NCBI RefSeq assembly: GCF_026239695.1
Contig: NZ_JAPIVS010000001.1
Location: forward strand, 868,001-932,000
From: Pedobacter sp. MC2016-15
GTDB lineage: Bacteria; Bacteroidota; Bacteroidia; Sphingobacteriales; Sphingobacteriaceae
DNA: 64,000 nt
Direction of reading: 5' to 3'
Positions 1 through 64,000 of this stretch are shown here, piece after piece. A program made the translations under genes and the position numbers. The notes under the pieces are model-generated. The model saw nothing but the letters and a program-made list of their open reading frames with translations, searched no databases and was not told where the DNA came from. Numbering within the stretch: the stretch's first letter is position 1; each line of letters opens with the position of its first letter.

Positions 1-1003
1 CCCGTGCCAGGTCATGCTGGTCGTCGTACGAAGGGATCAGGATCTCCCGTCGCTCCAGCTGGAAGTAAGATTCCTTGCCGTCGGCATAGATCTTCATGGG
101 TTTCTCGTTGCCGCTTTCCTGCAGGATCTGGTACAACAGGTCATTCTTTTTGACCAGCTCGGCAGTATTGGCACCAATTACATCTTTTTCATTCATGTTC
201 AGCAGCTGCCCTGCCACCTGGTTTAAAAACAAGACTTCCTTTTGCTCATTGAGGCCAATAATCGCGTCCTGCATCTGTTCGATGATGGCTTCGATCCGCA
301 GCTTCTCCGACTGGATTTTTGCGAGGTTGCTGTTTTCCCATTGATTGAGCTGTGACGTCATCGCATTGAACTCCCGTGCCAGCTCGGAAAACTCATCCGT
401 ACCTTCAAAGTGCAGGTGCTGTTTGTAGTTTTTTCTGCTTACACCTTTGATGGCTTCAGAGAATTCTTTTAATGGATTAGCTACAAACCCAGGGAAGTTT
501 ACACTGAATGAAAAGAGCACAATGAAACATAAAGAGGCCGCTGTCACGAGATAGGTAGCAGCCATCTCCACACCCTTTTGTGCCTGATCGTTCTTCCTCA
601 CGATGGCGTTCATGTTGAGTTCATCAATAATTCTGAGCTGTAACTGCGCTTTTCGCAGCAGTTGTCTCTGCCTATCCGGATCAGCAGAGGTACTGGTCAT
701 TTGGCTAAACACTTCCGCGAGTGTTCTCACGGCCTGCTGTTCACCTTTTTCAGTGATATTGGCTTCTTCCAGGCGTAGTTGTGCAGCAAATTTTGCCTTT
801 GCTGAGGCTGATAAGGGCAGTTCGCTTTCATCGAGAATCGTTCGCATGCCGCGGGCAAATTTCAGGCTCTCATAGTTGTCTTTGAGGATAACTTTGGAGT
901 TGACCGAAATCTTGTTCATGTAATACAGGGATATGGCCCCGAAGAAGATCACCACCACGAACAGGAATCCGAATCCGAGGCGTAATTTTGTTTTTATCTT
1001 CAT
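1..1003 (-). CDS. Sensor histidine kinase, HAMP/PAS N-terminal part (runs off window)
   Basis: The reading frame is open from an ATG at 1003 to the window edge, so only the N-terminal 334 residues are visible. They show a first membrane helix (about residues 9-28), an extracytoplasmic helical sensor region rich in charged residues, a second membrane helix (about 148-172), a HAMP linker and the start of a PAS domain (from about 240). The HisKA and ATPase domains are expected beyond the edge but are not seen. The gene starts 11 bases after the kdpD stop, so it is in the kdp operon. Because the KdpD here has no kinase half, this protein probably supplies the kinase of the potassium-sensing pair. 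That role is inference. Confidence 0.85.
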   Translation of the reverse strand, partial: MKIKTKLRLGFGFLFVVVIFFGAISLYYMNKISVNSKVILKDNYESLKFARGMRTILDESELPLSASAKAKFAAQLRLEEANITEKGEQQAVRTLAEVFSQMTSTSADPDRQRQLLRKAQLQLRIIDELNMNAIVRKNDQAQKGVEMAATYLVTAASLCFIVLFSFSVNFPGFVANPLKEFSEAIKGVSRKNYKQHLHFEGTDEFSELAREFNAMTSQLNQWENSNLAKIQSEKLRIEAIIEQMQDAIIGLNEQKEVLFLNQVAGQLLNMNEKDVIGANTAELVKKNDLLYQILQESGNEKPMKIYADGKESYFQLERREILIPSYDDQHDLAR

Positions 1004-1014
1004 GATTTTATGAT

Positions 1015-2142
1015 TTAAGAGAGGATAACCAGGTCTGTTTCTGTTTTGGATATACTTTTTAAAAGTTTGTTAAAGATGGCCGTTCGCATGATCACCTGGA
1101 AAAGATTGAGATGTGGCTTGCCGATACAAATGGTTGTAATTTCTTTCTCTGCTGCGATCCTTGTAATGGTTTCGGTTACGTCTTCAGATTTTACTTTGAG
1201 CACTTCTGCACCGAGCTCTGTGGCCAGCTTGAAATTATTGATGAGGTGACGCTGCAGGTCGAGCCTGATCTTGTCGCCCCCCTCATGGCTGCGCTGAACA
1301 TACAACACGATCCATGGCGAGCGGTAGTAGGAAGCCAGCCTTGCTGTTTTGCGGATGATGATCTTTGCCGTTTCATGATTGGTGGAGATACAAGCCAGAA
1401 ATTTTTCAGGACGCAGTTTGATCTGCTTGGGGACTTCCACACTGATCTTTCTTTCGAGGTGATGCGCTACTTCCTTGAGGGCCAGCTCACGCAGCTGCAG
1501 GATTCTTTCCGGCTGAAAAAAGTTATCAAGCGCACGCTGGATCTTTGTAGGGTCGTAGATTTTCCCCGCTTTTAGCCGGTCGATCAGATCATCGGCAGTT
1601 AAATCGATGTTGACGATCTCATCTGCAGCTTCCAGGATTTTATCGGGAATACGTTCCGTAATCGGGATACCGGTAATGGTTTCAATCTCCTCGTTCATAC
1701 TCTCCAGGTGCTGGATGTTGACGGCAGAGATGACACTGATTCCTGCATCCAGGATATCGGCCACATCCTGCCAGCGCTTTCCGTTTTTGCTGCCATCAAC
1801 ATTGGTATGCGCCAGCTCATCTACAATCACCACCTCGGGATGCAGGTTGAGGATAGCCTGCACATCCATTTCTTCAAGTTCTTTACCCTTGTAAAAGATT
1901 GTCCTTCTTTTGATTACAGGAATACCATCGAGCAGCGCATGTGTTTCTGCACGGTTATGGGTTTCGATATAGCCGATCTGGATATCGATACCGTTTTTTA
2001 AAAGCGCATGTGCTTCCTGGAGCATACGATACGTTTTGCCCACGCCCGCGCTCATCCCGATATACACTTTAAATTTTCCCCTCCTGGATTTCTTCACCAG
2101 GTCGAGGAACTTTTTTACAGATGCTTTATCGTCTTCCATCAT
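1015..2142 (-). CDS. kdpD: KdpD sensor protein without kinase domain
   Basis: This 375-residue protein matches the N-terminal half of KdpD, the sensor for low potassium. A Walker A motif GMSAGVGKT lies at about residues 29-37, with the conserved DELAHTN and QDV segments after it. A universal-stress-protein-like domain starts near residue 247. It ends there: the four membrane helices, GAF and histidine kinase domains of the roughly 900-residue enterobacterial KdpD are absent. Short KdpD proteins followed by a separate kinase gene are, to my knowledge, usual in Bacteroidota. The gene follows the small ORF at 2149-2268 and precedes the HAMP/PAS kinase. It probably works as a cytoplasmic partner that tunes that kinase. 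Confidence 0.93.
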   Translation of the reverse strand: MMEDDKASVKKFLDLVKKSRRGKFKVYIGMSAGVGKTYRMLQEAHALLKNGIDIQIGYIETHNRAETHALLDGIPVIKRRTIFYKGKELEEMDVQAILNLHPEVVIVDELAHTNVDGSKNGKRWQDVADILDAGISVISAVNIQHLESMNEEIETITGIPITERIPDKILEAADEIVNIDLTADDLIDRLKAGKIYDPTKIQRALDNFFQPERILQLRELALKEVAHHLERKISVEVPKQIKLRPEKFLACISTNHETAKIIIRKTARLASYYRSPWIVLYVQRSHEGGDKIRLDLQRHLINNFKLATELGAEVLKVKSEDVTETITRIAAEKEITTICIGKPHLNLFQVIMRTAIFNKLLKSISKTETDLVILS

Positions 2143-2148
2143 CTTAAT

Positions 2149-2268
2149 TTACCATTTTAAAATCACGTATCCTTCTTTGACCAGATAACAGGTTACGCCA
2201 AAAAATAACCCTATGCAGATGCACAGGATTATTTTTACAAGGGGTGTTTTCAAATATCCGGGTACCAT
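2149..2268 (-). CDS. 39-residue single-pass membrane peptide in the kdp operon
   Basis: This short frame starts with ATG at 2268, five bases after the porin stop, and ends with TAA at 2149, six bases before the kdpD ATG. It fills the gap between those genes almost exactly. The peptide begins MVPGYLKTPLVKI, continues with a hydrophobic stretch of about 20 residues, and ends in the polar tail KEGYVILKW, as a single transmembrane helix would. I do not recognise a family. The tight packing in an operon that already encodes membrane microproteins supports a real gene, possibly a small subunit or a modulator of KdpD. The function is unknown. Confidence 0.55.
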   Translation of the reverse strand: MVPGYLKTPLVKIILCICIGLFFGVTCYLVKEGYVILKW

Positions 2269-2273
2269 TGTGA

Positions 2274-3344
2274 TCAGAATGACACCGCGATGCTGGCTGT
2301 AAGCGTAGCGCTGTGGTTTACGGGATTCATGTCCCTGTCAAAGATCTTGTCTTTGCTGTCGTACACTTTGCCCTCAAGCCTCACCACTGCATTACTTACC
2401 GGCGCATAATCAAGGTTCAGTGAATAACCCGTGGTTTTAAATCCATTGGGCGTGCCTGTATTGATGATTACACCGTTTTTATCTTCATAGTATTCTACCC
2501 TTCCGGCCATTGCCCATTTACTGTTGATTCTGTATTGCGCAATCGCTACCGGTGATAACACTTCATTTTTATCACTGCTGCCTTTTGCTTTTTGCTGTGT
2601 TCCATAATCAAAACCGGCAGTAAGGCCAAAGTGATCCGTCAACTGAATTATACCATAAACGTTGTGATAGAAACGTCTTACACGTACAGAATCCGCCCCT
2701 TCAGTACCGAGGTAATTACTGTAATTGACAGTGATTTTCCCTGTTGGTTTCCAGGTGAGTTGTATTCCTCCCGCAGGCTGGCTGTTCCCGTCCTGACGTG
2801 TAATCCGCTGCCAGCCATTCAAGTACAACGCCGTTGCCGTAAACTTGCCGTCTTCTGTACCGTAGCTGATCTTTGCCCCGGATTCATAATAAGGTGTATT
2901 ATCGGAAGCGATATTCCTGGTTAGCACCCAGCAGTCTTTGGAGATAGCACTTTCGAATCCGATATGTGAAGCGAAAATACCCGCATCTACCCAAACGTTA
3001 GCAGTTTTGCTAAGTTTTACGCCGGCATTGGCTTCAAAGATATTCTTGAGTACCCCCGGCTCTGCTGCGAGATTGGCATTGGCGTATGTGCCGGCCATCA
3101 CGGCGATGTTTGCCCGTACCATATCGCTTTCATAGCTACCCTTAATAAAACCCAGGTTCAGGTTCATTTCATTGTGACGGTTGTGTGAATAGACAAATCC
3201 GGGTCTGGTGTTATTGGCTGGTTTGTTGAAATCGAATCCGTAATAAGCTTCGAGGTATCCTGTTACTTTTATTTTTGGTTCTTCCTGAGCGTATACAGCA
3301 GATCCGAAAGTTAGTCCTAGTGCAAGTGTTAATAGTTTTTTCAT
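2274..3344 (-). CDS. OmpL-like outer-membrane beta-barrel porin
   Basis: The protein has 356 residues, with a cleavable signal peptide ending at VYA-Q near residue 20. The rest has the alternating aromatic/polar strand pattern of an outer-membrane beta-barrel, and it ends in the C-terminal phenylalanine signature (AVSF). It resembles the putative beta-barrel porin-2 (OmpL-like) family. It lies between kdpC and kdpD on the same strand, so it is probably induced with the potassium pump and could let K+ cross the outer membrane. The 112-base gap before it contains a hairpin (3380-3422) that may alter mRNA processing or expression level. The selectivity for potassium is inferred only from position. 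Confidence 0.82.
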   Translation of the reverse strand: MKKLLTLALGLTFGSAVYAQEEPKIKVTGYLEAYYGFDFNKPANNTRPGFVYSHNRHNEMNLNLGFIKGSYESDMVRANIAVMAGTYANANLAAEPGVLKNIFEANAGVKLSKTANVWVDAGIFASHIGFESAISKDCWVLTRNIASDNTPYYESGAKISYGTEDGKFTATALYLNGWQRITRQDGNSQPAGGIQLTWKPTGKITVNYSNYLGTEGADSVRVRRFYHNVYGIIQLTDHFGLTAGFDYGTQQKAKGSSDKNEVLSPVAIAQYRINSKWAMAGRVEYYEDKNGVIINTGTPNGFKTTGYSLNLDYAPVSNAVVRLEGKVYDSKDKIFDRDMNPVNHSATLTASIAVSF

Positions 3345-3379
3345 GAATTTATTAATAAAAAGAACTTAGTGTCTTTCAA

Positions 3380-3422
3380 GCTGCCTGTTCCATGGTTGGC
3401 AAACGCATCTGGAGCAGGCAGC
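3380..3422 (-). other. Intercistronic hairpin between kdpC and the porin
   Basis: GCTGCCTG at 3380-3387 pairs perfectly with CAGGCAGC at 3415-3422. After one mismatch the stem continues with a further four pairs (TCCA/TGGA). No T-run follows on the minus strand, so it looks more like an mRNA processing or stabilising hairpin than a terminator. It separates the inner-membrane pump genes from the porin gene in the same operon. Confidence 0.5.
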
Positions 3423-3456
3423 AAAGGAAGATTGTATTTTATTTTAAATGAGATTT

Positions 3457-4020
3457 TTATTTGAGTTCGTCGAGTGCGAGGTTAAGTTTTAATACATTAA
3501 TTGATGATGGGCCGAAGAGTCCAAATAATGGTCCCTGGGTCTGATTTACTACCAGCTGAGCTACTTTTTTCTCATCCAGTTTACGGTAAGCGGCAATCCT
3601 TTTGATCTGGATAATCGCTCCCTCTTGAGAGATATTCGGGTCCAATCCGCTGCCTGAGGCAGTTACCATATCTGCAGGGATATCAGACTTTCTGATGCCT
3701 GGATTGTATTTCAGCAGTGTATCGATTCTGTCTGAAACGACCTGCAGGTAATCAGGGTTTGAAGGACCTTTGTTGGAACCAGCTGATCCGGCAGCATTAT
3801 AATCCACAGCAGAAGGTCTTCCCCAGAAATATTCAGGCTTGCTGAACGACTGCCCGATCAGGGCGTAGCCTACTACTTTTCCATTTTTAGTGATCTTTTC
3901 ACCACCACCTTCACCTTTGGAGAATTTTCCGGCAAAGGCGACCAGCAGCGGATAGATGACGCATAGCAGTACCATTAGGACTACAGTTAAGCGGATAGAT
4001 TGTATGATGTATTTTTTCAT
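3457..4020 (-). CDS. kdpC: K+-transporting ATPase subunit C
   Basis: The 187-residue protein has one N-terminal membrane helix (about residues 10-30), then the conserved KdpC features: the segment IGQSFSKPEYFWGRPSA, the motif SGSGLDPNISQEGA and the C-terminal NVLKLNLALDEL. KdpC stabilises the KdpFABC complex and raises the ATP affinity of KdpB. The length is normal for the family. It starts 17 bases after the kdpB stop and is clearly in the operon. Confidence 0.97.
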   Translation of the reverse strand: MKKYIIQSIRLTVVLMVLLCVIYPLLVAFAGKFSKGEGGGEKITKNGKVVGYALIGQSFSKPEYFWGRPSAVDYNAAGSAGSNKGPSNPDYLQVVSDRIDTLLKYNPGIRKSDIPADMVTASGSGLDPNISQEGAIIQIKRIAAYRKLDEKKVAQLVVNQTQGPLFGLFGPSSINVLKLNLALDELK

Positions 4021-4037
4021 TTTTATAAATTTTGAGC

Positions 4038-6068
4038 TTACACGAATAAGCCTACCAGTAAATCAATGAGTTTAATCCCTATAAATGGTGCGACCACCCC
4101 ACCCAGACCATAGATCAGCAGGTTTCTGCGCAATAGCGCACTTGCACCAATGGGTTTGTATTCTACACCTTTAAGCGCCAGCGGGATCAGTATCGGGATA
4201 ATGATCGCGTTAAAAATCACTGCCGAAAGAATCGCACTTTCCGGACTGTGCAAGCCCATGATATTCAGGTTTTGCAATGCAGGAATGGAGGCAATAAACA
4301 GAGCTGGCACGATCGCGAAATACTTGGCCACGTCATTGGCAATAGAAAAAGTAGTCAGTGTTCCTCTGGTGATCAAAAGCTGTTTACCGATCTCAACGAT
4401 CTCGATCAGCTTGGTCGGGTCATTATCCAGATCCACCATATTACCCGCCTCCTTTGCAGCCTGCGTACCGCTGTTCATCGCCACGCCCACATCTGCCTGT
4501 GCTAAGGCGGGAGCGTCATTTGTGCCGTCGCCCATCATCGCTACCAGCTTACCCTGTGTTTGCTCGTCTTTGATATAATTCATTTTATCCTCAGGTTTGG
4601 CTTCCGCGATGAAATCATCCACACCCGCCTTTTCAGCAATGAATTTTGCGGTCAGCGGATTATCCCCCGTTACCATTACGGTTTTCACCCCCATTTTACG
4701 CAGGCGTTCAAAACGTTCGCTGATGCCCGGCTTGATGATATCCTGCAGTTCAATCACACCCATTGTTTTTTCATTCACAGATACTACCAGCGGTGTACCG
4801 CCATTGCTGGATATTGACCTGACTTGTTTTTCAGTTTCCAGAGGAAAGGGGTTACCAGCTGTAAGCACGATGTTCCTGATCGAATCAAAAGCCCCTTTAC
4901 GTGTCCTTTTACCATCAAGGGTATCCAGACCACTGGAACGGGTTTCTGCGGTGAACTTGATAAATGTGGAACCTTCAGGTGCCGGCATTACTTTGAAATT
5001 CTGCGCTGTAGCGAGTTCGAGGATAGATTTTCCTTCAGGGGTTTCATCCGCCAGGGAGCTCATCACACAGGCTTCGATAAAGGCTTTGCTGTCGATGCCC
5101 GGCGCAGGATAAAAGTTAGTGGCCTTACGGTTACCGATCGTGATGGTACCAGTTTTATCAAGCAGAAGCACATCGATATCACCCGCAGTCTCTACGGCTT
5201 TACCGGATTTCGTAATCACATTGGCCCTCAGTGCCCTGTCCATCCCTGCGATACCTATCGCGGACAGCAATCCGCCGATAGTGGTAGGAATCAGACATAC
5301 AAACAACGAGATCAGCGCGGCAATAGTGATCGGCGTGTTTGCATAATCTGCAAACGGTTTTAAGGTGACACAGACGATGATAAATACCAGTGTAAAACTC
5401 GCCAGCAGGATCGTTAAGGCGATCTCATTTGGTGTTTTTTGACGTGAAGCACCTTCTACCAGGGCAATCATCTTATCCAGGAAACTTTCTCCCGGCTGGG
5501 TATTTACCTGCACTTTGATCTGGTCTGAAAGGACCTTGGTACCGCCTGTTACGGAAGATTTATCACCTCCGGACTCCCTGATCACGGGGGCAGATTCTCC
5601 TGTAATGGCCGATTCATCGATGGTGGCAATACCTTCGATGATCTCGCCATCAGTGGGTATGGTGTCCCCTGCTTCGCAGATAAACACATCGCCTTTTTTG
5701 AGTAGACTGGAGGAGCGTACTTCTGTCTTTCCGTTTGGCAGAAGGACCTTAGCGGGTGTCTCTTCACGTGTTTTTCTTAAAGAATCTGCCTGTGCCTTTC
5801 CCCTTGCTTCGGCGATGGCTTCAGCAAAATTTGCAAAGAGCACCGTCAGGAGTAAAATCAGAAAGATGAAGAAGTTATAAGCCGGCGAGCCTTGTCCGGC
5901 GTGACTGAAGGAGTATACCGTAACGTAAGCCATGATCACTGTGCCGATCTCCACGGTAAACATCACCGGGTTTTTGATCATCACCCTGGGATCAAGCTTG
6001 ATGAATGACTCTTTAAGTGCCGTTTGCACCAGAGCGGGTTCAAATAATTTATTTGATGAAGATTTCAT
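4038..6068 (-). CDS. kdpB: K+-transporting P-type ATPase subunit B
   Basis: This 676-residue protein is the P-type ATPase subunit that powers high-affinity K+ uptake. Visible landmarks are the actuator motif TGES, the phosphorylation motif [11 protein letters not shown] (about residue 305), the nucleotide-binding KGA segment and the hinge motif [20 protein letters not shown] with GDGTNDAP. About seven membrane helices are visible. Length and motifs are complete. It follows kdpA by six bases and is followed by kdpC, so the three are translated from one message. Confidence 0.98.
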
Positions 6069-6074
6069 TATAAT

Positions 6075-7793
6075 CTATTTAAGCATGGTAAAATATTCTG
6101 CCAGAGGACCTAGGGCCAGCGCAGGGAAGTAAGAAAGGGCATTGAGGACAACGATTACGGCAAAAGTCATCAGACCGAAAGTCAGGGTATCAGGTTTTAA
6201 TGTACCCGCAGATTCAGGGATGAACTTCTTCGCTCCCAGCAAACCTGCAATCGCAACCGGCCCGATAATCGGCAGGAAACGTCCGATCAGCAATACAAAT
6301 CCGGTGAGGACGTTCCATAATACGTTGTTATCTCCCAGACCTTCGAAACCAGAACCGTTGTTTGCATTGGCGGATGTAACCTCGTACAGCATTTCGGAGA
6401 AACCATGGAAACCGGGATTGTTGAGCCAGTTTTTTGGCTGTACTGCCCATGCCGCATCGCCATGGCTGGTAAAGATGAAACTTGCCACTGCGGTACCTGC
6501 CAGGATCAGGAATGGACTGAGCAGTGTAATGAGTGCTGCAATTTTCACCTCCCTCGCTTCTACCTTATGTCCCAGGAATTCTGGTGTTCTTCCCACCATC
6601 AGCCCGGAGATGAACACAGCGATGATCAGGTAGATGAAATAGTTGAGGATACCTACACCGCAACCGCCATAGAAAGAGTTGACCATCATCCCCAGCAGCT
6701 GCCATGCACCCGTTAAGGGCATCGTACTGTCGTGCATGCTGTTTACAGATCCTGTAGATATGATTGTTGTAACTGTGCTCCAGTAGGCGGATATGGCTGG
6801 TCCGAAGCGTACTTCCTTGCCCTCCATCGCACCTGTACTCTGGGAGATGCCCATTTTAGCCAGGGCAGCATTGCCACCCAGTTCAGAGTTTACCGTTGGG
6901 ATCAGCAACAGGAACATGCCTATTGTCATCACTCCAAAAATAATCCAGCCAAGTTTTCTACGTCTGACGAAGATACCAAAGGCGACTACCATCGCGATAG
7001 GGATGATCATCTGTGCGATCAGTACTACGGTATTGGTGATATAGTTTGGATTTTCCAATGGGTGTGCTGAGTTAGCGCCAAACCATCCACCTCCGTTTGT
7101 TCCCAGGTGTTTGATGGCGATCATCCCTGCAGCGGGACCTCTCGATACATTCACTGTATCGCCCTGCAGCGAGATAAACTGATCTTTAGGTTCATAACTT
7201 GTGGGTGTACCGTTAAAAGCCAGCACCAGGGCCATAATGAGCGATAAAGGCAAGAGCAAGCGGGTGATAGATCTGACAAAAAACTCCCAGAAGTTGCCCA
7301 GCTTTACACTGGTCTTATCCCTGAATGCTTTAAAAAATACCACCGCAGCGGCGATACCGGTTGCGCAGCTCACAAACATGAGGAACATCATCACGACGTG
7401 TTGTGTAAGATAAGTGACTCCGCTCTCACCAGAGTAATGCTGCAAATCGCAGTTTACCACAAAGCTGATGATGGTATTGAAGGAGAGGTCGGGCGTCATT
7501 CCGGGGTTTCCGTCAGGATTCAGGGGAAGTTTATCCTGATAGATCAGTACAAAAAATCCGTAGACCAACCATACCAGGTTGATGGTCAGCAGCGCTTTCA
7601 TATGCTGCTTCCAGTTCATTTCTTCTTTGGGGTTGATGCCCGACAGTTTATAGATTGCGGATTCAATAGGTTTTAAAAAGTCTGTCCAGACTCTTTCTCC
7701 GGCAAATACCTTCGCGAGGTATTTGCCCAGTGGAACAGCGATCACCAGCGTGAGCAGGAAGGTGGCTAAAATTCCAAGTAATTCTGTGTTCAT
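6075..7793 (-). CDS. kdpA: K+-transporting ATPase potassium-binding subunit A
   Basis: KdpA is the channel-like subunit that selects K+ in the KdpFABC pump. The 572-residue protein has about ten membrane helices and selectivity-filter-type loops such as TNGGGWFGANSAHP, STVTTIISTGSVNSMHD, FYGGCGVG and TSANANNGSGFEG. It also has the NPKEEMNWKQ segment after the first helix. Its length is close to the usual 560. The ATG at 7793 lies nine bases after the kdpF stop. Confidence 0.98.
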   Translation of the reverse strand: MNTELLGILATFLLTLVIAVPLGKYLAKVFAGERVWTDFLKPIESAIYKLSGINPKEEMNWKQHMKALLTINLVWLVYGFFVLIYQDKLPLNPDGNPGMTPDLSFNTIISFVVNCDLQHYSGESGVTYLTQHVVMMFLMFVSCATGIAAAVVFFKAFRDKTSVKLGNFWEFFVRSITRLLLPLSLIMALVLAFNGTPTSYEPKDQFISLQGDTVNVSRGPAAGMIAIKHLGTNGGGWFGANSAHPLENPNYITNTVVLIAQMIIPIAMVVAFGIFVRRRKLGWIIFGVMTIGMFLLLIPTVNSELGGNAALAKMGISQSTGAMEGKEVRFGPAISAYWSTVTTIISTGSVNSMHDSTMPLTGAWQLLGMMVNSFYGGCGVGILNYFIYLIIAVFISGLMVGRTPEFLGHKVEAREVKIAALITLLSPFLILAGTAVASFIFTSHGDAAWAVQPKNWLNNPGFHGFSEMLYEVTSANANNGSGFEGLGDNNVLWNVLTGFVLLIGRFLPIIGPVAIAGLLGAKKFIPESAGTLKPDTLTFGLMTFAVIVVLNALSYFPALALGPLAEYFTMLK

Positions 7794-7802
7794 AACGTTT
7801 AA

Positions 7803-7880
7803 TTAAAAATTTTCGGGTTTAATCAGCACGTAGATCATATAGATGAAGACGGCGATTGCAATGATGAATAATGCGATCAT
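7803..7880 (-). CDS. kdpF: KdpF microprotein
   Basis: The 25-residue peptide starts at 7880, directly before kdpA. It is one hydrophobic helix ending in YVLIKPENF, which matches the typical KdpF ending (Y.L..PE.F). KdpF is a small stabilising subunit of the KdpABC complex in the inner membrane. Position (first or second gene of the operon), length and C-terminal motif all agree. Confidence 0.85.
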   Translation of the reverse strand: MIALFIIAIAVFIYMIYVLIKPENF

Positions 7881-7884
7881 AATG

Positions 7885-7968
7885 TTAGATTTTTTCGAAC
7901 CAGTCGATTGATTTGTAAACTACCCAGACCAGGATGAGCAGGGCGAGAAATAAGACGAGTGTTAGCAT
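7885..7968 (-). CDS. 27-residue membrane microprotein upstream of kdpF
   Basis: This tiny frame starts with ATG at 7968, ends with TAA at 7885 and lies four bases before kdpF. The peptide starts MLTLVLFLALLILVWVVY and ends with the charged tail KSIDWFEKI, so it is a single membrane helix with a short polar end. It is the first coding unit after the candidate sigma-54-like promoter. It could be a second KdpF-like helix or a leader peptide. No family is recognised with confidence. Confidence 0.55.
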   Translation of the reverse strand: MLTLVLFLALLILVWVVYKSIDWFEKI

Positions 7969-7994
7969 GATATTTTTATTTTATATCTGCCCTA

Positions 7995-8011
7995 TGCCAA
8001 TAGGGATGCCA
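7995..8011 (-). promoter_or_regulatory. Sigma-54-like promoter of the kdp operon
   Basis: On the minus strand this reads TGGCAT-N5-TTGGCA, which resembles the sigma-54 consensus TGGCAC-N5-TTGCA. The GG of the -24 part is intact, but the -12 GC is GG or shifted by one base. Transcription would begin near 7984, about 17 bases before the ATG at 7968. As I recall, Bacteroidota kdp clusters are commonly linked to a sigma-54-dependent response regulator, which would fit. The imperfect -12 keeps confidence moderate. Confidence 0.4.
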
Positions 8012-8103
8012 TGAAGCTGGGGTTATTTACAACTTATTATTTATCAGATATTTACCATCTCTATTTAAGATTCAGACTCCTGTAGGAAAAAGAAAACCCT
8101 TCC

Positions 8104-8137
8104 ATTTTGAAAGGGTCTTTATCAATTTGAAAAAGGG
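8104..8137. promoter_or_regulatory. Tandem repeats, candidate activator sites upstream of kdp
   Basis: Two similar blocks on the plus strand, attttgaaaggg (8104-8115) and aatttgaaaaaggg (8124-8137), begin 20 bases apart, about two helical turns. They lie about 100-130 bases upstream of the sigma-54-like element, the usual distance for an enhancer-binding activator. A role as the site for the kdp response regulator is inference. The rest of the 306-base gap 7969-8274 shows no other gene. Confidence 0.35.
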
Positions 8138-8229
8138 CTTGATCGCTTTCTCGGCTTACCAATCATTTTTATGATAGCAAGTATAAATTCCGTGATAGTT
8201 AATATTCTTTCCTGATAAATTCTGATTGA

Positions 8230-8237
8230 TACTTTTG
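8230..8237 (+). promoter_or_regulatory. Candidate -7 element for the hydrolase gene
   Basis: TACTTTTG matches the Bacteroidota -7 consensus TAnnTTTG exactly. A weak TTTC stands in the -33 position. The start codon follows at 8275, leaving a leader of about 30 bases. Confidence 0.4.
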
Positions 8238-8274
8238 CGCATCGCTCGATCACATTATTTTATCAAACACAATC

Positions 8275-9288
8275 ATGATCAAACAATTATTATTAGCCAT
8301 TATTTCAATATCAATACTGGCCTGCAACTCAGCAAAAAAGGAAAACCCTGCTGCATCCCCGCAAACTGACAGTATCAAAACAGGAGGTAATAAATTAATC
8401 ACCATCGACGGAAAAAATAAAGTATGGACCAAAAAGGTTGGCGAGGGCAAGATCAAAGTGCTGCTGTTACATGGTGGTCCGGGTTTCTCACACGATTACA
8501 TGGAGTGTTTTGAGGATTTCCTGCCAAAAGAAGGTATGGAGATCTACTATTATGATCAGCTGGGATCCGGCAATTCTGATGCCCCGGCAGATACGAGCCT
8601 CTGACACACTCCGCGTTTTGTGGAGGAGGTAGAACAGGTAAGAAAGGGATTAGGATTGGACAGCTTTTACATCGTTGGCCATTCCTGGGGAAGCCTGCTG
8701 GCCATGGAGTATATCCATAAATATCCCTCACATGTCAAGGGTGTTGTATATTCAAACATGACCGCCAGCCTCAAAGATTTTGTAGATTACACAGCAAAAC
8801 TGAAGTCGGAACTTTTCACACCAAAAGACAAACAGCTATTTGACTCGCTGGATAAGGAAAAAGCCTATTCTTCACCCTTATATACCGACCTTCTGATGAA
8901 TAAATTGTATTCAAAAGTACTTTGCCGCTTGCCGATGGAGCAATGGCCGGAGCCGCTGATGAGGGCATTTAAAAAGGTGAACCAGACGGTGTATGTACAA
9001 ATGCAGGGTGTTGATGAATTTCACGTCACAGGTAACTTCAAGGACTGGGATTTCTGGGATAAACTGCCAACTTTGAAAGTTCCTGCATTGGTACTCGGAG
9101 GGGAACATGATGAGATGAATCCTGAAAGCATGCGAAGAGAGGGGCGCCTACTCCCAAATAGCCGCACTTATCTTTGTCCTGAAGGCAGCCATATGGCGAT
9201 GTACGATGATCAGCAGCGATATTTTGCTGCGCTGACTACTTTTTTGAAAGATGTGGACAAGGGTAGTTTTAAGGCCGATCCTAAGTAA
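8275..9288 (+). pseudogene. Alpha/beta hydrolase (proline iminopeptidase-like) lipoprotein, interrupted by TGA
   Basis: The frame encodes a lipoprotein signal (lipobox ILAC near residue 16) and a complete alpha/beta hydrolase of the proline iminopeptidase type. It has HGGPG oxyanion motif, DQLGSGNSD, nucleophile elbow GHSWGS, acid region GGEHDEMNP and catalytic His in EGSHMAMYD. An in-frame TGA at 8602-8604 cuts it between DTSL and HTPRFVEEVEQ. Both halves are in the same frame, so this is a point nonsense change and not a frameshift. Family members commonly have Trp before this PRF motif, so TGG to TGA is the simplest explanation. A truncated product would lack the catalytic Ser. A GTG at 8620 could start the second part but would lose the signal and HGGPG. 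Sequencing error or readthrough cannot be excluded. Confidence 0.8.
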
Positions 9289-9392
9289 GATGCTGTCTTT
9301 TCAAAACCATTATCATTAAAGGGCTGTTAGTTTTACTTAACCTATATCGTTTTATGGGTCAGGTGACAGGATAACTAACTTAATGATTTTAC

Positions 9393-10397
9393 ATGGAATT
9401 ACAGAAAAAACGCGTTCTCATTGTTGGCGGTTATGGTGTTGTTGGCAGCAGCATAGCGAGATTGATCAGTAAAAATTACAGCTCAGTGGAATTGATTCTG
9501 GCCGGTAGGAATCCTGAAAAAGGAGAAGCGCTTGTGAAGGAACTTCATCATGCAAAAACGGCGTATGCAGATCTGGAAAAAGGTTTTGACCTGGCAGCTT
9601 ATGGTCCGCTGGATCTGATCATCACCTCAATGGGTGATCCAAGGAACATCATCAGGGAGACTGCCATCGCCAATGGAATTGCCCTGATCCATATTGCCGA
9701 AGTGATTGAAGATATTTCTCCGGCAGTATTTCTCGCCCTGCATCAGGAACTTTCGGCCCCGGTTGTTTTTGCTGGTCATTGGCAGGCAGGGATCATCACT
9801 CTTGTAACTAAACAGCTTGCTGCCGGCTTTAATGAGATCAGCACTGTGGAAACTGCGGGATTATACGACGAGAAAGACCATGTAGGTCCTATGGTGACTA
9901 ACGAGGTGGGTGGATTTATTGCAAAAGCATTGCTGCGTGAGCAGGGAAAGTGGCAATATGTTGAAGCCAAAGAAAATGGCAGGACGATTCAGCTGGCGGA
10001 TGAAAGTTCTTTTGAAGGTTTTCCAATGAGCAGTCTCGATGTGCCCAGCATTGGCGCCTTAACGGGCGCGCCGAACATCCGGTTTGATTTTGCTACAGGT
10101 GAATCTATAGGAAGCCGGAATGGTACAGCAGCCTCACATGATTTGTATATTGATATCGAAGGTTTCGACTTATCGGGTGAGAGCACAAAGCTGCGTACGA
10201 TCGTTTCTGATCCACAAGGCGTTGCTCATCTGACAGCTGTCGGCACCCTATTGATTCTGGAGGGGATATTTGGATATGGCGGGCAGACCGCTGCTGAGAA
10301 AGGCGGACTGTATTCACCTGAGACTATTGTATCCACTGCTCATATCATCAGCCGTCTGGAAGAGTTTGGTATAGCTGTAACGCAGGAGACGTTCTAA
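9393..10397 (+). CDS. NAD(P)-binding saccharopine dehydrogenase-like protein
   Basis: The 334-residue protein opens with a Rossmann dinucleotide-binding motif, VLIVGGYGVVGSSIA, followed by a helix and the strand LILAGRNPEKGEAL, as in saccharopine dehydrogenase-like reductases. The second half is a catalytic-type domain with glycine-rich segments (TNEVGGFIAK, GIFGYGGQT). The substrate cannot be read from the sequence. It stands alone between the broken hydrolase and a strong bidirectional terminator at 10402-10440. It is probably a cytoplasmic oxidoreductase. Confidence 0.75.
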   Translation: MELQKKRVLIVGGYGVVGSSIARLISKNYSSVELILAGRNPEKGEALVKELHHAKTAYADLEKGFDLAAYGPLDLIITSMGDPRNIIRETAIANGIALIHIAEVIEDISPAVFLALHQELSAPVVFAGHWQAGIITLVTKQLAAGFNEISTVETAGLYDEKDHVGPMVTNEVGGFIAKALLREQGKWQYVEAKENGRTIQLADESSFEGFPMSSLDVPSIGALTGAPNIRFDFATGESIGSRNGTAASHDLYIDIEGFDLSGESTKLRTIVSDPQGVAHLTAVGTLLILEGIFGYGGQTAAEKGGLYSPETIVSTAHIISRLEEFGIAVTQETF

Positions 10398-10401
10398 TAA
10401 A

Positions 10402-10440
10402 AAAGTGCTGGTCATCTAAAATCAGGATGACCAGCACTTT
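10402..10440. terminator. Bidirectional rho-independent terminator
   Basis: A perfect 15-base-pair stem (aaagtgctggtcatc, 10402-10416, with gatgaccagcacttt, 10426-10440) encloses a nine-base loop and is flanked by A and T runs. It sits between two convergent genes and can end both. Confidence 0.9.
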
Positions 10441-10450
10441 AAATTCATTT

Positions 10451-11158
10451 CTACAGCGTACTGATCTCCCAGGCAATATTTGCTCTCGCTTGTTTTTCGT
10501 ACAGCTGATTGAAGAAATCAGTTTTGTAAATCCTGTCCATCTTTAAAAAATACTGCAGGATGCGTTTTCTTCCGGCATCAAACTGCGGAGTATTCCCATA
10601 TTCCAATCTTACATTTTTCACGTACCTTTCATAAATCTGCTGATCTAATCCAAGAATCGTCATATCAGCATCATTGAAATAATTCGTATCCGCATCTGCA
10701 CTGAGGGCATGCGTTTTCGTAGCCAGAATCAGATCTTTGCATTTAGTTATCTTTTCTGCCGGATAACTGATCTCCCCTAACCTTTTTACTGCAAGCTCCG
10801 CACTCCTTTCCTCATCACGGTGGTCTTCAGAATTGTAAATCACATCATGATAAAGTGAAGCCATAAAAAGCAGGTCCGGATCTGTAGTCAGTTTCCTGCA
10901 CTTTTGTAACTGCACATAGAAATTCTGCAGGTGCTCCATTGTATGGTAATGTCTCTTTTCACCACTGTAATTGCTAACAATCTCTGTCCACAAGATATCA
11001 GCTGCTGCAGGGTCTTTTTTATACTTTAAGACTATCCTTTTAAAATTGTTCTCCAGTTGCTTGTTCACGTCAGGTTTAGATTGCGCAAATACGTTGGTTG
11101 AAATTGTAAATAAAAGGATAATTACTAAAATCTGTATGTTTAATCTGTTTAGTTTCAT
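10451..11158 (-). CDS. Exported HD-domain metal-dependent phosphohydrolase
   Basis: The 235-residue protein matches the predicted HD-superfamily phosphohydrolases of COG4339 type. The metal-ligand segments are RHYHTMEHL (about residues 68-76), SLYHDVIYN with the HD pair (about 106-114) and FNDADMTILG. An N-terminal signal peptide (hydrophobic core then NVFA-Q at about residue 26) points to export to the periplasm, which is unusual for this family. The gene starts eight bases after the susD stop and ends before the shared terminator, so it is the last gene of the SusCD operon. The substrate is unknown. Confidence 0.75.
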   Translation of the reverse strand: MKLNRLNIQILVIILLFTISTNVFAQSKPDVNKQLENNFKRIVLKYKKDPAAADILWTEIVSNYSGEKRHYHTMEHLQNFYVQLQKCRKLTTDPDLLFMASLYHDVIYNSEDHRDEERSAELAVKRLGEISYPAEKITKCKDLILATKTHALSADADTNYFNDADMTILGLDQQIYERYVKNVRLEYGNTPQFDAGRKRILQYFLKMDRIYKTDFFNQLYEKQARANIAWEISTL

Positions 11159-11166
11159 CTGCTTTA

Positions 11167-12597
11167 TTATTTCATCATTGGAAGTATACCGGCATCTGCT
11201 TTACGCTGCACAAGAACCCTGTTCATATCGTGTTTAATCGTCACAACCCCCGCAGCCCTGTCGTAGGTGAAATCATCCATACCCCTTGCTAAAGGAATAT
11301 ATGCAGGGATGACAGCTAAAGTATGTTCAGGAGTTACATTATGGTTGTTCTGCTGCTCTATGGTCGACACCGGGAAACGGATACCCAAATCAGTCATCCT
11401 TCTGCCTTCAGACATAAAAACTTCCTGTCTCATCAGGCATAACAGATAAAGTACATCATCTACTGTGGCAGCAGCATCGATATCTGCATTTTTCACTGAA
11501 GTTCCGGATACCGTATATACGGAGATATTACCCGCCTGCCTGTCCAGTACTAAACCTGATTTTGCAGGCGCAGTAGCATCAGCTTTAACATTCACCGTTG
11601 CCAGTAAGGGGTAATCACTGCGGGTACCTCTTCTCAGTGCCAGTCTGCCGTTTACAGACGCTCTGGGACGTACGCTAATCACCTCCGTAATCAACCTTTT
11701 CAGCAGCGTTTTTGCTGTTGCGATATCTGATCTTCCCAGAGCAGCCTCTGCCGCAATCAGGAATGCCTCCTCACCTTTCAGGATCGCGATAGGCTTTTGG
11801 TCGGTCGTGGCAGTACCAATGGTGTAATACTTAGGGTCCAGGAAGTCAAGTCTTGGCAGTGGAGCAAAAACATTGGTAGAATTGCTGAAAGTATAACTTT
11901 GCATGGTATTGGAAACCGATCTCAATCCGTCATAAACTGCTGTTTGCAGTGTCATAGGCGCAGCATTGATGACCAGATTGGCATTTAGAACGGCATTCGT
12001 TTTATCTCCAAGATCATAATAGGCCCTGGCTAATGCGAGTGCATATACATTCTTCTTTGCCTGATCAGTTTCAAATGTACTGGCTGAGTTGAAGTATGCG
12101 ATTGCTTTTCTCAAGCGCTCTTCTGATGCGCCTGGCGCACTGCCCGGAGTAGTTGGCAACCATTTATAGAGCTCTGCACCCAGCAGATACCCGTAACCTC
12201 CCAGGAAATAAAGCTGGGCACGCATGCTGCCCGTAGCGTCTCTGTCTGCAGGAACAACTTTTTCGATTCCATACTCAGCCATCTGCGTAAGTTTCGCTAT
12301 TGCACGTTGCATATTGTCAACGTCAAGATCTGTTGCCAGTAACGAAGGAAGGTCAAAGATCTGATTCGAAAGAGAACTGTTATTGAAATAATTGTCAGAG
12401 GCCATTTCAGCATCTACAATGCTCTCATTGAGCGTCAGTGCAAGCTGTTTATTTACCCCGCTGATCCATACTTGCGTGGATTGTGGCGATCCCAGATAAG
12501 AATCATCTGTAATATTTGGATTTTGCACCTCCGTTAGCGAACATGCTGAAAGCTGAGCGCAGCAGATTAAGGCGAATAGAAAAATTCTGTGTTTCAT
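11167..12597 (-). CDS. RagB/SusD family nutrient-binding lipoprotein
   Basis: SusD-type proteins are outer-membrane surface lipoproteins that cap the SusC transporter and bind its ligand. The 476-residue protein has a lipobox (LSAC at about residue 19), the N-terminal LTEVQNPN segment, helical repeats such as YALALARAYYDLGD and a C-terminal RQEVFMSEGRRMTDLGIRFP, all typical of the RagB/SusD family. It follows the SusC gene by 18 bases. The ligand cannot be predicted from sequence alone. The GH78-like enzyme nearby suggests a rhamnose-containing glycan. Confidence 0.9.
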   Translation of the reverse strand: MKHRIFLFALICCAQLSACSLTEVQNPNITDDSYLGSPQSTQVWISGVNKQLALTLNESIVDAEMASDNYFNNSSLSNQIFDLPSLLATDLDVDNMQRAIAKLTQMAEYGIEKVVPADRDATGSMRAQLYFLGGYGYLLGAELYKWLPTTPGSAPGASEERLRKAIAYFNSASTFETDQAKKNVYALALARAYYDLGDKTNAVLNANLVINAAPMTLQTAVYDGLRSVSNTMQSYTFSNSTNVFAPLPRLDFLDPKYYTIGTATTDQKPIAILKGEEAFLIAAEAALGRSDIATAKTLLKRLITEVISVRPRASVNGRLALRRGTRSDYPLLATVNVKADATAPAKSGLVLDRQAGNISVYTVSGTSVKNADIDAAATVDDVLYLLCLMRQEVFMSEGRRMTDLGIRFPVSTIEQQNNHNVTPEHTLAVIPAYIPLARGMDDFTYDRAAGVVTIKHDMNRVLVQRKADAGILPMMK

Positions 12598-12615
12598 GAT
12601 CTTATAATTTTATCA

Positions 12616-15600
12616 CTAAAAATTGAGTTTAATTGAGGCCAGAAACTGGCGTGCTGCAGAATGTGCTGCATAATTGATACCTCCTGTTGTGGCAGAGCCC
12701 TGGCCCTGTGCACCACCCGGCATTACGGCTTCAGGATCTGAAGATGAGGCCGTAAAGTTCAAGGGATTTACTGCAGTAATACCTATCGTCAGGTTCTTTA
12801 ATTTGCCGAGGTCCTTTTTGTCGAATGCATAGAGCAAACCAATTGTACGCACCTTGATGAAGTCGCTTTTTTCCACAAACAACTGCGAGTAATTGAGCCA
12901 GTTAGTAGTTTTATTTTTTGCCAGTTCTTCTGCCGGGACACCTTCAGTTGAAGCGCCGTAATTGATACGGAACTGCTTATCCCAGTTAGAAATGTATCCT
13001 CCCTGCTGGTAATCCGCATTCGCAAAAAGCGATAGGTTTTTATACCTTAGGTTTAAGCCCATACTCCCATTTAATGTAGGGATCGTAGAACCGAGGAATG
13101 AAAGCGGTACTGTGCTCTGCAGCGTATTGTCGGCACCAAAAACACCGTAATTACCACTAATATATCCAATTGGATAACCTTCTTTAACCACGATCTGAAC
13201 CGTTCTTGATGTCAGTCCGTTGAGGTTAAATGCAGGCGCACCGCCCGTGCTTACCACTTTGTTATCAATTGTATTGGCAGAAACTCTGACCCTAACTCCC
13301 CATTTTTCATTTTCCACGACCGCTGTGGAGAGCGCAAATTCAAATCCTTTATTGTTGATTTCACCGATATTCTGTACTGAGGTAGCCATACCAGTTGATG
13401 ATGCTGGTGGAACATAGAAAAGCGCATCCTTTGTGGTATTATTGAAGTAGCTGGTAGTAAAAGATATCCTGTCTTTGAAAAGTCCAAGGTCCAGTCCGAT
13501 CTCCTTGGAGTATGTTTTTTCAGGGCCTAAGTTATCATTTCCGGGAAATCCGAAAGTGGCCGACTGCCCATTGTTATAACCTGTGATGGCGATAGTGCGC
13601 TCATTCTGGAATGCCGGTGGGAAATTACCCGAAACACCATAGTTAGCCCTGATCTTTACCGTATTGATAATCTGCTTGCCCAGATTCATGAAAAAGGGCT
13701 CCGAACTCAGTATATAGGAAAATCCTACTTTTGGATAATACTGTATCCCCACAGAATTTCCGAAGGCTGAGTTACCATCGCCTCTGAGACCAAGATCCAG
13801 GAAGTAGCGGTCTTTGAATCCAATGTTTTCCTGGAAAAACACCCCGTAATTGGCCACTTCAGCATAATACTCTGAACTCGTTGTCGTCGCTGCCTGCCCA
13901 ACGGTAAGTGCTCCATCCCTGATATCCTGTCCGATGTATGAAATCTGCCTGTCTTCAGTACGGAAGAGCTGACCACCAAAAGTAGTTAAGAAGGAAAAGT
14001 CGTCCACTTTATATTCATACTGAGCTGTTAAATCAAAGGTTAAGCCCAGGTAATTACGTTCGTAATTGGATAGTGAACCTGCAGCGCTAGAGCGGATCAG
14101 CCTGTTAAAAGCGTTGCTTACCACCGACTGCTCTCTCTGCAAACGGTAATCGATACCTGCAGTACCTTTGATCAGTAAGTTCTTCACCGGCTGATACCTG
14201 AAAGCCTGGGAGGTTTGAAAGCGGTTTGTTCTGGAAGTATTATTCTGCAGCCGCTCTGCAGAATCTACAAAGAGTTTCATCCTTGCAAACTCTGCTTCCG
14301 ATACCGCATTAAGGTCTGGGTTGAAGCCGCCGCCAATCACTTTGGATGCTCCGTCTTCGGCAAACCACAATCCGGAATAACCACCAGAGTTTCCATTTCT
14401 AACTCTTCTCAGGTTTTGGTTATTGTACGAAAAGGTACTTTCATAGTTGAGGTCTTTTGCAATTTTAGCATTTAAGCCTACCCTGAAATCTATTTTCTCC
14501 TGCTCATTCTGGTCGTGTATTAACACCCCGGTAGCTTTATTATATGAACCGGCAGCGCTGTAACCCAAATCTGATGTACCGCCATTTACGCCAAGACTGT
14601 ATCTGGTGAACAATCCGTTCTGATAGAGGAGTTCCTTTGTTTTCTTGAAATACTGAAAATCAGTTGTTGGGGTTTCCAGACCGACATCAACCCCGGCATT
14701 GAATGAGGCTTCGCCGGAACCTCTTTTCTTTGTAAAAATCTGCAATACCCCATTGGCGGCATCAGATCCGTATAAAGTGGTAGCGGCACCACCGCTGATA
14801 AACTCGATCTTCTCAATATTATCTACCGGAATATCCGAAAGTGAACTTGTTGAGGCTCCCTGAGAAATGCCTCCCGACAGGTTCATGCCTATTGAGGGAG
14901 CAGTATTGAGGTTATCTACCCTTACTCCATCGATATATACAATTGGTGTAGAGTTTGAAAATGCGGAATTAAAACCGCGGGTTTGAATGATTGAAGTTGC
15001 GCCTGCCTGACCACCTGAAAGTTTGATCTGTGCATTGGGGATTTGCGACTGAATCAGCTGATCAATCCTGTTCACAGGGATATCACGAATCTGCTTCTCG
15101 GAGATCGTTGTCACATTGGTGGACAAACGTCTTTTGCTTACGTTCAGTCCCTGACCAGTTACTACTACCTCGTTGAGTCCCAGTAAGTCCTGGTCCAGTT
15201 CAATAGTAATCAGCTGCCCCTGACTCCCTGCGCTTACAGGAATTTCCTGCGTTCTGTAACCTACGTAACTGATCACCATTACCGGTTGTTCAAACTCTGA
15301 GGGAACGGTGATTCTGAATTTACCACTGATGTCTGTCTGGGCGGAGATCATGCTGCCCTTAATCCGGATGCTTACACCGGGAAGCGTTTCCTTATTGGCT
15401 TTATCCTTAACCAATCCGCTGATGCTTAGCGGGACGACAGCCTTCTCCACTTTCTGCCTAAGGGGAGCTTCTTTAAAGGTTTCAATCAGGATATATTTAT
15501 CACTAAGCTGCCTGATCTTCACATGATCATCTTTCATTAGCTTTTGCAGCACTTCGAAGACTGATTGTTCCCTGGCTGAAAAAGTAAGGGTTTTGCTCAC

Positions 15601-15873
15601 ATCAACATCGTTGTTTTTATAGCCTATCACAAAGGAGCTTTGTTTTTCGATGGTGTTAAAGATCTGCCTGAGGCTGACGTTCTTCGAGGTAAATGAGATT
15701 TTCACTTCCTTCATGGACTGGCCGGATGTTCCTGCCGCATGCAGCAGGATATTGGAAAATAATAAAAGTGCTATTGTTAATTTCATTTTTAAATGAATAA
15801 GCGACCATAGAGGGCGTTTGTAACCCTTATAAAAAAATTGCATATTTGATATGTTTTTGATGTTTTTAGACAA
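12616..15873 (-). CDS. SusC/RagA TonB-linked outer-membrane transporter with STN domain
   Basis: The 1085-residue protein is a TonB-dependent SusC-family transporter. In order it has a signal peptide, an STN (secretin and TonB N-terminal) domain (about residues 60-115, KNVSLRQIFNTIEKQSSFVI), a carboxypeptidase-regulatory-like domain (about 145-230), a TonB-box-like segment LNEVVVTGQGLNVSKR, a plug with FNSAFSNSTPIVYIDGVRV and a large barrel. The STN domain marks transporters that signal to a FecR anti-sigma factor, and those genes lie directly upstream. The ATG at 15873 gives a long N-terminus. Met codons at residue 11 or in LKMKLTIALL could be the true start. Confidence 0.92.
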   Translation of the reverse strand: MSKNIKNISNMQFFYKGYKRPLWSLIHLKMKLTIALLLFSNILLHAAGTSGQSMKEVKISFTSKNVSLRQIFNTIEKQSSFVIGYKNNDVDVSKTLTFSAREQSVFEVLQKLMKDDHVKIRQLSDKYILIETFKEAPLRQKVEKAVVPLSISGLVKDKANKETLPGVSIRIKGSMISAQTDISGKFRITVPSEFEQPVMVISYVGYRTQEIPVSAGSQGQLITIELDQDLLGLNEVVVTGQGLNVSKRRLSTNVTTISEKQIRDIPVNRIDQLIQSQIPNAQIKLSGGQAGATSIIQTRGFNSAFSNSTPIVYIDGVRVDNLNTAPSIGMNLSGGISQGASTSSLSDIPVDNIEKIEFISGGAATTLYGSDAANGVLQIFTKKRGSGEASFNAGVDVGLETPTTDFQYFKKTKELLYQNGLFTRYSLGVNGGTSDLGYSAAGSYNKATGVLIHDQNEQEKIDFRVGLNAKIAKDLNYESTFSYNNQNLRRVRNGNSGGYSGLWFAEDGASKVIGGGFNPDLNAVSEAEFARMKLFVDSAERLQNNTSRTNRFQTSQAFRYQPVKNLLIKGTAGIDYRLQREQSVVSNAFNRLIRSSAAGSLSNYERNYLGLTFDLTAQYEYKVDDFSFLTTFGGQLFRTEDRQISYIGQDIRDGALTVGQAATTTSSEYYAEVANYGVFFQENIGFKDRYFLDLGLRGDGNSAFGNSVGIQYYPKVGFSYILSSEPFFMNLGKQIINTVKIRANYGVSGNFPPAFQNERTIAITGYNNGQSATFGFPGNDNLGPEKTYSKEIGLDLGLFKDRISFTTSYFNNTTKDALFYVPPASSTGMATSVQNIGEINNKGFEFALSTAVVENEKWGVRVRVSANTIDNKVVSTGGAPAFNLNGLTSRTVQIVVKEGYPIGYISGNYGVFGADNTLQSTVPLSFLGSTIPTLNGSMGLNLRYKNLSLFANADYQQGGYISNWDKQFRINYGASTEGVPAEELAKNKTTNWLNYSQLFVEKSDFIKVRTIGLLYAFDKKDLGKLKNLTIGITAVNPLNFTASSSDPEAVMPGGAQGQGSATTGGINYAAHSAARQFLASIKLNF

Positions 15874-15885
15874 TTCGTTAGAAAT

Positions 15886-15940
15886 AAGAAAGCTGCTACA
15901 GCTTTCTTTTAAGCCGGAAATGTTGACGCATTTCCGGCTT
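15886..15940 (-). terminator. Tandem hairpins between fecR and susC
   Basis: Two adjacent hairpins lie here. One pairs AAGCCGGAAATG (15911-15922) with CATTTCCGGCTT (15929-15940), a perfect 12-base-pair stem. The other pairs AAGAAAGCTG (15886-15895) with CAGCTTTCTT (15899-15908). Read leftward they follow fecR and precede susC, so they may stop or attenuate transcription and separate regulator from transporter expression. Confidence 0.55.
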
Positions 15941-15957
15941 TTTTATGATACAGCGGG

Positions 15958-16947
15958 TTAGTTATTCTTCATAATATAAATCTGGTTTTGCTGATGAGAA
16001 AATCTGTATTTTGTTAACTGCGATAGAATTTGAGTAGCGGCATCTATACTTTCGTCACCTAATTTGATGGTGTATCTGTCGGACCTGCCTAAGCCCGGCT
16101 CTATGTTGGTTTTTATATGATAATAGCGGCTCAACAGATGGGCGATGTCTTCAACAGATGCATTATCGATATACAATTCATTATTAGTCCATGAATTATA
16201 CAAACTGGCCTCTCCGGTTTTGATTTCCATCGCCTTACTCTTATTGTTATAAATCAGTACCTGGTTTTTAACCATCCCGGCGGACAGCAGAGTTTCTTTC
16301 TCGCCTTCACGTATACTTGCAACTCTGACTTTCCCGCTGCTAACGGCGATTTTAAGTTCTTCGAGATCGGGATAGGAACTGATGTTGAAGGAGGTGCCCA
16401 GAACAGTGGTATTCAGATCCTCAGACCGAATGATAAATGGCCTGGTTGTATCTTTAGCTATTTTGAAAAAACCTTCTCCGGTAATTTTTATCCTGCGGTC
16501 CCTGAGGTTAAAATCTTCGGCAATACTCAGGCTGCTTCCGCTATTCAGCATAATTACTGATCCATCGGACAGCCTTACATTCTTTCTGGTATCACCAGTG
16601 CTCACCAGTAATTTGTAACCCGAAGATTTTTTAAGGCTGGAAGGTTTCAGGCTAAAGTAGGCAGCGATGCCAATAAGCACTAACGTAGCGGCATATTTTA
16701 AACCCGGATTTAGAAACCAGTGTTTAGAGGACTCATCGGAGGGAGTCGCCAGCGGTTCCTCAAGAATAACCTGTGTAATCCTCAGTTTAGCCTTCAACTC
16801 GCGATGCGGGTTTGCTTCCGCCATATCCTGGTCAAGGGCATCGTACCATGCATTGATAGCCTTATATTCCTGAGGCTTTAAGTCTTTACTATTAAACTTA
16901 CGCAGCATTTTCTTTAGCTCCGTCGAACTTCTTTGTTTTTCTGACAT
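15958..16947 (-). CDS. FecR family anti-sigma factor
   Basis: FecR proteins sit in the inner membrane, hold the ECF sigma factor inactive and release it when the loaded SusC signals through its STN domain. The 329-residue protein has a cytoplasmic N-terminus (residues 1-90), one membrane helix (YAATLVLIGIAAYF, about 90-110), a FecR domain with TRKNVRLSDGSVIMLNSGS and a C-terminal DUF4974-like domain (NASVEDIAHLLSRYYHIK). It starts about 70 bases after the sigma factor stop. Order and strand support a sigma/anti-sigma/SusCD regulatory unit. Confidence 0.93.
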   Translation of the reverse strand: MSEKQRSSTELKKMLRKFNSKDLKPQEYKAINAWYDALDQDMAEANPHRELKAKLRITQVILEEPLATPSDESSKHWFLNPGLKYAATLVLIGIAAYFSLKPSSLKKSSGYKLLVSTGDTRKNVRLSDGSVIMLNSGSSLSIAEDFNLRDRRIKITGEGFFKIAKDTTRPFIIRSEDLNTTVLGTSFNISSYPDLEELKIAVSSGKVRVASIREGEKETLLSAGMVKNQVLIYNNKSKAMEIKTGEASLYNSWTNNELYIDNASVEDIAHLLSRYYHIKTNIEPGLGRSDRYTIKLGDESIDAATQILSQLTKYRFSHQQNQIYIMKNN

Positions 16948-17016
16948 CTACTTATACTATCTGCAATAGGGGCTGCAAGTACTTTAAGTAAATGTTATAA
17001 AAACAACAAGGGTATG

Positions 17017-17619
17017 TTAACCTCGCAAGGCTGCAAGTATCAGGATGAGGGTGACGGTAACATCAGAATTATATTCGTCCACTTTGATTTTAAGTTTACT
17101 CAATACGGTGGAGATATTGTTTTTTACGGTCTGCTCGGATAGCTGTAGCTGACTGGCAATTTCTTTGATGCTGAGGTGTTCTTCCCTGCTCATGACATAA
17201 GGTTGCCTTAACCTCGCAGGAAGGCTTGCAATTTCGGCGCTGATCATCTCTTTGAGTTCATGAAGTAATACCTCTTCATCAGAATAGTCCGATGATGCAT
17301 ACTCCAGAACTGTCGTAAGGGCATTTTCATAGGGAATGGTTGTTTCGGGCCTGCCGAAATAGTCTATTGCACAATACTTCGCAGCAGTAAACAGATAAGG
17401 GCTCAGTGATTCTTCCTGATTGCAGGTGATGTTATCTTTATTTTTCCAGAACCCAATAAAAATTTCCTGTACAATATCTTCAGCTTCATCTTCATTGCGG
17501 ATCCGTGCAAAGAGATGTTTATACAGCTTCCCCCAATACCTATCGACTAAGACCGTGAAAGCAAGATGATTTCCGGTTTTAATTAAATCCAGCAAGCCAT
17601 CGTCCGAGAGTAGTTTCAT
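17017..17619 (-). CDS. ECF RNA polymerase sigma-70 factor
   Basis: The 200-residue protein has region 2 (YKHLFARIRNEDEAEDIVQE, then IFIGFWKN) and region 4 (LPARLRQPYVMSREEHLSIK with a helix-turn-helix around EIASQLQLSEQTVKN). This is the arrangement of Bacteroidota ECF sigma factors paired with FecR. It probably drives the downstream SusCD genes when released by FecR. A TAAATTTG -7-like element ends four bases upstream of the ATG, so the mRNA may be nearly leaderless. Confidence 0.94.
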   Translation of the reverse strand: MKLLSDDGLLDLIKTGNHLAFTVLVDRYWGKLYKHLFARIRNEDEAEDIVQEIFIGFWKNKDNITCNQEESLSPYLFTAAKYCAIDYFGRPETTIPYENALTTVLEYASSDYSDEEVLLHELKEMISAEIASLPARLRQPYVMSREEHLSIKEIASQLQLSEQTVKNNISTVLSKLKIKVDEYNSDVTVTLILILAALRG

Positions 17620-17623
17620 GGTA

Positions 17624-17631
17624 CAAATTTA
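17624..17631 (-). promoter_or_regulatory. Candidate -7 element of the ECF sigma gene
   Basis: TAAATTTG on the minus strand matches TAnnTTTG. It lies four bases before the start codon at 17619, with no good TTG at -33. If used, transcription would start at or next to the ATG. Confidence 0.3.
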
Positions 17632-17710
17632 CCTGCCTACTGTGAACATAATATTAAGTGTGGCTTACAAAGCAGCTCTTAATATTTATATTGAATCCGG
17701 CTACGATTAC

Positions 17711-19480
17711 CTACCTAATGACCTTTACACTAGCCGGGGCCTTTACCGTAGTTTCAATCTTGCCGTTCTTCAATTTTACATGCTTGATTTTCACCACGCC
17801 ATAAGGTGTAGGAAAAGTTCCTTCTGCAAAAGTCAGGTCGCCCAAGTTTGGCTTCAACCTGATCACCCTGCAGCCCGGCTCAACAACCTGTACCCCCAGT
17901 ACATGTTCAGTTAACCATGGCGTAGGCCCTGATGCCCATCCATGAGCCAGACTGTGCCTGAAACCTTTGTAGCAATACGCCCCATAATCCCCATGAATAT
18001 CCTTCTTGCCTTCTGGTACCAGTTCATCAATGCGCGAGCTGTTCGGCAGCCAGTCGATATTAAAATCCTCCCAGAAAGTAGTGGCACCCAGCGCCAGCAT
18101 AGGTCCCCAATAATTGCGGATATCGTTGATCCCGCCCTGGTAATCCCCTGCTTTGGCTTTCGCCTGCAACATATAATAGCCGAAGAAAGTAGAATAGTCC
18201 TTCACACCATTTTCAGAAATCACCTCATTTGCTTTTGCTGCAGGCATCAGACCCGATAAGCTCAGTAATGCCGCTGCCTGTTTGGAATGCTGGGCATCAG
18301 GAACATGTTTTTTTAACCTCGCCACAGCATCCCTGCATTGTTTGGCCGTGGCAGGATCTTTCAGCAGATCCAGCAAGTCAGCGCCGGTGCTTAACGTCAT
18401 CACCAGCATCGAATGCAAACCCGCATGTATCGCCGGTTTATCCTCACTTGAAGGCCAGTCGATAAACCGCGTTCCATCATTCAGCGCCTCACTGTTAGTG
18501 TCATCAATTTTACTGATATAATGTTTAAGGAGCTGCTGCAGATAGGATTTCTGCTGCTGCAGGTAATTCAAATTGCCATTGTGCATATACCAGTCGTGCT
18601 GTATCAGTACCCACCACATCGAGTATGACACCATGCCGTTCATGTAGGAGGGCAAAGGAGTAATATCACGTGCGAAATCCATCGTTTTGGGTACCACGTT
18701 GTTGTAGCCGAACACCGCAGCTATCGTAGAAGTTTCCGGGTGCATATCCCCTACCCAAGCCAGCCTGTCGCGCTTGATTCCGTCCCAAAGGTAATCCTGC
18801 ATATTCAGGTGAACCGTATAAGCGCCAGTCATCCATATTTTGTTGAGCAGTGTATCGCTGCATTTGAAGGATCCGGTATAAGGGATATCCCTGAAGATGA
18901 AAATGGCATTTACTTCTTTCAGTTTAAGCACTGCCTGATCGTCTACCAGATCAATCCTCACAAAGCGAAAGCCTGTGTTGCCAATTTCGAGCTTGCCCAG
19001 CCAGGGTACTGAAACGATCATATCGCGCATCGCGTGATCATTGGTTGCATTTTTTGCCGTATCGGCGATGTCAGACATGGCTTCGGAGGCTGATTCACCA
19101 AAGCGGACACGTATTTTGATAGGTTTACCACCATTGGATTGATCGGTTACGATCTGTAGACCTCCATGAAGCTCTTTTCCAAAATCCAGCAGAATGCCTG
19201 GTTTTCCTTTTCCTTTGCTGCTGAGGATGCAGAGGTTTTTACCTGACAGATCGGCCTGACCGGTACCTTTCTTCAACAGTGTAGCTACATTTTTGATCTG
19301 TTCCCCGGTATGGTCTGATTGCCAGAGTACCCTTACAGGTGGGAGATAGCGTCTCACTGTTTCTTCCTTGCGGGATTGCGAAGATCGATCTGCGCTGAAT
19401 ACCGGTGGCAGTTGCGCTTTCACAATCGTATGAATTGATAAGAAGAGTAAAGAAAAGATAGTCAGGTTTTTCATCATCAT
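17711..19480 (-). CDS. GH78-like alpha-L-rhamnosidase
   Basis: The protein (590 residues from the chosen start) has a signal peptide ending near VKA-Q and then a beta-sandwich and an (alpha/alpha)6 catalytic region as in family GH78. The motif DGIKRDRLAWVGDMHPE matches the conserved acidic site of alpha-L-rhamnosidases. TFWEDFNIDW and the late CYKGFRHSLAHGWASGP are also typical. It would release L-rhamnose from glycans or glycosides. The frame is open to 19570, but the ATG cluster at 19474-19480 directly precedes the signal peptide and is the likelier start. It lies 91 bases upstream of the sigma factor on the same strand, so it is probably part of the same glycan locus. Confidence 0.82.
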   Translation of the reverse strand: MMMKNLTIFSLLFLSIHTIVKAQLPPVFSADRSSQSRKEETVRRYLPPVRVLWQSDHTGEQIKNVATLLKKGTGQADLSGKNLCILSSKGKGKPGILLDFGKELHGGLQIVTDQSNGGKPIKIRVRFGESASEAMSDIADTAKNATNDHAMRDMIVSVPWLGKLEIGNTGFRFVRIDLVDDQAVLKLKEVNAIFIFRDIPYTGSFKCSDTLLNKIWMTGAYTVHLNMQDYLWDGIKRDRLAWVGDMHPETSTIAAVFGYNNVVPKTMDFARDITPLPSYMNGMVSYSMWWVLIQHDWYMHNGNLNYLQQQKSYLQQLLKHYISKIDDTNSEALNDGTRFIDWPSSEDKPAIHAGLHSMLVMTLSTGADLLDLLKDPATAKQCRDAVARLKKHVPDAQHSKQAAALLSLSGLMPAAKANEVISENGVKDYSTFFGYYMLQAKAKAGDYQGGINDIRNYWGPMLALGATTFWEDFNIDWLPNSSRIDELVPEGKKDIHGDYGAYCYKGFRHSLAHGWASGPTPWLTEHVLGVQVVEPGCRVIRLKPNLGDLTFAEGTFPTPYGVVKIKHVKLKNGKIETTVKAPASVKVIR

Positions 19481-19618
19481 GTTGGAATTAAAAATGCTGA
19501 TTATAATATTGAGATTGATAACCTCAGCATTAATTTTACATAATCGCCCCCTGTGCAGGATTGCCGACAAACATTTTAGAATAAATTACTGTTAGATAGT
19601 CGGATAAACCCACCAAAT

Positions 19619-20233
19619 ATGAAAACACAGGGATTCAAAATACTGCCGGTTGTGATACTGGCATCAGCGATATTAGTACAGGGATGTAACTCTGATCCAA
19701 AAAAGAGTGATGCCGGATCCATGACTGCAGGTCATCAAATGGCGCATTCTGCACCAACTACAGACAGTACTGATAACATGAAAAATGGTACAGCAGTAAA
19801 CCGTTTCCTTGAAGAAGCAGCGATCAGCGGATTGGTAGAAGTTCAGATGGGCAAGCTTGGTGAGGAGAAAGCATCGCTGAAAAGTATCAAAGATTTTGCT
19901 GCAACAATCGTAAAGGATCATACCGCAGCTAATGCTGAGCTTAAGGCTTTGGCAGAAAAGAAAGGATTTCCTGTACCTGCTGAATTGTCTGAAGTAAAAC
20001 AGGAACATCTGAACGACCTGAAGCGTGCGATGGGTAAAGATTTTGATAACTACTATATCAACATGATGGTTGAAGATCATATCAGTGATATTGCTTTATT
20101 TGAAGGGGCATCCAAGAGCCCGGATACTGACGTGAGCGCATTTGCGAAAAAGACTTTGCCGGTATTGCAGAAACATTATAATGAATCCCGGGAGATCTCG
20201 AAGTTGTTCGATCAGAATATGGGAAGGAAGTAA
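19619..20233 (+). CDS. DUF4142 lipoprotein
   Basis: The 204-residue protein carries a lipobox (LVQGC at about residue 23), a low-complexity polar linker, then a DUF4142 domain of long helices (residues about 60-200). The domain has a ferritin-like helical-bundle look, with the characteristic AAISGLVEVQMGKLGEEKA and VKDHTAANAELKALA segments. The family is common in Bacteroidota and its role is not established. It stands alone and ends in a strong terminator. Confidence 0.85.
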   Translation: MKTQGFKILPVVILASAILVQGCNSDPKKSDAGSMTAGHQMAHSAPTTDSTDNMKNGTAVNRFLEEAAISGLVEVQMGKLGEEKASLKSIKDFAATIVKDHTAANAELKALAEKKGFPVPAELSEVKQEHLNDLKRAMGKDFDNYYINMMVEDHISDIALFEGASKSPDTDVSAFAKKTLPVLQKHYNESREISKLFDQNMGRK

Positions 20234-20244
20234 AATATACTGCT

Positions 20245-20304
20245 AAAAAGCGCTGTAAAAGCTGTTCCAGATTTCCTCTGCCACAGCCTTTACAGCGCTT
20301 TTTT
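20245..20304. terminator. Terminator between DUF4142 and DUF3072 genes
   Basis: aaaaagcgctgtaaaagctgt (from 20245) pairs, with two mismatches, with acagcctttacagcgctttt ending near 20304, followed by a T-run on the plus strand and an A-run on the other side. It can serve both convergent genes. Confidence 0.85.
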
Positions 20305-20311
20305 TATGGGA

Positions 20312-20566
20312 TTAGTTCTCAGCTAAACCCCTGCCGGTTTTATGCTGTAGTTCGTCAATACGTTTTGATGCTTCAGCTTTGCTGAGTGTCTCATCAAACT
20401 CTTCTTTAGCTTCGTCAGACAGGGTTTTCAGATAGGAATGCTGTGCGCCTGTCATTGGCTCATCACCTGTGGTCCACTCATCGGGATCTTTGACGGTGTT
20501 GGAGCCTTTTGAGTCCGGGTTTTGGTCTTCCTGTTCATTGAACAGTTCATCTTCTTTGTTTATCAT
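20312..20566 (-). CDS. DUF3072 small acidic protein
   Basis: From the ATG at 20566 this encodes 84 residues, very rich in Asp and Glu. The core NTVKDPDEWTTGDEPMTGAQ, then SYLKTLSDEAKEEFDE and KAEASKRIDELQ, matches DUF3072 proteins. Upstream in-frame Met codons would add about 39 residues unlike the family, so 20566 is preferred. It is predicted to be soluble and cytoplasmic. The function is unknown. Confidence 0.82.
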   Translation of the reverse strand: MINKEDELFNEQEDQNPDSKGSNTVKDPDEWTTGDEPMTGAQHSYLKTLSDEAKEEFDETLSKAEASKRIDELQHKTGRGLAEN

Positions 20567-20658
20567 AGGATTTTTGTTCTGGTAATTCTGAGGGATGAAC
20601 AGATAGAATGAAGCTTTGTTTTGAGCTGTGACAGGTTGAGATGAATTGTAGCATAAAC

Positions 20659-20691
20659 AAAAAGGGTTGCCATTATCTGACAACCCTTTTT
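20659..20691. terminator. Terminator-like hairpin with no assigned gene
   Basis: aaaaagggttg (20659-20669) pairs perfectly with caaccctttt plus t (20681-20691), giving A and T runs on both strands. It lies upstream of the DUF3072 start and not downstream of any known gene. It may end a leftward transcript from the intergenic region. Confidence 0.6.
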
Positions 20692-21008
20692 CAATACATT
20701 CTGTCTTTCAGTAACAGATTTATGTTGTGCCTGCCCTTCGCGGATCACCCACTCACAGGACTTTTTTTCTCTTTGAATTTGTTGTTACCAATTTAAGGAA
20801 TTGATTCCTCAACTTCATATATTTTTTATTAACATTTCTGTATAAATGTGGAATAGTAAAATATTGATACATATGGTGCACAAGTTGTAAATAAATTAGC
20901 TCAATTTAAATTAATTGAAGACCGTATACTGCTCGTAGAGAGATCCCCCTGTGTTCACCCTAAGTTCTGAGAGTGCTTTGTAAACCCCTATCATAAATAT
21001 AGCACAGT

Positions 21009-21069
21009 CATACCCCGGACTTACTATTTCCTTACCTTTTAGGTAACGCTGAGGTAAAGCCGGGGTATG
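21009..21069. repeat. Imperfect 61-base palindromic element
   Basis: CATACCCCGG (21009-21018) and CCGGGGTATG (21060-21069) form perfect outer arms. TTACCT/AGGTAA (21032-21046) forms a perfect centre with a three-base loop. Both are centred on 21039, with some further pairs between them. A run of GGTA-containing short units continues to about 21093. It resembles an intergenic REP-like or structured RNA element. Confidence 0.5.
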
Positions 21070-21235
21070 TTCGAGGTATAGCTGTGGTATGGCTAAAGGG
21101 ATCACTATAAGAACACTCGGGGATGACAGTAGAACCTCTCTACGAATAAGATATGAAGAGTTTGTAGTAGTATACCGGGTTTATATATCACCAGGATTAT
21201 TAAATTAGGGAAAAGATTAAAAATGAACAAGTATA

Positions 21236-22705
21236 TTATAATCTTTTAATCTTAAAATAATACTTCAGCGCCAAAATCAATCCCGTCAAACTTACCAAAG
21301 TACCTCCGCTAAGCAGCAAGATCACGAAGATATCCCATGCTGGCCGCGATTGCTGGAAATTAAAGAAATCCAGACTGTGGAGCCCGTGATAAAGCCATCG
21401 GCTCAACCTGGACGAAGCATTGTTTTTCAGCACGATTTCTCCCGTAGACAAATCTGCATAATACCAGGTTTGGTCCTCATCTGCATATTTAACTCTAAGT
21501 ACAGGTAAAGGTTTATCCTTGTGTTTGGAATAGTAATAATGATCCTCCTGATCAAGCATGCTGATCTCAGCAGGAGAACCTAAAGGATGGACCGAGCGTA
21601 TACCGCGAAGGACAAGTTCCTGAGGAAAACTCCTGAAAGGTAAGCCCCTGACAGCGGTATCTGCAATGGCCATCCTCGTCTTTCCTGAACCATCAGCAGC
21701 AATGTAATAGCTCCGGCCCTGAAAACGTTTCAGTTCAATCTCTACAGGAGAAAAAGTTTGAGCATTAAAAAGCCCCCCGGGAGCCTTCGTGAATGATTTA
21801 ACAACCAGATTCCCCTGTTGTAAACGCCGGTTTTCCTGATCGGTGATATCCGCCTCCGGGCTCCATCCAAAAGGAGACATCGTCAACAAGCCACTAAATA
21901 CCCAGGTGAAAGTAAAAAGCCCAAAGATAAAACCCGTATAATGATGCCATCTGAACCACCGGTGACGATACGGACTGGTGTAAACGCCGGATTTTTTCTT
22001 TACTCTGATCAATCCTGCAGCAATCCCTGCAATACTGGCAACGATCCCCAACGAAGAAAATAGTATCACCACTACACGCCACAGGGCTCTCCGAAGGATC
22101 AGCTCCCTGGGATAAATCCAGTGGATGATCGGCCCGCACCATGCCATGACACGCTGGGAGAATGTATGAACCTGCAGGATTTCCCCGGTTTTCGAAGAGA
22201 TGTAAATCACCGTTTCGGCAGGGTCATCCATCCTGACCCGGTATATAGGCATATGGATCAGAAAAGCCTTGCGGGGAATCCACTGATCAAGTTCTTCAAT
22301 CTTCTCCAGCAGCAAAGGCGAGGAGCTGAATGACATGAACTCCTTCGCGACAGCAAGCGCTGTACCAGCAGAAAGTTGCCCCACAGGTTTGCCATTACCT
22401 GCATAAAAAGCATACCGCTCCCCCTGCTGGTTTTCCAGTCTGAGCACTGGCCGGTTCAACAGCATATCTATACGGATGTGCTTCCAGGAGCTATCCTGCG
22501 AAAGAAGTTTGCTCAAAGCTGAAGGAGGAAGTTCAAGAGAATCCAGAAGTAATGGCGACTGATGTGCAAGGCGTTCCTTTTTGCTGTACTGCGGAAAATC
22601 TACGTACATCATCACGAAGCCCGACAAAAACCAGGCAACAAAAAACAGGCACATGATCAATCCAAACCAGCGGTGGATCCTTACAATTTGGTTTTTAAGC
22701 GTCAT
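21236..22705 (-). CDS. PepSY-domain membrane protein (uptake-associated)
   Basis: The 489-residue protein has an N-terminal membrane helix after HRWFGLIMCL, a periplasmic PepSY-like region, a central pair of helices around residues 200-275 with WFRWHHYTGFIFGLFTFTW, another PepSY region and a C-terminal helix (FVILLLSGGTLVSLTGLILA). This is the layout of PepSY-associated TM proteins linked to TonB-dependent iron or cofactor uptake, where conserved His residues may bind heme or act in reduction. It follows the TonB receptor on the same strand, behind a terminator-like hairpin (22721-22747). Confidence 0.85.
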   Translation of the reverse strand: MTLKNQIVRIHRWFGLIMCLFFVAWFLSGFVMMYVDFPQYSKKERLAHQSPLLLDSLELPPSALSKLLSQDSSWKHIRIDMLLNRPVLRLENQQGERYAFYAGNGKPVGQLSAGTALAVAKEFMSFSSSPLLLEKIEELDQWIPRKAFLIHMPIYRVRMDDPAETVIYISSKTGEILQVHTFSQRVMAWCGPIIHWIYPRELILRRALWRVVVILFSSLGIVASIAGIAAGLIRVKKKSGVYTSPYRHRWFRWHHYTGFIFGLFTFTWVFSGLLTMSPFGWSPEADITDQENRRLQQGNLVVKSFTKAPGGLFNAQTFSPVEIELKRFQGRSYYIAADGSGKTRMAIADTAVRGLPFRSFPQELVLRGIRSVHPLGSPAEISMLDQEDHYYYSKHKDKPLPVLRVKYADEDQTWYYADLSTGEIVLKNNASSRLSRWLYHGLHSLDFFNFQQSRPAWDIFVILLLSGGTLVSLTGLILALKYYFKIKRL

Positions 22706-22720
22706 CTCAAAGAAAAAATA

Positions 22721-22747
22721 TGAGGCTGATCAAATGATACAGCCTCA
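22721..22747 (-). terminator. Terminator/attenuator between TonB receptor and PepSY gene
   Basis: On the minus strand TGAGGCTG pairs with CAGCCTCA around an 11-base loop and is followed by TATTTTTTC, a classic rho-independent layout. It lies between the receptor stop (22757) and the PepSY start (22705), so PepSY expression probably depends on partial readthrough. Confidence 0.7.
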
Positions 22748-22756
22748 ATAAAGAAA

Positions 22757-24904
22757 TCAGAATTTATACCTTACCGAAGCCAGATAGTTGGCCGGCTTGC
22801 CCGGATACAGTTGGTTATCATTGATTGCTGAAACAAAGTATTCCCGCTTATTAAATACATTGTTTACGTTCAACCCGATATCAACGTGTTTAAATTGATA
22901 ATGTACCGCAGCATTTATAATTGTATAAGCCGGAAGCTTCACCGCGTTATCATTATCAGCGAAGCTGCTCCCCAGAAAGTTTCCTCCGGCAGAAATCCTG
23001 AAACCATTGTCCTCTATATTCCGGGCGAAACGGTAGGTAGCCCAAAGATTTGCCTGGTGATCCGGCGCATAAAACAGGCGTTTCCCTGCTAAATTCACAG
23101 TGGGCGACTGCACATAGTCTTTGAAGCGTGCATCGGTATAACTATATCCTGCAGTTACAGAAAGATGTGCATTTGGGGTGTAGGTGAGATCTTCTTCGAC
23201 ACCTTTTGAAACTGCTTTTCCAGCCTGCTCAAACACCCCTGCCCCTCTGCCAATGATAATATCAGTTTTTTTGATATGATATATACTTGTCGTTGAACTC
23301 AGCTGCTCATTGATCTGTAGCTTAACACCCAGCTCGCTCATGGCACCCTTTTCAGGCTTCAGTACGATGTCATTTACAGGAAGCTGTCTTCCAGGTTTGA
23401 AATAATTGGCATAGGAACCATAAATACTGAGGGCAGTTACAGGCTCATAGACCAGTCCGAAGCGGTACGTAAACGCATCAGACTCTCTGTCGGTAGCGAC
23501 ACCTTTCACATAATCATTTGCACTATTCAGCTTGTCTGTGCGGTATTCACCTTTAAAATAATCATATCGCAAACCAATCAAAGCCTTCAGCTGCGCCGTA
23601 AAGTTAATCCAGTCCTGTAAATAGAATGAAGTGGAGAATTCGTTCACCCTCCTTTTGGTATCATTGTGTAACACAATCGCCGGCTGCGTTTCTACAGGAT
23701 TGATCAACCCGACAGTGGTCGTTCCAGGCAGGGATGAATCCCGGAACTGTTTCCAGTTGAGGTAATTCAGGGAATTTCCGAAAGTAAAGCGCTGCTCTAT
23801 GCTTCCGGTTTTAAGAACAGAACTCAGCTCCAGCGTATTCTGAAGCGGTTTTAAGATAGTATTGAAATAGAAAAACTCCCTGTTTACAGAATCCTGAGCA
23901 GCATTCAAATAGAGCGTTTCTGAAGAAAAATAATGGTAATTATCTGTTGCATAGGCAATCGTTTCTGTTAGTTTGGTATCAGCTGAAAAGCTGTGGTTAT
24001 ATCTTAACTGGTAATCGGTACGGCTGTATTTCATTCTGTCCTGCGGCGTATTGTACCGCGTTGAAAAGGCAACTCCTGCAGGAATGACACCATTGATGGT
24101 GGGTATTCCCGCATCCAGCTGGTAATCGTCTTTGGCTCCGCCGATCTGGAACTGGAACTGATCTTTGGCTGTAAGCGCATAGTTTAAAGCCAGGTAACCA
24201 TTGGCTTTACTGAAACCTGCCTTTCTCCAACCATCCTGATCCGAAATCCCGAAATCTGCACGGTAGCTCAGTTTATCGGTAATTGCCCCTCCGGCGCCTG
24301 CCGTCATCCTCCTGGTATTGTAACTTCCGTAAGCCAGTGAGAAATCATAGGTCGGGGTAGTGGTAGGCTGTTTCCTGATCACGTTGATGATGCCGCCCAA
24401 TGCGGAATGACCAAAAAGTACTGATGCCGGACCTTTTACCACTTCGATATGATCTACCGAAGCCGTACTGCTCATCGGGGCACTCTGTGAGATATTCTGA
24501 CGCTCATCCCTGAAACCATCCACCAGCATCAGGAAATCAGTAAATCCCCGGATCACAAACTGCTGGAATCCCCCGTACGTTTCCACGGGATTTACGCCAC
24601 TTACATTTTTTAATGCAGATTGGAAATCATCCACCCCCTGGTCGTCCAGTAAAGTTTTCCCGACAGAATTAAAGGTAATGGGAATTTGTTTGAGCGGGGC
24701 ATTGAGCTTAAGAGTTCCCCTGCCCTGTTTGTTTGAATTGATGTTTACTTCATTCAGATCGTATTTTACTGAATCTTTAGGAAGTTTGGTCTTGTTTTCC
24801 TGGGCATCAGCCTGCATGTAAAAAGCAGTACTGAGCACGCTGACCATCACGGTACTGCAGAAATAACTGCCTCTTAGCCGGCAGCCGGTTTTTTGCATTA
24901 GCAT
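22757..24904 (-). CDS. TonB-dependent receptor, siderophore-receptor type, under a cobalamin riboswitch
   Basis: The 715-residue protein has a signal peptide (cleavage near QADAQ), a plug domain (about residues 60-180: GVDDFQSALKNVSGVNP, then FVIRGF and VEVVKGPASVLFG-like IEVVKGPASVLFGHSALGGI) and a 22-strand-type barrel ending in RYKF. By sequence it belongs with ferric-siderophore receptors. Its leader, however, is a cobalamin riboswitch, which suggests that it takes up a cobamide or something coupled to B12 status. The ATG at 24898 is an alternative start. The downstream partner is the PepSY membrane protein. Confidence 0.88.
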   Translation of the reverse strand: MLMQKTGCRLRGSYFCSTVMVSVLSTAFYMQADAQENKTKLPKDSVKYDLNEVNINSNKQGRGTLKLNAPLKQIPITFNSVGKTLLDDQGVDDFQSALKNVSGVNPVETYGGFQQFVIRGFTDFLMLVDGFRDERQNISQSAPMSSTASVDHIEVVKGPASVLFGHSALGGIINVIRKQPTTTPTYDFSLAYGSYNTRRMTAGAGGAITDKLSYRADFGISDQDGWRKAGFSKANGYLALNYALTAKDQFQFQIGGAKDDYQLDAGIPTINGVIPAGVAFSTRYNTPQDRMKYSRTDYQLRYNHSFSADTKLTETIAYATDNYHYFSSETLYLNAAQDSVNREFFYFNTILKPLQNTLELSSVLKTGSIEQRFTFGNSLNYLNWKQFRDSSLPGTTTVGLINPVETQPAIVLHNDTKRRVNEFSTSFYLQDWINFTAQLKALIGLRYDYFKGEYRTDKLNSANDYVKGVATDRESDAFTYRFGLVYEPVTALSIYGSYANYFKPGRQLPVNDIVLKPEKGAMSELGVKLQINEQLSSTTSIYHIKKTDIIIGRGAGVFEQAGKAVSKGVEEDLTYTPNAHLSVTAGYSYTDARFKDYVQSPTVNLAGKRLFYAPDHQANLWATYRFARNIEDNGFRISAGGNFLGSSFADNDNAVKLPAYTIINAAVHYQFKHVDIGLNVNNVFNKREYFVSAINDNQLYPGKPANYLASVRYKF

Positions 24905-24997
24905 TTCTTTTAAAAGATTAAATGAATAAATCGGTTAAAAGCTCTCAAAGGCTAACTTCGCAATGCTTTAAAAGAAATTGGGAAAGAAAAATTGGGG

Positions 24998-25030
24998 TAC
25001 ACCACCGCAGCAGCTGCAGAGCAGGGTGTA
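24998..25030 (-). promoter_or_regulatory. Expression-platform hairpin of the cobalamin riboswitch
   Basis: TACACC and GGTGTA at the two ends (24998-25003, 25025-25030) pair around a GC-rich loop containing GCAGCTGC. A C4 then AATTTTTC run follows on the minus strand. It could be the terminator or ribosome-sequestering part of the switch, lying about 95 bases before the start codon. Confidence 0.4.
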
Positions 25031-25080
25031 AACAAATCAGATCTGACCAATTGCCTCATTTCGCGAAAGCATTGTCAATA

Positions 25081-25192
25081 CGGTAAAGGCAGGTATCTGG
25101 CTAATAACGTTAACGTTACACACAGTTGCGCGACAGCTCGTGATTTGAACACGATTCCCTTTTGATCTGCAGTTAAGCAGAACCTATACCGG
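25081..25192 (-). ncRNA. Cobalamin riboswitch
   Basis: Read on the minus strand, the region contains the conserved cobalamin aptamer pieces in order. They are AAAAGGGAATCGTG-TTCAAATCACGA (the GGGAA-hairpin core), CTGTCGCGCAACTGTG (consensus CTGccCCGCAACTGT) and the B12 box AGCCAGATACCTGCC (25088-25102; consensus AGCCAGGAGACCTGCC). The ends GGTATAGGT and ACCTGCC-TTTACC can form the closing stem. It precedes the TonB receptor at 24904, so B12 should repress that gene. A TAAGTTTG -7-like element at 25227-25234 could drive the leader transcript. The 413-base gap 24905-25317 is otherwise explained by this leader and the opposite promoter. Confidence 0.9.
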
Positions 25193-25226
25193 TTGATGAA
25201 GAAATAATTAAAGAACTATAAGGCGG

Positions 25227-25234
25227 CAAACTTA
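25227..25234 (-). promoter_or_regulatory. Candidate -7 element of the riboswitch leader
   Basis: TAAGTTTG on the minus strand matches TAnnTTTG and would start transcription about 30 bases before the aptamer. The -33 region is weak. Confidence 0.3.
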
Positions 25235-25317
25235 GGTAAAAAATCCAGCCATTTAGTTATTTGATTTTAAATTATCGAATCAATCAAGTAAATTACCTGA
25301 AAATAAGAGATTAACCT

Positions 25318-27225
25318 ATGGCACTCCCTTCTATTCAGAACCTGGTACAGGATATCAAGTATGTGATCGCGCGTTTCCCATTGGAGATTGCCTTTGCAGT
25401 TATCGGAACAATAGCTGCAACGCAGAATGCCCTGCTGGGTTATCCGGATACAAAAGTTTCCAGCTGGTGCCTGAGGGTGATCTTTACCGCCAACCTGGGA
25501 CTGTTGTTCAGCCTGTCAGCAAGTTTGTACCTGGAAAGCAGAAACATCAAGGGACCAAGGCTTTATCTGATCAAAATCATCGTTGCCCTTTTGGCATCCT
25601 GCCTGATTTTCTTCCTGAATCCTGTGCTGTATAGTGGCGATTATATCAGGTTCTTCCTGCTGAGCCTCGCCGGTCACCTGCTGGTTTCTTTCGCAGCATA
25701 TATCCACGTGGAGTCGATACAGGGTTTCTGGCAGTTTAACAAAACGATCTTTATCCGCTTTCTGACGGGGATGCTCAACAGTGGGGTTCTTTACCTCGGA
25801 CTGGCGGCGGCATTGGGCGCAACGAAGTTTCTGTTTAATATTGATATCAGTTCCAAAACGTACACGATCTTATTTATCTTCATCGCAGGAATATTCAATA
25901 CTACCTTTTTTCTTGCAGGAATCCCTAAAGACCTGGACTCCCTGAATAATGATTTCAGCTATCCAAAAGGCCTGAAGATATTTACACAATATGTTTTGAT
26001 ACCTCTGGCAAGTATTTATGTAGTGATACTATTGGCATATGAAGCTAAAATCCTGATAGAATGGAACCTGCCGAAGGGATTGGTCTCCAATCTGATCCTG
26101 GGATATGCGGTATTTGGTATTCTGGCCATCCTGATGATCTTCCCGATCCGTGAACAGGATGAAAACACCTGGATAAAGACCTATGCCCGAAGTTTTTACT
26201 TCCTGATGCTGCCTTTGATTGTGCTGCTGTTTTTAGCCGTGGGAGCAAGGGTTTTCAGATATGGTATAACAGAAAACCGCTATTTCCTGATCATGCTGGC
26301 TGTATGGCTGCTGATCATCACTATTTATTCCCTGACTTCCCGGAAACAGAATATTAAACTGATCCCTATATCGCTGTGCATCTTCACATTATTGTCGATC
26401 TACGGACCTCAAAGTGCGCTTTCAGTATCAAAATATTCGCAGACTAAAATCCTGACTGAAATATTTAAAAGGAACAATGCTTTACAGGATAATAAGCTGG
26501 TTAAGCCGAAGAAGATATCGGATAAGGATGGCAACCAGGCTGCCAGAACATTGAGATATATTGTTGATAATTATGAGTATAGCTCGCTGAAGAAGTATGT
26601 AAACATAGATCTTGATCACATCGCAGATTCTCTGGAAAACACAAAAGCGATAGCAAAATCAAATTCATATAATGTAAGGTATGAGCTAAGGAACCTGAAA
26701 GTAAAATGGCTGCAAGACTATCTTGGGCTTAAAGAATTCAGTACCTCTGATTATGATGATTATGAAAGGGTTGAAAAACCCGTTGCCTTGCAGAGTTATC
26801 ATTTACAACAGAATGAACCCAACCTGATGGACATTAAAGGTTATGATTATATAGTGGAAACTAGAAATCATGATCATACTGAGATCAACCATGCCGGATT
26901 GAAGATCTATATCACAGATTTCAACAAGGAAAGCGGACAGATCAGCTTACAGCTTAATAATGACAGTACTCTGTTCGATGTCAAAGCATTAGTAAATAAT
27001 TTGCTGGCCAAACCTGAACAGTTAAATCAATATAAAGAGAATAAAAATCATATCAACGCCACTTATCAGTATCAGCTGCCGGCAGAAATGTTAAGCATTA
27101 CTCAGGAAACTAAAAATTTCAGGATTACGCTGAAATTAGGAACTATTCATTTTGACCGTAATAAAAGCAAAACGATCAAAGATTTTTATTTCTATGATAG
27201 CGCCTTCCTGATAAAAGTCAAATGA
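25318..27225 (+). CDS. DUF4153 multi-pass membrane protein
   Basis: The 635-residue protein has about eleven hydrophobic helices in residues 20-370, followed by a soluble C-terminal part of about 250 residues rich in Lys, Asn and Tyr. Segments such as LFIFIAGIFNTTFFLAGIP and SFYFLMLPLIVLLFLAVGAR fit DUF4153. The C-terminal half has repeated YxxxL motifs and looks extracytoplasmic or peripheral. The function is unknown. The next gene, exbD, starts 64 bases later on the same strand. Confidence 0.8.
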   Translation: MALPSIQNLVQDIKYVIARFPLEIAFAVIGTIAATQNALLGYPDTKVSSWCLRVIFTANLGLLFSLSASLYLESRNIKGPRLYLIKIIVALLASCLIFFLNPVLYSGDYIRFFLLSLAGHLLVSFAAYIHVESIQGFWQFNKTIFIRFLTGMLNSGVLYLGLAAALGATKFLFNIDISSKTYTILFIFIAGIFNTTFFLAGIPKDLDSLNNDFSYPKGLKIFTQYVLIPLASIYVVILLAYEAKILIEWNLPKGLVSNLILGYAVFGILAILMIFPIREQDENTWIKTYARSFYFLMLPLIVLLFLAVGARVFRYGITENRYFLIMLAVWLLIITIYSLTSRKQNIKLIPISLCIFTLLSIYGPQSALSVSKYSQTKILTEIFKRNNALQDNKLVKPKKISDKDGNQAARTLRYIVDNYEYSSLKKYVNIDLDHIADSLENTKAIAKSNSYNVRYELRNLKVKWLQDYLGLKEFSTSDYDDYERVEKPVALQSYHLQQNEPNLMDIKGYDYIVETRNHDHTEINHAGLKIYITDFNKESGQISLQLNNDSTLFDVKALVNNLLAKPEQLNQYKENKNHINATYQYQLPAEMLSITQETKNFRITLKLGTIHFDRNKSKTIKDFYFYDSAFLIKVK

Positions 27226-27289
27226 TAAATTAAAAGCGTATGGAATAACCGTTTAGCCGGCATCATGATTAAAACTAAACATCAACATC

Positions 27290-27805
27290 ATGGCCGAACT
27301 AAACACAACCTCCAGAAACAAAAAAGAAACACCTAGAGTAGACCTGACAGCAATGGTTGATCTCGCATTCCTGCTGATTACATTTTTCATGCTCACCACT
27401 TCTCTCGCGAAGCAGGAAGCAATGGACATCGTGAAGCCAGATGAAAACGATGATACTGTTTTTACTGAGCTGCCTGCTTCCAGAACGATGACAATCCTGT
27501 TGGGAAAAAACAATAAAGTTGCCTGGTATATGGGCGAGGCAGGAAAAAGTCGACCCAGTGTTGCCGACTATAAACAGATCAGGAAATCTATCCTGGATAA
27601 CAATTCGAAAGTTGCCTCAGAAAATGGTAAGGGTAAAAAATCCTTGATCGTTGTGATCAAACCTACATCAGGAGCAAACTATAAAAACTTTGTAGATATC
27701 ATGGATGAGCTGCACATCGCGAAACTTAGCTCTGCTCCTGCCATAGATGACGATCATATCACCGAGGCGGAACAAAGCTTTATGAAAGAGAACAAGATTT
27801 TGTAA
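27290..27805 (+). CDS. ExbD/TolR-type biopolymer transport protein
   Basis: The 171-residue protein has the ExbD layout: a short cytoplasmic N-terminus, one membrane helix with the conserved Asp (VDLTAMVDLAFLLITFFML, about residues 24-42) and a periplasmic domain. ExbD works with ExbB to couple the proton gradient to TonB. No exbB or tonB gene lies beside it, so it must use partners encoded elsewhere. It could energise the SusC or the cobalamin-riboswitch receptor, but nothing in the sequence links them directly. Confidence 0.9.
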   Translation: MAELNTTSRNKKETPRVDLTAMVDLAFLLITFFMLTTSLAKQEAMDIVKPDENDDTVFTELPASRTMTILLGKNNKVAWYMGEAGKSRPSVADYKQIRKSILDNNSKVASENGKGKKSLIVVIKPTSGANYKNFVDIMDELHIAKLSSAPAIDDDHITEAEQSFMKENKIL

Positions 27806-27844
27806 TCCGAAATTTTAAGCATCGCTTGTCCCCGGAATTTCAGA

Positions 27845-28963
27845 TTATGCTGATAGGTTGAACGCCAGCACTCCTTTTTCTACACCATTGACGATAATGG
27901 AAACCTGGTGTTCACCTGGATGAAAAATCCTGGTGGTGATCAGCCTGAAGGATTGTTTCCTGTTGACCTTCACCCTAACACCGGGCTCATAGATTTTCTC
28001 ACTGATTTTGAAAACTTTTCTTGCCAGGTGTCCTTTTGATTTCTGGTAGTACAAGCCGTATTCGAGTCGCACAGTCTGATTGGAAGGGTTTTGATTGGTA
28101 ATGGAAAACTCAAACTCTACGCTCTCCCCGATCTTTACCTCCGGACTGAGGATCCTGAAATCCTCTACGGTTATATTTGTGCTATCCAAACCGTACTGTT
28201 TAAGAATCTCCGAATGCCCCTGTTTCAATAAGGTGCGGCAGCCGTGTTTGATAATCGCATCGGTTTCTTTACTGATCCCCTGCCAGCGGGCAGCAACTGC
28301 GATGACTACGTCAGGGTGATCTTTGGCGATATCATTGAGACTGTTTGCCACGCTTCTTCTTACGGATTCTGAAGGATCTGTTTTGAGATTCTCCAGGATC
28401 GGCAGAATGGGCTGTGGGTTTTGTTTCAGAAAAGGGATGGCCATCGCCCATGGCAACCGCGGGCGACTGCCTTCACTGGCGAGTCTTCTTACAGTATGTG
28501 TTTTGTGATTAGACCACTTCAACATTTCCCGGATCATTTGCTCGCTAAACTTCAGTATAAAGGGACGCACGGCAAATTCGCAGCTGATAAATTGTGTGAT
28601 GAATTCAAATGCCTGAACGGAGTGATCAAAATCATCAATTCCGTATGTTTCTATATAATCAGGCAGAAATATATATTCCAGTCCGCCTTCACCCGGCCGG
28701 TCTGCTCTGAGTTTTTCAATAATCTGCTGTATCAATAGCACAGCTTCAGGAAAATCCGCAGCGAGATACTCATGAAATACCATTGTGGTATGTTTCATCC
28801 GGTCTTTCCATTCCTTGTTTTTAAAAGCATCACAAAAGATCCCTTTGATAAAACCTTCCTTATCAAAAGCGGGAACTACATATTGAACAGCATCTGCGAA
28901 TTTGTTATAAAATGCAGGAGAATAGATATCTTTAATTAAGCCCATAAGATCATTTGAAAACAA
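27845..28963 (-). CDS. AlkC-type DNA alkylation repair glycosylase with Ig-like tail
   Basis: Residues 1-250 form a HEAT-like helical-repeat glycosylase domain of the AlkC/AlkD superfamily. It has the AlkC-type core WSNHKTHTVRRLASEGSRPR, then LPWAMAIPFLKQNP and DPSESVRRSVANSLNDIAKD. From about residue 265 an all-beta region (KIGESVEFEFSITN, then FHPGEHQVSIIVNG) follows, like the immunoglobulin-like C-terminal domain known for the beta type of AlkC. AlkC removes 3-methyladenine-type lesions. The 372-residue length matches the two-domain form. It is monocistronic and convergent with exbD. Confidence 0.85.
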   Translation of the reverse strand: MFSNDLMGLIKDIYSPAFYNKFADAVQYVVPAFDKEGFIKGIFCDAFKNKEWKDRMKHTTMVFHEYLAADFPEAVLLIQQIIEKLRADRPGEGGLEYIFLPDYIETYGIDDFDHSVQAFEFITQFISCEFAVRPFILKFSEQMIREMLKWSNHKTHTVRRLASEGSRPRLPWAMAIPFLKQNPQPILPILENLKTDPSESVRRSVANSLNDIAKDHPDVVIAVAARWQGISKETDAIIKHGCRTLLKQGHSEILKQYGLDSTNITVEDFRILSPEVKIGESVEFEFSITNQNPSNQTVRLEYGLYYQKSKGHLARKVFKISEKIYEPGVRVKVNRKQSFRLITTRIFHPGEHQVSIIVNGVEKGVLAFNLSA

Positions 28964-29089
28964 AGTTATTTTATTCCCTGAAAAAATAGATCATGTAGGA
29001 GTAAAAGCTGTTCTGTTACCTGAAGATATTGACTCAAAGATTTAGAAATAAATAACCAGCTTATTTGGTTTTCGTATTAAGTTCGGCAG

Positions 29090-30016
29090 ATGAAAAAGCA
29101 AAACGACACTTTATGGAAAGGTATATTGGAGCCATTTTTTTATGATTTCTTGCTGTTTGTAGATCCGATTCTGGCAGCAACCGTTGACCAGGGGCGGGAA
29201 ATTGTGTTTATGGATAAGGAACTTAGCCAGGAAAGCCCCTCAGAAAATGAGATTTACGAACAAAAAATTGTAGACAAGCTTGTCAGATTACATACGCTTG
29301 ATACTAACAAAGAGTGGATATTGCTGCATTTAGAGATTCAGGAAAAGTATAACAAAGATTTTGGCAAGCGTATGTATAATTACTTTAACAGGCTTTATAT
29401 CAAATATAACGTTCCGATTACTGCGTATGCAATTTTTACAGAGCCTAATGGAATTAAACGTGATAATGTTTTCAAGGTTGATTGTTTTGGTACCACTTTG
29501 CGCTACACATTTAATACCTATAAGATAGCATTGCAGGAGGAGACCTTATTGATGGAGCATCATAATCCATTCGCATTGGTTGTATTGATCGCGAAATTAG
29601 GAGCACTGAAGAAAATATATAAGGATAGGCAGGAATACGACCGGATGCTGCTGGAACAGAAAATAAAAATCGCAAACCTGATTCTGGAAAAACAGCTTCC
29701 GCCGGAGAAAGAAAGGATTCTGATGAATTTTCTATTTTACTATGTAAATTTTGAATTTCAGAAAACTAAGATTAAATTTGATCATAAACTTAATTTATTA
29801 ACAAATAAGAACATTCAGGATATGACAATTGAGGAAATTTTAATAGGTCAGGCCAGGCTACAGGGAAAAAGACAAGGGGAGAAAAAAGCAAAAGAGGATG
29901 AAGTTTCCAGGTTAATCAGAAAACAAGGATTAACGAACGAAGAGATTGTGGATTTTGCTGAGACCTCAATATCTCTGGTAAAAAGGGTCAGAAAGAAAAT
30001 AGAAATTATCAACTAG
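29090..30016 (+). CDS. Rpn/PD-(D/E)XK nuclease family protein
   Basis: The 308-residue protein resembles Rpn-type (recombination-promoting nuclease/putative transposase) proteins. It has an N-terminal DTLWKGILEPFFYDFLLFVDP segment interrupted at the catalytic Asp region, and the core strand EWILLHLEIQEKYNKDFGKRM, carrying the ExQ version of the PD-(D/E)XK site. IYKDRQEYDRMLLEQK and a Lys-rich C-terminus follow. Its codons are more AT-rich than its neighbours, consistent with transfer. Members of this family move between genomes and are often present in several diverging copies. Confidence 0.7.
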   Translation: MKKQNDTLWKGILEPFFYDFLLFVDPILAATVDQGREIVFMDKELSQESPSENEIYEQKIVDKLVRLHTLDTNKEWILLHLEIQEKYNKDFGKRMYNYFNRLYIKYNVPITAYAIFTEPNGIKRDNVFKVDCFGTTLRYTFNTYKIALQEETLLMEHHNPFALVVLIAKLGALKKIYKDRQEYDRMLLEQKIKIANLILEKQLPPEKERILMNFLFYYVNFEFQKTKIKFDHKLNLLTNKNIQDMTIEEILIGQARLQGKRQGEKKAKEDEVSRLIRKQGLTNEEIVDFAETSISLVKRVRKKIEIIN

Positions 30017-30127
30017 CCAGCAGTCAGGTAAGGATTAATGACCAAAACTAATTGTTTTTTTCTGAGCACACAGAAGTATTGCTAATATTTATAGTACATA
30101 AATTGATTTAAATGCTAATAATAATAG

Positions 30128-30135
30128 TAATTTTG
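30128..30135 (+). promoter_or_regulatory. Candidate promoter -7 of the dinB-dnaE operon
   Basis: TAATTTTG matches TAnnTTTG. A TTG at 30103-30105 lies 22 bases upstream as a -33 candidate. Transcription would start near 30142, 17 bases before the dinB ATG. The surroundings are AT-rich (TAATAATAATAGTAA). No LexA-type box was recognised. Confidence 0.45.
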
Positions 30136-30158
30136 TCAAGCTATTTATTTACCTATTT

Positions 30159-31316
30159 ATGGAGAGGGCAATTGTGCATATGGACCTGGATACATTCTTT
30201 GTATCCTGTGAGAGACTTTCAGATTCCAGATTAAGTGGTATCCCCCTGATTATTGGTGGTGGCGACCGCGGTGTAGTCGCTTCATGTTCCTATGAAGCGC
30301 GGTATTTTGGTGTAAGGGCCGCGATGCCCATGAAAATGGCCCTGCTGTTATGCCCCCAGGCAAAGGTGATCAAGGGAGACATGGACCGCTACTCCAACTT
30401 ATCCCATGACGTAACCAGCGTCATTGAAGCCAATGCGCCGCTAATGGAAAAGGCAAGCATCGACGAATTTTACCTCGACATCACGGGCATGGACAAGTTT
30501 TATGGCGCCTACTCCTGGACAGACGAACTCTCCAAAACTATTACCAAAGAAACAGGGCTCCCCATGAGTTTTGCCCTCTCGGTCAACAAAACTGTATCAA
30601 AAATCGCTACCGGCGAAGGTAAACCCAGTGGTAATCTCCAGATCTCTGAACCCATGGTGCGCGGCTTCCTCAACCCTCTTTCCATCCGCAAGATCCCTAT
30701 GCTGGGCGAAGTAACCTTTAACCTTCTTTCGCGAATCGGCATCAGGAACATACAGACACTCTCCGAGATGCCGGCAGAAGTGCTACAGCAGATGATCGGT
30801 AAAAATGGGCTGGAACTTTGGAAAAAGGCACAGGGCATAGACAATAACCCTGTGGAACCTTACAGAGAACGGAAGTCGATCTCCACAGAAAATACCTTTG
30901 ATCAGGATACCATAGATATTCCGAAGCTGAAATCCCTGATGATGGGCATGGTGGAAAAGCTGGCCTTCCAGCTGCGCTCAGAGCAATGGCTGACTTCTAC
31001 AGTAACGGTAAAAATCAGGTACGCCAATTTTGATACCGAGACCAAACAATCCCGCGTGGCCTATACTTCGGCCGATCATACGCTCACAAAAGTGGTGATG
31101 GAGCTTTTTGAGAAACTCTACCAGCGCCGTATGCGGCTCCGGATGGTGGGTATTCAGCTCAGCGGACTCGTACGGGGAACTTACCAGATCAACATCTTTG
31201 AAGATACAGTAGAAATGATGTCCCTCTACCAGGCTATGGACAAAATGAAAAACAGATTTGGTACTAACGCAGTGATGCGCTGTGCCGCGCTGGATACAAA
31301 ACCTAAAACGAAATAG
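30159..31316 (+). CDS. dinB: Y-family DNA polymerase IV-like
   Basis: The 385-residue protein is a Y-family translesion polymerase. Catalytic motifs are present: HMDLDTFFVSCE (first Asp, about residue 8) and the second acidic site ASIDEFYLDITG (about 98-110). The palm, thumb (RKIPMLGEVTFNLLSRIGI helix-hairpin-helix) and little-finger regions follow. Family members copy damaged DNA with low fidelity. The stop codon is one base before the ATG of a dnaE gene, so the two polymerases are made together. This resembles bacterial mutagenesis cassettes that pair a Y-family polymerase with DnaE2. Confidence 0.93.
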   Translation: MERAIVHMDLDTFFVSCERLSDSRLSGIPLIIGGGDRGVVASCSYEARYFGVRAAMPMKMALLLCPQAKVIKGDMDRYSNLSHDVTSVIEANAPLMEKASIDEFYLDITGMDKFYGAYSWTDELSKTITKETGLPMSFALSVNKTVSKIATGEGKPSGNLQISEPMVRGFLNPLSIRKIPMLGEVTFNLLSRIGIRNIQTLSEMPAEVLQQMIGKNGLELWKKAQGIDNNPVEPYRERKSISTENTFDQDTIDIPKLKSLMMGMVEKLAFQLRSEQWLTSTVTVKIRYANFDTETKQSRVAYTSADHTLTKVVMELFEKLYQRRMRLRMVGIQLSGLVRGTYQINIFEDTVEMMSLYQAMDKMKNRFGTNAVMRCAALDTKPKTK

Positions 31317-31317
31317 C

Positions 31318-34300
31318 ATGTACCTGAACTGTCACTCCTTCCACAGCCTGCGTTACGGCACTATTCCACTCAACGATCTGATAGAACAGGCAATCGAGAG
31401 CCAGGTAGGCGCACTGGCTTTAACCGATATCAATACTGTCACCGGCATCTATGAATTCTTCAAAGCCTGGAAGGATATGAAAAAGGAATACAAAGATTAT
31501 CTGAAAGCGAAGGAAAAAGGTGCTTTTAATGATAAAGTATTCAGCGAAGAGGAAAAACAGGCACTCCGCCGACTGGAGATAGCTTCTAAGATCAAACCCA
31601 TGGTAGGCATGGAGTTCCGCTGCGAACATCAGCTCCGCTATCTCGGCCTTGCGAAAAACCAGGCCGGGATCGCAGAGATGAACCATTTCCTTACCGGCCA
31701 TAATTTTGATGGTACAGCCCTGCCCTTCAGCGCGCCGGAATTCAACCATGTCACAGTGATCTATCCGGTTGAAAACGTGCCTGATGAACTCAGATCAAAT
31801 GAATACATCGGTATCAGACCAGAGCAGCTGCTGCTGATGTACCATGAAAAATGGTCTTCACGGCAGGATAGGATGGTCATGCTGCAGCCCGTTACTTTCC
31901 GTACCAAAAAAGAGTTTAACCTGCACAAAGTTTTAAGGGCTATCGATAAAAACGTGATCCTCTCGCGCTTAACAGAGGAGGATTACTGTAAAACTACTGA
32001 GTTTTTGCAGCCGCCGGCACTCCTGCTTGAACACTATGCAGAGTACCCCCGGATCATCGCCAATACGGAACAGCTGATCGAAGGCTGTAATTACGACTTT
32101 GATTTTAAAACGCCAAAAAACCCTAGGTTCTATACGAAGGACAAGCAGAGTGACATGCGTTTACTGACTGGCCTCGCCTATCAGGGTCTGCATGATAAAT
32201 ATGGTAAAAATCCCGAAGCAAAAGCCCGGGTAGAAAAAGAGCTGAAGGTGATAGACGACCTGGGCTTTAGCGGGTACTTTCTGATCAACTGGGACATCAT
32301 CAGGTACAGCAACAGCGTAGGTTTTATGCATATCGGCCGGGGAAGCGGGGCAAACAGTATCGTGAGCTACTGTCTGGGAATCACAGCCATCTGCCCCCTG
32401 GAACTGGACCTGTACTTTGAGCGATTCCTGAACCTGAACCGTAAGAGTCCGCCCGACTTCGATATCGACTGGAGCTGGAAGGAACGGGATATCATCCTGG
32501 AATATATATTCAACCGATACGGGCGCGAGCATGTGGCTTTCTGCGGTACAAATGTGGAGTTCAAATACCGATCGATCTTAAGAGAGGTGGGCAAGGTTTT
32601 TGGTCTTCCGAAAGCGGAGCTGGATGCGCTGGCAATTAATCCGAGGCACCTGCACGACAAAACTTCTATCGTGGCACAGGTACATAAATACGGGGAGATG
32701 CTGGAAAAATATCCCAATCAGCGCAGCATGCATTCCTGCGGAATTCTCATTTCTGAAGAACCGATCACTAACTACAGCACACTGGAAATGCCACCAAAGG
32801 GCTTCCCCATCGTTCAGTTCGATATGCATGTGGCCGAAGAAATAGGTTTTGAGAAGTTTGATATCCTGAGCCAGCGCGGCATAGGGCACATTGACGACAG
32901 TGTAAAACTGATATACAAAAATCAGGGTGTCCGGGTAGATATCCGGGATAATAAGATCTCTCTCAATGAAGCCGTATGCAACACTTACCTTGAAAGAGGG
33001 AAAACAATTGGCTGCTTCTATATTGAGAGTCCGGCGATGCGGGGATTGCTGCGCCGCCTCAAATGCAACGACTACAAGGTGCTGGTTGCCGCCTCTTCAA
33101 TCATCCGCCCCGGGGTGGCGCAAAGCGGGATGATGAAAGAGTATATCTTCAGACATAACTACCCCGACCAGTTTGAATACTTCCACCCGGTGTTTGAGGA
33201 GCAGCTGGGCGAAACCTATGGCATCATGGTGTACCAGGAAGATGTGATCAAGATTGCCCTGCACTATGGGGGGCTACCTGCCGCAGATGGTGATATTTTA
33301 CGCAGGGCGATGAGTGGCAAAGGCAGGTCTAAGGCTGCACTGCAAAAGGTAAAAGACAATTTCTTCAACCTCTGTGCACAGCAGGGCCACCCCCAGAAAC
33401 TGAGCGAAGAGATCTACCGCCAGATAGAATCTTTTGCAGGATATTCTTTCTGTAAAGCACATTCGGCATCCTACGCGGTGGAAAGTTATCAAAGCCTCTA
33501 CCTGAAGGTAAACTACCCCATTGAGTTCATGGTGGCGGTAATCAACAATCAGGGGGGATTTTACCGGACGGAAGTTTATATTCATGAAGCCCGGATGTGT
33601 GGCGCCCGCGTACTGAACCCTTGCGTGAACAAAAGCGAGTATGAAACCACAGTCTACGGGATTGAAGTTTTCCTGGGTTTTATGCACCTGGATGGCCTCC
33701 ATCTGAAAGTTGCGGAAGAAATCATCGGGGAACGGGAGCGTAATGGACTCTACCTCTCTCTTGAAGATTTCATTAACCGTGTTCCCATAGGCATTGAGGG
33801 GGTACAGATCCTGATTTTCATTGGTGCCTTCAGGTTTACGGGAAAAACAAAAAACCAGCTACTGGTGATCGCAAGACTAATTCTGATGAACTTTAAGCCC
33901 GAAAACCGGGGATTGTTGCTGATCCGCGAACCTGTGAAAGATTACCAGCTGCCGGTACTGGAGCGTTCCATATTTGAAGATGCATTTGATGAGATAGAAC
34001 TGCTGAGCTTCCCGGTATCCTGCACGCCCTTTGATCTGCTGCAAACCAAATTCCGTGGTGATGTGATGGCCAAAGACCTCGCCAGACACCATAAAAAGCA
34101 GGTCAAGATGATCGCTTACCTGATCTCCCGTAAACACGTGCCTACCAAGATGGGCGAAATGTATTTTGGAACCTGGATCGATGCTGAGGGGGAGATGTTT
34201 GATACTGCGCATTTTACCAATAGCTTAAAGCAATACCCTTTTCAGGGTGGTGGATGTTATCTCCTGCTCGGAAATGTAGAGGTGGACTACCACTTCCCTA

Positions 34301-34479
34301 CTGTCACCATTATAAAGATGGCGAAAATGCCTTTTATTCCGGATCCAAGATTTTCGAGCGCAGATGAAAAAAGGCAGTACAGAACACAGCAGAATATGAA
34401 GGAAGATGTGAGCATGACGAACAGGGCGCCCTATCCACAGGCTCAGGACATCAATCTGCCACGACAGAAAATGAAATAA
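31318..34479 (+). CDS. Second DNA polymerase III alpha subunit (DnaE2-like)
   Basis: From the ATG at 31318 the protein has 1053 residues, slightly shorter than a replicative DnaE (about 1160-1200). It has an N-terminal PHP domain (HSFHSLRYGTIP, ALTDINTVTG), the palm motif PPDFDIDWSWKERD with catalytic Asp residues, YGIMVYQEDVIKIA, LRRAMSGKGRSKAAL and a C-terminal OB-fold region. In the PHP domain LTDH is replaced by LTDI, so proofreading or metal binding there is doubtful. Being coupled to dinB (one-base spacing) argues for an error-prone DnaE2-like role in damage tolerance and not for the main replicase. An upstream in-frame ATG at 31282 overlaps dinB and is less likely. Confidence 0.88.
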   Translation: MYLNCHSFHSLRYGTIPLNDLIEQAIESQVGALALTDINTVTGIYEFFKAWKDMKKEYKDYLKAKEKGAFNDKVFSEEEKQALRRLEIASKIKPMVGMEFRCEHQLRYLGLAKNQAGIAEMNHFLTGHNFDGTALPFSAPEFNHVTVIYPVENVPDELRSNEYIGIRPEQLLLMYHEKWSSRQDRMVMLQPVTFRTKKEFNLHKVLRAIDKNVILSRLTEEDYCKTTEFLQPPALLLEHYAEYPRIIANTEQLIEGCNYDFDFKTPKNPRFYTKDKQSDMRLLTGLAYQGLHDKYGKNPEAKARVEKELKVIDDLGFSGYFLINWDIIRYSNSVGFMHIGRGSGANSIVSYCLGITAICPLELDLYFERFLNLNRKSPPDFDIDWSWKERDIILEYIFNRYGREHVAFCGTNVEFKYRSILREVGKVFGLPKAELDALAINPRHLHDKTSIVAQVHKYGEMLEKYPNQRSMHSCGILISEEPITNYSTLEMPPKGFPIVQFDMHVAEEIGFEKFDILSQRGIGHIDDSVKLIYKNQGVRVDIRDNKISLNEAVCNTYLERGKTIGCFYIESPAMRGLLRRLKCNDYKVLVAASSIIRPGVAQSGMMKEYIFRHNYPDQFEYFHPVFEEQLGETYGIMVYQEDVIKIALHYGGLPAADGDILRRAMSGKGRSKAALQKVKDNFFNLCAQQGHPQKLSEEIYRQIESFAGYSFCKAHSASYAVESYQSLYLKVNYPIEFMVAVINNQGGFYRTEVYIHEARMCGARVLNPCVNKSEYETTVYGIEVFLGFMHLDGLHLKVAEEIIGERERNGLYLSLEDFINRVPIGIEGVQILIFIGAFRFTGKTKNQLLVIARLILMNFKPENRGLLLIREPVKDYQLPVLERSIFEDAFDEIELLSFPVSCTPFDLLQTKFRGDVMAKDLARHHKKQVKMIAYLISRKHVPTKMGEMYFGTWIDAEGEMFDTAHFTNSLKQYPFQGGGCYLLLGNVEVDYHFPTVTIIKMAKMPFIPDPRFSSADEKRQYRTQQNMKEDVSMTNRAPYPQAQDINLPRQKMK

Positions 34480-35163
34480 TCAGACGGTGCGAACTGTGCT
34501 TATCGCGGGGACCCATTCCTTTTCTCCGCAGCGGGGACAATCCTGTCCGGCCCCAAGATAATGAACTTCAGCGCAATGGGTACAAGCATAATCTCCGGGA
34601 ACAGGTATGGTAGTTGACTTTTTGCCGTAAGGTTTCGGGAAAACCGGCAATCCCTTTTTTACTTCGTCCTGAGCATAATACAGAAAGCTGATCTGCCCAT
34701 TTGATTCCAGTACACCTGTTCTTACTTGTCCCACATGTTCAATACTTTGCGCCCTCATCTCTGCGAAAAACTCATCCCTTGCAAAATTGGAATCCCCATC
34801 CTGCTCAAGTACAAACTTTCCATCTTCAATGATATACATCGGATCTCCTTCCAGCAAGCTCTCAATCTTCTCATTCCGCGACGCCAGATAGGTGAAAATC
34901 CTGTAAATCAGAAGGATCAATGCAAAAACCAGCAGGGAGGGCAGAATGGCAGATTCGCTGTTCAGCATCGGATCGCCCGCAGCAGATCCGAGTGCAATGA
35001 TGATGGCCACTTCAAAAATACTGAGCTGCCTCACCCCCTTTTTCCCAGTGGAACGAAGAAAAACTATCACAAAAAAGAACATGATGGAAGTCCTCACGCT
35101 GATTTCTATCAGCAGCGACAAGTCCAGGCCTTTCATAAATACATTGTTCCAGTCAACTTCCAT
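34480..35163 (-). CDS. DUF421 membrane protein with C-terminal zinc ribbon
   Basis: The 227-residue protein starts with three membrane helices (about residues 15-95) and the conserved RSTGKKGVRQLSIFE and ALGSAAGDPM segments of DUF421 (YetF-like). A soluble domain of family type follows. It ends with a zinc-ribbon-like pair of CxxC motifs, YACTHC and DCPRCGEKEW. That ribbon is not part of usual YetF-type proteins. The gene abuts the dnaE2 stop with no gap, so the two are convergent. Confidence 0.82.
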   Translation of the reverse strand: MEVDWNNVFMKGLDLSLLIEISVRTSIMFFFVIVFLRSTGKKGVRQLSIFEVAIIIALGSAAGDPMLNSESAILPSLLVFALILLIYRIFTYLASRNEKIESLLEGDPMYIIEDGKFVLEQDGDSNFARDEFFAEMRAQSIEHVGQVRTGVLESNGQISFLYYAQDEVKKGLPVFPKPYGKKSTTIPVPGDYACTHCAEVHYLGAGQDCPRCGEKEWVPAISTVRTV

Positions 35164-35294
35164 TTGATGCGTTTAAATAGCTTTAAACAAATCAATTTTC
35201 ATACCATACAACCTGTGGTGTGCTGGGTCTGATTTTTGCAATACACACCTTACGCTGTATATCCCCTGCAGCGTATGACGCTAATCTCTCAAAA

Positions 35295-36746
35295 ATGGAC
35301 CTGAACAAGCTATTGAAACTATCGGGCGATCTGATTTGCACGGTTGATGCCCACGACAGGTATGTGGAGGTTAGTGATGCGTCCTATGCTATTCTGGGGT
35401 ACCTTCCGGCAGAAATGTGCGGTAAGTCCTACAAAGAGTTCCTGTCACCTTCCGACTTTGAAGTTGCAGAGGAGGTAGTGGAGTTGCTGATGTCCAGCCA
35501 GCCCAATACACAAATACAGCTACGTCATCTTCATAAAAATGGCACCATTGTCCCGCTTTTTTGGAGTGTACACTGGGATGATGAAGATCAGCTGATGTAT
35601 TGCATTGCCCGGAATGGGAATATTACCGCCCAGACAGAGGCGATGAGGAGCTCTCTCGAAGAATCCAACAAAAGGTACCAGTACGTGACAAAGGCAACCT
35701 CTGACGCTATCTGGGACTGGAACCTGGTGGATCGCACGATCTACTGGGGAGAAGGACTTGAAACTATTTTCGGGCACAAAATTTCGGATTTGCCCCAGGG
35801 GGCTGATTCATGGACGAGATTTATCCATCCCGAAGATGCCAAATATGTCCTCCAATCTATTAAAACTGCATGTGGAGGCAAGGAAACCAACTGGAAAGAA
35901 GAATACCGGTACCGCAAAGCCGATGGAAATTACGCCGATGTGGTAGACAGAGGATTTGTAATCCGTGATGAAAAGGGCAAGGCTATCAGGATGGTGGGTG
36001 CTATGCACGATATCAGCGAAAGAAAAAAAGGACTCAACGAGATGAAACAAATCACGGAAGATCTTTTTAAAAGAAACCGTGAACTTCATGAGTTTGGCTA
36101 TATCATTTCTCATAACCTGCGTTCTCCAGTGGCAAATATTAAGGGGATTGCCAGTCTCATGCAAATTGAACCGGATACGCCGGAACATCTTCAGCAATAC
36201 CTGACTAATCTTAACAGCTCTATCGCGAATCTTGATGACGTGATCATCGACTTAAGTAAAATTCTGAGTGCTAAAAACAGGTCGGTTGATCTGCAAATGG
36301 AAAAATTTGACATCCGGGATGTCATAGATCTCATCTGTAAGGAGTTTTCGGAAAAGATCCTGCAATGCGACGCGCATCTGACTATCTCAGGCGGCCCATT
36401 CACCCTGCGCTCAAATAAAGCATACATTCACAGTATCCTGCATAACCTGATCTCCAATTCTATCACTTTCCTGCTCGACAGGCCTCCGGTGATCAGCATC
36501 CACTTGTTGCAAACCGACAACTCAGTCTACATTACCTACAATGATAACGGATGCGGGATTGATATGGTACGTTACCGCAGCGATGTATTCAAGCCCTATC
36601 AGCGCTTCCATCCCGGCAGCAAGGGCAAAGGCCTGGGACTATTCCTCGTGAAAGGCTATATCGAAGCTTTAAACGGATCCGTGAATATCGATAGTGAACC
36701 CGGACAGGGCGTCACTTACATGATATCCATCCCAAAAGCTGAGTAA
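35295..36746 (+). CDS. PAS-domain sensor histidine kinase
   Basis: From ATG 35295 the protein has 483 residues: a first PAS domain (about residues 5-120), a second PAS/PAC (about 130-250: TKATSDAIWDWNLVDRTIYW and GAMHDISERKKG), a coiled coil, a HisKA-type region with the phospho-acceptor His273 in ISHNLRSPVANIKG and an ATPase domain (HNLISNSITF, DNGCGID, GKGLGLFLVKGY). No membrane helix is seen, so it senses a cytoplasmic signal. The frame opens earlier at 35220, but the 35295 Met precedes the PAS fold. No response regulator lies nearby. Confidence 0.88.
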   Translation: MDLNKLLKLSGDLICTVDAHDRYVEVSDASYAILGYLPAEMCGKSYKEFLSPSDFEVAEEVVELLMSSQPNTQIQLRHLHKNGTIVPLFWSVHWDDEDQLMYCIARNGNITAQTEAMRSSLEESNKRYQYVTKATSDAIWDWNLVDRTIYWGEGLETIFGHKISDLPQGADSWTRFIHPEDAKYVLQSIKTACGGKETNWKEEYRYRKADGNYADVVDRGFVIRDEKGKAIRMVGAMHDISERKKGLNEMKQITEDLFKRNRELHEFGYIISHNLRSPVANIKGIASLMQIEPDTPEHLQQYLTNLNSSIANLDDVIIDLSKILSAKNRSVDLQMEKFDIRDVIDLICKEFSEKILQCDAHLTISGGPFTLRSNKAYIHSILHNLISNSITFLLDRPPVISIHLLQTDNSVYITYNDNGCGIDMVRYRSDVFKPYQRFHPGSKGKGLGLFLVKGYIEALNGSVNIDSEPGQGVTYMISIPKAE

Positions 36747-36884
36747 GATAAAGCAGCTCAAACAACTTAGATTTACAAGCTACAGAACATTTAACAGAAA
36801 TATTTTGTTTGTACAGTTTGATATCAAATCCAATCATTTTATATTAGTTAATTTTCTGACAATTGCCCTGCGATTTCACCAATT

Positions 36885-38945
36885 ATGACCAGTAACTCAA
36901 AAACCCCTTCATCAGATCCATCCGAAAATATTTCAGTTGAAGCCCGCTTCAGAGCATTGGTAAATGCTACCTCAGATGTGATTTATAGCCTTAGCGCAGA
37001 CTGGCGTGTGATGCACGAACTTGACGGACGAGGATTCTTAAAGGATGCCTCCGGGCCAAGGGTAGACTGGATCGACACGCATGTTCATCCTGAAGACAAG
37101 GCAAAGGTGAAAGCAGCTGTTGCCAGGGCGTTAAAGAATAAGACCATTTTCGAGCTGGAACATCAGGTACTCAGAGCCGATGGATCCGCAGGTTGGACGT
37201 TTTCAAGGGCCGTACCTATCCTGGATGACAATGGTGAAATCCTTGAATGGTTCGGTGCAGCGAGTGATATTACTGAACACAAAAAAGCCGAACAGGCGCT
37301 GAAAGAAACTACAATCCGTGCAGAACAGCAAAAAAGGGTGTATGAAACGATTACCTCAGGCACACCTGACCTTATGTATGTGTTCGACCTGAACTACATT
37401 TTCACCTATGCCAATGAAGCATTGCTCACCATGTGGGGCAAAACATGGGATACTGCCATTGGCAAAGGTTTACTGGAAAACGGCTATGAACCCTGGCATG
37501 CCGAAATGCATGAGCGGGAGATCGATACAGTAAGGGCTACCAAAAAGCCCATCCGGGGTGAGGTTTCTTTCCCCCATGCTACCCTTGGCGTGAGAGTCTA
37601 CGACTATATCCTAATTCCTGTTTTTGACGAGCAAGGTGAGGTTGAAGCAGTAGCAGGAACCACACGTGATGTAACAGAGCGTAAACAGTGGGAACAAACG
37701 CTGGCAAAGGCCTCTGAAGACATGCAGGCTATTAACGAAGAACTGGCGGCAACCAATGAGGAACAAGCTGCCTCCAACGAGGAACTGATTGCGATCAATG
37801 AAGAAGTGGCATTTGTAAACCGTGAACTGGTAATTGCACAGGAAAAGGTTGAAAAAGGTCTTGTGGAACAACAATTTGCTGCTTCTGAAATTAAACGTGC
37901 CGAAGAGAATCTGCGTATGGCTGTTGAAGCCGCGGGACTGGGAACATTCTACATCAATCCGAATGAGCGTACTATCGTAGTCTCACCTCAGTTTAAAGAG
38001 TTCTACGGCATTAATGCCGACGAGGAAATGACTTATGAAATCGCACTCAACCAGATACATGACGATTTCAGACAAGAGGCTGTAGATATGGCCGAATCTA
38101 CTTTTTCAAAAGGTACCCGATTTGATATGGAATATCCCATCATCGGGCTCCATGATGGCAAATTACGATGGGTACGTGGTATTGGTGAAATGCAGCACAG
38201 CGAAGGCAAAGATTACTTCACCGGTATCCTCCATGAAATCACAGAGAAAAAACTGGATGAAATCCGTAAAAATGACTTCATCGGTATGGTCAGCCACGAA
38301 TTGAAAACACCACTTACTTCCATGAAAGGGTATATCCAGCTGGTGCTGGGCAAAATGAGAAAACAGGAAGAGGGCTTTGCCACGGGAATCCTTGAAAAAG
38401 CTAATACGCAGGTCATTAAAATGACCAGTATGATCAACGGTTTTCTGAATATCTCTCGTCTGGAATCAGGTAAAATTCATATCGATCATGAAATTTTTGA
38501 CCTCGCAGAACTCATCAGAGAATCTGAAGCTGAGTCATTGGCAACAATTGCCAGTCATACGATCATTTACGCACCGGTGGAACCTACGCAGGTGAATGCC
38601 GACTGGGATAAAATTGGACAAGTCATCCATAACCTGATCAGCAATGCAGTAAAATACTCTCCACAGGGAAGCACCATTAATATTGCCTGTGTGACAGTGA
38701 ATGGCACTGCACATATTAGTGTGAAGGATCAAGGTATGGGTATCAAAACTGAAGACATCACAAAAATCTTTGACCGGTACTACCGGGTGGAAGGTGGTCA
38801 TATGTTTTCGATCTCTGGTTTCGGTATTGGTTTGTACCTTTGTGCAGAGATTATTCACCGCCACAATGGAAAAATCTGGGCTGAAAGTGAGTTTGGTGAA
38901 GGGTCAACCTTCAACTTTAATTTGCCCTTATTCACAGAAAAGTAA
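36885..38945 (+). CDS. Multi-PAS sensor histidine kinase with NEE-repeat coiled coil
   Basis: The 686-residue protein has PAS/PAC domains at about residues 20-140 and 150-270. A coiled coil of repeated NEE(L/Q) heptads follows at about 275-330 (INEELAATNEEQAASNEELI), then a third PAS/PAC at about 340-455. A HisKA domain carries His471 in MVSHELKTPLTSMKGY, and the ATPase domain has HNLISNAVKYS, DQGMGI and GFGIGLYL. There are no membrane helices. The repeated coiled coil probably relays or blocks signals between PAS domains. It belongs to a group of three consecutive kinases without a response regulator. Confidence 0.9.
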   Translation: MTSNSKTPSSDPSENISVEARFRALVNATSDVIYSLSADWRVMHELDGRGFLKDASGPRVDWIDTHVHPEDKAKVKAAVARALKNKTIFELEHQVLRADGSAGWTFSRAVPILDDNGEILEWFGAASDITEHKKAEQALKETTIRAEQQKRVYETITSGTPDLMYVFDLNYIFTYANEALLTMWGKTWDTAIGKGLLENGYEPWHAEMHEREIDTVRATKKPIRGEVSFPHATLGVRVYDYILIPVFDEQGEVEAVAGTTRDVTERKQWEQTLAKASEDMQAINEELAATNEEQAASNEELIAINEEVAFVNRELVIAQEKVEKGLVEQQFAASEIKRAEENLRMAVEAAGLGTFYINPNERTIVVSPQFKEFYGINADEEMTYEIALNQIHDDFRQEAVDMAESTFSKGTRFDMEYPIIGLHDGKLRWVRGIGEMQHSEGKDYFTGILHEITEKKLDEIRKNDFIGMVSHELKTPLTSMKGYIQLVLGKMRKQEEGFATGILEKANTQVIKMTSMINGFLNISRLESGKIHIDHEIFDLAELIRESEAESLATIASHTIIYAPVEPTQVNADWDKIGQVIHNLISNAVKYSPQGSTINIACVTVNGTAHISVKDQGMGIKTEDITKIFDRYYRVEGGHMFSISGFGIGLYLCAEIIHRHNGKIWAESEFGEGSTFNFNLPLFTEK

Positions 38946-38971
38946 AGGAAAAACGAATAGCATACTTCAAG

Positions 38972-39001
38972 TTGTAAAAATGTAATTTAATAATATATTT
39001 G
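38972..39001 (+). promoter_or_regulatory. Bacteroidota-type promoter of the GAF kinase gene
   Basis: TTG at 38972-38974 and TATATTTG at 38994-39001 are separated by 19 bases, an excellent match to TTG-N19-TAnnTTTG. The start codon is at 39015, so the leader is only about nine bases long. This kinase gene therefore probably has its own promoter. Confidence 0.6.
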
Positions 39002-39014
39002 CTTTACAACACCT

Positions 39015-40211
39015 ATGAAGAACACCTATCCTATCCATATCATTCCAGAGGGAGAAAATGAACGCCTGGCAGCACTGGACAAGTACATGATCTTTAATTC
39101 CCCGGATGAGCCGGGATTTAAGCAGATTTGTCAGCTGGCGGCTACAATTTTCAAGGTGCCCATTGCACACATTTCTTTTTTAGGGGAACACCAGGAGTTC
39201 GTAAAAGAACAGGTTGGTATTGACCCTATCATCAAACTGGTAGACCGCAAAATTAGTTTATGTTCACTTGTCATCTCCGAACCGGGGGTGAAGGTGATTG
39301 AAAATGCGCTGATTGACCCTGCTTTGGAGAACAATCCTTATGTCCATGGTGAATTCGGTCTCCGGTTCTACGCAGCTGCGCCAATCATCAGTCCGGAGCA
39401 ACAAATCATCGGCACAATGTGTCTGGTTGATCTGAAACCACGGACTTTGAGCAATCACGAGAAGGATATCTTAGCTGACCTGGCCAGAGTGGTCATGGAA
39501 CAAACGGAATTGAGGCTGGCGAATATTCAGCTGATGAAGGAGAAGGATGATTTTATCGGCATTGCCAGCCATGAGCTGAGAACGCCCATTACCTCGCTGC
39601 AGGGATCTCTTCAGATCCTGGACAAACTGAAAGACAAGCCGGAGTCTCCAATGATCCCAACGCTCATCTCACAGGCCAACAAAAGCCTGAAAAAACTGAA
39701 TACACTGGTGTCCGATTTGCTGCATGTAAACAGTATTACTGCCGGCAAACTGGAACTCAGGAAAACAACTTTTACGCTCGCAGATATGATCAACGGTTGT
39801 TGTACAGACATCCGTGCAGCGGGAAAATACGAGCTCAAACTGAGCGGCGATTTGCATCTTCAGGTGTATGCCGATGCAAATAGGATAGAACAGGTCGTTG
39901 CAAATATGGTGAGCAATGCCATTAAATATGCACCAGAATCACCAGTGATAAAAATTCATATTGAACAGAGTGGCGACTATGCAAAGATTGCTGTTACAGA
40001 CAAAGGCAGGGGTATTGATCCCGCAAAAGTTCCCCGCCTGTTCGATGAATATTTCCGTGCCGACCATACAGGTTTACAATTTTCAAGTCTGGGATTTGGG
40101 CTATATATCAGCGCGGGAATTGTAAAGAAACATGGTGGCGATATAGGTGTAAATACCGCATTGAATCATGGCAGTGAATTCTGGTTTACCCTTCCCTTAT
40201 CTGCTTCCTAG
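39015..40211 (+). CDS. GAF-domain sensor histidine kinase
   Basis: The 398-residue protein has an N-terminal GAF domain (about residues 20-165, with FKVPIAHISFLGEHQEFVK and FYAAAPIISPEQQIIGTM), a short linker, HisKA with His186 in IASHELRTPITSLQGS and an ATPase domain (VANMVSNAIKYAPE, DKGRGIDP, GFGLYISAGIV). It has no membrane segments. It is the third of three adjacent orphan kinases but has its own promoter (38972-39001). Confidence 0.92.
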   Translation: MKNTYPIHIIPEGENERLAALDKYMIFNSPDEPGFKQICQLAATIFKVPIAHISFLGEHQEFVKEQVGIDPIIKLVDRKISLCSLVISEPGVKVIENALIDPALENNPYVHGEFGLRFYAAAPIISPEQQIIGTMCLVDLKPRTLSNHEKDILADLARVVMEQTELRLANIQLMKEKDDFIGIASHELRTPITSLQGSLQILDKLKDKPESPMIPTLISQANKSLKKLNTLVSDLLHVNSITAGKLELRKTTFTLADMINGCCTDIRAAGKYELKLSGDLHLQVYADANRIEQVVANMVSNAIKYAPESPVIKIHIEQSGDYAKIAVTDKGRGIDPAKVPRLFDEYFRADHTGLQFSSLGFGLYISAGIVKKHGGDIGVNTALNHGSEFWFTLPLSAS

Positions 40212-40222
40212 TTCTCTCTTAT

Positions 40223-40732
40223 CTATTCCTGACTCTCCTGCTTTACTAAAGTGAACAAGTCCTTTCTACCGTCTTTATTTGCCGACAACAGGCCTTTACT
40301 TTTTAAAGAAGATAAGACACCCCCAATTTGTTTTGCAACTCTTTCCGGATCAGTATCATCATATACTGCCATCACCTCTGCAATCTCTTCTTTAGAAAGT
40401 TCCTTCCCTGCTTCTTCTAATATATACGCTATCTTTTCATTTATAGTCAAACCAGAATGATAATCTGCAGGCACAATTAGCAAAGGATGTTGCTTTCCTA
40501 CAACTTTTGACTTTTCTGGTTTTACTCCTAAAGCAGCAAGTGCAGCAGTTAGATTTTCAATCGTCTTTAGATCGTTATCTACTTCCTTCTGAGATTCCTT
40601 TCTTATCTTATTAGCTTCCGACATAGCTTCTTTGTAAGCAGACTCCAGTTCATTTTGTTTTACATTAGCTGCAGATTGCAAAGCGAGTATTTCACTCTTT
40701 ATAAGTTCTGAAACTTTATTTGTTGATTCCAT
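40223..40732 (-). CDS. Coiled-coil protein with winged-helix-like C-terminus
   Basis: No family is recognised. The 169-residue protein has an N-terminal coiled coil (about residues 5-65, rich in Glu, Lys and Ala), a short linker with HPLLIVPADYHSG, then a compact helical part (LTINEKIAYILEEAGKELSK, then GGVLSSLKSKGLLSANKDGR) that looks like a winged helix with a KGLL turn followed by a beta wing. It could be a DNA-binding or oligomerising regulator. It is monocistronic, convergent with the GAF kinase and divergent from DUF4385 across an AT-rich gap. Confidence 0.6.
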   Translation of the reverse strand: MESTNKVSELIKSEILALQSAANVKQNELESAYKEAMSEANKIRKESQKEVDNDLKTIENLTAALAALGVKPEKSKVVGKQHPLLIVPADYHSGLTINEKIAYILEEAGKELSKEEIAEVMAVYDDTDPERVAKQIGGVLSSLKSKGLLSANKDGRKDLFTLVKQESQE

Positions 40733-41136
40733 TATTCTCTAATTATAGTTCAAGTATAGGGAATGTTTCGCACATTATAAAGAAGTAATTTAAATTTATT
40801 TTACATCAGGTCACAGACACTTTATACATAATGTTTAGAACATGAATCATAAAGTTTATATATTAAAATTATGATCTAAACTTAAAATAAATAAAAATAT
40901 AATATAATACTCATATATATACTGATTTACAGTGTTATATCATAAATAACACATTGTATGTTTATATGCATTAATTATCTTTACATTGAAATTTAAAGGA
41001 TATTTTTATATTGATCCCCTCCTACCCTCGCAGGAATCATTCAACTGCAAAAGCATTATCACAATTCATTTTTTTGATACAAAACAAATCATTAGTTACC
41101 TTGTTTATTATCAAAAACGGAGAAATAATAATCAGC
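40733..41136. other. AT-rich divergent intergenic region
   Basis: This 404-base stretch is very AT-rich and holds no convincing gene; the upstream extension of the DUF4385 frame is low-complexity. It contains the palindrome at 40932-40952 and several TATATA runs. It presumably holds the promoters of the two divergent flanking genes. Confidence 0.6.
40932..40952. promoter_or_regulatory. Operator-like palindrome
   Basis: GTGTTAT (40932-40938) and ATAACAC (40946-40952) form a perfect inverted repeat with a seven-base spacer, in the gap between two divergent genes. Such a symmetry fits a dimeric regulator. The binding protein is unknown. Confidence 0.4.
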
Positions 41137-41625
41137 ATGACGAAACAACAAAAACCATCATACATCAATTTTGATAATGAGAGTTATCCATGGAAATCAG
41201 ATATAGATTACCAGAAATATCCGGAAGAATATCGTGTAGGAAAAGGTGAACAGGGAGTTTTAATTTGTGAACCTTATAAAACAGAAATCGGTCAGCACTG
41301 GCGTTTCAAAAATCCAGAGGTTGCAACTAAAAGTAGTGATACTATCTATAACCTATTTAAACTTTATATTCAAGATTCTAACTTTGTTGGCGCCGATATG
41401 GCAAGGAAGTTTCTACAAATGGGATATACCCGTTCAAGAAGATATGCAAACTACAAAGGGGGAAAGAAATATGATAAAGAAAACAATTATGCAGAGCTTG
41501 AACGCGGAACCGGAGAACAGAAAAAAGCAGAATCAGCAGCTATCTTTTACAAAAAATGGAAAGATGCGGAAGCTGATCCTGCATATACTCAAATGAAAAA
41601 AGAATGGAAGACCCGATTGGGTTAG
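41137..41625 (+). CDS. DUF4385 protein
   Basis: From the ATG at 41137 the protein has 162 residues. SYPWKSDIDYQKYPEEYRVG, then KGEQGVLICEPYK, HWRFKNPEVA, FVGADMARKFLQMGYTRSRR and KYDKENNYAELERG match DUF4385, a family of unknown role also seen in phages. The distribution of basic residues in ARKFLQMGYTRSRRYANYKGG-type segments could suit nucleic acid contact, but that is a guess. The open frame reaches upstream to 41011 but the extra residues are low-complexity, so 41137 is preferred. Confidence 0.8.
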   Translation: MTKQQKPSYINFDNESYPWKSDIDYQKYPEEYRVGKGEQGVLICEPYKTEIGQHWRFKNPEVATKSSDTIYNLFKLYIQDSNFVGADMARKFLQMGYTRSRRYANYKGGKKYDKENNYAELERGTGEQKKAESAAIFYKKWKDAEADPAYTQMKKEWKTRLG

Positions 41626-41638
41626 ACAGAACTTTAGA

Positions 41639-41998
41639 TTAGTTAGTGGGTTTGTTTAGATATTGAATCACCTCAACTTTTACAGAAAGATCGTCAGTAG
41701 TTTTGTGATTGGTTTGCCTCTCTACTTCTGAAAATATTACAGCATCGGCACCTACCTGTTTTGCCTTTTTGATCACCAGCTCTCTGGTCTCTTCACTGCT
41801 GGATTGTAAGCCTCCGGTCGGCGCATTCATGTGACCGATCACTTTAAAAGGCTGCTTGACATCCCGGGCAGAATAGAAGATATCTACACTGTTTGTTGGT
41901 GTAAATTCCGACCCAAAATAAGTAGGACCATACAAGGCCATACAGGAAGTTAAACACAGGGCGATGCCTGAGATAAAAATAAATTTAAATGGTTTCAT
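41639..41998 (-). CDS. Small lipoprotein of unknown function
   Basis: From the ATG at 41998 this encodes 119 residues with a lipoprotein signal (lipobox LTSC at about residue 19). The mature part ends with a compact domain (VIKKAKQVGADAVIFSEVER) resembling small periplasmic folds of YbjQ or DUF4156-like type, whose members read KA..lGADAVi. The frame extends upstream to 42052, but the signal peptide begins at 41998. It is probably anchored to the outer membrane. The role is unknown. Confidence 0.65.
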   Translation of the reverse strand: MKPFKFIFISGIALCLTSCMALYGPTYFGSEFTPTNSVDIFYSARDVKQPFKVIGHMNAPTGGLQSSSEETRELVIKKAKQVGADAVIFSEVERQTNHKTTDDLSVKVEVIQYLNKPTN

Positions 41999-42080
41999 AC
42001 AGATTTCTTTTATGTGTATTCCTAAGATAGGAAGCCAGAGGCAACAAAGCAAGAGAGCGAATTACTTTGTTACCATCATA

Positions 42081-43250
42081 TCACATTTGTTGCTGGGCCA
42101 TGAAAGTTGCTTCGGTAACCAGTTCCCGGATCAACCTGCTACCGCTCATCCAGCGCTTGATTCGATTGGTAATTTGGATCCCTACCCTATCCTTTAGTTC
42201 GGTATCGTGTCCGTAATAATCCGGCATTACAGTTTTCATTCCATGATGAATTTCGGACAGCTCCCCTGACAAAATCAAGTCAGGCTGTGCCTTTACTAAA
42301 TCGGCCAGCGAATCGGCCATTGCCGCTGCATAATACGGACAGTTCCAGTCGTGACGATAAGGTGCATCACCTTTGATATTGACCTTCTGCAAAGGATGAG
42401 AGAGATCCTCGATGATTTCTACAATTGCCTCTCCAAACACCTGTGTATATTCTGCCATAAAATGATTCCACCAGCGGGGATGATGAGGCAGGTCTTTCAG
42501 CAGGGTATCACAGACCATCACACGACGCGGGAAGTCCGGCCTGACAGGATCCATAATCAGCAGAGATACCCCAAAATGACCTTCTTTAGGAGAATGCCTG
42601 CTGCAGATTACAAAAAACTGAAGTTGCGTTTCACCAGCTTCACCCATAATTCTGGTCAGCTCCCTGACATCCTGCAGGCGATCTTCGAGATAACCGCGTT
42701 TAAACAGGACATGCAGGTTTCCCTCCGACTTTGCCGTGCATCGTTTACTATGCTGATCCATTACGTTTTCATTGGCAGGTCGGCTGGTAAAATGGTTGCC
42801 GCTGTTATACCGGATTTCCTCTGATCCCTCAGGATAGGTATTGATATCCGCAGTATCTCCCGCAACGGTCTGTTTGTTGGGTTGAACCGACCGGAAAGGG
42901 ATATGCATCTGTTCACTATCCATTCTGCGGGCCAGGTTATAGATTCGCTGCTCAGTACGTGCCAGCAATGGATCTCCGCTGACAGGGTCAAAATGCACCA
43001 GCTCTGCACGCCTGCCCAGGTGCTTTGCAATAAAGCGGTTCTTCAGAATCACCTGGAAGGGTTGTGCCGTATGCAGAAAAAAATCACGTAACGCATCATT
43101 TGCAAGATATTGATCCATGGTCTGGTCAAACTGCAGAATCGTCAATTCATCGTGAACCTTTACCCAGAGACGTAAAAAACGCTGGATATCACGATCAAAA
43201 CGACGATTAGCTGCTTCTGCAACGTGTTTAATGCAAATTACTGATTCCAT
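42081..43250 (-). CDS. Putative clan CE-like cysteine protease/acyltransferase
   Basis: The 389-residue protein is not recognised as a named family. Residues 205-320 resemble the papain-like core of clan CE enzymes (Ulp1/SENP, YopJ). His225 lies in EGHFGVSLLIMD at the start of a strand. Asp248 ends the next strand in RRVMVCDTLL, like the DS(L/M) of Ulp1. Cys304 begins a helix in HDWNCPYYAAAMADSLADL, like the DCG helix. Spacings of 23 and 56 residues are near those of the known triads (17-19 and 44-49). The usual oxyanion Gln before Cys is not evident. Residues 1-200 are polar and of unknown fold. There is no signal peptide. It is monocistronic. The assignment is inference. Confidence 0.45.
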   Translation of the reverse strand: MESVICIKHVAEAANRRFDRDIQRFLRLWVKVHDELTILQFDQTMDQYLANDALRDFFLHTAQPFQVILKNRFIAKHLGRRAELVHFDPVSGDPLLARTEQRIYNLARRMDSEQMHIPFRSVQPNKQTVAGDTADINTYPEGSEEIRYNSGNHFTSRPANENVMDQHSKRCTAKSEGNLHVLFKRGYLEDRLQDVRELTRIMGEAGETQLQFFVICSRHSPKEGHFGVSLLIMDPVRPDFPRRVMVCDTLLKDLPHHPRWWNHFMAEYTQVFGEAIVEIIEDLSHPLQKVNIKGDAPYRHDWNCPYYAAAMADSLADLVKAQPDLILSGELSEIHHGMKTVMPDYYGHDTELKDRVGIQITNRIKRWMSGSRLIRELVTEATFMAQQQM

Positions 43251-43403
43251 AAAGATTTTTGAGGGAATAAAACAGGCCGCAGGAAGATATACCTGGCAGC
43301 TGTGAGAAATCCAGCTCTAAGATAGCACAAGTTTTCATGGAAACATAGGCGACCGTAAACAATTCTCCGGGCGGGAGTGTTTATTTTTCAAACCCTCATA
43401 CCT

Positions 43404-43889
43404 ATGTCAAGCAAAATCGCCAAAATTGCACTTTCCGGCATCACCGGAACCACATTCATGACAATATCAAGCGAATTGATGTCGCTCGCAGGACCAAATT
43501 TCAGTGAAGCCGACCACCTGCGCACAATGATAGGCAGGTTGGCGCCTTTTCTTTCCAAAAGAGCCACGATTATTGCAGGATGGGGTGCCCACTACGCTAT
43601 GGGGATTGTATTTGCAGCAGTTTATGTAGAGCTGTGGGAAACACGCCAGATCAAACATACCATCAAAAATGGACTCATCCTGGGCCTCATGAGCGGACTC
43701 TTAGGTTTACTCATCTGGAAGGGTACATTCAAAAAACATCCCATTCCGCCATTTATGAAATACAATTTGTTCTACCTGCAGCGCATCCCTGCCCATGTTG
43801 TTTTCGCCGTATTCGCTACCCTGAACTACCGTTTAATGAAACAACAGGAGGAAAAACAAGCTCTTGACACAAGGCTGAAAAATCAGTAA
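43404..43889 (+). CDS. Small multi-pass membrane protein
   Basis: From the ATG at 43404 this encodes 161 residues with about four hydrophobic helices (residues 3-28, 55-75, 90-105 and 130-150). Loops carry MIGRLAPFLSKRATIIAGWG and FKKHPIPPFMKYNLFYLQRI. No family is recognised with confidence. It precedes a short-chain dehydrogenase on the same strand, 63 bases away, so cotranscription is possible. It is probably an inner-membrane protein. Confidence 0.6.
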   Translation: MSSKIAKIALSGITGTTFMTISSELMSLAGPNFSEADHLRTMIGRLAPFLSKRATIIAGWGAHYAMGIVFAAVYVELWETRQIKHTIKNGLILGLMSGLLGLLIWKGTFKKHPIPPFMKYNLFYLQRIPAHVVFAVFATLNYRLMKQQEEKQALDTRLKNQ

Positions 43890-43952
43890 GCAAATCGCTT
43901 GGATTGAATTTTAATTCTGATGACTTTTGGGCCTCATACAAATCAACGACAG

Positions 43953-44675
43953 ATGCAATCATTAAAAGGAAAAACAGCAATAATAACAGGAGCAGGAAAG
44001 GGATTAGGCAAAGCAATGTCACTGGCACTTGCAGCAGAAGGAGTAAACCTGGGATTGATTGGCCGTACAACTGCTGATCTGGAGCAGTTGCATGCTGAGT
44101 TAACAAATCTCTATCCTGGTATCAACGTGGCACACGCTACGGCCGATGTAGGCAGTTATATAGCTGTAAAGGATGCTGTAGAAACGATTACAAAAACATT
44201 GAACACAGTAGATATTCTGATTAACAATGCAGGAATACTGAAACATGGCGGAATCCTGGAACTTCCGGTGGAGGAATGGGAACAGGTTATTCAGGTTAAT
44301 GTATTGGGTACCTATTACATGGTGCATGAAGTACTTCCGTTCTTACTGGAGCGTGGACAGGGTGATATCATCAATATTGCCTCTACTGCGGGAGCAAAGG
44401 GTGCTGCAAAAATGAGTGCTTACGGCGCTTCGAAAGCGGCAGTAGTTAATCTTACTGAGTCGCTGATGCAGGAAGTACGTAAGTCGAACATCAGGGTGAC
44501 CACCTTTAACCCAAGTACAATTGCAACGGATATGACCATTAATGCGAATTTTACTGATGGCAATGCCGAAAAGGTACTGCAACCTGAAGATCTCGCCTTT
44601 CTCGTGGTCAACAACCTGAAACTGCCACAAAGAGCTTTTGTAAAAGAGATTGGCCTCTGGTCAACAAACCCATAA
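43953..44675 (+). CDS. Short-chain dehydrogenase/reductase (FabG-like)
   Basis: From the ATG at 43953 the protein has 240 residues with all classical SDR marks: cofactor motif TGAGKGLGKAMS (about residues 12-23), INNAG, catalytic Ser in IASTAGAKGAA and the YGASK active site. The sequence resembles 3-ketoacyl-(ACP) reductases, but single SDRs next to unrelated genes often reduce other carbonyls. The substrate is therefore open. An upstream in-frame ATG at 43920 gives a non-homologous tail and is not chosen. Confidence 0.88.
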   Translation: MQSLKGKTAIITGAGKGLGKAMSLALAAEGVNLGLIGRTTADLEQLHAELTNLYPGINVAHATADVGSYIAVKDAVETITKTLNTVDILINNAGILKHGGILELPVEEWEQVIQVNVLGTYYMVHEVLPFLLERGQGDIINIASTAGAKGAAKMSAYGASKAAVVNLTESLMQEVRKSNIRVTTFNPSTIATDMTINANFTDGNAEKVLQPEDLAFLVVNNLKLPQRAFVKEIGLWSTNP

Positions 44676-44682
44676 AATTTCA

Positions 44683-44711
44683 GATACCAGGACTACCACG
44701 GTTCTGGTATC
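44683..44711. terminator. Hairpin between convergent SDR and S41 genes
   Basis: GATACCAG (44683-44690) pairs with CTGGTATC (44704-44711), with the stem extending by further pairs past one mismatch. It overlaps the stop of the S41 gene and can act as a terminator for either direction, though T-runs are short. Confidence 0.5.
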
Positions 44712-46098
44712 ACTTTTCTGCGAAATTCCGGGCTTCCTCAATCCAATCTTTTCCCTCAGCAATCAGCTGATCAGGCCTGATACCTACATTATCAATCGCG
44801 AGCCCCTGATCTATCCGCCTGCTCCTTGATGTAGCCCAGTATAACATGTATGGCATACAGCTGAACGCGCCGCCCCTCATATTGGAATAATCCAGCACCC
44901 CCGCCGTATGTTCACCCATTAAGGTCACTTTGCTGCTTTGTTTTGCCATCAGCAAAAACTCTTCAGTGGTGCTGCCACAGTTTTTATTCATCAGGATGAT
45001 GATCTTTTTGGGGTATGCAGCAATGCTATCACGAGTGATACTCCTGTCCTCAGAGAAAGAAACAGCTTTTCCCTTGTTTGCAGACATCTTCTGAATGACT
45101 TCGCCGATAAAAGTTTTTTGGTCAGGGGGAAGCCCCGGTGTGGTTGCCACCGCCGCCCATCCTGCGATATTATCATCCGTAGACCAAACATCTGCACCAG
45201 TCAGCCTCATCGTACCCGTATAAAGATAGGGCGTAATCGGCCGGTAAGAAAAATCGGCACCACCTCCATTGCCGCGCAGATCCAGGATCAGATTAGGCAT
45301 TGCGGCGAGCCGGCCGGCATTGACTTTAAACAATGAATCTATGTTTGCCGCATTCCCCTGGTTGAAGGTGCTGATTTTGAGGTAGAGTGTTTTCGCAGAC
45401 AATACCTTGCTATCCACCGATGTTTCAGTGACGACGATGTTATTCCTGCGCGGACTCCCCTCCCGTCTCCAGCCGCCCAAGGCATTTTTTTTGACGTCCA
45501 GTAATACACTGTTTGGGATATAATATTTATCATACAGTATCCCCTTCAGGGTATCCTGCCCTTCTTTAAGTTCCATGACGACCTCACCAGGCAGCCATTT
45601 ACCCTTTGCAGAAGAGATGACCACGCCCACATAGTCACGGAAACTATTTTTATTCTTTAATATAGCGATTCTGGAAGTTGAGTCTTCATCGAAATAGATA
45701 CCAGCTACAGCCTTTGAACCTCTCAATGCAGAGAGCTCTTTGTCAGAAACATTGATATGCTCCAGCTCCCCGGTTCTTCTTTTCAGCCACAGCTTTTCTG
45801 TTTCTGCAGAAATCCTGTTCCTGCCTATCTGTATATGCCCGTCCCTGAAGAACTTCAACCAGTCGCTGATCAGCGAAACGCAATAAGCAGGCTTTGTGAT
45901 AGGTTTCGACTTTTCAAGTGCTGTCTCCGTATGCTTTTGATAACCTGCCAACGTTTGATCATTTACCTTATCCTTAAATCCCGCATAATTGCGTTCGATT
46001 TTATCTTTAACATCAGCAAATTCCTTCTGACAGTCACAAACCTGTGCAAATGAAGCAGTAGAATATGTAAGCAGAGCGATGAGTGGTAGTAATTTCAT
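44710..46098 (-). CDS. S41 family peptidase
   Basis: From the ATG at 46098 the protein has 462 residues, with a signal peptide (ASFA-Q at about residue 18) for export. The C-terminal half has the S41 (tail-specific protease) core: NLILDLRGNGGGADF, a strand with IIILMNKNCGSTTEEFLLMA containing the candidate catalytic Ser, and VTLMGEHTAGVLDYSN. It lacks an obvious PDZ domain. It is a periplasmic serine protease or a relative, with unknown substrate. Upstream Met codons (46104, 46119) are possible but less likely starts. Confidence 0.82.
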   Translation of the reverse strand: MKLLPLIALLTYSTASFAQVCDCQKEFADVKDKIERNYAGFKDKVNDQTLAGYQKHTETALEKSKPITKPAYCVSLISDWLKFFRDGHIQIGRNRISAETEKLWLKRRTGELEHINVSDKELSALRGSKAVAGIYFDEDSTSRIAILKNKNSFRDYVGVVISSAKGKWLPGEVVMELKEGQDTLKGILYDKYYIPNSVLLDVKKNALGGWRREGSPRRNNIVVTETSVDSKVLSAKTLYLKISTFNQGNAANIDSLFKVNAGRLAAMPNLILDLRGNGGGADFSYRPITPYLYTGTMRLTGADVWSTDDNIAGWAAVATTPGLPPDQKTFIGEVIQKMSANKGKAVSFSEDRSITRDSIAAYPKKIIILMNKNCGSTTEEFLLMAKQSSKVTLMGEHTAGVLDYSNMRGGAFSCMPYMLYWATSRSRRIDQGLAIDNVGIRPDQLIAEGKDWIEEARNFAEK

Positions 46099-46230
46099 AG
46101 GCATCACAAGTATAAACAATACCTGTGACTCTCATACCAATAGTTTAATGATCATTTATTGATAGTTTAAAAATAGATTTGTAATTTTCATTTGAATAGA
46201 GCTTAAGTAAACACTCTGATTTTCATCGTC

Positions 46231-47310
46231 ATGCCCTTTTACCACAGTCTTAAATTTCAAAGTCCCGAAGGGCAACGAACGATCAGCAGGCTTCAGGCGC
46301 TGAGAACACAACTGACAGCAGAAATCCCTGTCAAGCAGATGGAAAGCAATCTTTTGCTGGCCACCTGGAACATCCGTGAGTTTGGCGGCAGCAAATACGG
46401 CGGAAGGCTCGAAGAATCCTATTACTACATTGCAGAAATCATTGCCAGATTCGACCTCATTGCCCTGCAGGAAGTGCGTGAAGATCTCAGTGCATTAAAC
46501 AGGGTGATGGAAATCCTTGGTTCCTACTGGTCGTACATGTTCACGGATGTCACCGAAGGGCGTGAAGGTAATTCTGAACGTACTGCCTTTTTGTTTGACA
46601 CCCGTAAAGTGCGGTTTGGCGGACTGGCAGGTCAGCTTGTATTGCCTCCATTGGAAGAGAAAGATCCGGAAAGTGGTCAAACGATCTACAAGCCTGTGAA
46701 ACAACTTGCAAGGACACCATTTCTATGTGGTTTCAGAGCAGGATGGACAAACTTTACGCTGACTACCGTACATATCCTTTATGGGGATGCCGTTGCCAAT
46801 GATCCCGAAAGGATTAAAGAAATTGAAGACCTGGCAAAAATGATCGCGAATAAAGCCGCTGAGAAAACAGCCTGGTCGCACAACATGATTCTTCTGGGTG
46901 ATTTTAATATCTTTAAAAAAGAAGACCATACTTACGAAGCAATTACCAGGGCGGGTTTCGTTACTCCAGAGGCCCTGCAGGAGCTCCCCTCAAATGCGAT
47001 TAAAAACAAGTTTTATGATCAGATCGCCTTTAAGGTGAGGCCTGGAAAATTTGAAACTACCGGTAAGGCAGGGGTATTTGACTTTTTCCAGTCTCTTTAT
47101 AAAGATACCGCTGCGGATGAAACTGAATATGCAACTGCCATGGGACCTGCATATCTGCAAAGTTCATCAGGCAAGGCACGTGATGATAAGGGCAAACAGA
47201 CTTATTACAAAACATATTGGCGCACTTTCCAGATGTCTGACCATCTGCCCATGTGGGTAGAAGTTTGTATAGACCATACTGATAACTATTTAAAGGAAAA
47301 ATTAGTCTGA
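46231..47310 (+). CDS. Endonuclease/exonuclease/phosphatase family protein
   Basis: The 359-residue protein has the complete EEP (DNase I-like) signature: LLATWNIREFGG (Asn), DLIALQEVRED (Glu), MILLGDFNIFKK (Asp-x-Asn) and SDHLPMWVEV (Asp-His). Substrates in this superfamily range from DNA to phosphoinositides and are not predictable here. No signal peptide is evident, so it is probably cytoplasmic. A Crp/Fnr regulator gene starts five bases after its stop, so they form a two-gene operon. Confidence 0.88.
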   Translation: MPFYHSLKFQSPEGQRTISRLQALRTQLTAEIPVKQMESNLLLATWNIREFGGSKYGGRLEESYYYIAEIIARFDLIALQEVREDLSALNRVMEILGSYWSYMFTDVTEGREGNSERTAFLFDTRKVRFGGLAGQLVLPPLEEKDPESGQTIYKPVKQLARTPFLCGFRAGWTNFTLTTVHILYGDAVANDPERIKEIEDLAKMIANKAAEKTAWSHNMILLGDFNIFKKEDHTYEAITRAGFVTPEALQELPSNAIKNKFYDQIAFKVRPGKFETTGKAGVFDFFQSLYKDTAADETEYATAMGPAYLQSSSGKARDDKGKQTYYKTYWRTFQMSDHLPMWVEVCIDHTDNYLKEKLV

Positions 47311-47314
47311 TCCA

Positions 47315-47887
47315 ATGGAAGATGGCATTCTCAAAAACATATCAAAACACATCCTCCTTAACGATGAAGAAAGATCCCTTTTCAATTCATTACTGAGCTG
47401 CAAAACCCTGCCCAAAAAGACCCTGGTGCTGCAGGCAGACCAGGATTGCCGCTACCTGAGTTATGTGTCATCAGGAGCACTGAGGTCTTATTATGTTGAC
47501 AGAGAGGGCAGGGAATCAACCATCATGTTTGCTATTGCCGACTGGTGGATTACTGACATGTACTGTTACCTGAACAGGAAACCGGCAATGATGCATATAG
47601 AAACTATTGAGAAGAGTACCATTTTTCAACTCAGCAGAGCAAACTTTGACCAGCTGCTTGAAGCCGTTCCAAAGTTTGAGAAGTTCTTCAGGATCATGAT
47701 GCAGAATGCCTACACCCGTGAGCAGCTGAGGGTCATGGAAAACTTATCATTAACAGCCGAGGAAAGGTATCATAGCTTTGTGATGAAATACCCGCAGATC
47801 GTCAGGCAGGTTACCAAGAAGCAGATTGCCTCTTATCTTGGTATCACGCCCGAATTTTTAAGCACGCTTAAAAAACCTGAAATTTAA
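47315..47887 (+). CDS. Crp/Fnr family transcriptional regulator
   Basis: The 190-residue protein has a cyclic-nucleotide-binding-type beta-roll (about residues 20-125: FLSYVSSGALRSYYVDREGR-type region) and a C-terminal winged helix (QVTKKQIASYLGITPEFLST). This is typical of the short Bacteroidota Crp/Fnr regulators that lack the canonical phosphate-binding RExx motif. It probably controls a nearby or unlinked gene. It is coupled to the EEP gene. Confidence 0.88.
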   Translation: MEDGILKNISKHILLNDEERSLFNSLLSCKTLPKKTLVLQADQDCRYLSYVSSGALRSYYVDREGRESTIMFAIADWWITDMYCYLNRKPAMMHIETIEKSTIFQLSRANFDQLLEAVPKFEKFFRIMMQNAYTREQLRVMENLSLTAEERYHSFVMKYPQIVRQVTKKQIASYLGITPEFLSTLKKPEI

Positions 47888-47957
47888 TACCATGTCTTAA
47901 GGTACCTTAATTTTTTTCTTAAAATCTTTCCATCTATTTGTAAAAACGAAAAAAGAT

Positions 47958-48314
47958 ATGCTGATACTAATTGCAGGCCCTTACAGAAGTGGCACAAATG
48001 ATGATCCGGTTTTAATGCAGCAGAATTTGAGCAAGCTCGAAGCCATGGCTGTTCCATTGTTTAAAAAAGGTCACGTACCCATGATTGGCGAATGGGTAGC
48101 TCTGCCGCTCATCCATCTCGCAGGCTCTAAAACTACGGGCGACGACATCTGGAACGAAATCCAGTATCCCTGTGCACACCGGCTGCTCGAAAAATGTGAT
48201 GCCATCCTGCGCATTGAGGGTGCATCCAAAGGTGCTGATGAGGATGTGCGGATTGGCAAAGAAAGAGGATTGAAGATTTACTTTAACATTGACGAGGTTC
48301 CAGATGCAGAATAA
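47958..48314 (+). CDS. DUF4406 (nucleoside deoxyribosyltransferase-like) protein
   Basis: The 118-residue protein begins ILIAGPYRSGTNDDP, the Gly-Pro-Tyr loop seen in nucleoside 2-deoxyribosyltransferase-like folds (DUF4406). WVALPLIHLAG, CDAILRIEGASKGADEDVRI (the acidic, Asp-rich loop) and GLKIYFNIDEVP follow. It overlaps the start of the Nudix gene by 11 bases, so the two are translationally coupled. A joint role in nucleotide cleansing is inferred. Confidence 0.78.
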   Translation: MLILIAGPYRSGTNDDPVLMQQNLSKLEAMAVPLFKKGHVPMIGEWVALPLIHLAGSKTTGDDIWNEIQYPCAHRLLEKCDAILRIEGASKGADEDVRIGKERGLKIYFNIDEVPDAE

Positions 48315-48906
48315 CCCAGAAACCTCCCTCACTCCTTCCAAGGTCAGTATTTTAAAAACGGAGATCCTCTCTGACGACTGGTATACCTTGCGGAAAATCA
48401 CTTATTCCTTTGAAAACAAAGATGGTTCAGTTCAACATTTAAGCAGGGAAGCATATGACAGGGGAAATGGTGCGACTATATTGTTATATAATACCGAACT
48501 AAGAACAGTTATACTTACAAGGCAGTTCCGGCTCCCCACGTTTATCAATGGCAATGAAACAGGCATGCTAACAGAAGCCTGTGCCGGCTTGCTTGATGAT
48601 GAAAATTCTGAGGACTGCATCAGAAGAGAAACTGAAGAAGAAACAGGCTATAAAGTCGGCCGCGTGCAGAAAATATTTGAAGCCTACATGTCACCCGGTT
48701 CGGTAACAGAAATCCTGCACTTCTTTATTGCTGAGTACAGCCCGAAGATGAAGGTTAGTGAAGGGGGCGGCATGGCAGAGGAACATGAAAACATCGAGGT
48801 ACTGGAAATGGGTATGGATGAAGCCTTTAATTTGATCCGTACAGGAGAGATCAAAGACGCAAAAACAATCATGCTGCTGCAGTACCTGATGCTCAACATC
48901 CGGTAA
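48304..48906 (+). CDS. Nudix hydrolase (NudK/ADP-sugar-pyrophosphatase-like)
   Basis: From the ATG at 48304 the protein has 200 residues. The Nudix helix is present as RRETEEETGY (REUxEExGU pattern), preceded by TEACAGLLDDENSEDCIR. The N-terminal part, with YTLRKITYSFENKDGSVQ, resembles the GDP-mannose/ADP-sugar pyrophosphatase branch, and AYMSPGSVTEILHFFIAEY follows. It hydrolyses a nucleoside diphosphate derivative. It overlaps the DUF4406 gene, so a shared substrate is likely. The longer start at 48289 is less favoured. Confidence 0.88.
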   Translation: MQNNPETSLTPSKVSILKTEILSDDWYTLRKITYSFENKDGSVQHLSREAYDRGNGATILLYNTELRTVILTRQFRLPTFINGNETGMLTEACAGLLDDENSEDCIRRETEEETGYKVGRVQKIFEAYMSPGSVTEILHFFIAEYSPKMKVSEGGGMAEEHENIEVLEMGMDEAFNLIRTGEIKDAKTIMLLQYLMLNIR

Positions 48907-48914
48907 ATACCGGA

Positions 48915-49763
48915 TTATTTCTTTGCCTCAATCAGCAGTTCCGAATTCAGGCGCACATATTCAGGGATTTTAGCTTCCGTTGCCAGTTGTATACCAGCTG
49001 CTGCACTTTCTGCTGCTCCCTTTTTATCGCCATTTTTAAGTTGCATCCTTCCTTTCCAAAGTTTGGTCCAGGGCCCTTTTGGATCGGCAGCTTCAGCAGC
49101 ATTCATCCACTCCAGCGCCTTATTCAGGTCTTTACCGTTTTCGAAATAATATTGTGCTGCCTGAAAATAGGGCTTCTTCTCCCCCTTCATCGCTGCATCA
49201 ATGCTTGCCATTACTTTGGCATCATATTCAGTGGTCAGATCAACCTTCAGTACGGTATTTTCCCAGGCCAGCTGTAAGGAGGCTTTTCCAGGATAAACGT
49301 CTGTAAAACTGATATTGAAAGTTTCCGTTTTATCTTTTGTACTGCCTGCTTTTACTTTCACACGCAAAAAGTCGTCGGCTTCCTTATATTCATAGGCACC
49401 CCATTGTTTTGTATTCTTGTTCAGAATTACTGTCCATTCTGATTTCTCCGGGATGGTAAACAAAGCGTACTCCCCTGCCGGAACCGGTTTTCCCGCAAAA
49501 GTTACATCTTCGGTAAAGCTGATGACGGTGGCACTGTTTGCCCCGGTGCGCCATACAGCACCATATTGTTCCATCTTACCGAACACCTGACGCCCTTTGG
49601 TATTTGGACGCGAATATTTAACCGTTACTTTTCCGAGACCGAAATCCTGGATGATGGTTTGTCCTGAACTTGCTGCCGGGATATTAACACTTTGTGCTTG
49701 TGCAGTGCTGTCTAAATAAAGACAAAAAAGCGATAAGAGAGCGATTTTGGAGATAGTTTTCAC
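48915..49763 (-). CDS. DUF2911 secreted protein with TPR-like tail
   Basis: The 282-residue protein has a signal peptide (AQA-Q at about residue 24) and then the DUF2911 beta-sandwich with GKVTVKYSRPNTKGRQVFG, YGAVWRTGANSATVI and VPAGEYALFTIPEKSEWTVI. Residues 185-280 are helical repeats (ALEWMNAAEAADPKGPWTKL, then GDKKGAAESAAAG). The family is common in Bacteroidota, and its function is unknown. It is probably periplasmic. It is monocistronic. Confidence 0.88.
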   Translation of the reverse strand: MKTISKIALLSLFCLYLDSTAQAQSVNIPAASSGQTIIQDFGLGKVTVKYSRPNTKGRQVFGKMEQYGAVWRTGANSATVISFTEDVTFAGKPVPAGEYALFTIPEKSEWTVILNKNTKQWGAYEYKEADDFLRVKVKAGSTKDKTETFNISFTDVYPGKASLQLAWENTVLKVDLTTEYDAKVMASIDAAMKGEKKPYFQAAQYYFENGKDLNKALEWMNAAEAADPKGPWTKLWKGRMQLKNGDKKGAAESAAAGIQLATEAKIPEYVRLNSELLIEAKK

Positions 49764-50009
49764 GTGAGATTTATTTGGTTGTACTAAAGTACAAATATGT
49801 TTTTTAATCTTCCAAAACTTTCTCTCCTATCGCCAGCTGCTGCCTGAAACTAATCAGGTAGTTCATCATTTGTTCACATCCATGCCCTCCTGTCGGCAGA
49901 GAATTTTTAATACATGATTTGAACAAGAGAAAACAACCCCTTATAAGAATAAGCACTTTTTAATCTAAACTGACAGGGAATACTGGTGTTATTCCTGAAA
50001 ATCCTACTT

Positions 50010-50813
50010 ATGAAAGACATCATTTTTATACACGGAATGTTCCAGAATCCAAAGAGCTGGAAAAAATGGGAAGCTTTTTTTGCTTCCAAAGGTTACAACT
50101 GCATTGCGCCGGCATGGCCACTTCATAGTGGTGAGCCTGCAGCACTAAGAGCCAACCCACCGGCAGGACTAGGAGATCTTGAACTTGACGATATTGTTAC
50201 AGAGATTGAAACCCTCGTCTTACAGCACGACCGTCCTATTGTTGTTGGCCACTCTGTAGGGGGACTGATTGTTCAGCTGCTGGTCAACCGGGATACTGTT
50301 ACAGCAGGTATCGCCATAAATTCTGTAGCGCCAAACGCGATGCTGGATTTCGACTGGGGCTTTTTCAAGAACAGTGCCCTGATCGCCAATCCATTTAAAG
50401 GAAATGAACCTTTTTATATGGATGAAAAAAGTTTCCACGGATCCTTTGCCAATACGATGAGTGAGGAAGCTTCAAATCAGGCATTTGCAGAATTTGCTAC
50501 GCACGACAGCCGCAATGTGTTGAGGGATTGTATGGGTGTAAGCGGTCAGCTCGATGTTGAACTTCCTCATGTACCACTATTGTTCATTACCGGAGATAAG
50601 GATGAGATCATCCCTAATACCTTAACCAGAAAAAACTTCGAAGCTTATACAGACACGAATAGCGTGACGGCTTTCAGGGAATTTACGGAAAGAAGCCACT
50701 ATATCTGCGGAGAACCCGGATGGGAAGAAGTAGCCGGATATGTTTACGACTGGCTCCAGAGCCTCGAGCAGCGTACACCAGCTGCAGATAATGTACTGAA
50801 CAACAATATCTGA
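50010..50813 (+). CDS. Alpha/beta hydrolase
   Basis: From the ATG at 50010 the protein has 267 residues. An oxyanion segment IIFIHGMFQNPKSW, the nucleophile elbow VGHSVGGLIVQ (Ser), the Asp region FITGDKDEIIP and the catalytic His in ERSHYICGEPGW complete the triad. There is no signal peptide. The substrate is not predictable, and ester or lactone hydrolysis is plausible. An upstream in-frame Met at 49986 adds hydrophobic residues and is not preferred. It ends at a strong terminator shared with the next gene. Confidence 0.85.
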   Translation: MKDIIFIHGMFQNPKSWKKWEAFFASKGYNCIAPAWPLHSGEPAALRANPPAGLGDLELDDIVTEIETLVLQHDRPIVVGHSVGGLIVQLLVNRDTVTAGIAINSVAPNAMLDFDWGFFKNSALIANPFKGNEPFYMDEKSFHGSFANTMSEEASNQAFAEFATHDSRNVLRDCMGVSGQLDVELPHVPLLFITGDKDEIIPNTLTRKNFEAYTDTNSVTAFREFTERSHYICGEPGWEEVAGYVYDWLQSLEQRTPAADNVLNNNI

Positions 50814-50816
50814 TAA

Positions 50817-50855
50817 AAAAAGAAAATCCACTTTTAACAGGTGGATTTTCTTTTT
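50817..50855. terminator. Bidirectional terminator
   Basis: AGAAAATCCAC (50821-50831) and GTGGATTTTCT (50841-50851) pair perfectly around ttttaacag. The stem is flanked by A and T runs that extend it to about 15 pairs. It separates convergent genes. Confidence 0.88.
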
Positions 50856-50859
50856 CAAC

Positions 50860-51828
50860 TTACATAGGTTTATAGTTCACCTTTTGCAGTGCGAAGGTTT
50901 TAACCGGCACCGCGTTACTGTCCAGCAGCTGACTAAACTGGGCATTCATTACCCACACATCATTACCATTTTGTGTTGCCGTAGAAGGATACGTAAACCT
51001 GTCTTCCGTTTGCGTTGATGCAATCACCTTTGCCGTGGACCAGCTATCACTGCTTGTTAGCTTGAACACTTTATCCGTCCCGCCGTTCACTACCATAGTG
51101 AGGGTGTTCTTATCCGTCAGGAGCAATCCATCCGCTCCTATAAAAAACTGATCCGTCATGATCCTCTTCACTTCTTTAGGGTTCTTCAGATCAATCTTGA
51201 AAAGCTGACCTTTGGCACTGTTATCCACGATCAGAAATCCGTCAGGATGGAAAGCAATACCGTTGAGCCCCACTCCTTCTGTTTTGAATAATTCATCCTT
51301 CGCAAAGACAGAAGCTGTACCATCCGGTGTAACTTTGTAAACCGCACCTGCAAAACTGTCCGTAACGTATGCATTTTTCATGTTATCGAAAGTCAGGTCA
51401 TTCGCAAAGTGTTTACCTGGTAACAATTTGGATAAATCCACGTCTGAAAGCCTTTTGCCGCTTTTTACATCGATACTGATAAGTCGCGCCATTTTCATTC
51501 GCGTTGCAGGGTTGGTATACTTGCTGTAGTTGGCATCCGAAACACAGGCAAACAGGCGTTTACCATCAGGACTCAGCTTTAACCCATAGGTAGATTTCAG
51601 GGTACTGTCTTTATGCAATACTGAATATGCACCTCCTGGCGTAACCTTTCCTATGCTGCCAAGACGGGCAGATGATACGTAGTATACATTGGCGGCCTTA
51701 TGGTAAACTGTTCCCTCGGGATAACTTCCCGGCGCATCGAATTCGAGTCTCGGAGAAGGTTCAGGTTTTGATGCGGCAATTGTAGCTATGCTCAGTATGG
51801 CAATAGCGATATATCTTTGTGCGTCCAT
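50860..51828 (-). CDS. SMP-30/gluconolactonase-like beta-propeller protein
   Basis: From the ATG at 51828 the protein has 322 residues, with a hydrophobic export signal (residues about 3-20). Repeated strands such as YSVLHKDSTLKSTYGLKLSP, HFANDLTFDNMKNAYVTDS and GVGLNGIAFHPDGFLIVDNS are typical of six-bladed propellers of the SMP-30/gluconolactonase/LRE-like class. The gene starts one base after the stop of the sugar-dehydrogenase-like gene, which supports a shared pathway: oxidation of a sugar to a lactone, then ring opening. Upstream ATG at 51873 overlaps that gene and is less likely. Confidence 0.75.
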   Translation of the reverse strand: MDAQRYIAIAILSIATIAASKPEPSPRLEFDAPGSYPEGTVYHKAANVYYVSSARLGSIGKVTPGGAYSVLHKDSTLKSTYGLKLSPDGKRLFACVSDANYSKYTNPATRMKMARLISIDVKSGKRLSDVDLSKLLPGKHFANDLTFDNMKNAYVTDSFAGAVYKVTPDGTASVFAKDELFKTEGVGLNGIAFHPDGFLIVDNSAKGQLFKIDLKNPKEVKRIMTDQFFIGADGLLLTDKNTLTMVVNGGTDKVFKLTSSDSWSTAKVIASTQTEDRFTYPSTATQNGNDVWVMNAQFSQLLDSNAVPVKTFALQKVNYKPM

Positions 51829-51829
51829 C

Positions 51830-53029
51830 TTATTTCGTTTTTTTAACAGCGTAAATGTTTCCTGCAGCATCATCAGAGATGTATACAGTTCCGTTTTTGG
51901 TGATAGTTATTCCTGCGGGTCTCCCGAAACGGGAATCTCCCTGAAGAAAGCCCGTCAGGAAATCTTCAGCTTTAACAGCAGTTCCATTTTCAAAATGGAT
52001 ACGCTGCACCTTGTAGCCTACAGGTTTCGCCGTGTTCCAGGAGCCATGCCATGCCACAAGTCCGTCGCCCGACCAATCTTTGGGGATGTTCGCAGCGCCA
52101 TCAAAAAACGCAAAAGCTATGGGAGCCATGTGGGCGGTCATTTCCAATACCGAAGGCTGTGTGCCTTTCACTACGGCTTCCTTCGTATTGCCGGCAGGGT
52201 CTTCGCGGCTCTTGTCGATCTCCCTCTTACCATAGGCAAACGGAAACCCATAATCGCCACCCTTTACAATACGGTTTACTTCTTCAGGTGGCCAGTCGTT
52301 ACCCTTGGTATCCCCACCGTTATCGATACCCCACATCTCTTTGGTCTGCGGGTGCCAGTCGAACCCAATCGTATTGCGCAGTCCGCTGGCATAAACGGTA
52401 CGACCCCAGGTTTTAGGATCAACCTGTAGCATCACAGCCGTTTCCTTGTCACTTTCCTTACAGTCGTTACAGAGCGAGCCCACACTTATATATAACATCC
52501 CATCCGGACCAAAGTCCATTGTACGGTTGGGATGCTGTCCGCCGGCAGGCAGATCTTTGATCAGCAGCTCCCCGGCATCGGTGTTCAGTGTACCATCAGG
52601 TTTTACCGGATACCGCTTTACCTCATTACTATTGCAGAGGTACATCCAGCCGTCCTTCATAGTGATGCCATGCACCCCTTTGAAGTTAGCCAGCACGGTA
52701 ACCAGGTTTTCGAACTTTCCGTCATTATCCTGATCCTGGAGAAGCAGTACATCTCCCCCATCACGGCGGGTAACATAGATTCTGCCTTCGGGACTCGTAT
52801 AGAGCATCCGGGGTTTCCCCAATCCTGAAGCAGCAACCGAAACCTCAAATCCCTCCGGGACCTTCAGCAATTTCAGCATTGCGGGTTTGTAATCCATCAC
52901 ATCTGCGTAATTGATCACATTCGTGTAGGTGGTCACCTCCTTTACAGGAATGCCACGCTGTGCATTTGCCACTCCTGCACTGAGGAGCATTGCAGACAAT
53001 GCGAGGTAAGGTAGTTTTTTGTTTTTCAT
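51830..53029 (-). CDS. Sorbosone/PQQ-dependent sugar dehydrogenase-like protein
   Basis: From the ATG at 53029 the protein has 399 residues and a signal peptide (VANA-Q at about residue 23). The propeller has LGKPRMLYTSPEGRIYVTRR, GVHGITMKDGWMYLCNSNEV, RTMDFGPDGMLYISVGSLCN and FDWHPQTKEMWGIDNGGDTK, matching the glucose/sorbosone dehydrogenase (PQQ-type) family. It would oxidise a sugar or aldehyde in the periplasm. Genes for PQQ synthesis are not in the window, so the cofactor is unproved. The SMP-30-like gene follows immediately. Confidence 0.85.
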   Translation of the reverse strand: MKNKKLPYLALSAMLLSAGVANAQRGIPVKEVTTYTNVINYADVMDYKPAMLKLLKVPEGFEVSVAASGLGKPRMLYTSPEGRIYVTRRDGGDVLLLQDQDNDGKFENLVTVLANFKGVHGITMKDGWMYLCNSNEVKRYPVKPDGTLNTDAGELLIKDLPAGGQHPNRTMDFGPDGMLYISVGSLCNDCKESDKETAVMLQVDPKTWGRTVYASGLRNTIGFDWHPQTKEMWGIDNGGDTKGNDWPPEEVNRIVKGGDYGFPFAYGKREIDKSREDPAGNTKEAVVKGTQPSVLEMTAHMAPIAFAFFDGAANIPKDWSGDGLVAWHGSWNTAKPVGYKVQRIHFENGTAVKAEDFLTGFLQGDSRFGRPAGITITKNGTVYISDDAAGNIYAVKKTK

Positions 53030-53214
53030 ATATCTTGTAGGTTGTGTTGCTAACATGCACCAGCAGTATAAGTTTTACAGAACCACTTTAAACGCAATTC
53101 TTGTTACCCCCTGAGGTTGTTACAGCTTTCAACTCCACCTTTGTGGAAATCTTTTATAACGCAAAGAAATTAAAAGGCGCAATTTTTGATATCAATTTGA
53201 TATAACTTAATAAT

Positions 53215-54399
53215 ATGCCGGAACAATCACTTTTATTTGAAGCGTTAAAAGACAACAATTACGAAGAAGCCAGGGAATTACTTAAGGATGAATTAAACCT
53301 ACCCGCTGATCTCAGCTCCTTTGAAAGAATCAGATTATTTGACAACCTGATTGAACATAAAGCATTTGATATCATTTTACTTTTTGTTGATCACAAGCTC
53401 ATAGAAACTGATATTTTTGAATATGATACTTTTGAGAACACTATTCTTCAAAAGATAGTATCAAAAGTACAGGACGATGAGAAAAGTCTTTCCTTCCTGG
53501 ATGAATTTCTCGAAGAGCTGGAGAATATCAATGACAGCGTAAACAGTCAGACGCTTCTGGCTTATGCACTTGAAGCCGGAGCCGCCCCTTTTATTATTGA
53601 AAAGTTGATCAGTGCGGGTTCAGACACCGGATGGCTGAACAATGCTGAGCAGAGCTTTTTACATCAGGTAGCCTCCAACAACCGCATTCAGCCTGATACC
53701 GCAGCGGCATATCTCCGCCTGCTGATCAGCGAAGGATTGGATGTAAACGCCCAGGATATTGTAAAGAGCACCCCGCTGATCATCGCGATTTCACGCAATA
53801 AAACCCATCTGATAGATATCCTGCTGGAGAACGGAGCCAGTGCCAATATCCCGGATAAAGAAGAAGAAACGGCATTCTATCACGCAGTTGTGCATCAGCA
53901 AAACTTCAAGCTGTATCAAAAGTTAAAAGAATATGAAAGCCCGGAGTTTGAACACGTCAGCAAGAGCGGCAGTACCCTTTTATTTGAATTCCTCAAAAGG
54001 CTGAACCGTGCTGAAGACTCACAGCTGCTGTTTTTAAAGGAACTGCTCGAAGATGGTGCAGACATGTATACACCTTCCGTTTTTTATGGCAGGGAAAGAA
54101 CTCCCGCTGAAATCGCCGCTGAGAAACCTTTCCCGGTTTTCAATACCATTATGCAGCTGGAGAAGCTGGATATCACGGGCACCGACCAGAATGGTAACTC
54201 GCTGTTGCACCAGGTGTGTGGATTTGATATTAATTTTGATCAGGAGGCAGCAAAAGATACTTACAGAAAAGTAAAATTGCTGATCGAAAAAGGCGCGGAT
54301 GTAAACCTGACCAACAATAAAGATGAAACGCCGCTCGCCCTGGCAATGAGCGATAACCTCAAAACTAAAACGGTAGAACTACTGCTTAAAAACAAATAA
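53215..54399 (+). CDS. Ankyrin-repeat protein (first of a pair)
   Basis: The 394-residue protein has degenerate helical repeats in residues 1-150 and clearer ankyrin units further on, such as LLISEGLDVNAQDIVKSTPL, HLIDILLENGASANIPDKEE and LLIEKGADVNLTNNKDETPL. There is no signal peptide, membrane helix or enzymatic domain. Ankyrin repeats bind other proteins. A second ankyrin gene starts 11 bases later, so both are made from one message. The partner is unknown. Confidence 0.88.
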   Translation: MPEQSLLFEALKDNNYEEARELLKDELNLPADLSSFERIRLFDNLIEHKAFDIILLFVDHKLIETDIFEYDTFENTILQKIVSKVQDDEKSLSFLDEFLEELENINDSVNSQTLLAYALEAGAAPFIIEKLISAGSDTGWLNNAEQSFLHQVASNNRIQPDTAAAYLRLLISEGLDVNAQDIVKSTPLIIAISRNKTHLIDILLENGASANIPDKEEETAFYHAVVHQQNFKLYQKLKEYESPEFEHVSKSGSTLLFEFLKRLNRAEDSQLLFLKELLEDGADMYTPSVFYGRERTPAEIAAEKPFPVFNTIMQLEKLDITGTDQNGNSLLHQVCGFDINFDQEAAKDTYRKVKLLIEKGADVNLTNNKDETPLALAMSDNLKTKTVELLLKNK

Positions 54400-54410
54400 A
54401 CCTGAACCCT

Positions 54411-55751
54411 ATGTCGATGTCTTTTATTATTGCCTGTGAAGCGGGCAAGAGGAAAATTGCGGAAATACTATTAAAGAATAACGAAGTAGATGTGGCCTAT
54501 GCTGATGAAAAAGGCAGAACTGCTTTACACTACGCCGCACACAGGGGCTATTTAGATATCGTTACTTCCCTGATTGAAGCTGGCGCTGATATCGATTATG
54601 AAGATCATAATGGAGAAACCCCTTTGTTTTTCGCGGCATTGCAGAAGCAGAAACAGACGGCGATGTACTTGCTGGAAAAGGGAGCAAAAACGGATATCAG
54701 GGATCACCAGGGAAACAGTCTCTTACACCTCAGCGCAAAAATGGCACAGCAGGAGCTGATGGCAGAATTGCTAAAAACCGGCCTGAATGTAGACCAGGAA
54801 AACAACGATGCACGTACGCCCCTGATGTATGCAGCAAGGAGCAAGAATATCAATACCGTATCCCAATTGCTAGCTATGGGTGCTATAGTAAATGCGACGG
54901 ATAAAGCCGGGAATACTTCCCTGTTCCTTGCCGTAGAATCTGGCAGCATTGCCGTTATTTCCTTGCTGCTAGAAAAGGCTGCAGATATTAATCATGCCAA
55001 CCATAAAGGAGAAACCCCGCTGTTGCTGGCCTGTTATCAAAACAATAATATGGTTATCAAACTATTAGTTGAGCAGGGTGCAGATCTTACGGTTTCTTCA
55101 AACAATGGTTTATCACCAATCTGGTATGCCTGCAATCATAATCAAAAAGAGATTGTCAGCCTGTTCCTTAAAAATGGCATGGATGTAAATTATAGCAAAG
55201 CCCTCACCAATGACGACGATGCTATGAACTCCTATCTGGATTGGGTGCAGACGGCGAACGACTTATCGGCCGACAGAAATTTCTCTCTCAATAACAGTTA
55301 CCAGTATGGTGGTGAATGCCTGCTGCATGTTGCGGTTAAAAACGGGCACCTGAGTCTGGCAAAACTGCTGATCGAAAATGGTGCCGACGTAAACATCCAG
55401 GATGAGAGTGGTAATACATCCCTGCATTACGCCGCTGCCAATGGCAAAAAGGATATAGTTAAATTATTGATTGATAATGGTGCAGACCCTGCAGTGGTCA
55501 ATGTGAAGGAACAAAAGGCCATTGATTATTCCAACATCAAAGGCTTTAATGAAATCACTGCCCTCCTGCTTTCATCCGGATCACAGGAAGCCAATGCGGT
55601 ATTCGCTACCGCCCCTGCGACGGAGCAACCCGCTGCTGCATCCATTAGTAATAAAAAACAGGAACTGCTGGATCTCAAAGATCTGCTGGATGCAGGTATA
55701 CTCACACAGGAGGAATTTGAAACAGAAAAGCAGAAGATCCTCAGAGGATAA
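54411..55751 (+). CDS. Ankyrin-repeat protein with C-terminal SHOCT domain
   Basis: The 446-residue protein carries about ten ankyrin repeats (e.g. GRTALHYAAHRGYLDIVTSL, GETPLFFAALQKQKQTAMYL, GNTSLHYAAANGKKDIVKLL) in residues 1-385, with a longer insert at about 270-300. It ends with a short SHOCT-type domain (LLDLKDLLDAGILTQEEFET), a small domain that often mediates oligomerisation. No signal or membrane segment is seen. It is coupled to the preceding ankyrin gene. Confidence 0.9.
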   Translation: MSMSFIIACEAGKRKIAEILLKNNEVDVAYADEKGRTALHYAAHRGYLDIVTSLIEAGADIDYEDHNGETPLFFAALQKQKQTAMYLLEKGAKTDIRDHQGNSLLHLSAKMAQQELMAELLKTGLNVDQENNDARTPLMYAARSKNINTVSQLLAMGAIVNATDKAGNTSLFLAVESGSIAVISLLLEKAADINHANHKGETPLLLACYQNNNMVIKLLVEQGADLTVSSNNGLSPIWYACNHNQKEIVSLFLKNGMDVNYSKALTNDDDAMNSYLDWVQTANDLSADRNFSLNNSYQYGGECLLHVAVKNGHLSLAKLLIENGADVNIQDESGNTSLHYAAANGKKDIVKLLIDNGADPAVVNVKEQKAIDYSNIKGFNEITALLLSSGSQEANAVFATAPATEQPAAASISNKKQELLDLKDLLDAGILTQEEFETEKQKILRG

Positions 55752-55763
55752 ATGATGTTATAG

Positions 55764-55789
55764 CGGTGCAGTGATTGATCATTGCACCG
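55764..55789. terminator. Hairpin between ankyrin and MDR genes
   Basis: CGGTGCA (55764-55770) pairs with TGCACCG (55783-55789), with inner TGAT/ATCA pairs, making about an 11-12 pair stem. It overlaps the stop of the leftward MDR gene. It is a possible bidirectional terminator. Confidence 0.5.
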
Positions 55790-56723
55790 TAATTACCACC
55801 TTGCCCACAGTCCTGCCGCTCTCTATTTTTTCGTGCGCCAAAGCCATCTCTTCAAGGGCTAAGACAGCAGAAATATGAGGCTTAAGCTTCCCGCTCTCCA
55901 GCCAGCCGGCCAGTAATTTCATATCCGCTCCGTTTGAGGCAACTTTAAAAACACTACCTACAACTCCATAGGCATTGGCTTCTTCTTCCACGGTATCATT
56001 CTTTCCTGAGGGGATACTGATCAGCCTTCCCCCTTTCTCCATCAGCTCCAGGGACCGTTGAATATTATCACCACCCAGCGCATCCAGGCAGAGCGTGATA
56101 CCGGTTACCTTGTTCTCCAAATCTTCGCCATGATAATCAATATGTTCATCCGCCCCCAGACCAAGTACAAACTCCGCATTTTTTGAAGAGGCTGTACCAA
56201 TTACATAGGCTCCGGCGATCCTGGCCAGCTGTACGGCAAAATGCCCTACCCCGCCCGCCGCGGCATGGATGAGTACCTTATCTTCAGCAGAAATATTTCC
56301 TTTGGTATATAGTGCCTGGTATGCTGTTAAGGCCGCAAGCGTAGTTGCCGCAGCCTCCTCAAAGCTGATATTTGAGGGCTTTAATGCCACATGTGAAGCT
56401 GGTGCTGCTACATACTCGGCATATGTCCTGCCATGTCCCGGGAAATTAACCATACCAAATACCTCGTCATTGATCTCAAAATCCACAACCGAGGCTCCCA
56501 TTTTGATTACTACTCCGGCGACATCCCAACCCAGGATGATGGGGTCGTCATTTTTCAGCATACCAAAAGCTCCACCCCCCTTACGGGTTTTGAAGTCGAT
56601 GGGATTAATACTGATGGCTTTTACCTGTATCAGTACCTCATCTTTTCCTGGCTCCGGAACAGGTTGTTCAGAGAGTTTCAAGACTTCCGGATCACCGGGT
56701 ACTTCTATTATTATCGCCTTCAT
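55779..56723 (-). CDS. NADP-dependent MDR oxidoreductase (quinone reductase-like)
   Basis: The 314-residue protein is a medium-chain dehydrogenase/reductase without the zinc ligands. The N-terminal part has VQVKAISINPIDFKTRKGGG-type sequence and ILGWDVAGVV. The cofactor domain has VLIHAAAGGVGHFAVQLAR and the C-terminus LEEMALAHEKIESGRTVGKV. It is typical of quinone oxidoreductase-like enzymes. It is divergent from an AraC-family gene 79 bases away, so that regulator probably controls it. Confidence 0.88.
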   Translation of the reverse strand: MKAIIIEVPGDPEVLKLSEQPVPEPGKDEVLIQVKAISINPIDFKTRKGGGAFGMLKNDDPIILGWDVAGVVIKMGASVVDFEINDEVFGMVNFPGHGRTYAEYVAAPASHVALKPSNISFEEAAATTLAALTAYQALYTKGNISAEDKVLIHAAAGGVGHFAVQLARIAGAYVIGTASSKNAEFVLGLGADEHIDYHGEDLENKVTGITLCLDALGGDNIQRSLELMEKGGRLISIPSGKNDTVEEEANAYGVVGSVFKVASNGADMKLLAGWLESGKLKPHISAVLALEEMALAHEKIESGRTVGKVVITVQ

Positions 56724-56802
56724 ATCTTTCTAATTTAACTAAGTTATACCAATTATACCCACACATGTTGTACAAATCGGTTATTGCACTTACCTTTGTC
56801 CC

Positions 56803-57663
56803 ATGCGCAGTGAACATCTCTATCATCCCTTTTCAGTGAGCTTTGAAACGCTTGACGAATATAATAAATCGGAGCACCAGCACAGCTTTTTTGAATTGGT
56901 TTATATCATTTCAGGCAAAGGCCGGCAGTGCATCAACCAGTTTAAGTTTGACTATCATGCGGGGCATTTGTTTCTGATAACACCTCAGGACTGCCATTCG
57001 TTTGAAATAGACGAAACTACTGAGTTCTTTTTCCTGCGTTTCAATGACATCTATATCAAGTCAAAGGCATTGCAGGTGGAAAACGTTTCGCGGCTTGAAT
57101 ACATTCTGCATAATGCAAATCACAAACCTGGCTGTATATTAAAAAACCAGTCGGACAAAGGACTAGTAAAACCGATGGTGGAAGCGTTACTGCGGGAGTT
57201 AGTGAACAAGGACATCTATGACAGGGAGATTACGGAACACCTGGTTAACACCATCATCGTGATTGTTGCCCGCAATATTGCCAAATACCTCCCTGAGCAG
57301 GTTTATATGAGTTCTGATCAGAAAATAGTAGACATCTTAAACTACCTGCAGCGTAATATATTTGATCCCGGAAAAACACGTGCCTCTGTGGTTAGCGAAC
57401 ATTTTGGAATATCTGAACACTACCTGGGTAAGTTCTTTAAAAAACACTCGGGCCAAACCATGCAGTCTTATCTGAACAATTACCGCAGCTCACTTATTGA
57501 GCACAGATTGAAGCACAGTGACAAGAGGATGAATGAAATAGTTGTGGAAATGGGATTTACAGATGAGAGTCATCTGAATAAATTTTTTAAGAATCAGAAA
57601 GGCATCAGCCCCACTGATTACCGGAAAGCTATACTAGCCAATAAAATGAGTACTGCTGTTTAG
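56803..57663 (+). CDS. AraC family transcriptional regulator
   Basis: The 286-residue protein has an N-terminal cupin-like ligand domain (HSFFELVYIISGKGRQCINQ, then LFLITPQDCHSFEI) and a C-terminal double helix-turn-helix (VSEHFGISEHYLGKFFKKHS, MNEIVVEMGFTDESHLNKFF, ISPTDYRK) characteristic of AraC activators. It is transcribed divergently from the MDR reductase gene and its stop overlaps the next leftward gene by four bases. It probably senses a small molecule and activates the reductase. Confidence 0.92.
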   Translation: MRSEHLYHPFSVSFETLDEYNKSEHQHSFFELVYIISGKGRQCINQFKFDYHAGHLFLITPQDCHSFEIDETTEFFFLRFNDIYIKSKALQVENVSRLEYILHNANHKPGCILKNQSDKGLVKPMVEALLRELVNKDIYDREITEHLVNTIIVIVARNIAKYLPEQVYMSSDQKIVDILNYLQRNIFDPGKTRASVVSEHFGISEHYLGKFFKKHSGQTMQSYLNNYRSSLIEHRLKHSDKRMNEIVVEMGFTDESHLNKFFKNQKGISPTDYRKAILANKMSTAV

Positions 57664-57950
57664 TCTCCTTTGATCCAGACAGAATCTCCATGGACTTCAA
57701 AGCTCATGGTAAAAACACTTTCCAGGGGCAGGTCCCACTCCTTAATCGTCGCTATAATCAACTCAGCTTCACGAAAAGATTTCCCCTGATCCAGTAATGC
57801 ATGTAAGGCAGTTTCTTCTGTCAGGCTACTGCTCTCCGACATAGCGGATGCTACTTCATTCTGGTTGTTACCAACCAAATTCATTATTTTATTGCTGATC
57901 AAATCTTTGAGGCGTAAAATGTATCCGGAAGTAGTCATGATGATATTCAT
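57660..57950 (-). CDS. Small protein of unknown function
   Basis: The protein has 96 residues from ATG 57950 (57938 is an alternative). No family is recognised. It is mixed alpha/beta in look: a helical N-terminal half (RLKDLISNKIMNLVGNNQNE), a Ser/Thr-rich turn, a helix (SFREAELIIATIKEWDLPLE) and a C-terminal strand pair (VFTMSFEVHGDSVWIKGD). It is convergent with araC and overlaps its stop by four bases. The sequence is biased enough in composition to be coding, but confidence is modest. Confidence 0.45.
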   Translation of the reverse strand: MNIIMTTSGYILRLKDLISNKIMNLVGNNQNEVASAMSESSSLTEETALHALLDQGKSFREAELIIATIKEWDLPLESVFTMSFEVHGDSVWIKGD

Positions 57951-58405
57951 AATGGTAAATGTCAGGATTGAGAACACTCTTAAAAATTGTTAAAAATAAA
58001 ACGCACAACTGTAATGAATGCAAACAAATATAAGAAACTGTAGATAAAGGTCCACACTTTATTTGAAAATATTTCCATCGCATAAATCGGTCATGACTAA
58101 TACTCAAACCTATGATATGTAACCATATATAATGATGCCAAAACAATAGCGCAACACAGATTTATTTAAAACCGCGGATTAATACCACTTTAACGTTCAC
58201 TGTAAGAAATAAAATTACATATCACAACATACCCATTTAATCACAATTGGGGAATTACATTCCCGTATATTCCCTAAAGGAGTAAAAACATGCCGTGCCA
58301 AACATAAAAAACCATTAACATACTCATTCACAAGGGTTTTAAGTATGTTTTTAGCGTATCATTGGTCACCTTTTTGCAGTTATGTGATCACTAGACCTCA
58401 TCACT
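57951..58405. other. Intergenic region upstream of the polysaccharide locus
   Basis: This gap of about 455 bases is AT-rich and holds no recognisable gene. A TATATTTG -7-like element on the minus strand at 58025-58032 could serve the small leftward gene. The last 100 bases should contain the promoter of the WecG gene, but I cannot place it with confidence. Confidence 0.5.
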
Positions 58406-59197
58406 ATGAAAAACATCAACGCTAACGGAATCGACTATAACCTTTATACTGGGATCTTAAATGACTTATCATATACGCGCAAGACGGTAATCAATACCAT
58501 CAACCAATACTCATTTTGTATTGCTGAAAGCGACCCGAATTTTAAAAAAGCATTACAGGAATCTGAGGTGTTACTGCCGGATGGCGAAGGAATCGTCATG
58601 GCAGAGCGTATTCTGACTGGTAAAAAGATAAAAAAGATATCTGGAGCCCAATTACATGATCATTTTTTAGCCACATTGGCAAAAAAGAAAGGAAAGTGTT
58701 TTTATCTGGGTTCTTCTCCGGCAACACTTGATAAAATTAAAGCTAATCTGGACAAAGAGTATCCTGAAATTCAGGCTGCGTTTTACTCGCCACCTTTTAA
58801 GACAGAATTTAGCGAGCAGGACAATAAAGATATGATAGATGCCATCAATGACTTTGCTCCTGATGTGTTATTTATAGGATTAACTGCCCCAAAACAGGAA
58901 AAATGGTCACATGACCATAAAGAAGCCATTAATGCAAAGGTTATTTGTGCCATCGGTGCCGTTTTCGACTTTTATGCTGGTACCGTAAAGCGTCCGAGCA
59001 GCACGATGATCAATCTGAAGCTGGAATGGCTGGGCAGACTGATCAGCGAACCAAAGAGAATGTGGCGCAGATATCTCTACTTCGGCCCTATCTATTTGTA
59101 CCTCATCCTAAAGCACAAAATGAAGAATGGCGATCCTATCCCTGAAATGAAAGAGATGACGCTGAAAAATGAGTTCAAAGTCACGAAGGCATCATGA
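58406..59197 (+). CDS. WecG/TagA/CpsF family glycosyltransferase
   Basis: The 263-residue protein has the family hallmarks: the substrate-binding AESDPNFKKALQESEVLLPDGEGIVM, GKKIKKISGAQLHDHFL, GKCFYLGSSPATLDKIKANL, DVLFIGLTAPKQEKW and VICAIGAVFDFYAGTVKRPS. These enzymes transfer a sugar to an undecaprenyl-linked acceptor in cell-surface polysaccharide synthesis. It overlaps the next gene by four bases (ATGA), so the two are translationally coupled. Confidence 0.93.
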   Translation: MKNINANGIDYNLYTGILNDLSYTRKTVINTINQYSFCIAESDPNFKKALQESEVLLPDGEGIVMAERILTGKKIKKISGAQLHDHFLATLAKKKGKCFYLGSSPATLDKIKANLDKEYPEIQAAFYSPPFKTEFSEQDNKDMIDAINDFAPDVLFIGLTAPKQEKWSHDHKEAINAKVICAIGAVFDFYAGTVKRPSSTMINLKLEWLGRLISEPKRMWRRYLYFGPIYLYLILKHKMKNGDPIPEMKEMTLKNEFKVTKAS

Positions 59198-60582
59198 GGG
59201 GCCGGTATACCAATCTGTACAGGATAGTTTTTCTCCTGGCAGATCTGATCTCGCTCAACGTGATCTTTCTCCTGCTGCTTTCCAGGCTGGAAGATATGCC
59301 CTCGACGGACATGAAAAGTTATACGATCTTATATCTTGCCGCTAATGCGGTTTGGCTGGTATGGTCTTATGTGACGGCAACGTATATCATCTACAGTAAT
59401 GTAAAACTAAAAGTGATTTCCATGCGAACCAGCTATTCGCTGGTTTTGTTCTGTATATCGGTTATACTTTTCGCAGCGCTGGTAAACTTCCGTTACGACT
59501 GGTTCTTTATCACCTGTCTGCTGGTTGGCTTCAGTACATTCATTCTGATCAGCCGTCTGTTACTGATTTCATATGTATTATACTCACGAAACAGCCGCTT
59601 TTATACCAATGTAGTGATTATCGGGTGTAATGAAATTTCACGTTCTCTGATCGGTATGATCTATAACAATAACCAGAATGTAAGAATACAGGGGTATTTT
59701 GATTACAATCCTAAAGATTTTAATCAGCAGGATTATCCCTTTCTTGGAGATATTAAAGATTGCCTTGATTTTGCGGTCAATAACCAGATTTCGGAAATCT
59801 ATTGCACGCTATCACCAGAAAATTCGGCAGAACTTTATCAGATGGCAGAAGAAGCTGAAAAACATTTTATCAGGTTCCGGTTTGTGCCCGACTTGCGCAA
59901 ATTTATCGACCGCAAGGTGCATGTCGATTTTATCGACCATATGCCTATTCTCTCTCTGCGTTCTGAGCCAATGGAATACCATACTGCTCAGGTGAAAAAA
60001 CGCATCTTTGATGTGATTATGAGCCTGGCAATCTGTGTACTCCTTTTATCATGGCTGCTGCCGATACTGGCACTGATTATCAAACTCGACTCTCCGGGAC
60101 CGGTATTTTTTACTCAGAAACGCAGTGGTAAGAATAACAAAGAGTTTTCCTGTCTGAAACTACGCAGCCTCAAGGCGCATAATAATGCAGATGGCGCAGT
60201 AGCACAAGTAACCAAAAACGATGACCGGACAACACGTGTGGGCAGATTCCTAAGGAAATCTAACCTCGATGAATTGCCTCAGTTCCTCAATGTACTCATG
60301 GGCCAGATGTCAATAGTAGGTTCCAGGCCGCACATGTTAAAGCATACCGTTGATTTCTCTACGATGGAAAATCAGTACATGGTGCGTCATCTGTCCAAAC
60401 CAGGAGTAACGGGCTGGGCACAGATACACGGGCACCGCGGAGAAATCAAACAACCCGGTCAACTCAGACAGAGACTTGAGCATGATATCTGGTATATTGA
60501 AAACTGGAATATCTGGCTGGATATAAAAATTGTGATGATGACTATATACGTCACTTTCAAAGGCGATAAAAACGCTTACTGA
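59194..60582 (+). CDS. Undecaprenyl-phosphate sugar phosphotransferase (WcaJ-like)
   Basis: The 462-residue protein begins with four membrane helices (about residues 10-130), then a nucleotide-binding-like middle domain (VVIIGCNEISRSLIGMIYNN). The C-terminal bacterial sugar transferase domain follows: a helix at about 270-290, KLDSPGPVFFTQKRSGKNNK, FSCLKLRS, RTTRVGRFLRKSNLDELPQF and MSIVGSRPHMLKH. It starts polysaccharide synthesis by moving a sugar-phosphate to undecaprenyl phosphate. It is coupled to the WecG gene, and downstream glycosyltransferases are on the other strand. Confidence 0.93.
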   Translation: MRGRYTNLYRIVFLLADLISLNVIFLLLLSRLEDMPSTDMKSYTILYLAANAVWLVWSYVTATYIIYSNVKLKVISMRTSYSLVLFCISVILFAALVNFRYDWFFITCLLVGFSTFILISRLLLISYVLYSRNSRFYTNVVIIGCNEISRSLIGMIYNNNQNVRIQGYFDYNPKDFNQQDYPFLGDIKDCLDFAVNNQISEIYCTLSPENSAELYQMAEEAEKHFIRFRFVPDLRKFIDRKVHVDFIDHMPILSLRSEPMEYHTAQVKKRIFDVIMSLAICVLLLSWLLPILALIIKLDSPGPVFFTQKRSGKNNKEFSCLKLRSLKAHNNADGAVAQVTKNDDRTTRVGRFLRKSNLDELPQFLNVLMGQMSIVGSRPHMLKHTVDFSTMENQYMVRHLSKPGVTGWAQIHGHRGEIKQPGQLRQRLEHDIWYIENWNIWLDIKIVMMTIYVTFKGDKNAY

Positions 60583-60601
60583 TATTCCCTTTACCTATGG
60601 A

Positions 60602-61771
60602 CTAATCAGCACCTGGAGCAATATTGCGGTACAATTTCATCAATTGAACCGCGTTTGCTTCAGGTGAATATTGCCGGAGATATGACTGTCTGGCATTTTC
60701 ACAAAATTCTTCCCTCAACGCCGCGGGCAGCCGATCAAAGTATTGTACTTTGCTGCTGAGGTCTTCGGGATCACCCGATTTGAAGCGCAATCCATTAACA
60801 CCATCTTCCACCAGGTTTCTGATGTTGCCCAGATCTGACGCAATTACCGGAACGCCCCTCGAAAAAGCTTCGATCACGACCATTCCGAAGGTTTCATACC
60901 ATACTGATGGAAAGATCAGCGCCGCAGCAGCTTCCAGCATCTCATAAACTTTCTCCTGGGGCTGAGCACCATGAAAATGAATGTTTGCATGATTGCGGCT
61001 ATACTCTTTTACCATCTCTTCCAGCGGACCAGTACCGACGATATCCAGCTGATATCCTGAGGACGCAAATGCTTTCAGCAAAACAGGGAGGCCTTTCTCT
61101 TCTGTAAGCCTGCCTACATAGAGATAGGAAGATCCCAGACAGGGTGTTATAGTTTCCAAATCGTTTGAGGGCGCGAAACAGAAGTTGGGCTTCACTACAA
61201 TACGATCCGCAAACTGCCCAAATTTAGAATGGCTGAATAATTGTCTGGAGTGTTCTCCAAGAACAAGAAATTGATTGATCTTACCCCATGTACCCAGACG
61301 TTCATGCAGATACATCGAAGCAGCAATCCAGAATGTGATCGCTTTTGAGTTTTGGTAGACCCCCTGTTTTACGGCCTGCCAGGCGAAACCAGGCTGCAGC
61401 GAATCCAGGAAAAAATCGTTATTGTGGTACAGAGATCCCGAAGGACACAACAAACGATAGTTGTGCAGCGTCATCACCATTGGTATGTGCAGCTTGTTAA
61501 CAGCATACACTACCGAGGCAGAGCCGCTGAAATGCAGGTTATGGATATGCACCACATCCGGCTTAAATTCACGCAGTTTTTGTAAGGTTTTACGGTAGGA
61601 ACTGTAATTGAATGGTACCTGTAAGAGTTTCAGCAACGTTGATCCGCTGTTGCTGAAACTGAGCTGCTCCACCTCCGTTCCGGCAGCGCGCAACAGCTCA
61701 ATTTCATTGGCGACCACACTGTCCTCGCCCCCTTTTAGCTTGTAATACGTATGGACAACCAGTATCCTCAT
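60602..61771 (-). CDS. Family 4 glycosyltransferase
   Basis: The 389-residue protein is a GT-B fold GT4 enzyme. It starts with ILVVHTYYKLKGGEDSVVAN, continues with HIHNLHFSGSASVVYAVNKL, and the donor domain has YLYVGRLTEEKGLPVLLKAF, IHFHGAQPQEKVYEMLEAAA and the acidic E-x7-E type segment SVWYETFGMVVIEAFSRGVP. It is the last gene of a leftward cluster. Its ATG overlaps the previous stop by one base (TAATG). Confidence 0.92.
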   Translation of the reverse strand: MRILVVHTYYKLKGGEDSVVANEIELLRAAGTEVEQLSFSNSGSTLLKLLQVPFNYSSYRKTLQKLREFKPDVVHIHNLHFSGSASVVYAVNKLHIPMVMTLHNYRLLCPSGSLYHNNDFFLDSLQPGFAWQAVKQGVYQNSKAITFWIAASMYLHERLGTWGKINQFLVLGEHSRQLFSHSKFGQFADRIVVKPNFCFAPSNDLETITPCLGSSYLYVGRLTEEKGLPVLLKAFASSGYQLDIVGTGPLEEMVKEYSRNHANIHFHGAQPQEKVYEMLEAAAALIFPSVWYETFGMVVIEAFSRGVPVIASDLGNIRNLVEDGVNGLRFKSGDPEDLSSKVQYFDRLPAALREEFCENARQSYLRQYSPEANAVQLMKLYRNIAPGAD

Positions 61772-62700
61772 TAACCCGCTTTTTTAACCCTGTTGGTCAC
61801 GCGGATAAATTCATTGATCAGCTTACGCGTAACCAGCGCCTTAAGTCCATAAGGTTTTTTGATTTGTGCCTGCAGTTCCGGAACAATATAATCGCCCTTG
61901 CAATAGGCAAACGTTCTCTTTACTCCCTTATCAATCGGCGTCACCAGGTAGTTGATACCATAAGTATTCGTTGATTCTTCATCAAACCCAATGTTACTCA
62001 CCTTGGATAATGTAGGATAGATCACCTTCAGGCGGTTTTCCGCGACATGCGCCTGCAGTTGCACATCCCAGGTAGAAATTACCCCCGAGATCTGCTTCTT
62101 CAGCATACGTACCAGGTCGTAACCTTCAGCGTTCATGCGTTTTTTGAAGCCCGGTGAAGTATCCATCATATGCTGCAGCTGATCTTTATCCCAAATCACC
62201 GATTCAAAGCGGTCTGCCCAGCCTGCCCAGCCATAAGAGCAAAAGCGTTTGTAAACGATCGTATCATATGGATAAGTTTTTTCCTTCGTGATAGGGAAAA
62301 CATAGGCCGTGATACAAAACACAGACTTGTCCTTACGATAGAAGTCGAGCCCATCCATCAGGTACTTGATATAGTTGGGTGCTACAACCAGGTCGTCTTC
62401 CACCACGATAAACTCATCGTAATTCTGACTCAGAAAAGTTAATCCTTCCTGAAAGTTTGGTCCCGTGCTGTAATTACGGTCGCGGTAGTGTTTAATCACA
62501 TTTCTGAATCCCGTCAGCGAGTCGATATATGCACGCACTTCCAGTATCCCCTGCTTATCAGCTTCCTTTTTATAGCCGTCACTAAAGAACACGATATCCA
62601 TTGAAGCACACTCCGGGTTTTTCAGCAATGCTTCTATACAGGTTTTAAGCTTGGCAGCCCTGTTATAACAAAATACCCCTATAATAATCGATCTTTCCAT
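61771..62700 (-). CDS. Glycosyltransferase (GT-A fold)
   Basis: The 309-residue protein has GT-A features: ERSIIIGVFCYNRAAKLKTC, IVFFSDGYKKEADKQGI, DEFIVVEDDLVVAPNYIKYL (DxD-type EDD) and CSYGWAGWADRFESVIWDKD. The arrangement resembles N-acetylglucosaminyltransferase-like or alpha-1,3-mannosyl-type enzymes of Bacteroidota. It is probably soluble or loosely attached to the inner face of the membrane. It lies 19 bases after the family 2 enzyme gene. Confidence 0.82.
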   Translation of the reverse strand: MERSIIIGVFCYNRAAKLKTCIEALLKNPECASMDIVFFSDGYKKEADKQGILEVRAYIDSLTGFRNVIKHYRDRNYSTGPNFQEGLTFLSQNYDEFIVVEDDLVVAPNYIKYLMDGLDFYRKDKSVFCITAYVFPITKEKTYPYDTIVYKRFCSYGWAGWADRFESVIWDKDQLQHMMDTSPGFKKRMNAEGYDLVRMLKKQISGVISTWDVQLQAHVAENRLKVIYPTLSKVSNIGFDEESTNTYGINYLVTPIDKGVKRTFAYCKGDYIVPELQAQIKKPYGLKALVTRKLINEFIRVTNRVKKAG

Positions 62701-62719
62701 CCTTATATAATCTTTTACC

Positions 62720-63562
62720 TTATCTTTTGAATTTATCCCATATCACCGGGAATAGTGTTTTCATCCAGAGCTTAACGAAAGCCTCAGGCACATGCGTGGG
62801 AAAATGATGTCTGATAAAACCCATATATTCCTTGTAGGCCAGTCCTTTGGGACTCTTGAGGTAGCTTATCCTTTCTTTCAGTGTGGCTTTGCCACTTTTC
62901 CAGTTATTGCCATGGTCATCAATACAGCTGCCCAGTACGCCAGGCATCACCACGGCTTTGAAGCCCGCTTTTTTCGCCTTCATGGTGTAATCAAAATCTG
63001 CAATACTGTGCGTATAACGATCTGACAGGATACCTACCTGCTCCACGATCTCGCGTGGGACCAGCATAATGTTGGCATTGGCAAGATCACATTCTACATA
63101 CTCCGTTTCGCTGTATGCCGTGTAGTTCTGTACTTTCTTCTGGTTGTACAAGAGTCTGCCACCGTAAGAGATCTCATTGTCGTGATCAATCGTACTCCCT
63201 ATAGCAATCGCATTGGGCTCAGTGCCATACACATCGTAATAGCGCAGCAATTTAATAATCGCGTCTTTTTCCAGCAGCGTATCATCATTGAGCAACAGGT
63301 AGTAATCAGGATCAGCTTTTAGCGCCTCAGTCCAGGAATTGCGCATTCCCCCTGCCCAAAATAAACTGCCACTACCTTTAAAGATATTCACCTCCGGATA
63401 TTTCTCTCTCAATGCATCCCTCGTACCGTCAGAAGAATTGTCATCCGTTAGAAAAACAGTGATTTCAACATTCTCGGGCAAAGCCTGCTCAAAGAGACTT
63501 TCGAGGCAGCTCAGCGTTTTCTCCCGCCGGTTAAAGGTGGCCAGTAATACAGCTATAGTCAT
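62720..63562 (-). CDS. Family 2 glycosyltransferase
   Basis: The 280-residue protein has the GT2 pattern: IAVLLATFNRREKTLSCLES, VFLTDDNSSDGTRDAL, GGMRNSWTEA, YYLLLNDDTLLEKDAI (DD metal-binding) and GSCIDDHGNNWKSG. It resembles rhamnosyl- or galactofuranosyltransferase-type enzymes. Its start overlaps the previous gene stop by four bases (ATGA), so the two are coupled. Confidence 0.92.
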   Translation of the reverse strand: MTIAVLLATFNRREKTLSCLESLFEQALPENVEITVFLTDDNSSDGTRDALREKYPEVNIFKGSGSLFWAGGMRNSWTEALKADPDYYLLLNDDTLLEKDAIIKLLRYYDVYGTEPNAIAIGSTIDHDNEISYGGRLLYNQKKVQNYTAYSETEYVECDLANANIMLVPREIVEQVGILSDRYTHSIADFDYTMKAKKAGFKAVVMPGVLGSCIDDHGNNWKSGKATLKERISYLKSPKGLAYKEYMGFIRHHFPTHVPEAFVKLWMKTLFPVIWDKFKR

Positions 63563-64000
63563 AATGCAGCTTTTGGTAAAAATTTAATCTTCTTGGCCCT
63601 TTTTCTCAGCGCCCGGTAGTAACTCAGTACATAATATTCAAGACGCATACTCAATGTCAGGTATGGGATGCCCAGCGTAGTTTTTACTGTATCCAGGTAT
63701 GCCTTATCTGAGAGAGCCATGCCATAATCGGCCGAGGTATTCACCAGCGTTTCATATAACCTTGCCAGTCCGTATGTTTTCTCTGAAGGCAGGTGCCAGA
63801 TCGTTACCTCAGGATCTGTTTTCTCCACGTTGCGGTAAAACACAGGATTTGTCCAGATCCGTTTCAGCAGATCCGTTCGCGGACTTGCCTTGAAACCGTT
63901 TTTGTGATAGATATAACTCAGCGTTTGTGCTTCTTCGTTAAACTTCGGCAGCCCCTTCGTATGTCTGCGCATTAATTCCGGCCAAAGCTCCAGGAAGTCG
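63559..64000 (-). CDS. Polysaccharide-locus protein, C-terminal part (runs off window)
   Basis: The frame is open from the right-hand edge of the window to the stop at 63559, and the visible 146 codons are a C-terminal part, so the ATG at 63970-63972 is internal. Segments include KFNEEAQTLSYIYHKNGFKA, WHLPSEKTYGLARLYE and LSMRLEYYVLSYYRALRKRA. The family cannot be named, but the position upstream of and coupled to a family 2 glycosyltransferase suggests a glycosyltransferase or related enzyme of the same operon. Confidence 0.7.
   Translation of the reverse strand, partial: DFLELWPELMRRHTKGLPKFNEEAQTLSYIYHKNGFKASPRTDLLKRIWTNPVFYRNVEKTDPEVTIWHLPSEKTYGLARLYETLVNTSADYGMALSDKAYLDTVKTTLGIPYLTLSMRLEYYVLSYYRALRKRAKKIKFLPKAAL

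Follow-up and report, generated by a model that had tools for sequence, protein, structure and literature searches.

The window, i.e., the whole analysed stretch of 64,000 nucleotides from Pedobacter sp. MC2016-15, carries on its minus strand a compact unit in which a cobalamin riboswitch is followed by a gene for a TonB-dependent receptor, a hairpin with a T-tract, and a gene for a PepSY-TM protein. The features of the unit, including the codons of four conserved histidines, are as follows:

25071–25202, minus strand: cobalamin riboswitch aptamer RF00174, 132 nt (66.3 bits, E 3.7e-14)
24986–25030, minus strand: hairpin and T-tract behind the aptamer, a candidate expression-platform terminator, a role suggested by the stem seen in the fold
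22757–24904, minus strand: TonB-dependent receptor of the siderophore-receptor type, 715 aa, assigned by profile matches
22713–22747, minus strand: intercistronic hairpin (22721–22747) and T-tract, a candidate leaky terminator or message-stabilising hairpin
21236–22705, minus strand: PepSY-TM ORF, a 489-aa inner-membrane protein with a FoxB-like fold, assigned by a PF03929 match and the predicted structure
22673–22675, minus strand: codon of His11, helix 1, cytoplasmic side, candidate heme ligand (76 of 78 aligned sequences; the remaining 2 have gaps here)
22121–22123, minus strand: codon of His195, periplasmic side, candidate heme ligand (76 of 78; the remaining 2 have gaps here)
21944–21946, minus strand: codon of His254, helix 3, cytoplasmic side, candidate heme ligand (78 of 78)
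21377–21379, minus strand: codon of His443, before helix 4, periplasmic side, candidate heme ligand (78 of 78)

The aptamer exceeds the RF00174 gathering score (66.3 vs. 31.5 bits), and the PepSY-TM ORF passes PF03929 (PepSY_TM) with 43.2 bits at a cut-off of 28.8; these two matches and that to the TonB profile confirm the reading of the earlier note, made from the letters alone, that a PepSY-TM gene lies behind a receptor gene headed by a riboswitch. The whole region containing the 24986–25030 stem folds with a z of only −1.26. What the earlier note called a B12-riboswitch receptor is indeed under riboswitch control, but the protein itself has to be reassigned to the siderophore type, as it scores 243.8 bits on TIGR01783 (cut-off 223.5); among solved structures it comes nearest to chains labelled CntO, FoxA, and FhuA. 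Its identification as BtuB was rejected, since the score on TIGR01779, the B12-receptor equivalog, is far under the cut-off (60.7 vs. 599.7 bits); with 132.2 bits, the receptor encoded in the genome's second riboswitch operon likewise falls under this cut-off, which may thus be too stringent for the phylum. The receptor and PepSY genes are separated by 51 bp, and a surface lipoprotein gene of the XusABC type, sought beside the pair, was not found there. Downstream of the unit comes a DUF3072 gene, and the riboswitch is preceded by a DUF4153 gene in divergent orientation; cobalt genes are absent from the immediate neighbourhood of the unit in the window.

The genome (5.14 Mb, 16 contigs) has two cobalamin riboswitches, one of them being that of the window. 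The second heads genes for a periplasmic binding protein, a FecCD/BtuC-type permease, an ABC ATPase, a TonB receptor, PduO, CobU, and CobS, of which the transport genes can be read, from the gene order, as those of BtuF, BtuD, and BtuB; CbiB and CobQ adjoin this operon, which is a candidate for a separate B12 import set. Contig 14 carries a corrin cluster comprising, by profile, CbiL, a CbiH/CbiC fusion, CbiG/F, CbiJ, CbiD, and CbiX, together with genes that we read as those of CbiET and CobA. With this cluster, the organism is probably a B12 maker and thus in need of cobalt. The same cluster encodes a small membrane protein with an HSFEPDH motif recalling nickel/cobalt permeases and with no Pfam match. 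Besides the PepSY gene of the window, the genome shows seven PepSY_TM matches, two of them at one gene, and hence six further genes, none of which is located at either cobalamin riboswitch.

In a sample of 399 genomes of the family, the window's own PepSY gene is the sole close match, and seven others match weakly (21–24% identity). The closest unit comes from Pedobacter westerhofensis (PepSY proteins 71% and receptors 88% identical), a member of the family, so the sample misses some carriers. A class sample of 395 genomes gave three matches at E 1e-15 or better: the window and the genomes G470 and G510. An alignment of these three sequences, i.e., two riboswitch-linked copies and one unlinked copy, led, through two short peptide patterns, to 218 relatives in 84,980 species genomes, and the 80 best were retrieved. 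In 48 of these best 80 of 218 relatives, the receptor–PepSY run has a cobalamin riboswitch at its head, on the same strand, a proportion that is no unbiased rate, given the pattern search, the mostly linked query, and the choice of the best 80; a further 25 have no riboswitch at the head, and 7 (L052, L058, L070, L087, L091, L100, and L110) were set aside as edge-limited, the contig end being too near or the receptor cut. G470 adds one more linked locus. The genome survey proposed in the earlier note, which would have gone against its reading had no other riboswitch–PepSY pair turned up, has thus revealed such pairs repeatedly, and their occurrence in 48 of the best 80 of 218 relatives rules out a chance pairing.

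Eighteen of the 48 linkages were established by an Rfam scan of the locus and 30 from genome-wide riboswitch positions. Coordinate mapping alone ignores contig identity and produces spurious placements in short contigs, so a local rescan was used: all 30 position-mapped linkages were recovered in the locus DNA by profile HMM (30/30), 7 of them also by cmscan, and no riboswitch was found by local scan in L058, L099, L100, L106, L112, and L114. The linked loci belong to Sphingobacteriaceae, Chitinophagaceae, Cytophagaceae, Spirosomataceae, Flavobacteriaceae, and Bacteroidaceae, as well as to several alphaproteobacterial families and a myxobacterium (L095), in which the riboswitch directly precedes the PepSY gene with no receptor gene between them. 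On a tree with long branches and unsure deep nodes, the riboswitch label changes at least 10 times, with 8 changes forced by starred branches, so the link has been gained or lost repeatedly.

Riboswitch linkage tracks B12 manufacture rather than B12 use. CbiC, searched for in 78 genomes (L061 and L081 left out), was found in 32 of 46 linked genomes vs. 1 of 25 testable unlinked ones (Fisher p 4e-8, uncorrected for kinship), and in 3 of the 7 edge-limited ones. As a background, the 395 class genomes contain 6 clear and 2 weak CbiC matches, and de novo B12 producers are put at 0.6% of Bacteroidetes in a review (excerpt of PMC8123684). A cobalamin riboswitch occurs in 114 of 151 sampled family genomes and a close PepSY copy in 1 of 399, so the use of B12 alone does not bring the unit. 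That all producers have the unit was rejected: two of the 6 class genomes with a clear CbiC, those of the window and G470, have the PepSY protein, and the other four (G430, G503, G642, and G662) gave no PepSY match at E 1e-15, which means that B12 synthesis can be supplied in other ways than through the unit. The converse, that only de novo producers have it, is too strong as well, 14 of the 46 linked genomes being without CbiC. These comprise 13 Dyadobacter/Siphonobacter genomes and one rumen Prevotella MAG, the latter with CbiK beside the pair. The CbiH profile also gave nothing over the cut-off in any of the 13 Dyadobacter/Siphonobacter genomes, which, with both CbiC and CbiH missing, may lack corrin-ring synthesis. 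CobN was not seen in the fetched stretches of six of these genomes (L042, L047, L050, L051, L054, and L055, one of the contigs being very short). One locus, L112, combines CbiC and a PepSY-TM protein without riboswitch linkage.

The surroundings of the linked copies are in places those of B12 synthesis genes. In G470 the riboswitch, receptor, CbiK, second receptor, PepSY, cbiHC, cbiET, cbiGF, and cbiJ/D form a run on one strand (with CbiK called by Pfam and under the NCBIfam equivalog cut-off), and a Bacteroides MAG has the same run, likewise on one strand. In four Aquimarina loci the unit is flanked by cbiET and cbiHC and runs on the strand opposite to theirs; it is followed by CbiA and a full-length CobN in 7 Dyadobacter/Siphonobacter loci, some with a gene between, and it stands behind CbiM and CobF in Filomicrobium, while CbiK lies beside the pair in Phocaeicola and a divergent CbiK in Prevotella. 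By BLAST, a corrin gene is present in the fetched stretch of 16 of 49 linked loci vs. 1 of 33 others, and a cobalt-type gene in 13 of 49 vs. 10 of 33, the 33 unlinked loci being 32 distinct ones, as L034 duplicates L066; the CobN matches in L062 and L093 span roughly half the query and were left out of the evidence. COG0523/CobW-type genes are found in 7 of the 32 distinct unlinked loci, two of which also hold NicO and HupE; this, too, is a divalent-metal context. The PepSY relative of G510 lies among FUR, NicO, COG0523/CobW, WD40, and HupE genes, with no CbiC found in this genome and no riboswitch in the fetched 20 kb. The COG0523 and FUR neighbours of some loci could point to zinc, a metal that needs no reduction.

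The strong terminator-like stem that the earlier note had seen between the receptor and PepSY genes is real: it has a folding energy of −16.4 kcal/mol and a z of −3.30, with 1 of 200 shuffles as good, and a T-tract comes after it. Another cut of the same gap gives z −3.49, and the gap of P. westerhofensis, composed of different letters, z −2.40; the stem at 22713–22747 was not listed by a consensus terminator scan. In shuffle tests of the 22 Bacteroidota loci that are riboswitch-linked and have a receptor–PepSY gap of at least 49 nt, 20 reach a z below −2, the two weaker ones being L053 (z −0.39) and L064 (z −1.77). Clear T-rich stretches accompany the stem in the window and in L036, L039, L041, L061, and L074. 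A stable hairpin is absent from four loci with gaps of 33–40 nt, and other loci have still shorter gaps or overlapping genes, with no room for a hairpin, so the element is recurrent but dispensable. Leaky termination and message stabilisation both fit it.

The PepSY-TM protein was modelled by AlphaFold2 from a 54-sequence alignment with high confidence (pLDDT 90.9, pTM 0.88), and the model has four long helices (3–34, 206–236, 249–275, and 454–488). Its first match is FoxB (7abw) both in Foldseek (E 4.5e-5, prob 1.00, TM 0.28/0.35) and in VIA-align (Z 11.4, 282 residues, rmsd 11.2 Å), a superposition that is loose by its rmsd and TM values, and a shared fold is no proof of function. The further VIA rows have a Z of 9.5 and less and mostly match a single PepSY-like region. 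No relative of the protein was found by phmmer against the PDB up to E 1, and a profile of the 54 sequences retrieved from the PDB two unrelated proteins only (E 0.4 and 0.88). His11, His195, His254, and His443 are conserved in 76–78 of 78 aligned sequences, namely those of the window, G470, and 76 of the 80 loci; L071, L093, L101, and L107 are absent from this count and from the tree because no single ORF was found there. From the order of the helices in the model, His11 and His254 are predicted to face the cytoplasm, and His195 and His443 the periplasm. The several His-bearing helices of the earlier note are thus borne out by the four helices and the four histidines.

Among the closest known counterparts of the unit is the FoxA/FoxB system of Pseudomonas aeruginosa, likewise encoded by a receptor and PepSY-TM gene pair (excerpt of PMC13038864); FoxA is the ferrioxamine receptor and FoxB (PDB 7abw) a heme PepSY-TM siderophore reductase. 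The likeness to FoxB lies in the top fold match and in histidines that, by helix order, occupy both membrane faces, and that to FoxA in the siderophore subfamily of the receptor. However, the protein of the window has 489 aa as compared to 365 in the FoxB chain, with 11–14% identity in the fold alignments, and its unit, unlike FoxA/FoxB, has a cobalamin riboswitch at its head and goes together with B12 synthesis. Histidines are present on both faces of FoxB and of CrpH, and the periplasmic pair is needed for function, according to the accessible part of PMC13038864. CrpH, the partner of the copper receptor CrtA in Bordetella pertussis, is an example of a PepSY-TM protein linked to copper instead of iron, and its periplasmic-side pair H200/H444, needed for function, resembles His195/His443 here (same excerpt); CrtA/CrpH differs in being controlled by a copper-responsive upstream ORF and in its link to respiratory oxidases, not B12. 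HiuB of Caulobacter has been modelled in a similar way (excerpt of PMC12424826). Within Bacteroidota, XusABC of Bacteroides thetaiotaomicron likewise joins a receptor to a PepSY inner-membrane protein, XusC, but deals with iron xenosiderophores and includes the lipoprotein XusB (excerpt of PMC13142918), whereas no lipoprotein gene lies between the receptor and PepSY genes in the window.

The chances seem slightly in favour of the unit being a cobalt acquisition module controlled by the B12 riboswitch, with a FoxA/FoxB-like pair reducing Co(III) for B12 synthesis. Such a scheme builds on the observed linkage and its recurrence, the association with corrin and chelatase genes, the FoxB-like fold, the conserved histidines, and the recurrent hairpin. 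Riboswitches of the cobalamin class allow their genes to be expressed when cobalamin is low, and that of the window would be expected to behave in the same way. The TonB receptor would import cobalt in chelated form, possibly as a siderophore loaded with Co(III) or as a carboxylate complex; siderophores bind Co(III), and a literature search on cobalt-siderophores found nothing. Co(III) chelates are inert, and their very slow exchange provides the reason for a reduction step. The PepSY-TM protein, judging from conservation and fold, may hold two bis-histidine hemes across the inner membrane, one bound by His11/His254 and the other by His195/His443, and these hemes would pass electrons in the periplasm to convert the inert Co(III) chelate to labile Co(II). 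The freed Co(II) would enter the cytoplasm via some cobalt transporter and then, as the gene neighbours suggest, CbiX, CbiK, or CobN would insert it in the course of B12 synthesis. The hairpin behind the receptor gene may lower the yield of the downstream reductase or stabilise the receptor message. Whether the riboswitch-controlled proteins constitute a dedicated family of heme membrane reductases, with its own outer-membrane cobalt receptor, that free cobalt from Co(III) chelates is, in our estimate, not quite an even call. The recurrence of the arrangement in distant, mostly B12-making bacteria suggests an apparently undescribed way of cobalt uptake.

The earlier note had tied the PepSY-TM protein to the uptake or reduction of cobamides. 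The link to the B12 regulon has stood, being present in 48 of the best 80 of 218 relatives, but the cobamide role is less supported, since the linkage follows CbiC and thus B12 making, adjoins cobalt chelatases in several lineages, and most riboswitch-bearing kin have no close copy. Corrinoid uptake is nevertheless the chief rival to cobalt acquisition, less likely and, on the whole, rather unlikely: the receptor would import a corrinoid, for example one that is incomplete or unusual, whose Co(III) the PepSY protein would then reduce in the periplasm, aiding release or further handling. Riboswitch control is typical of corrinoid import, and the Dyadobacter/Siphonobacter genomes keep this explanation alive, as they have the unit without CbiC and CbiH, and 7 of the 13 have CbiA, CobN, and a BtuB-like receptor nearby, which fits the salvage of incomplete corrinoids. 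Corrinoid import may, however, already be provided for in the window's genome by the operon of the second riboswitch, from the binding protein, BtuC-type permease, ATPase, and TonB receptor to PduO, CobU, and CobS; the receptor of the window is of the siderophore type, the linkage tracks CbiC, and in the family the riboswitch of 114 of 151 genomes stands against a close PepSY copy in 1 of 399.

An ordinary ferric-siderophore pair, similar to FoxA/FoxB or XusA/XusC, that came under the B12 riboswitch by chance is improbable. It would agree with the place of the receptor in TIGR01783, with FoxB as the closest fold, and with the joining of a receptor and a PepSY reductase for iron in the Bacteroides XusABC system (excerpt of PMC13142918), but not with a riboswitch linkage found repeatedly, across several broad groups and amid corrin genes, nor with the position of the six paralogous PepSY genes of the genome away from both riboswitches. 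Moreover, receptor–PepSY pairs for iron are expected to be controlled by Fur. This is the case with hiuABC (excerpt of PMC12424826), and it argues against an iron pair in the window. It is quite improbable, too, that the family handles zinc, nickel, or copper, acting on metal chelates in general, with the riboswitch branch sharing the machinery. COG0523 GTPases, NicO, HupE, and a FUR-family gene at some riboswitch-less loci speak for it, as does the support of copper oxidases by CrpH, from another PepSY-TM branch (excerpt of PMC13038864); feedback by B12 on the uptake of zinc, nickel, or copper would, however, be of no evident use, and the linked copies, where they have neighbours of this sort, stand beside cobalt chelatases and corrin genes.

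Receptor–PepSY pairs are already known for iron (FoxA/FoxB, HiuAB, and XusA/XusC) and copper (CrtA/CrpH), and riboswitch-controlled cobalt receptors have been predicted (excerpt of PMC7689651). In Novosphingobium, a riboswitch, a TonB receptor, NiCoT, and CobW occur together, and the receptor was inferred to carry cobalt; the likeness to the window consists in a B12 riboswitch before a TonB receptor, and no PepSY partner is named in the accessible part of this 2021 review, which, in the same part, gives no cobalt-specific outer-membrane receptor as confirmed (PMC7689651). Transporters from CbtAB to CbtX have been cited as predicted cobalt transporters (excerpt of PMC2667541). No report of a PepSY-TM protein tied to the B12 regulon, a cobalamin riboswitch, or cobalt supply was found in the mostly non-subscription literature searched, and an earlier description is possible.

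The unit names a candidate cobalt receptor and a candidate reductase in Pedobacter westerhofensis, Rhodopseudomonas, and Dyadobacter. If cobalt acquisition is its true role, PepSY-TM reductases would be extended from iron and copper to cobalt, the cobalt supply that B12 synthesis needs in Gram-negative bacteria would gain a missing periplasmic step, and through the riboswitch the finished vitamin would act back directly on how much of its metal is supplied.

In several Bacteroidales loci the receptor–PepSY pair is adjoined by CbiK, a cobalt chelatase (L-numbers denote loci fetched for the best 80 of 218 PepSY relatives):

L035:12961-13881, CbiK adjoining the receptor–PepSY pair
L111:6528-7469, CbiK adjoining the pair
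L104:6502-7374, CbiK adjoining the pair
L113:6031-6942, CbiK adjoining the pair

The Bacteroidales CbiK proteins whose starts were inspected by eye carry a signal-peptide-like N-terminal stretch, hinting that these loci may include a cobalt-binding step in the periplasm.

Another arrangement is found in Dyadobacter and Siphonobacter, where the B12-riboswitch unit is followed by CbiA and CobN, the latter a cobalt chelatase (L040, 11558-19239; L039, L041, L046, L049, L053, and L074). Genome searches found neither CbiC, a marker of corrin synthesis, nor CbiH in these CbiA/CobN-bearing genomes; imported metal-free corrinoids are possible targets of cobalt insertion there.

The window itself contains, just 3' of the PepSY gene, a long imperfect hairpin of high stability (20919-21182; folding 301 nt gave -94.9 kcal/mol and z -4.74, equalled by none of 100 shuffles), covered by no ORF of at least 80 aa in the ORF scan of the window and without a match at gathering score in its Rfam scan. 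Two possible identities are a structured RNA and the decayed remnant of a mobile element. Outside the riboswitch–PepSY unit, positions 12616-17619 hold a SusC-like TonB protein gene together with two others, all named by eye from the same ORF scan:

15958-16947, FecR-like gene
17017-17619, ECF-sigma-like gene

In some Bacteroidota, NicO, CobW, WD40, HupE, receptor, PepSY, and CobW genes are clustered without a riboswitch:

L034:321-11166 (L066 denotes this one locus too), with an additional FUR gene
L057, the same cluster

This cluster is a second metal setting for the PepSY family to which the window's protein belongs.
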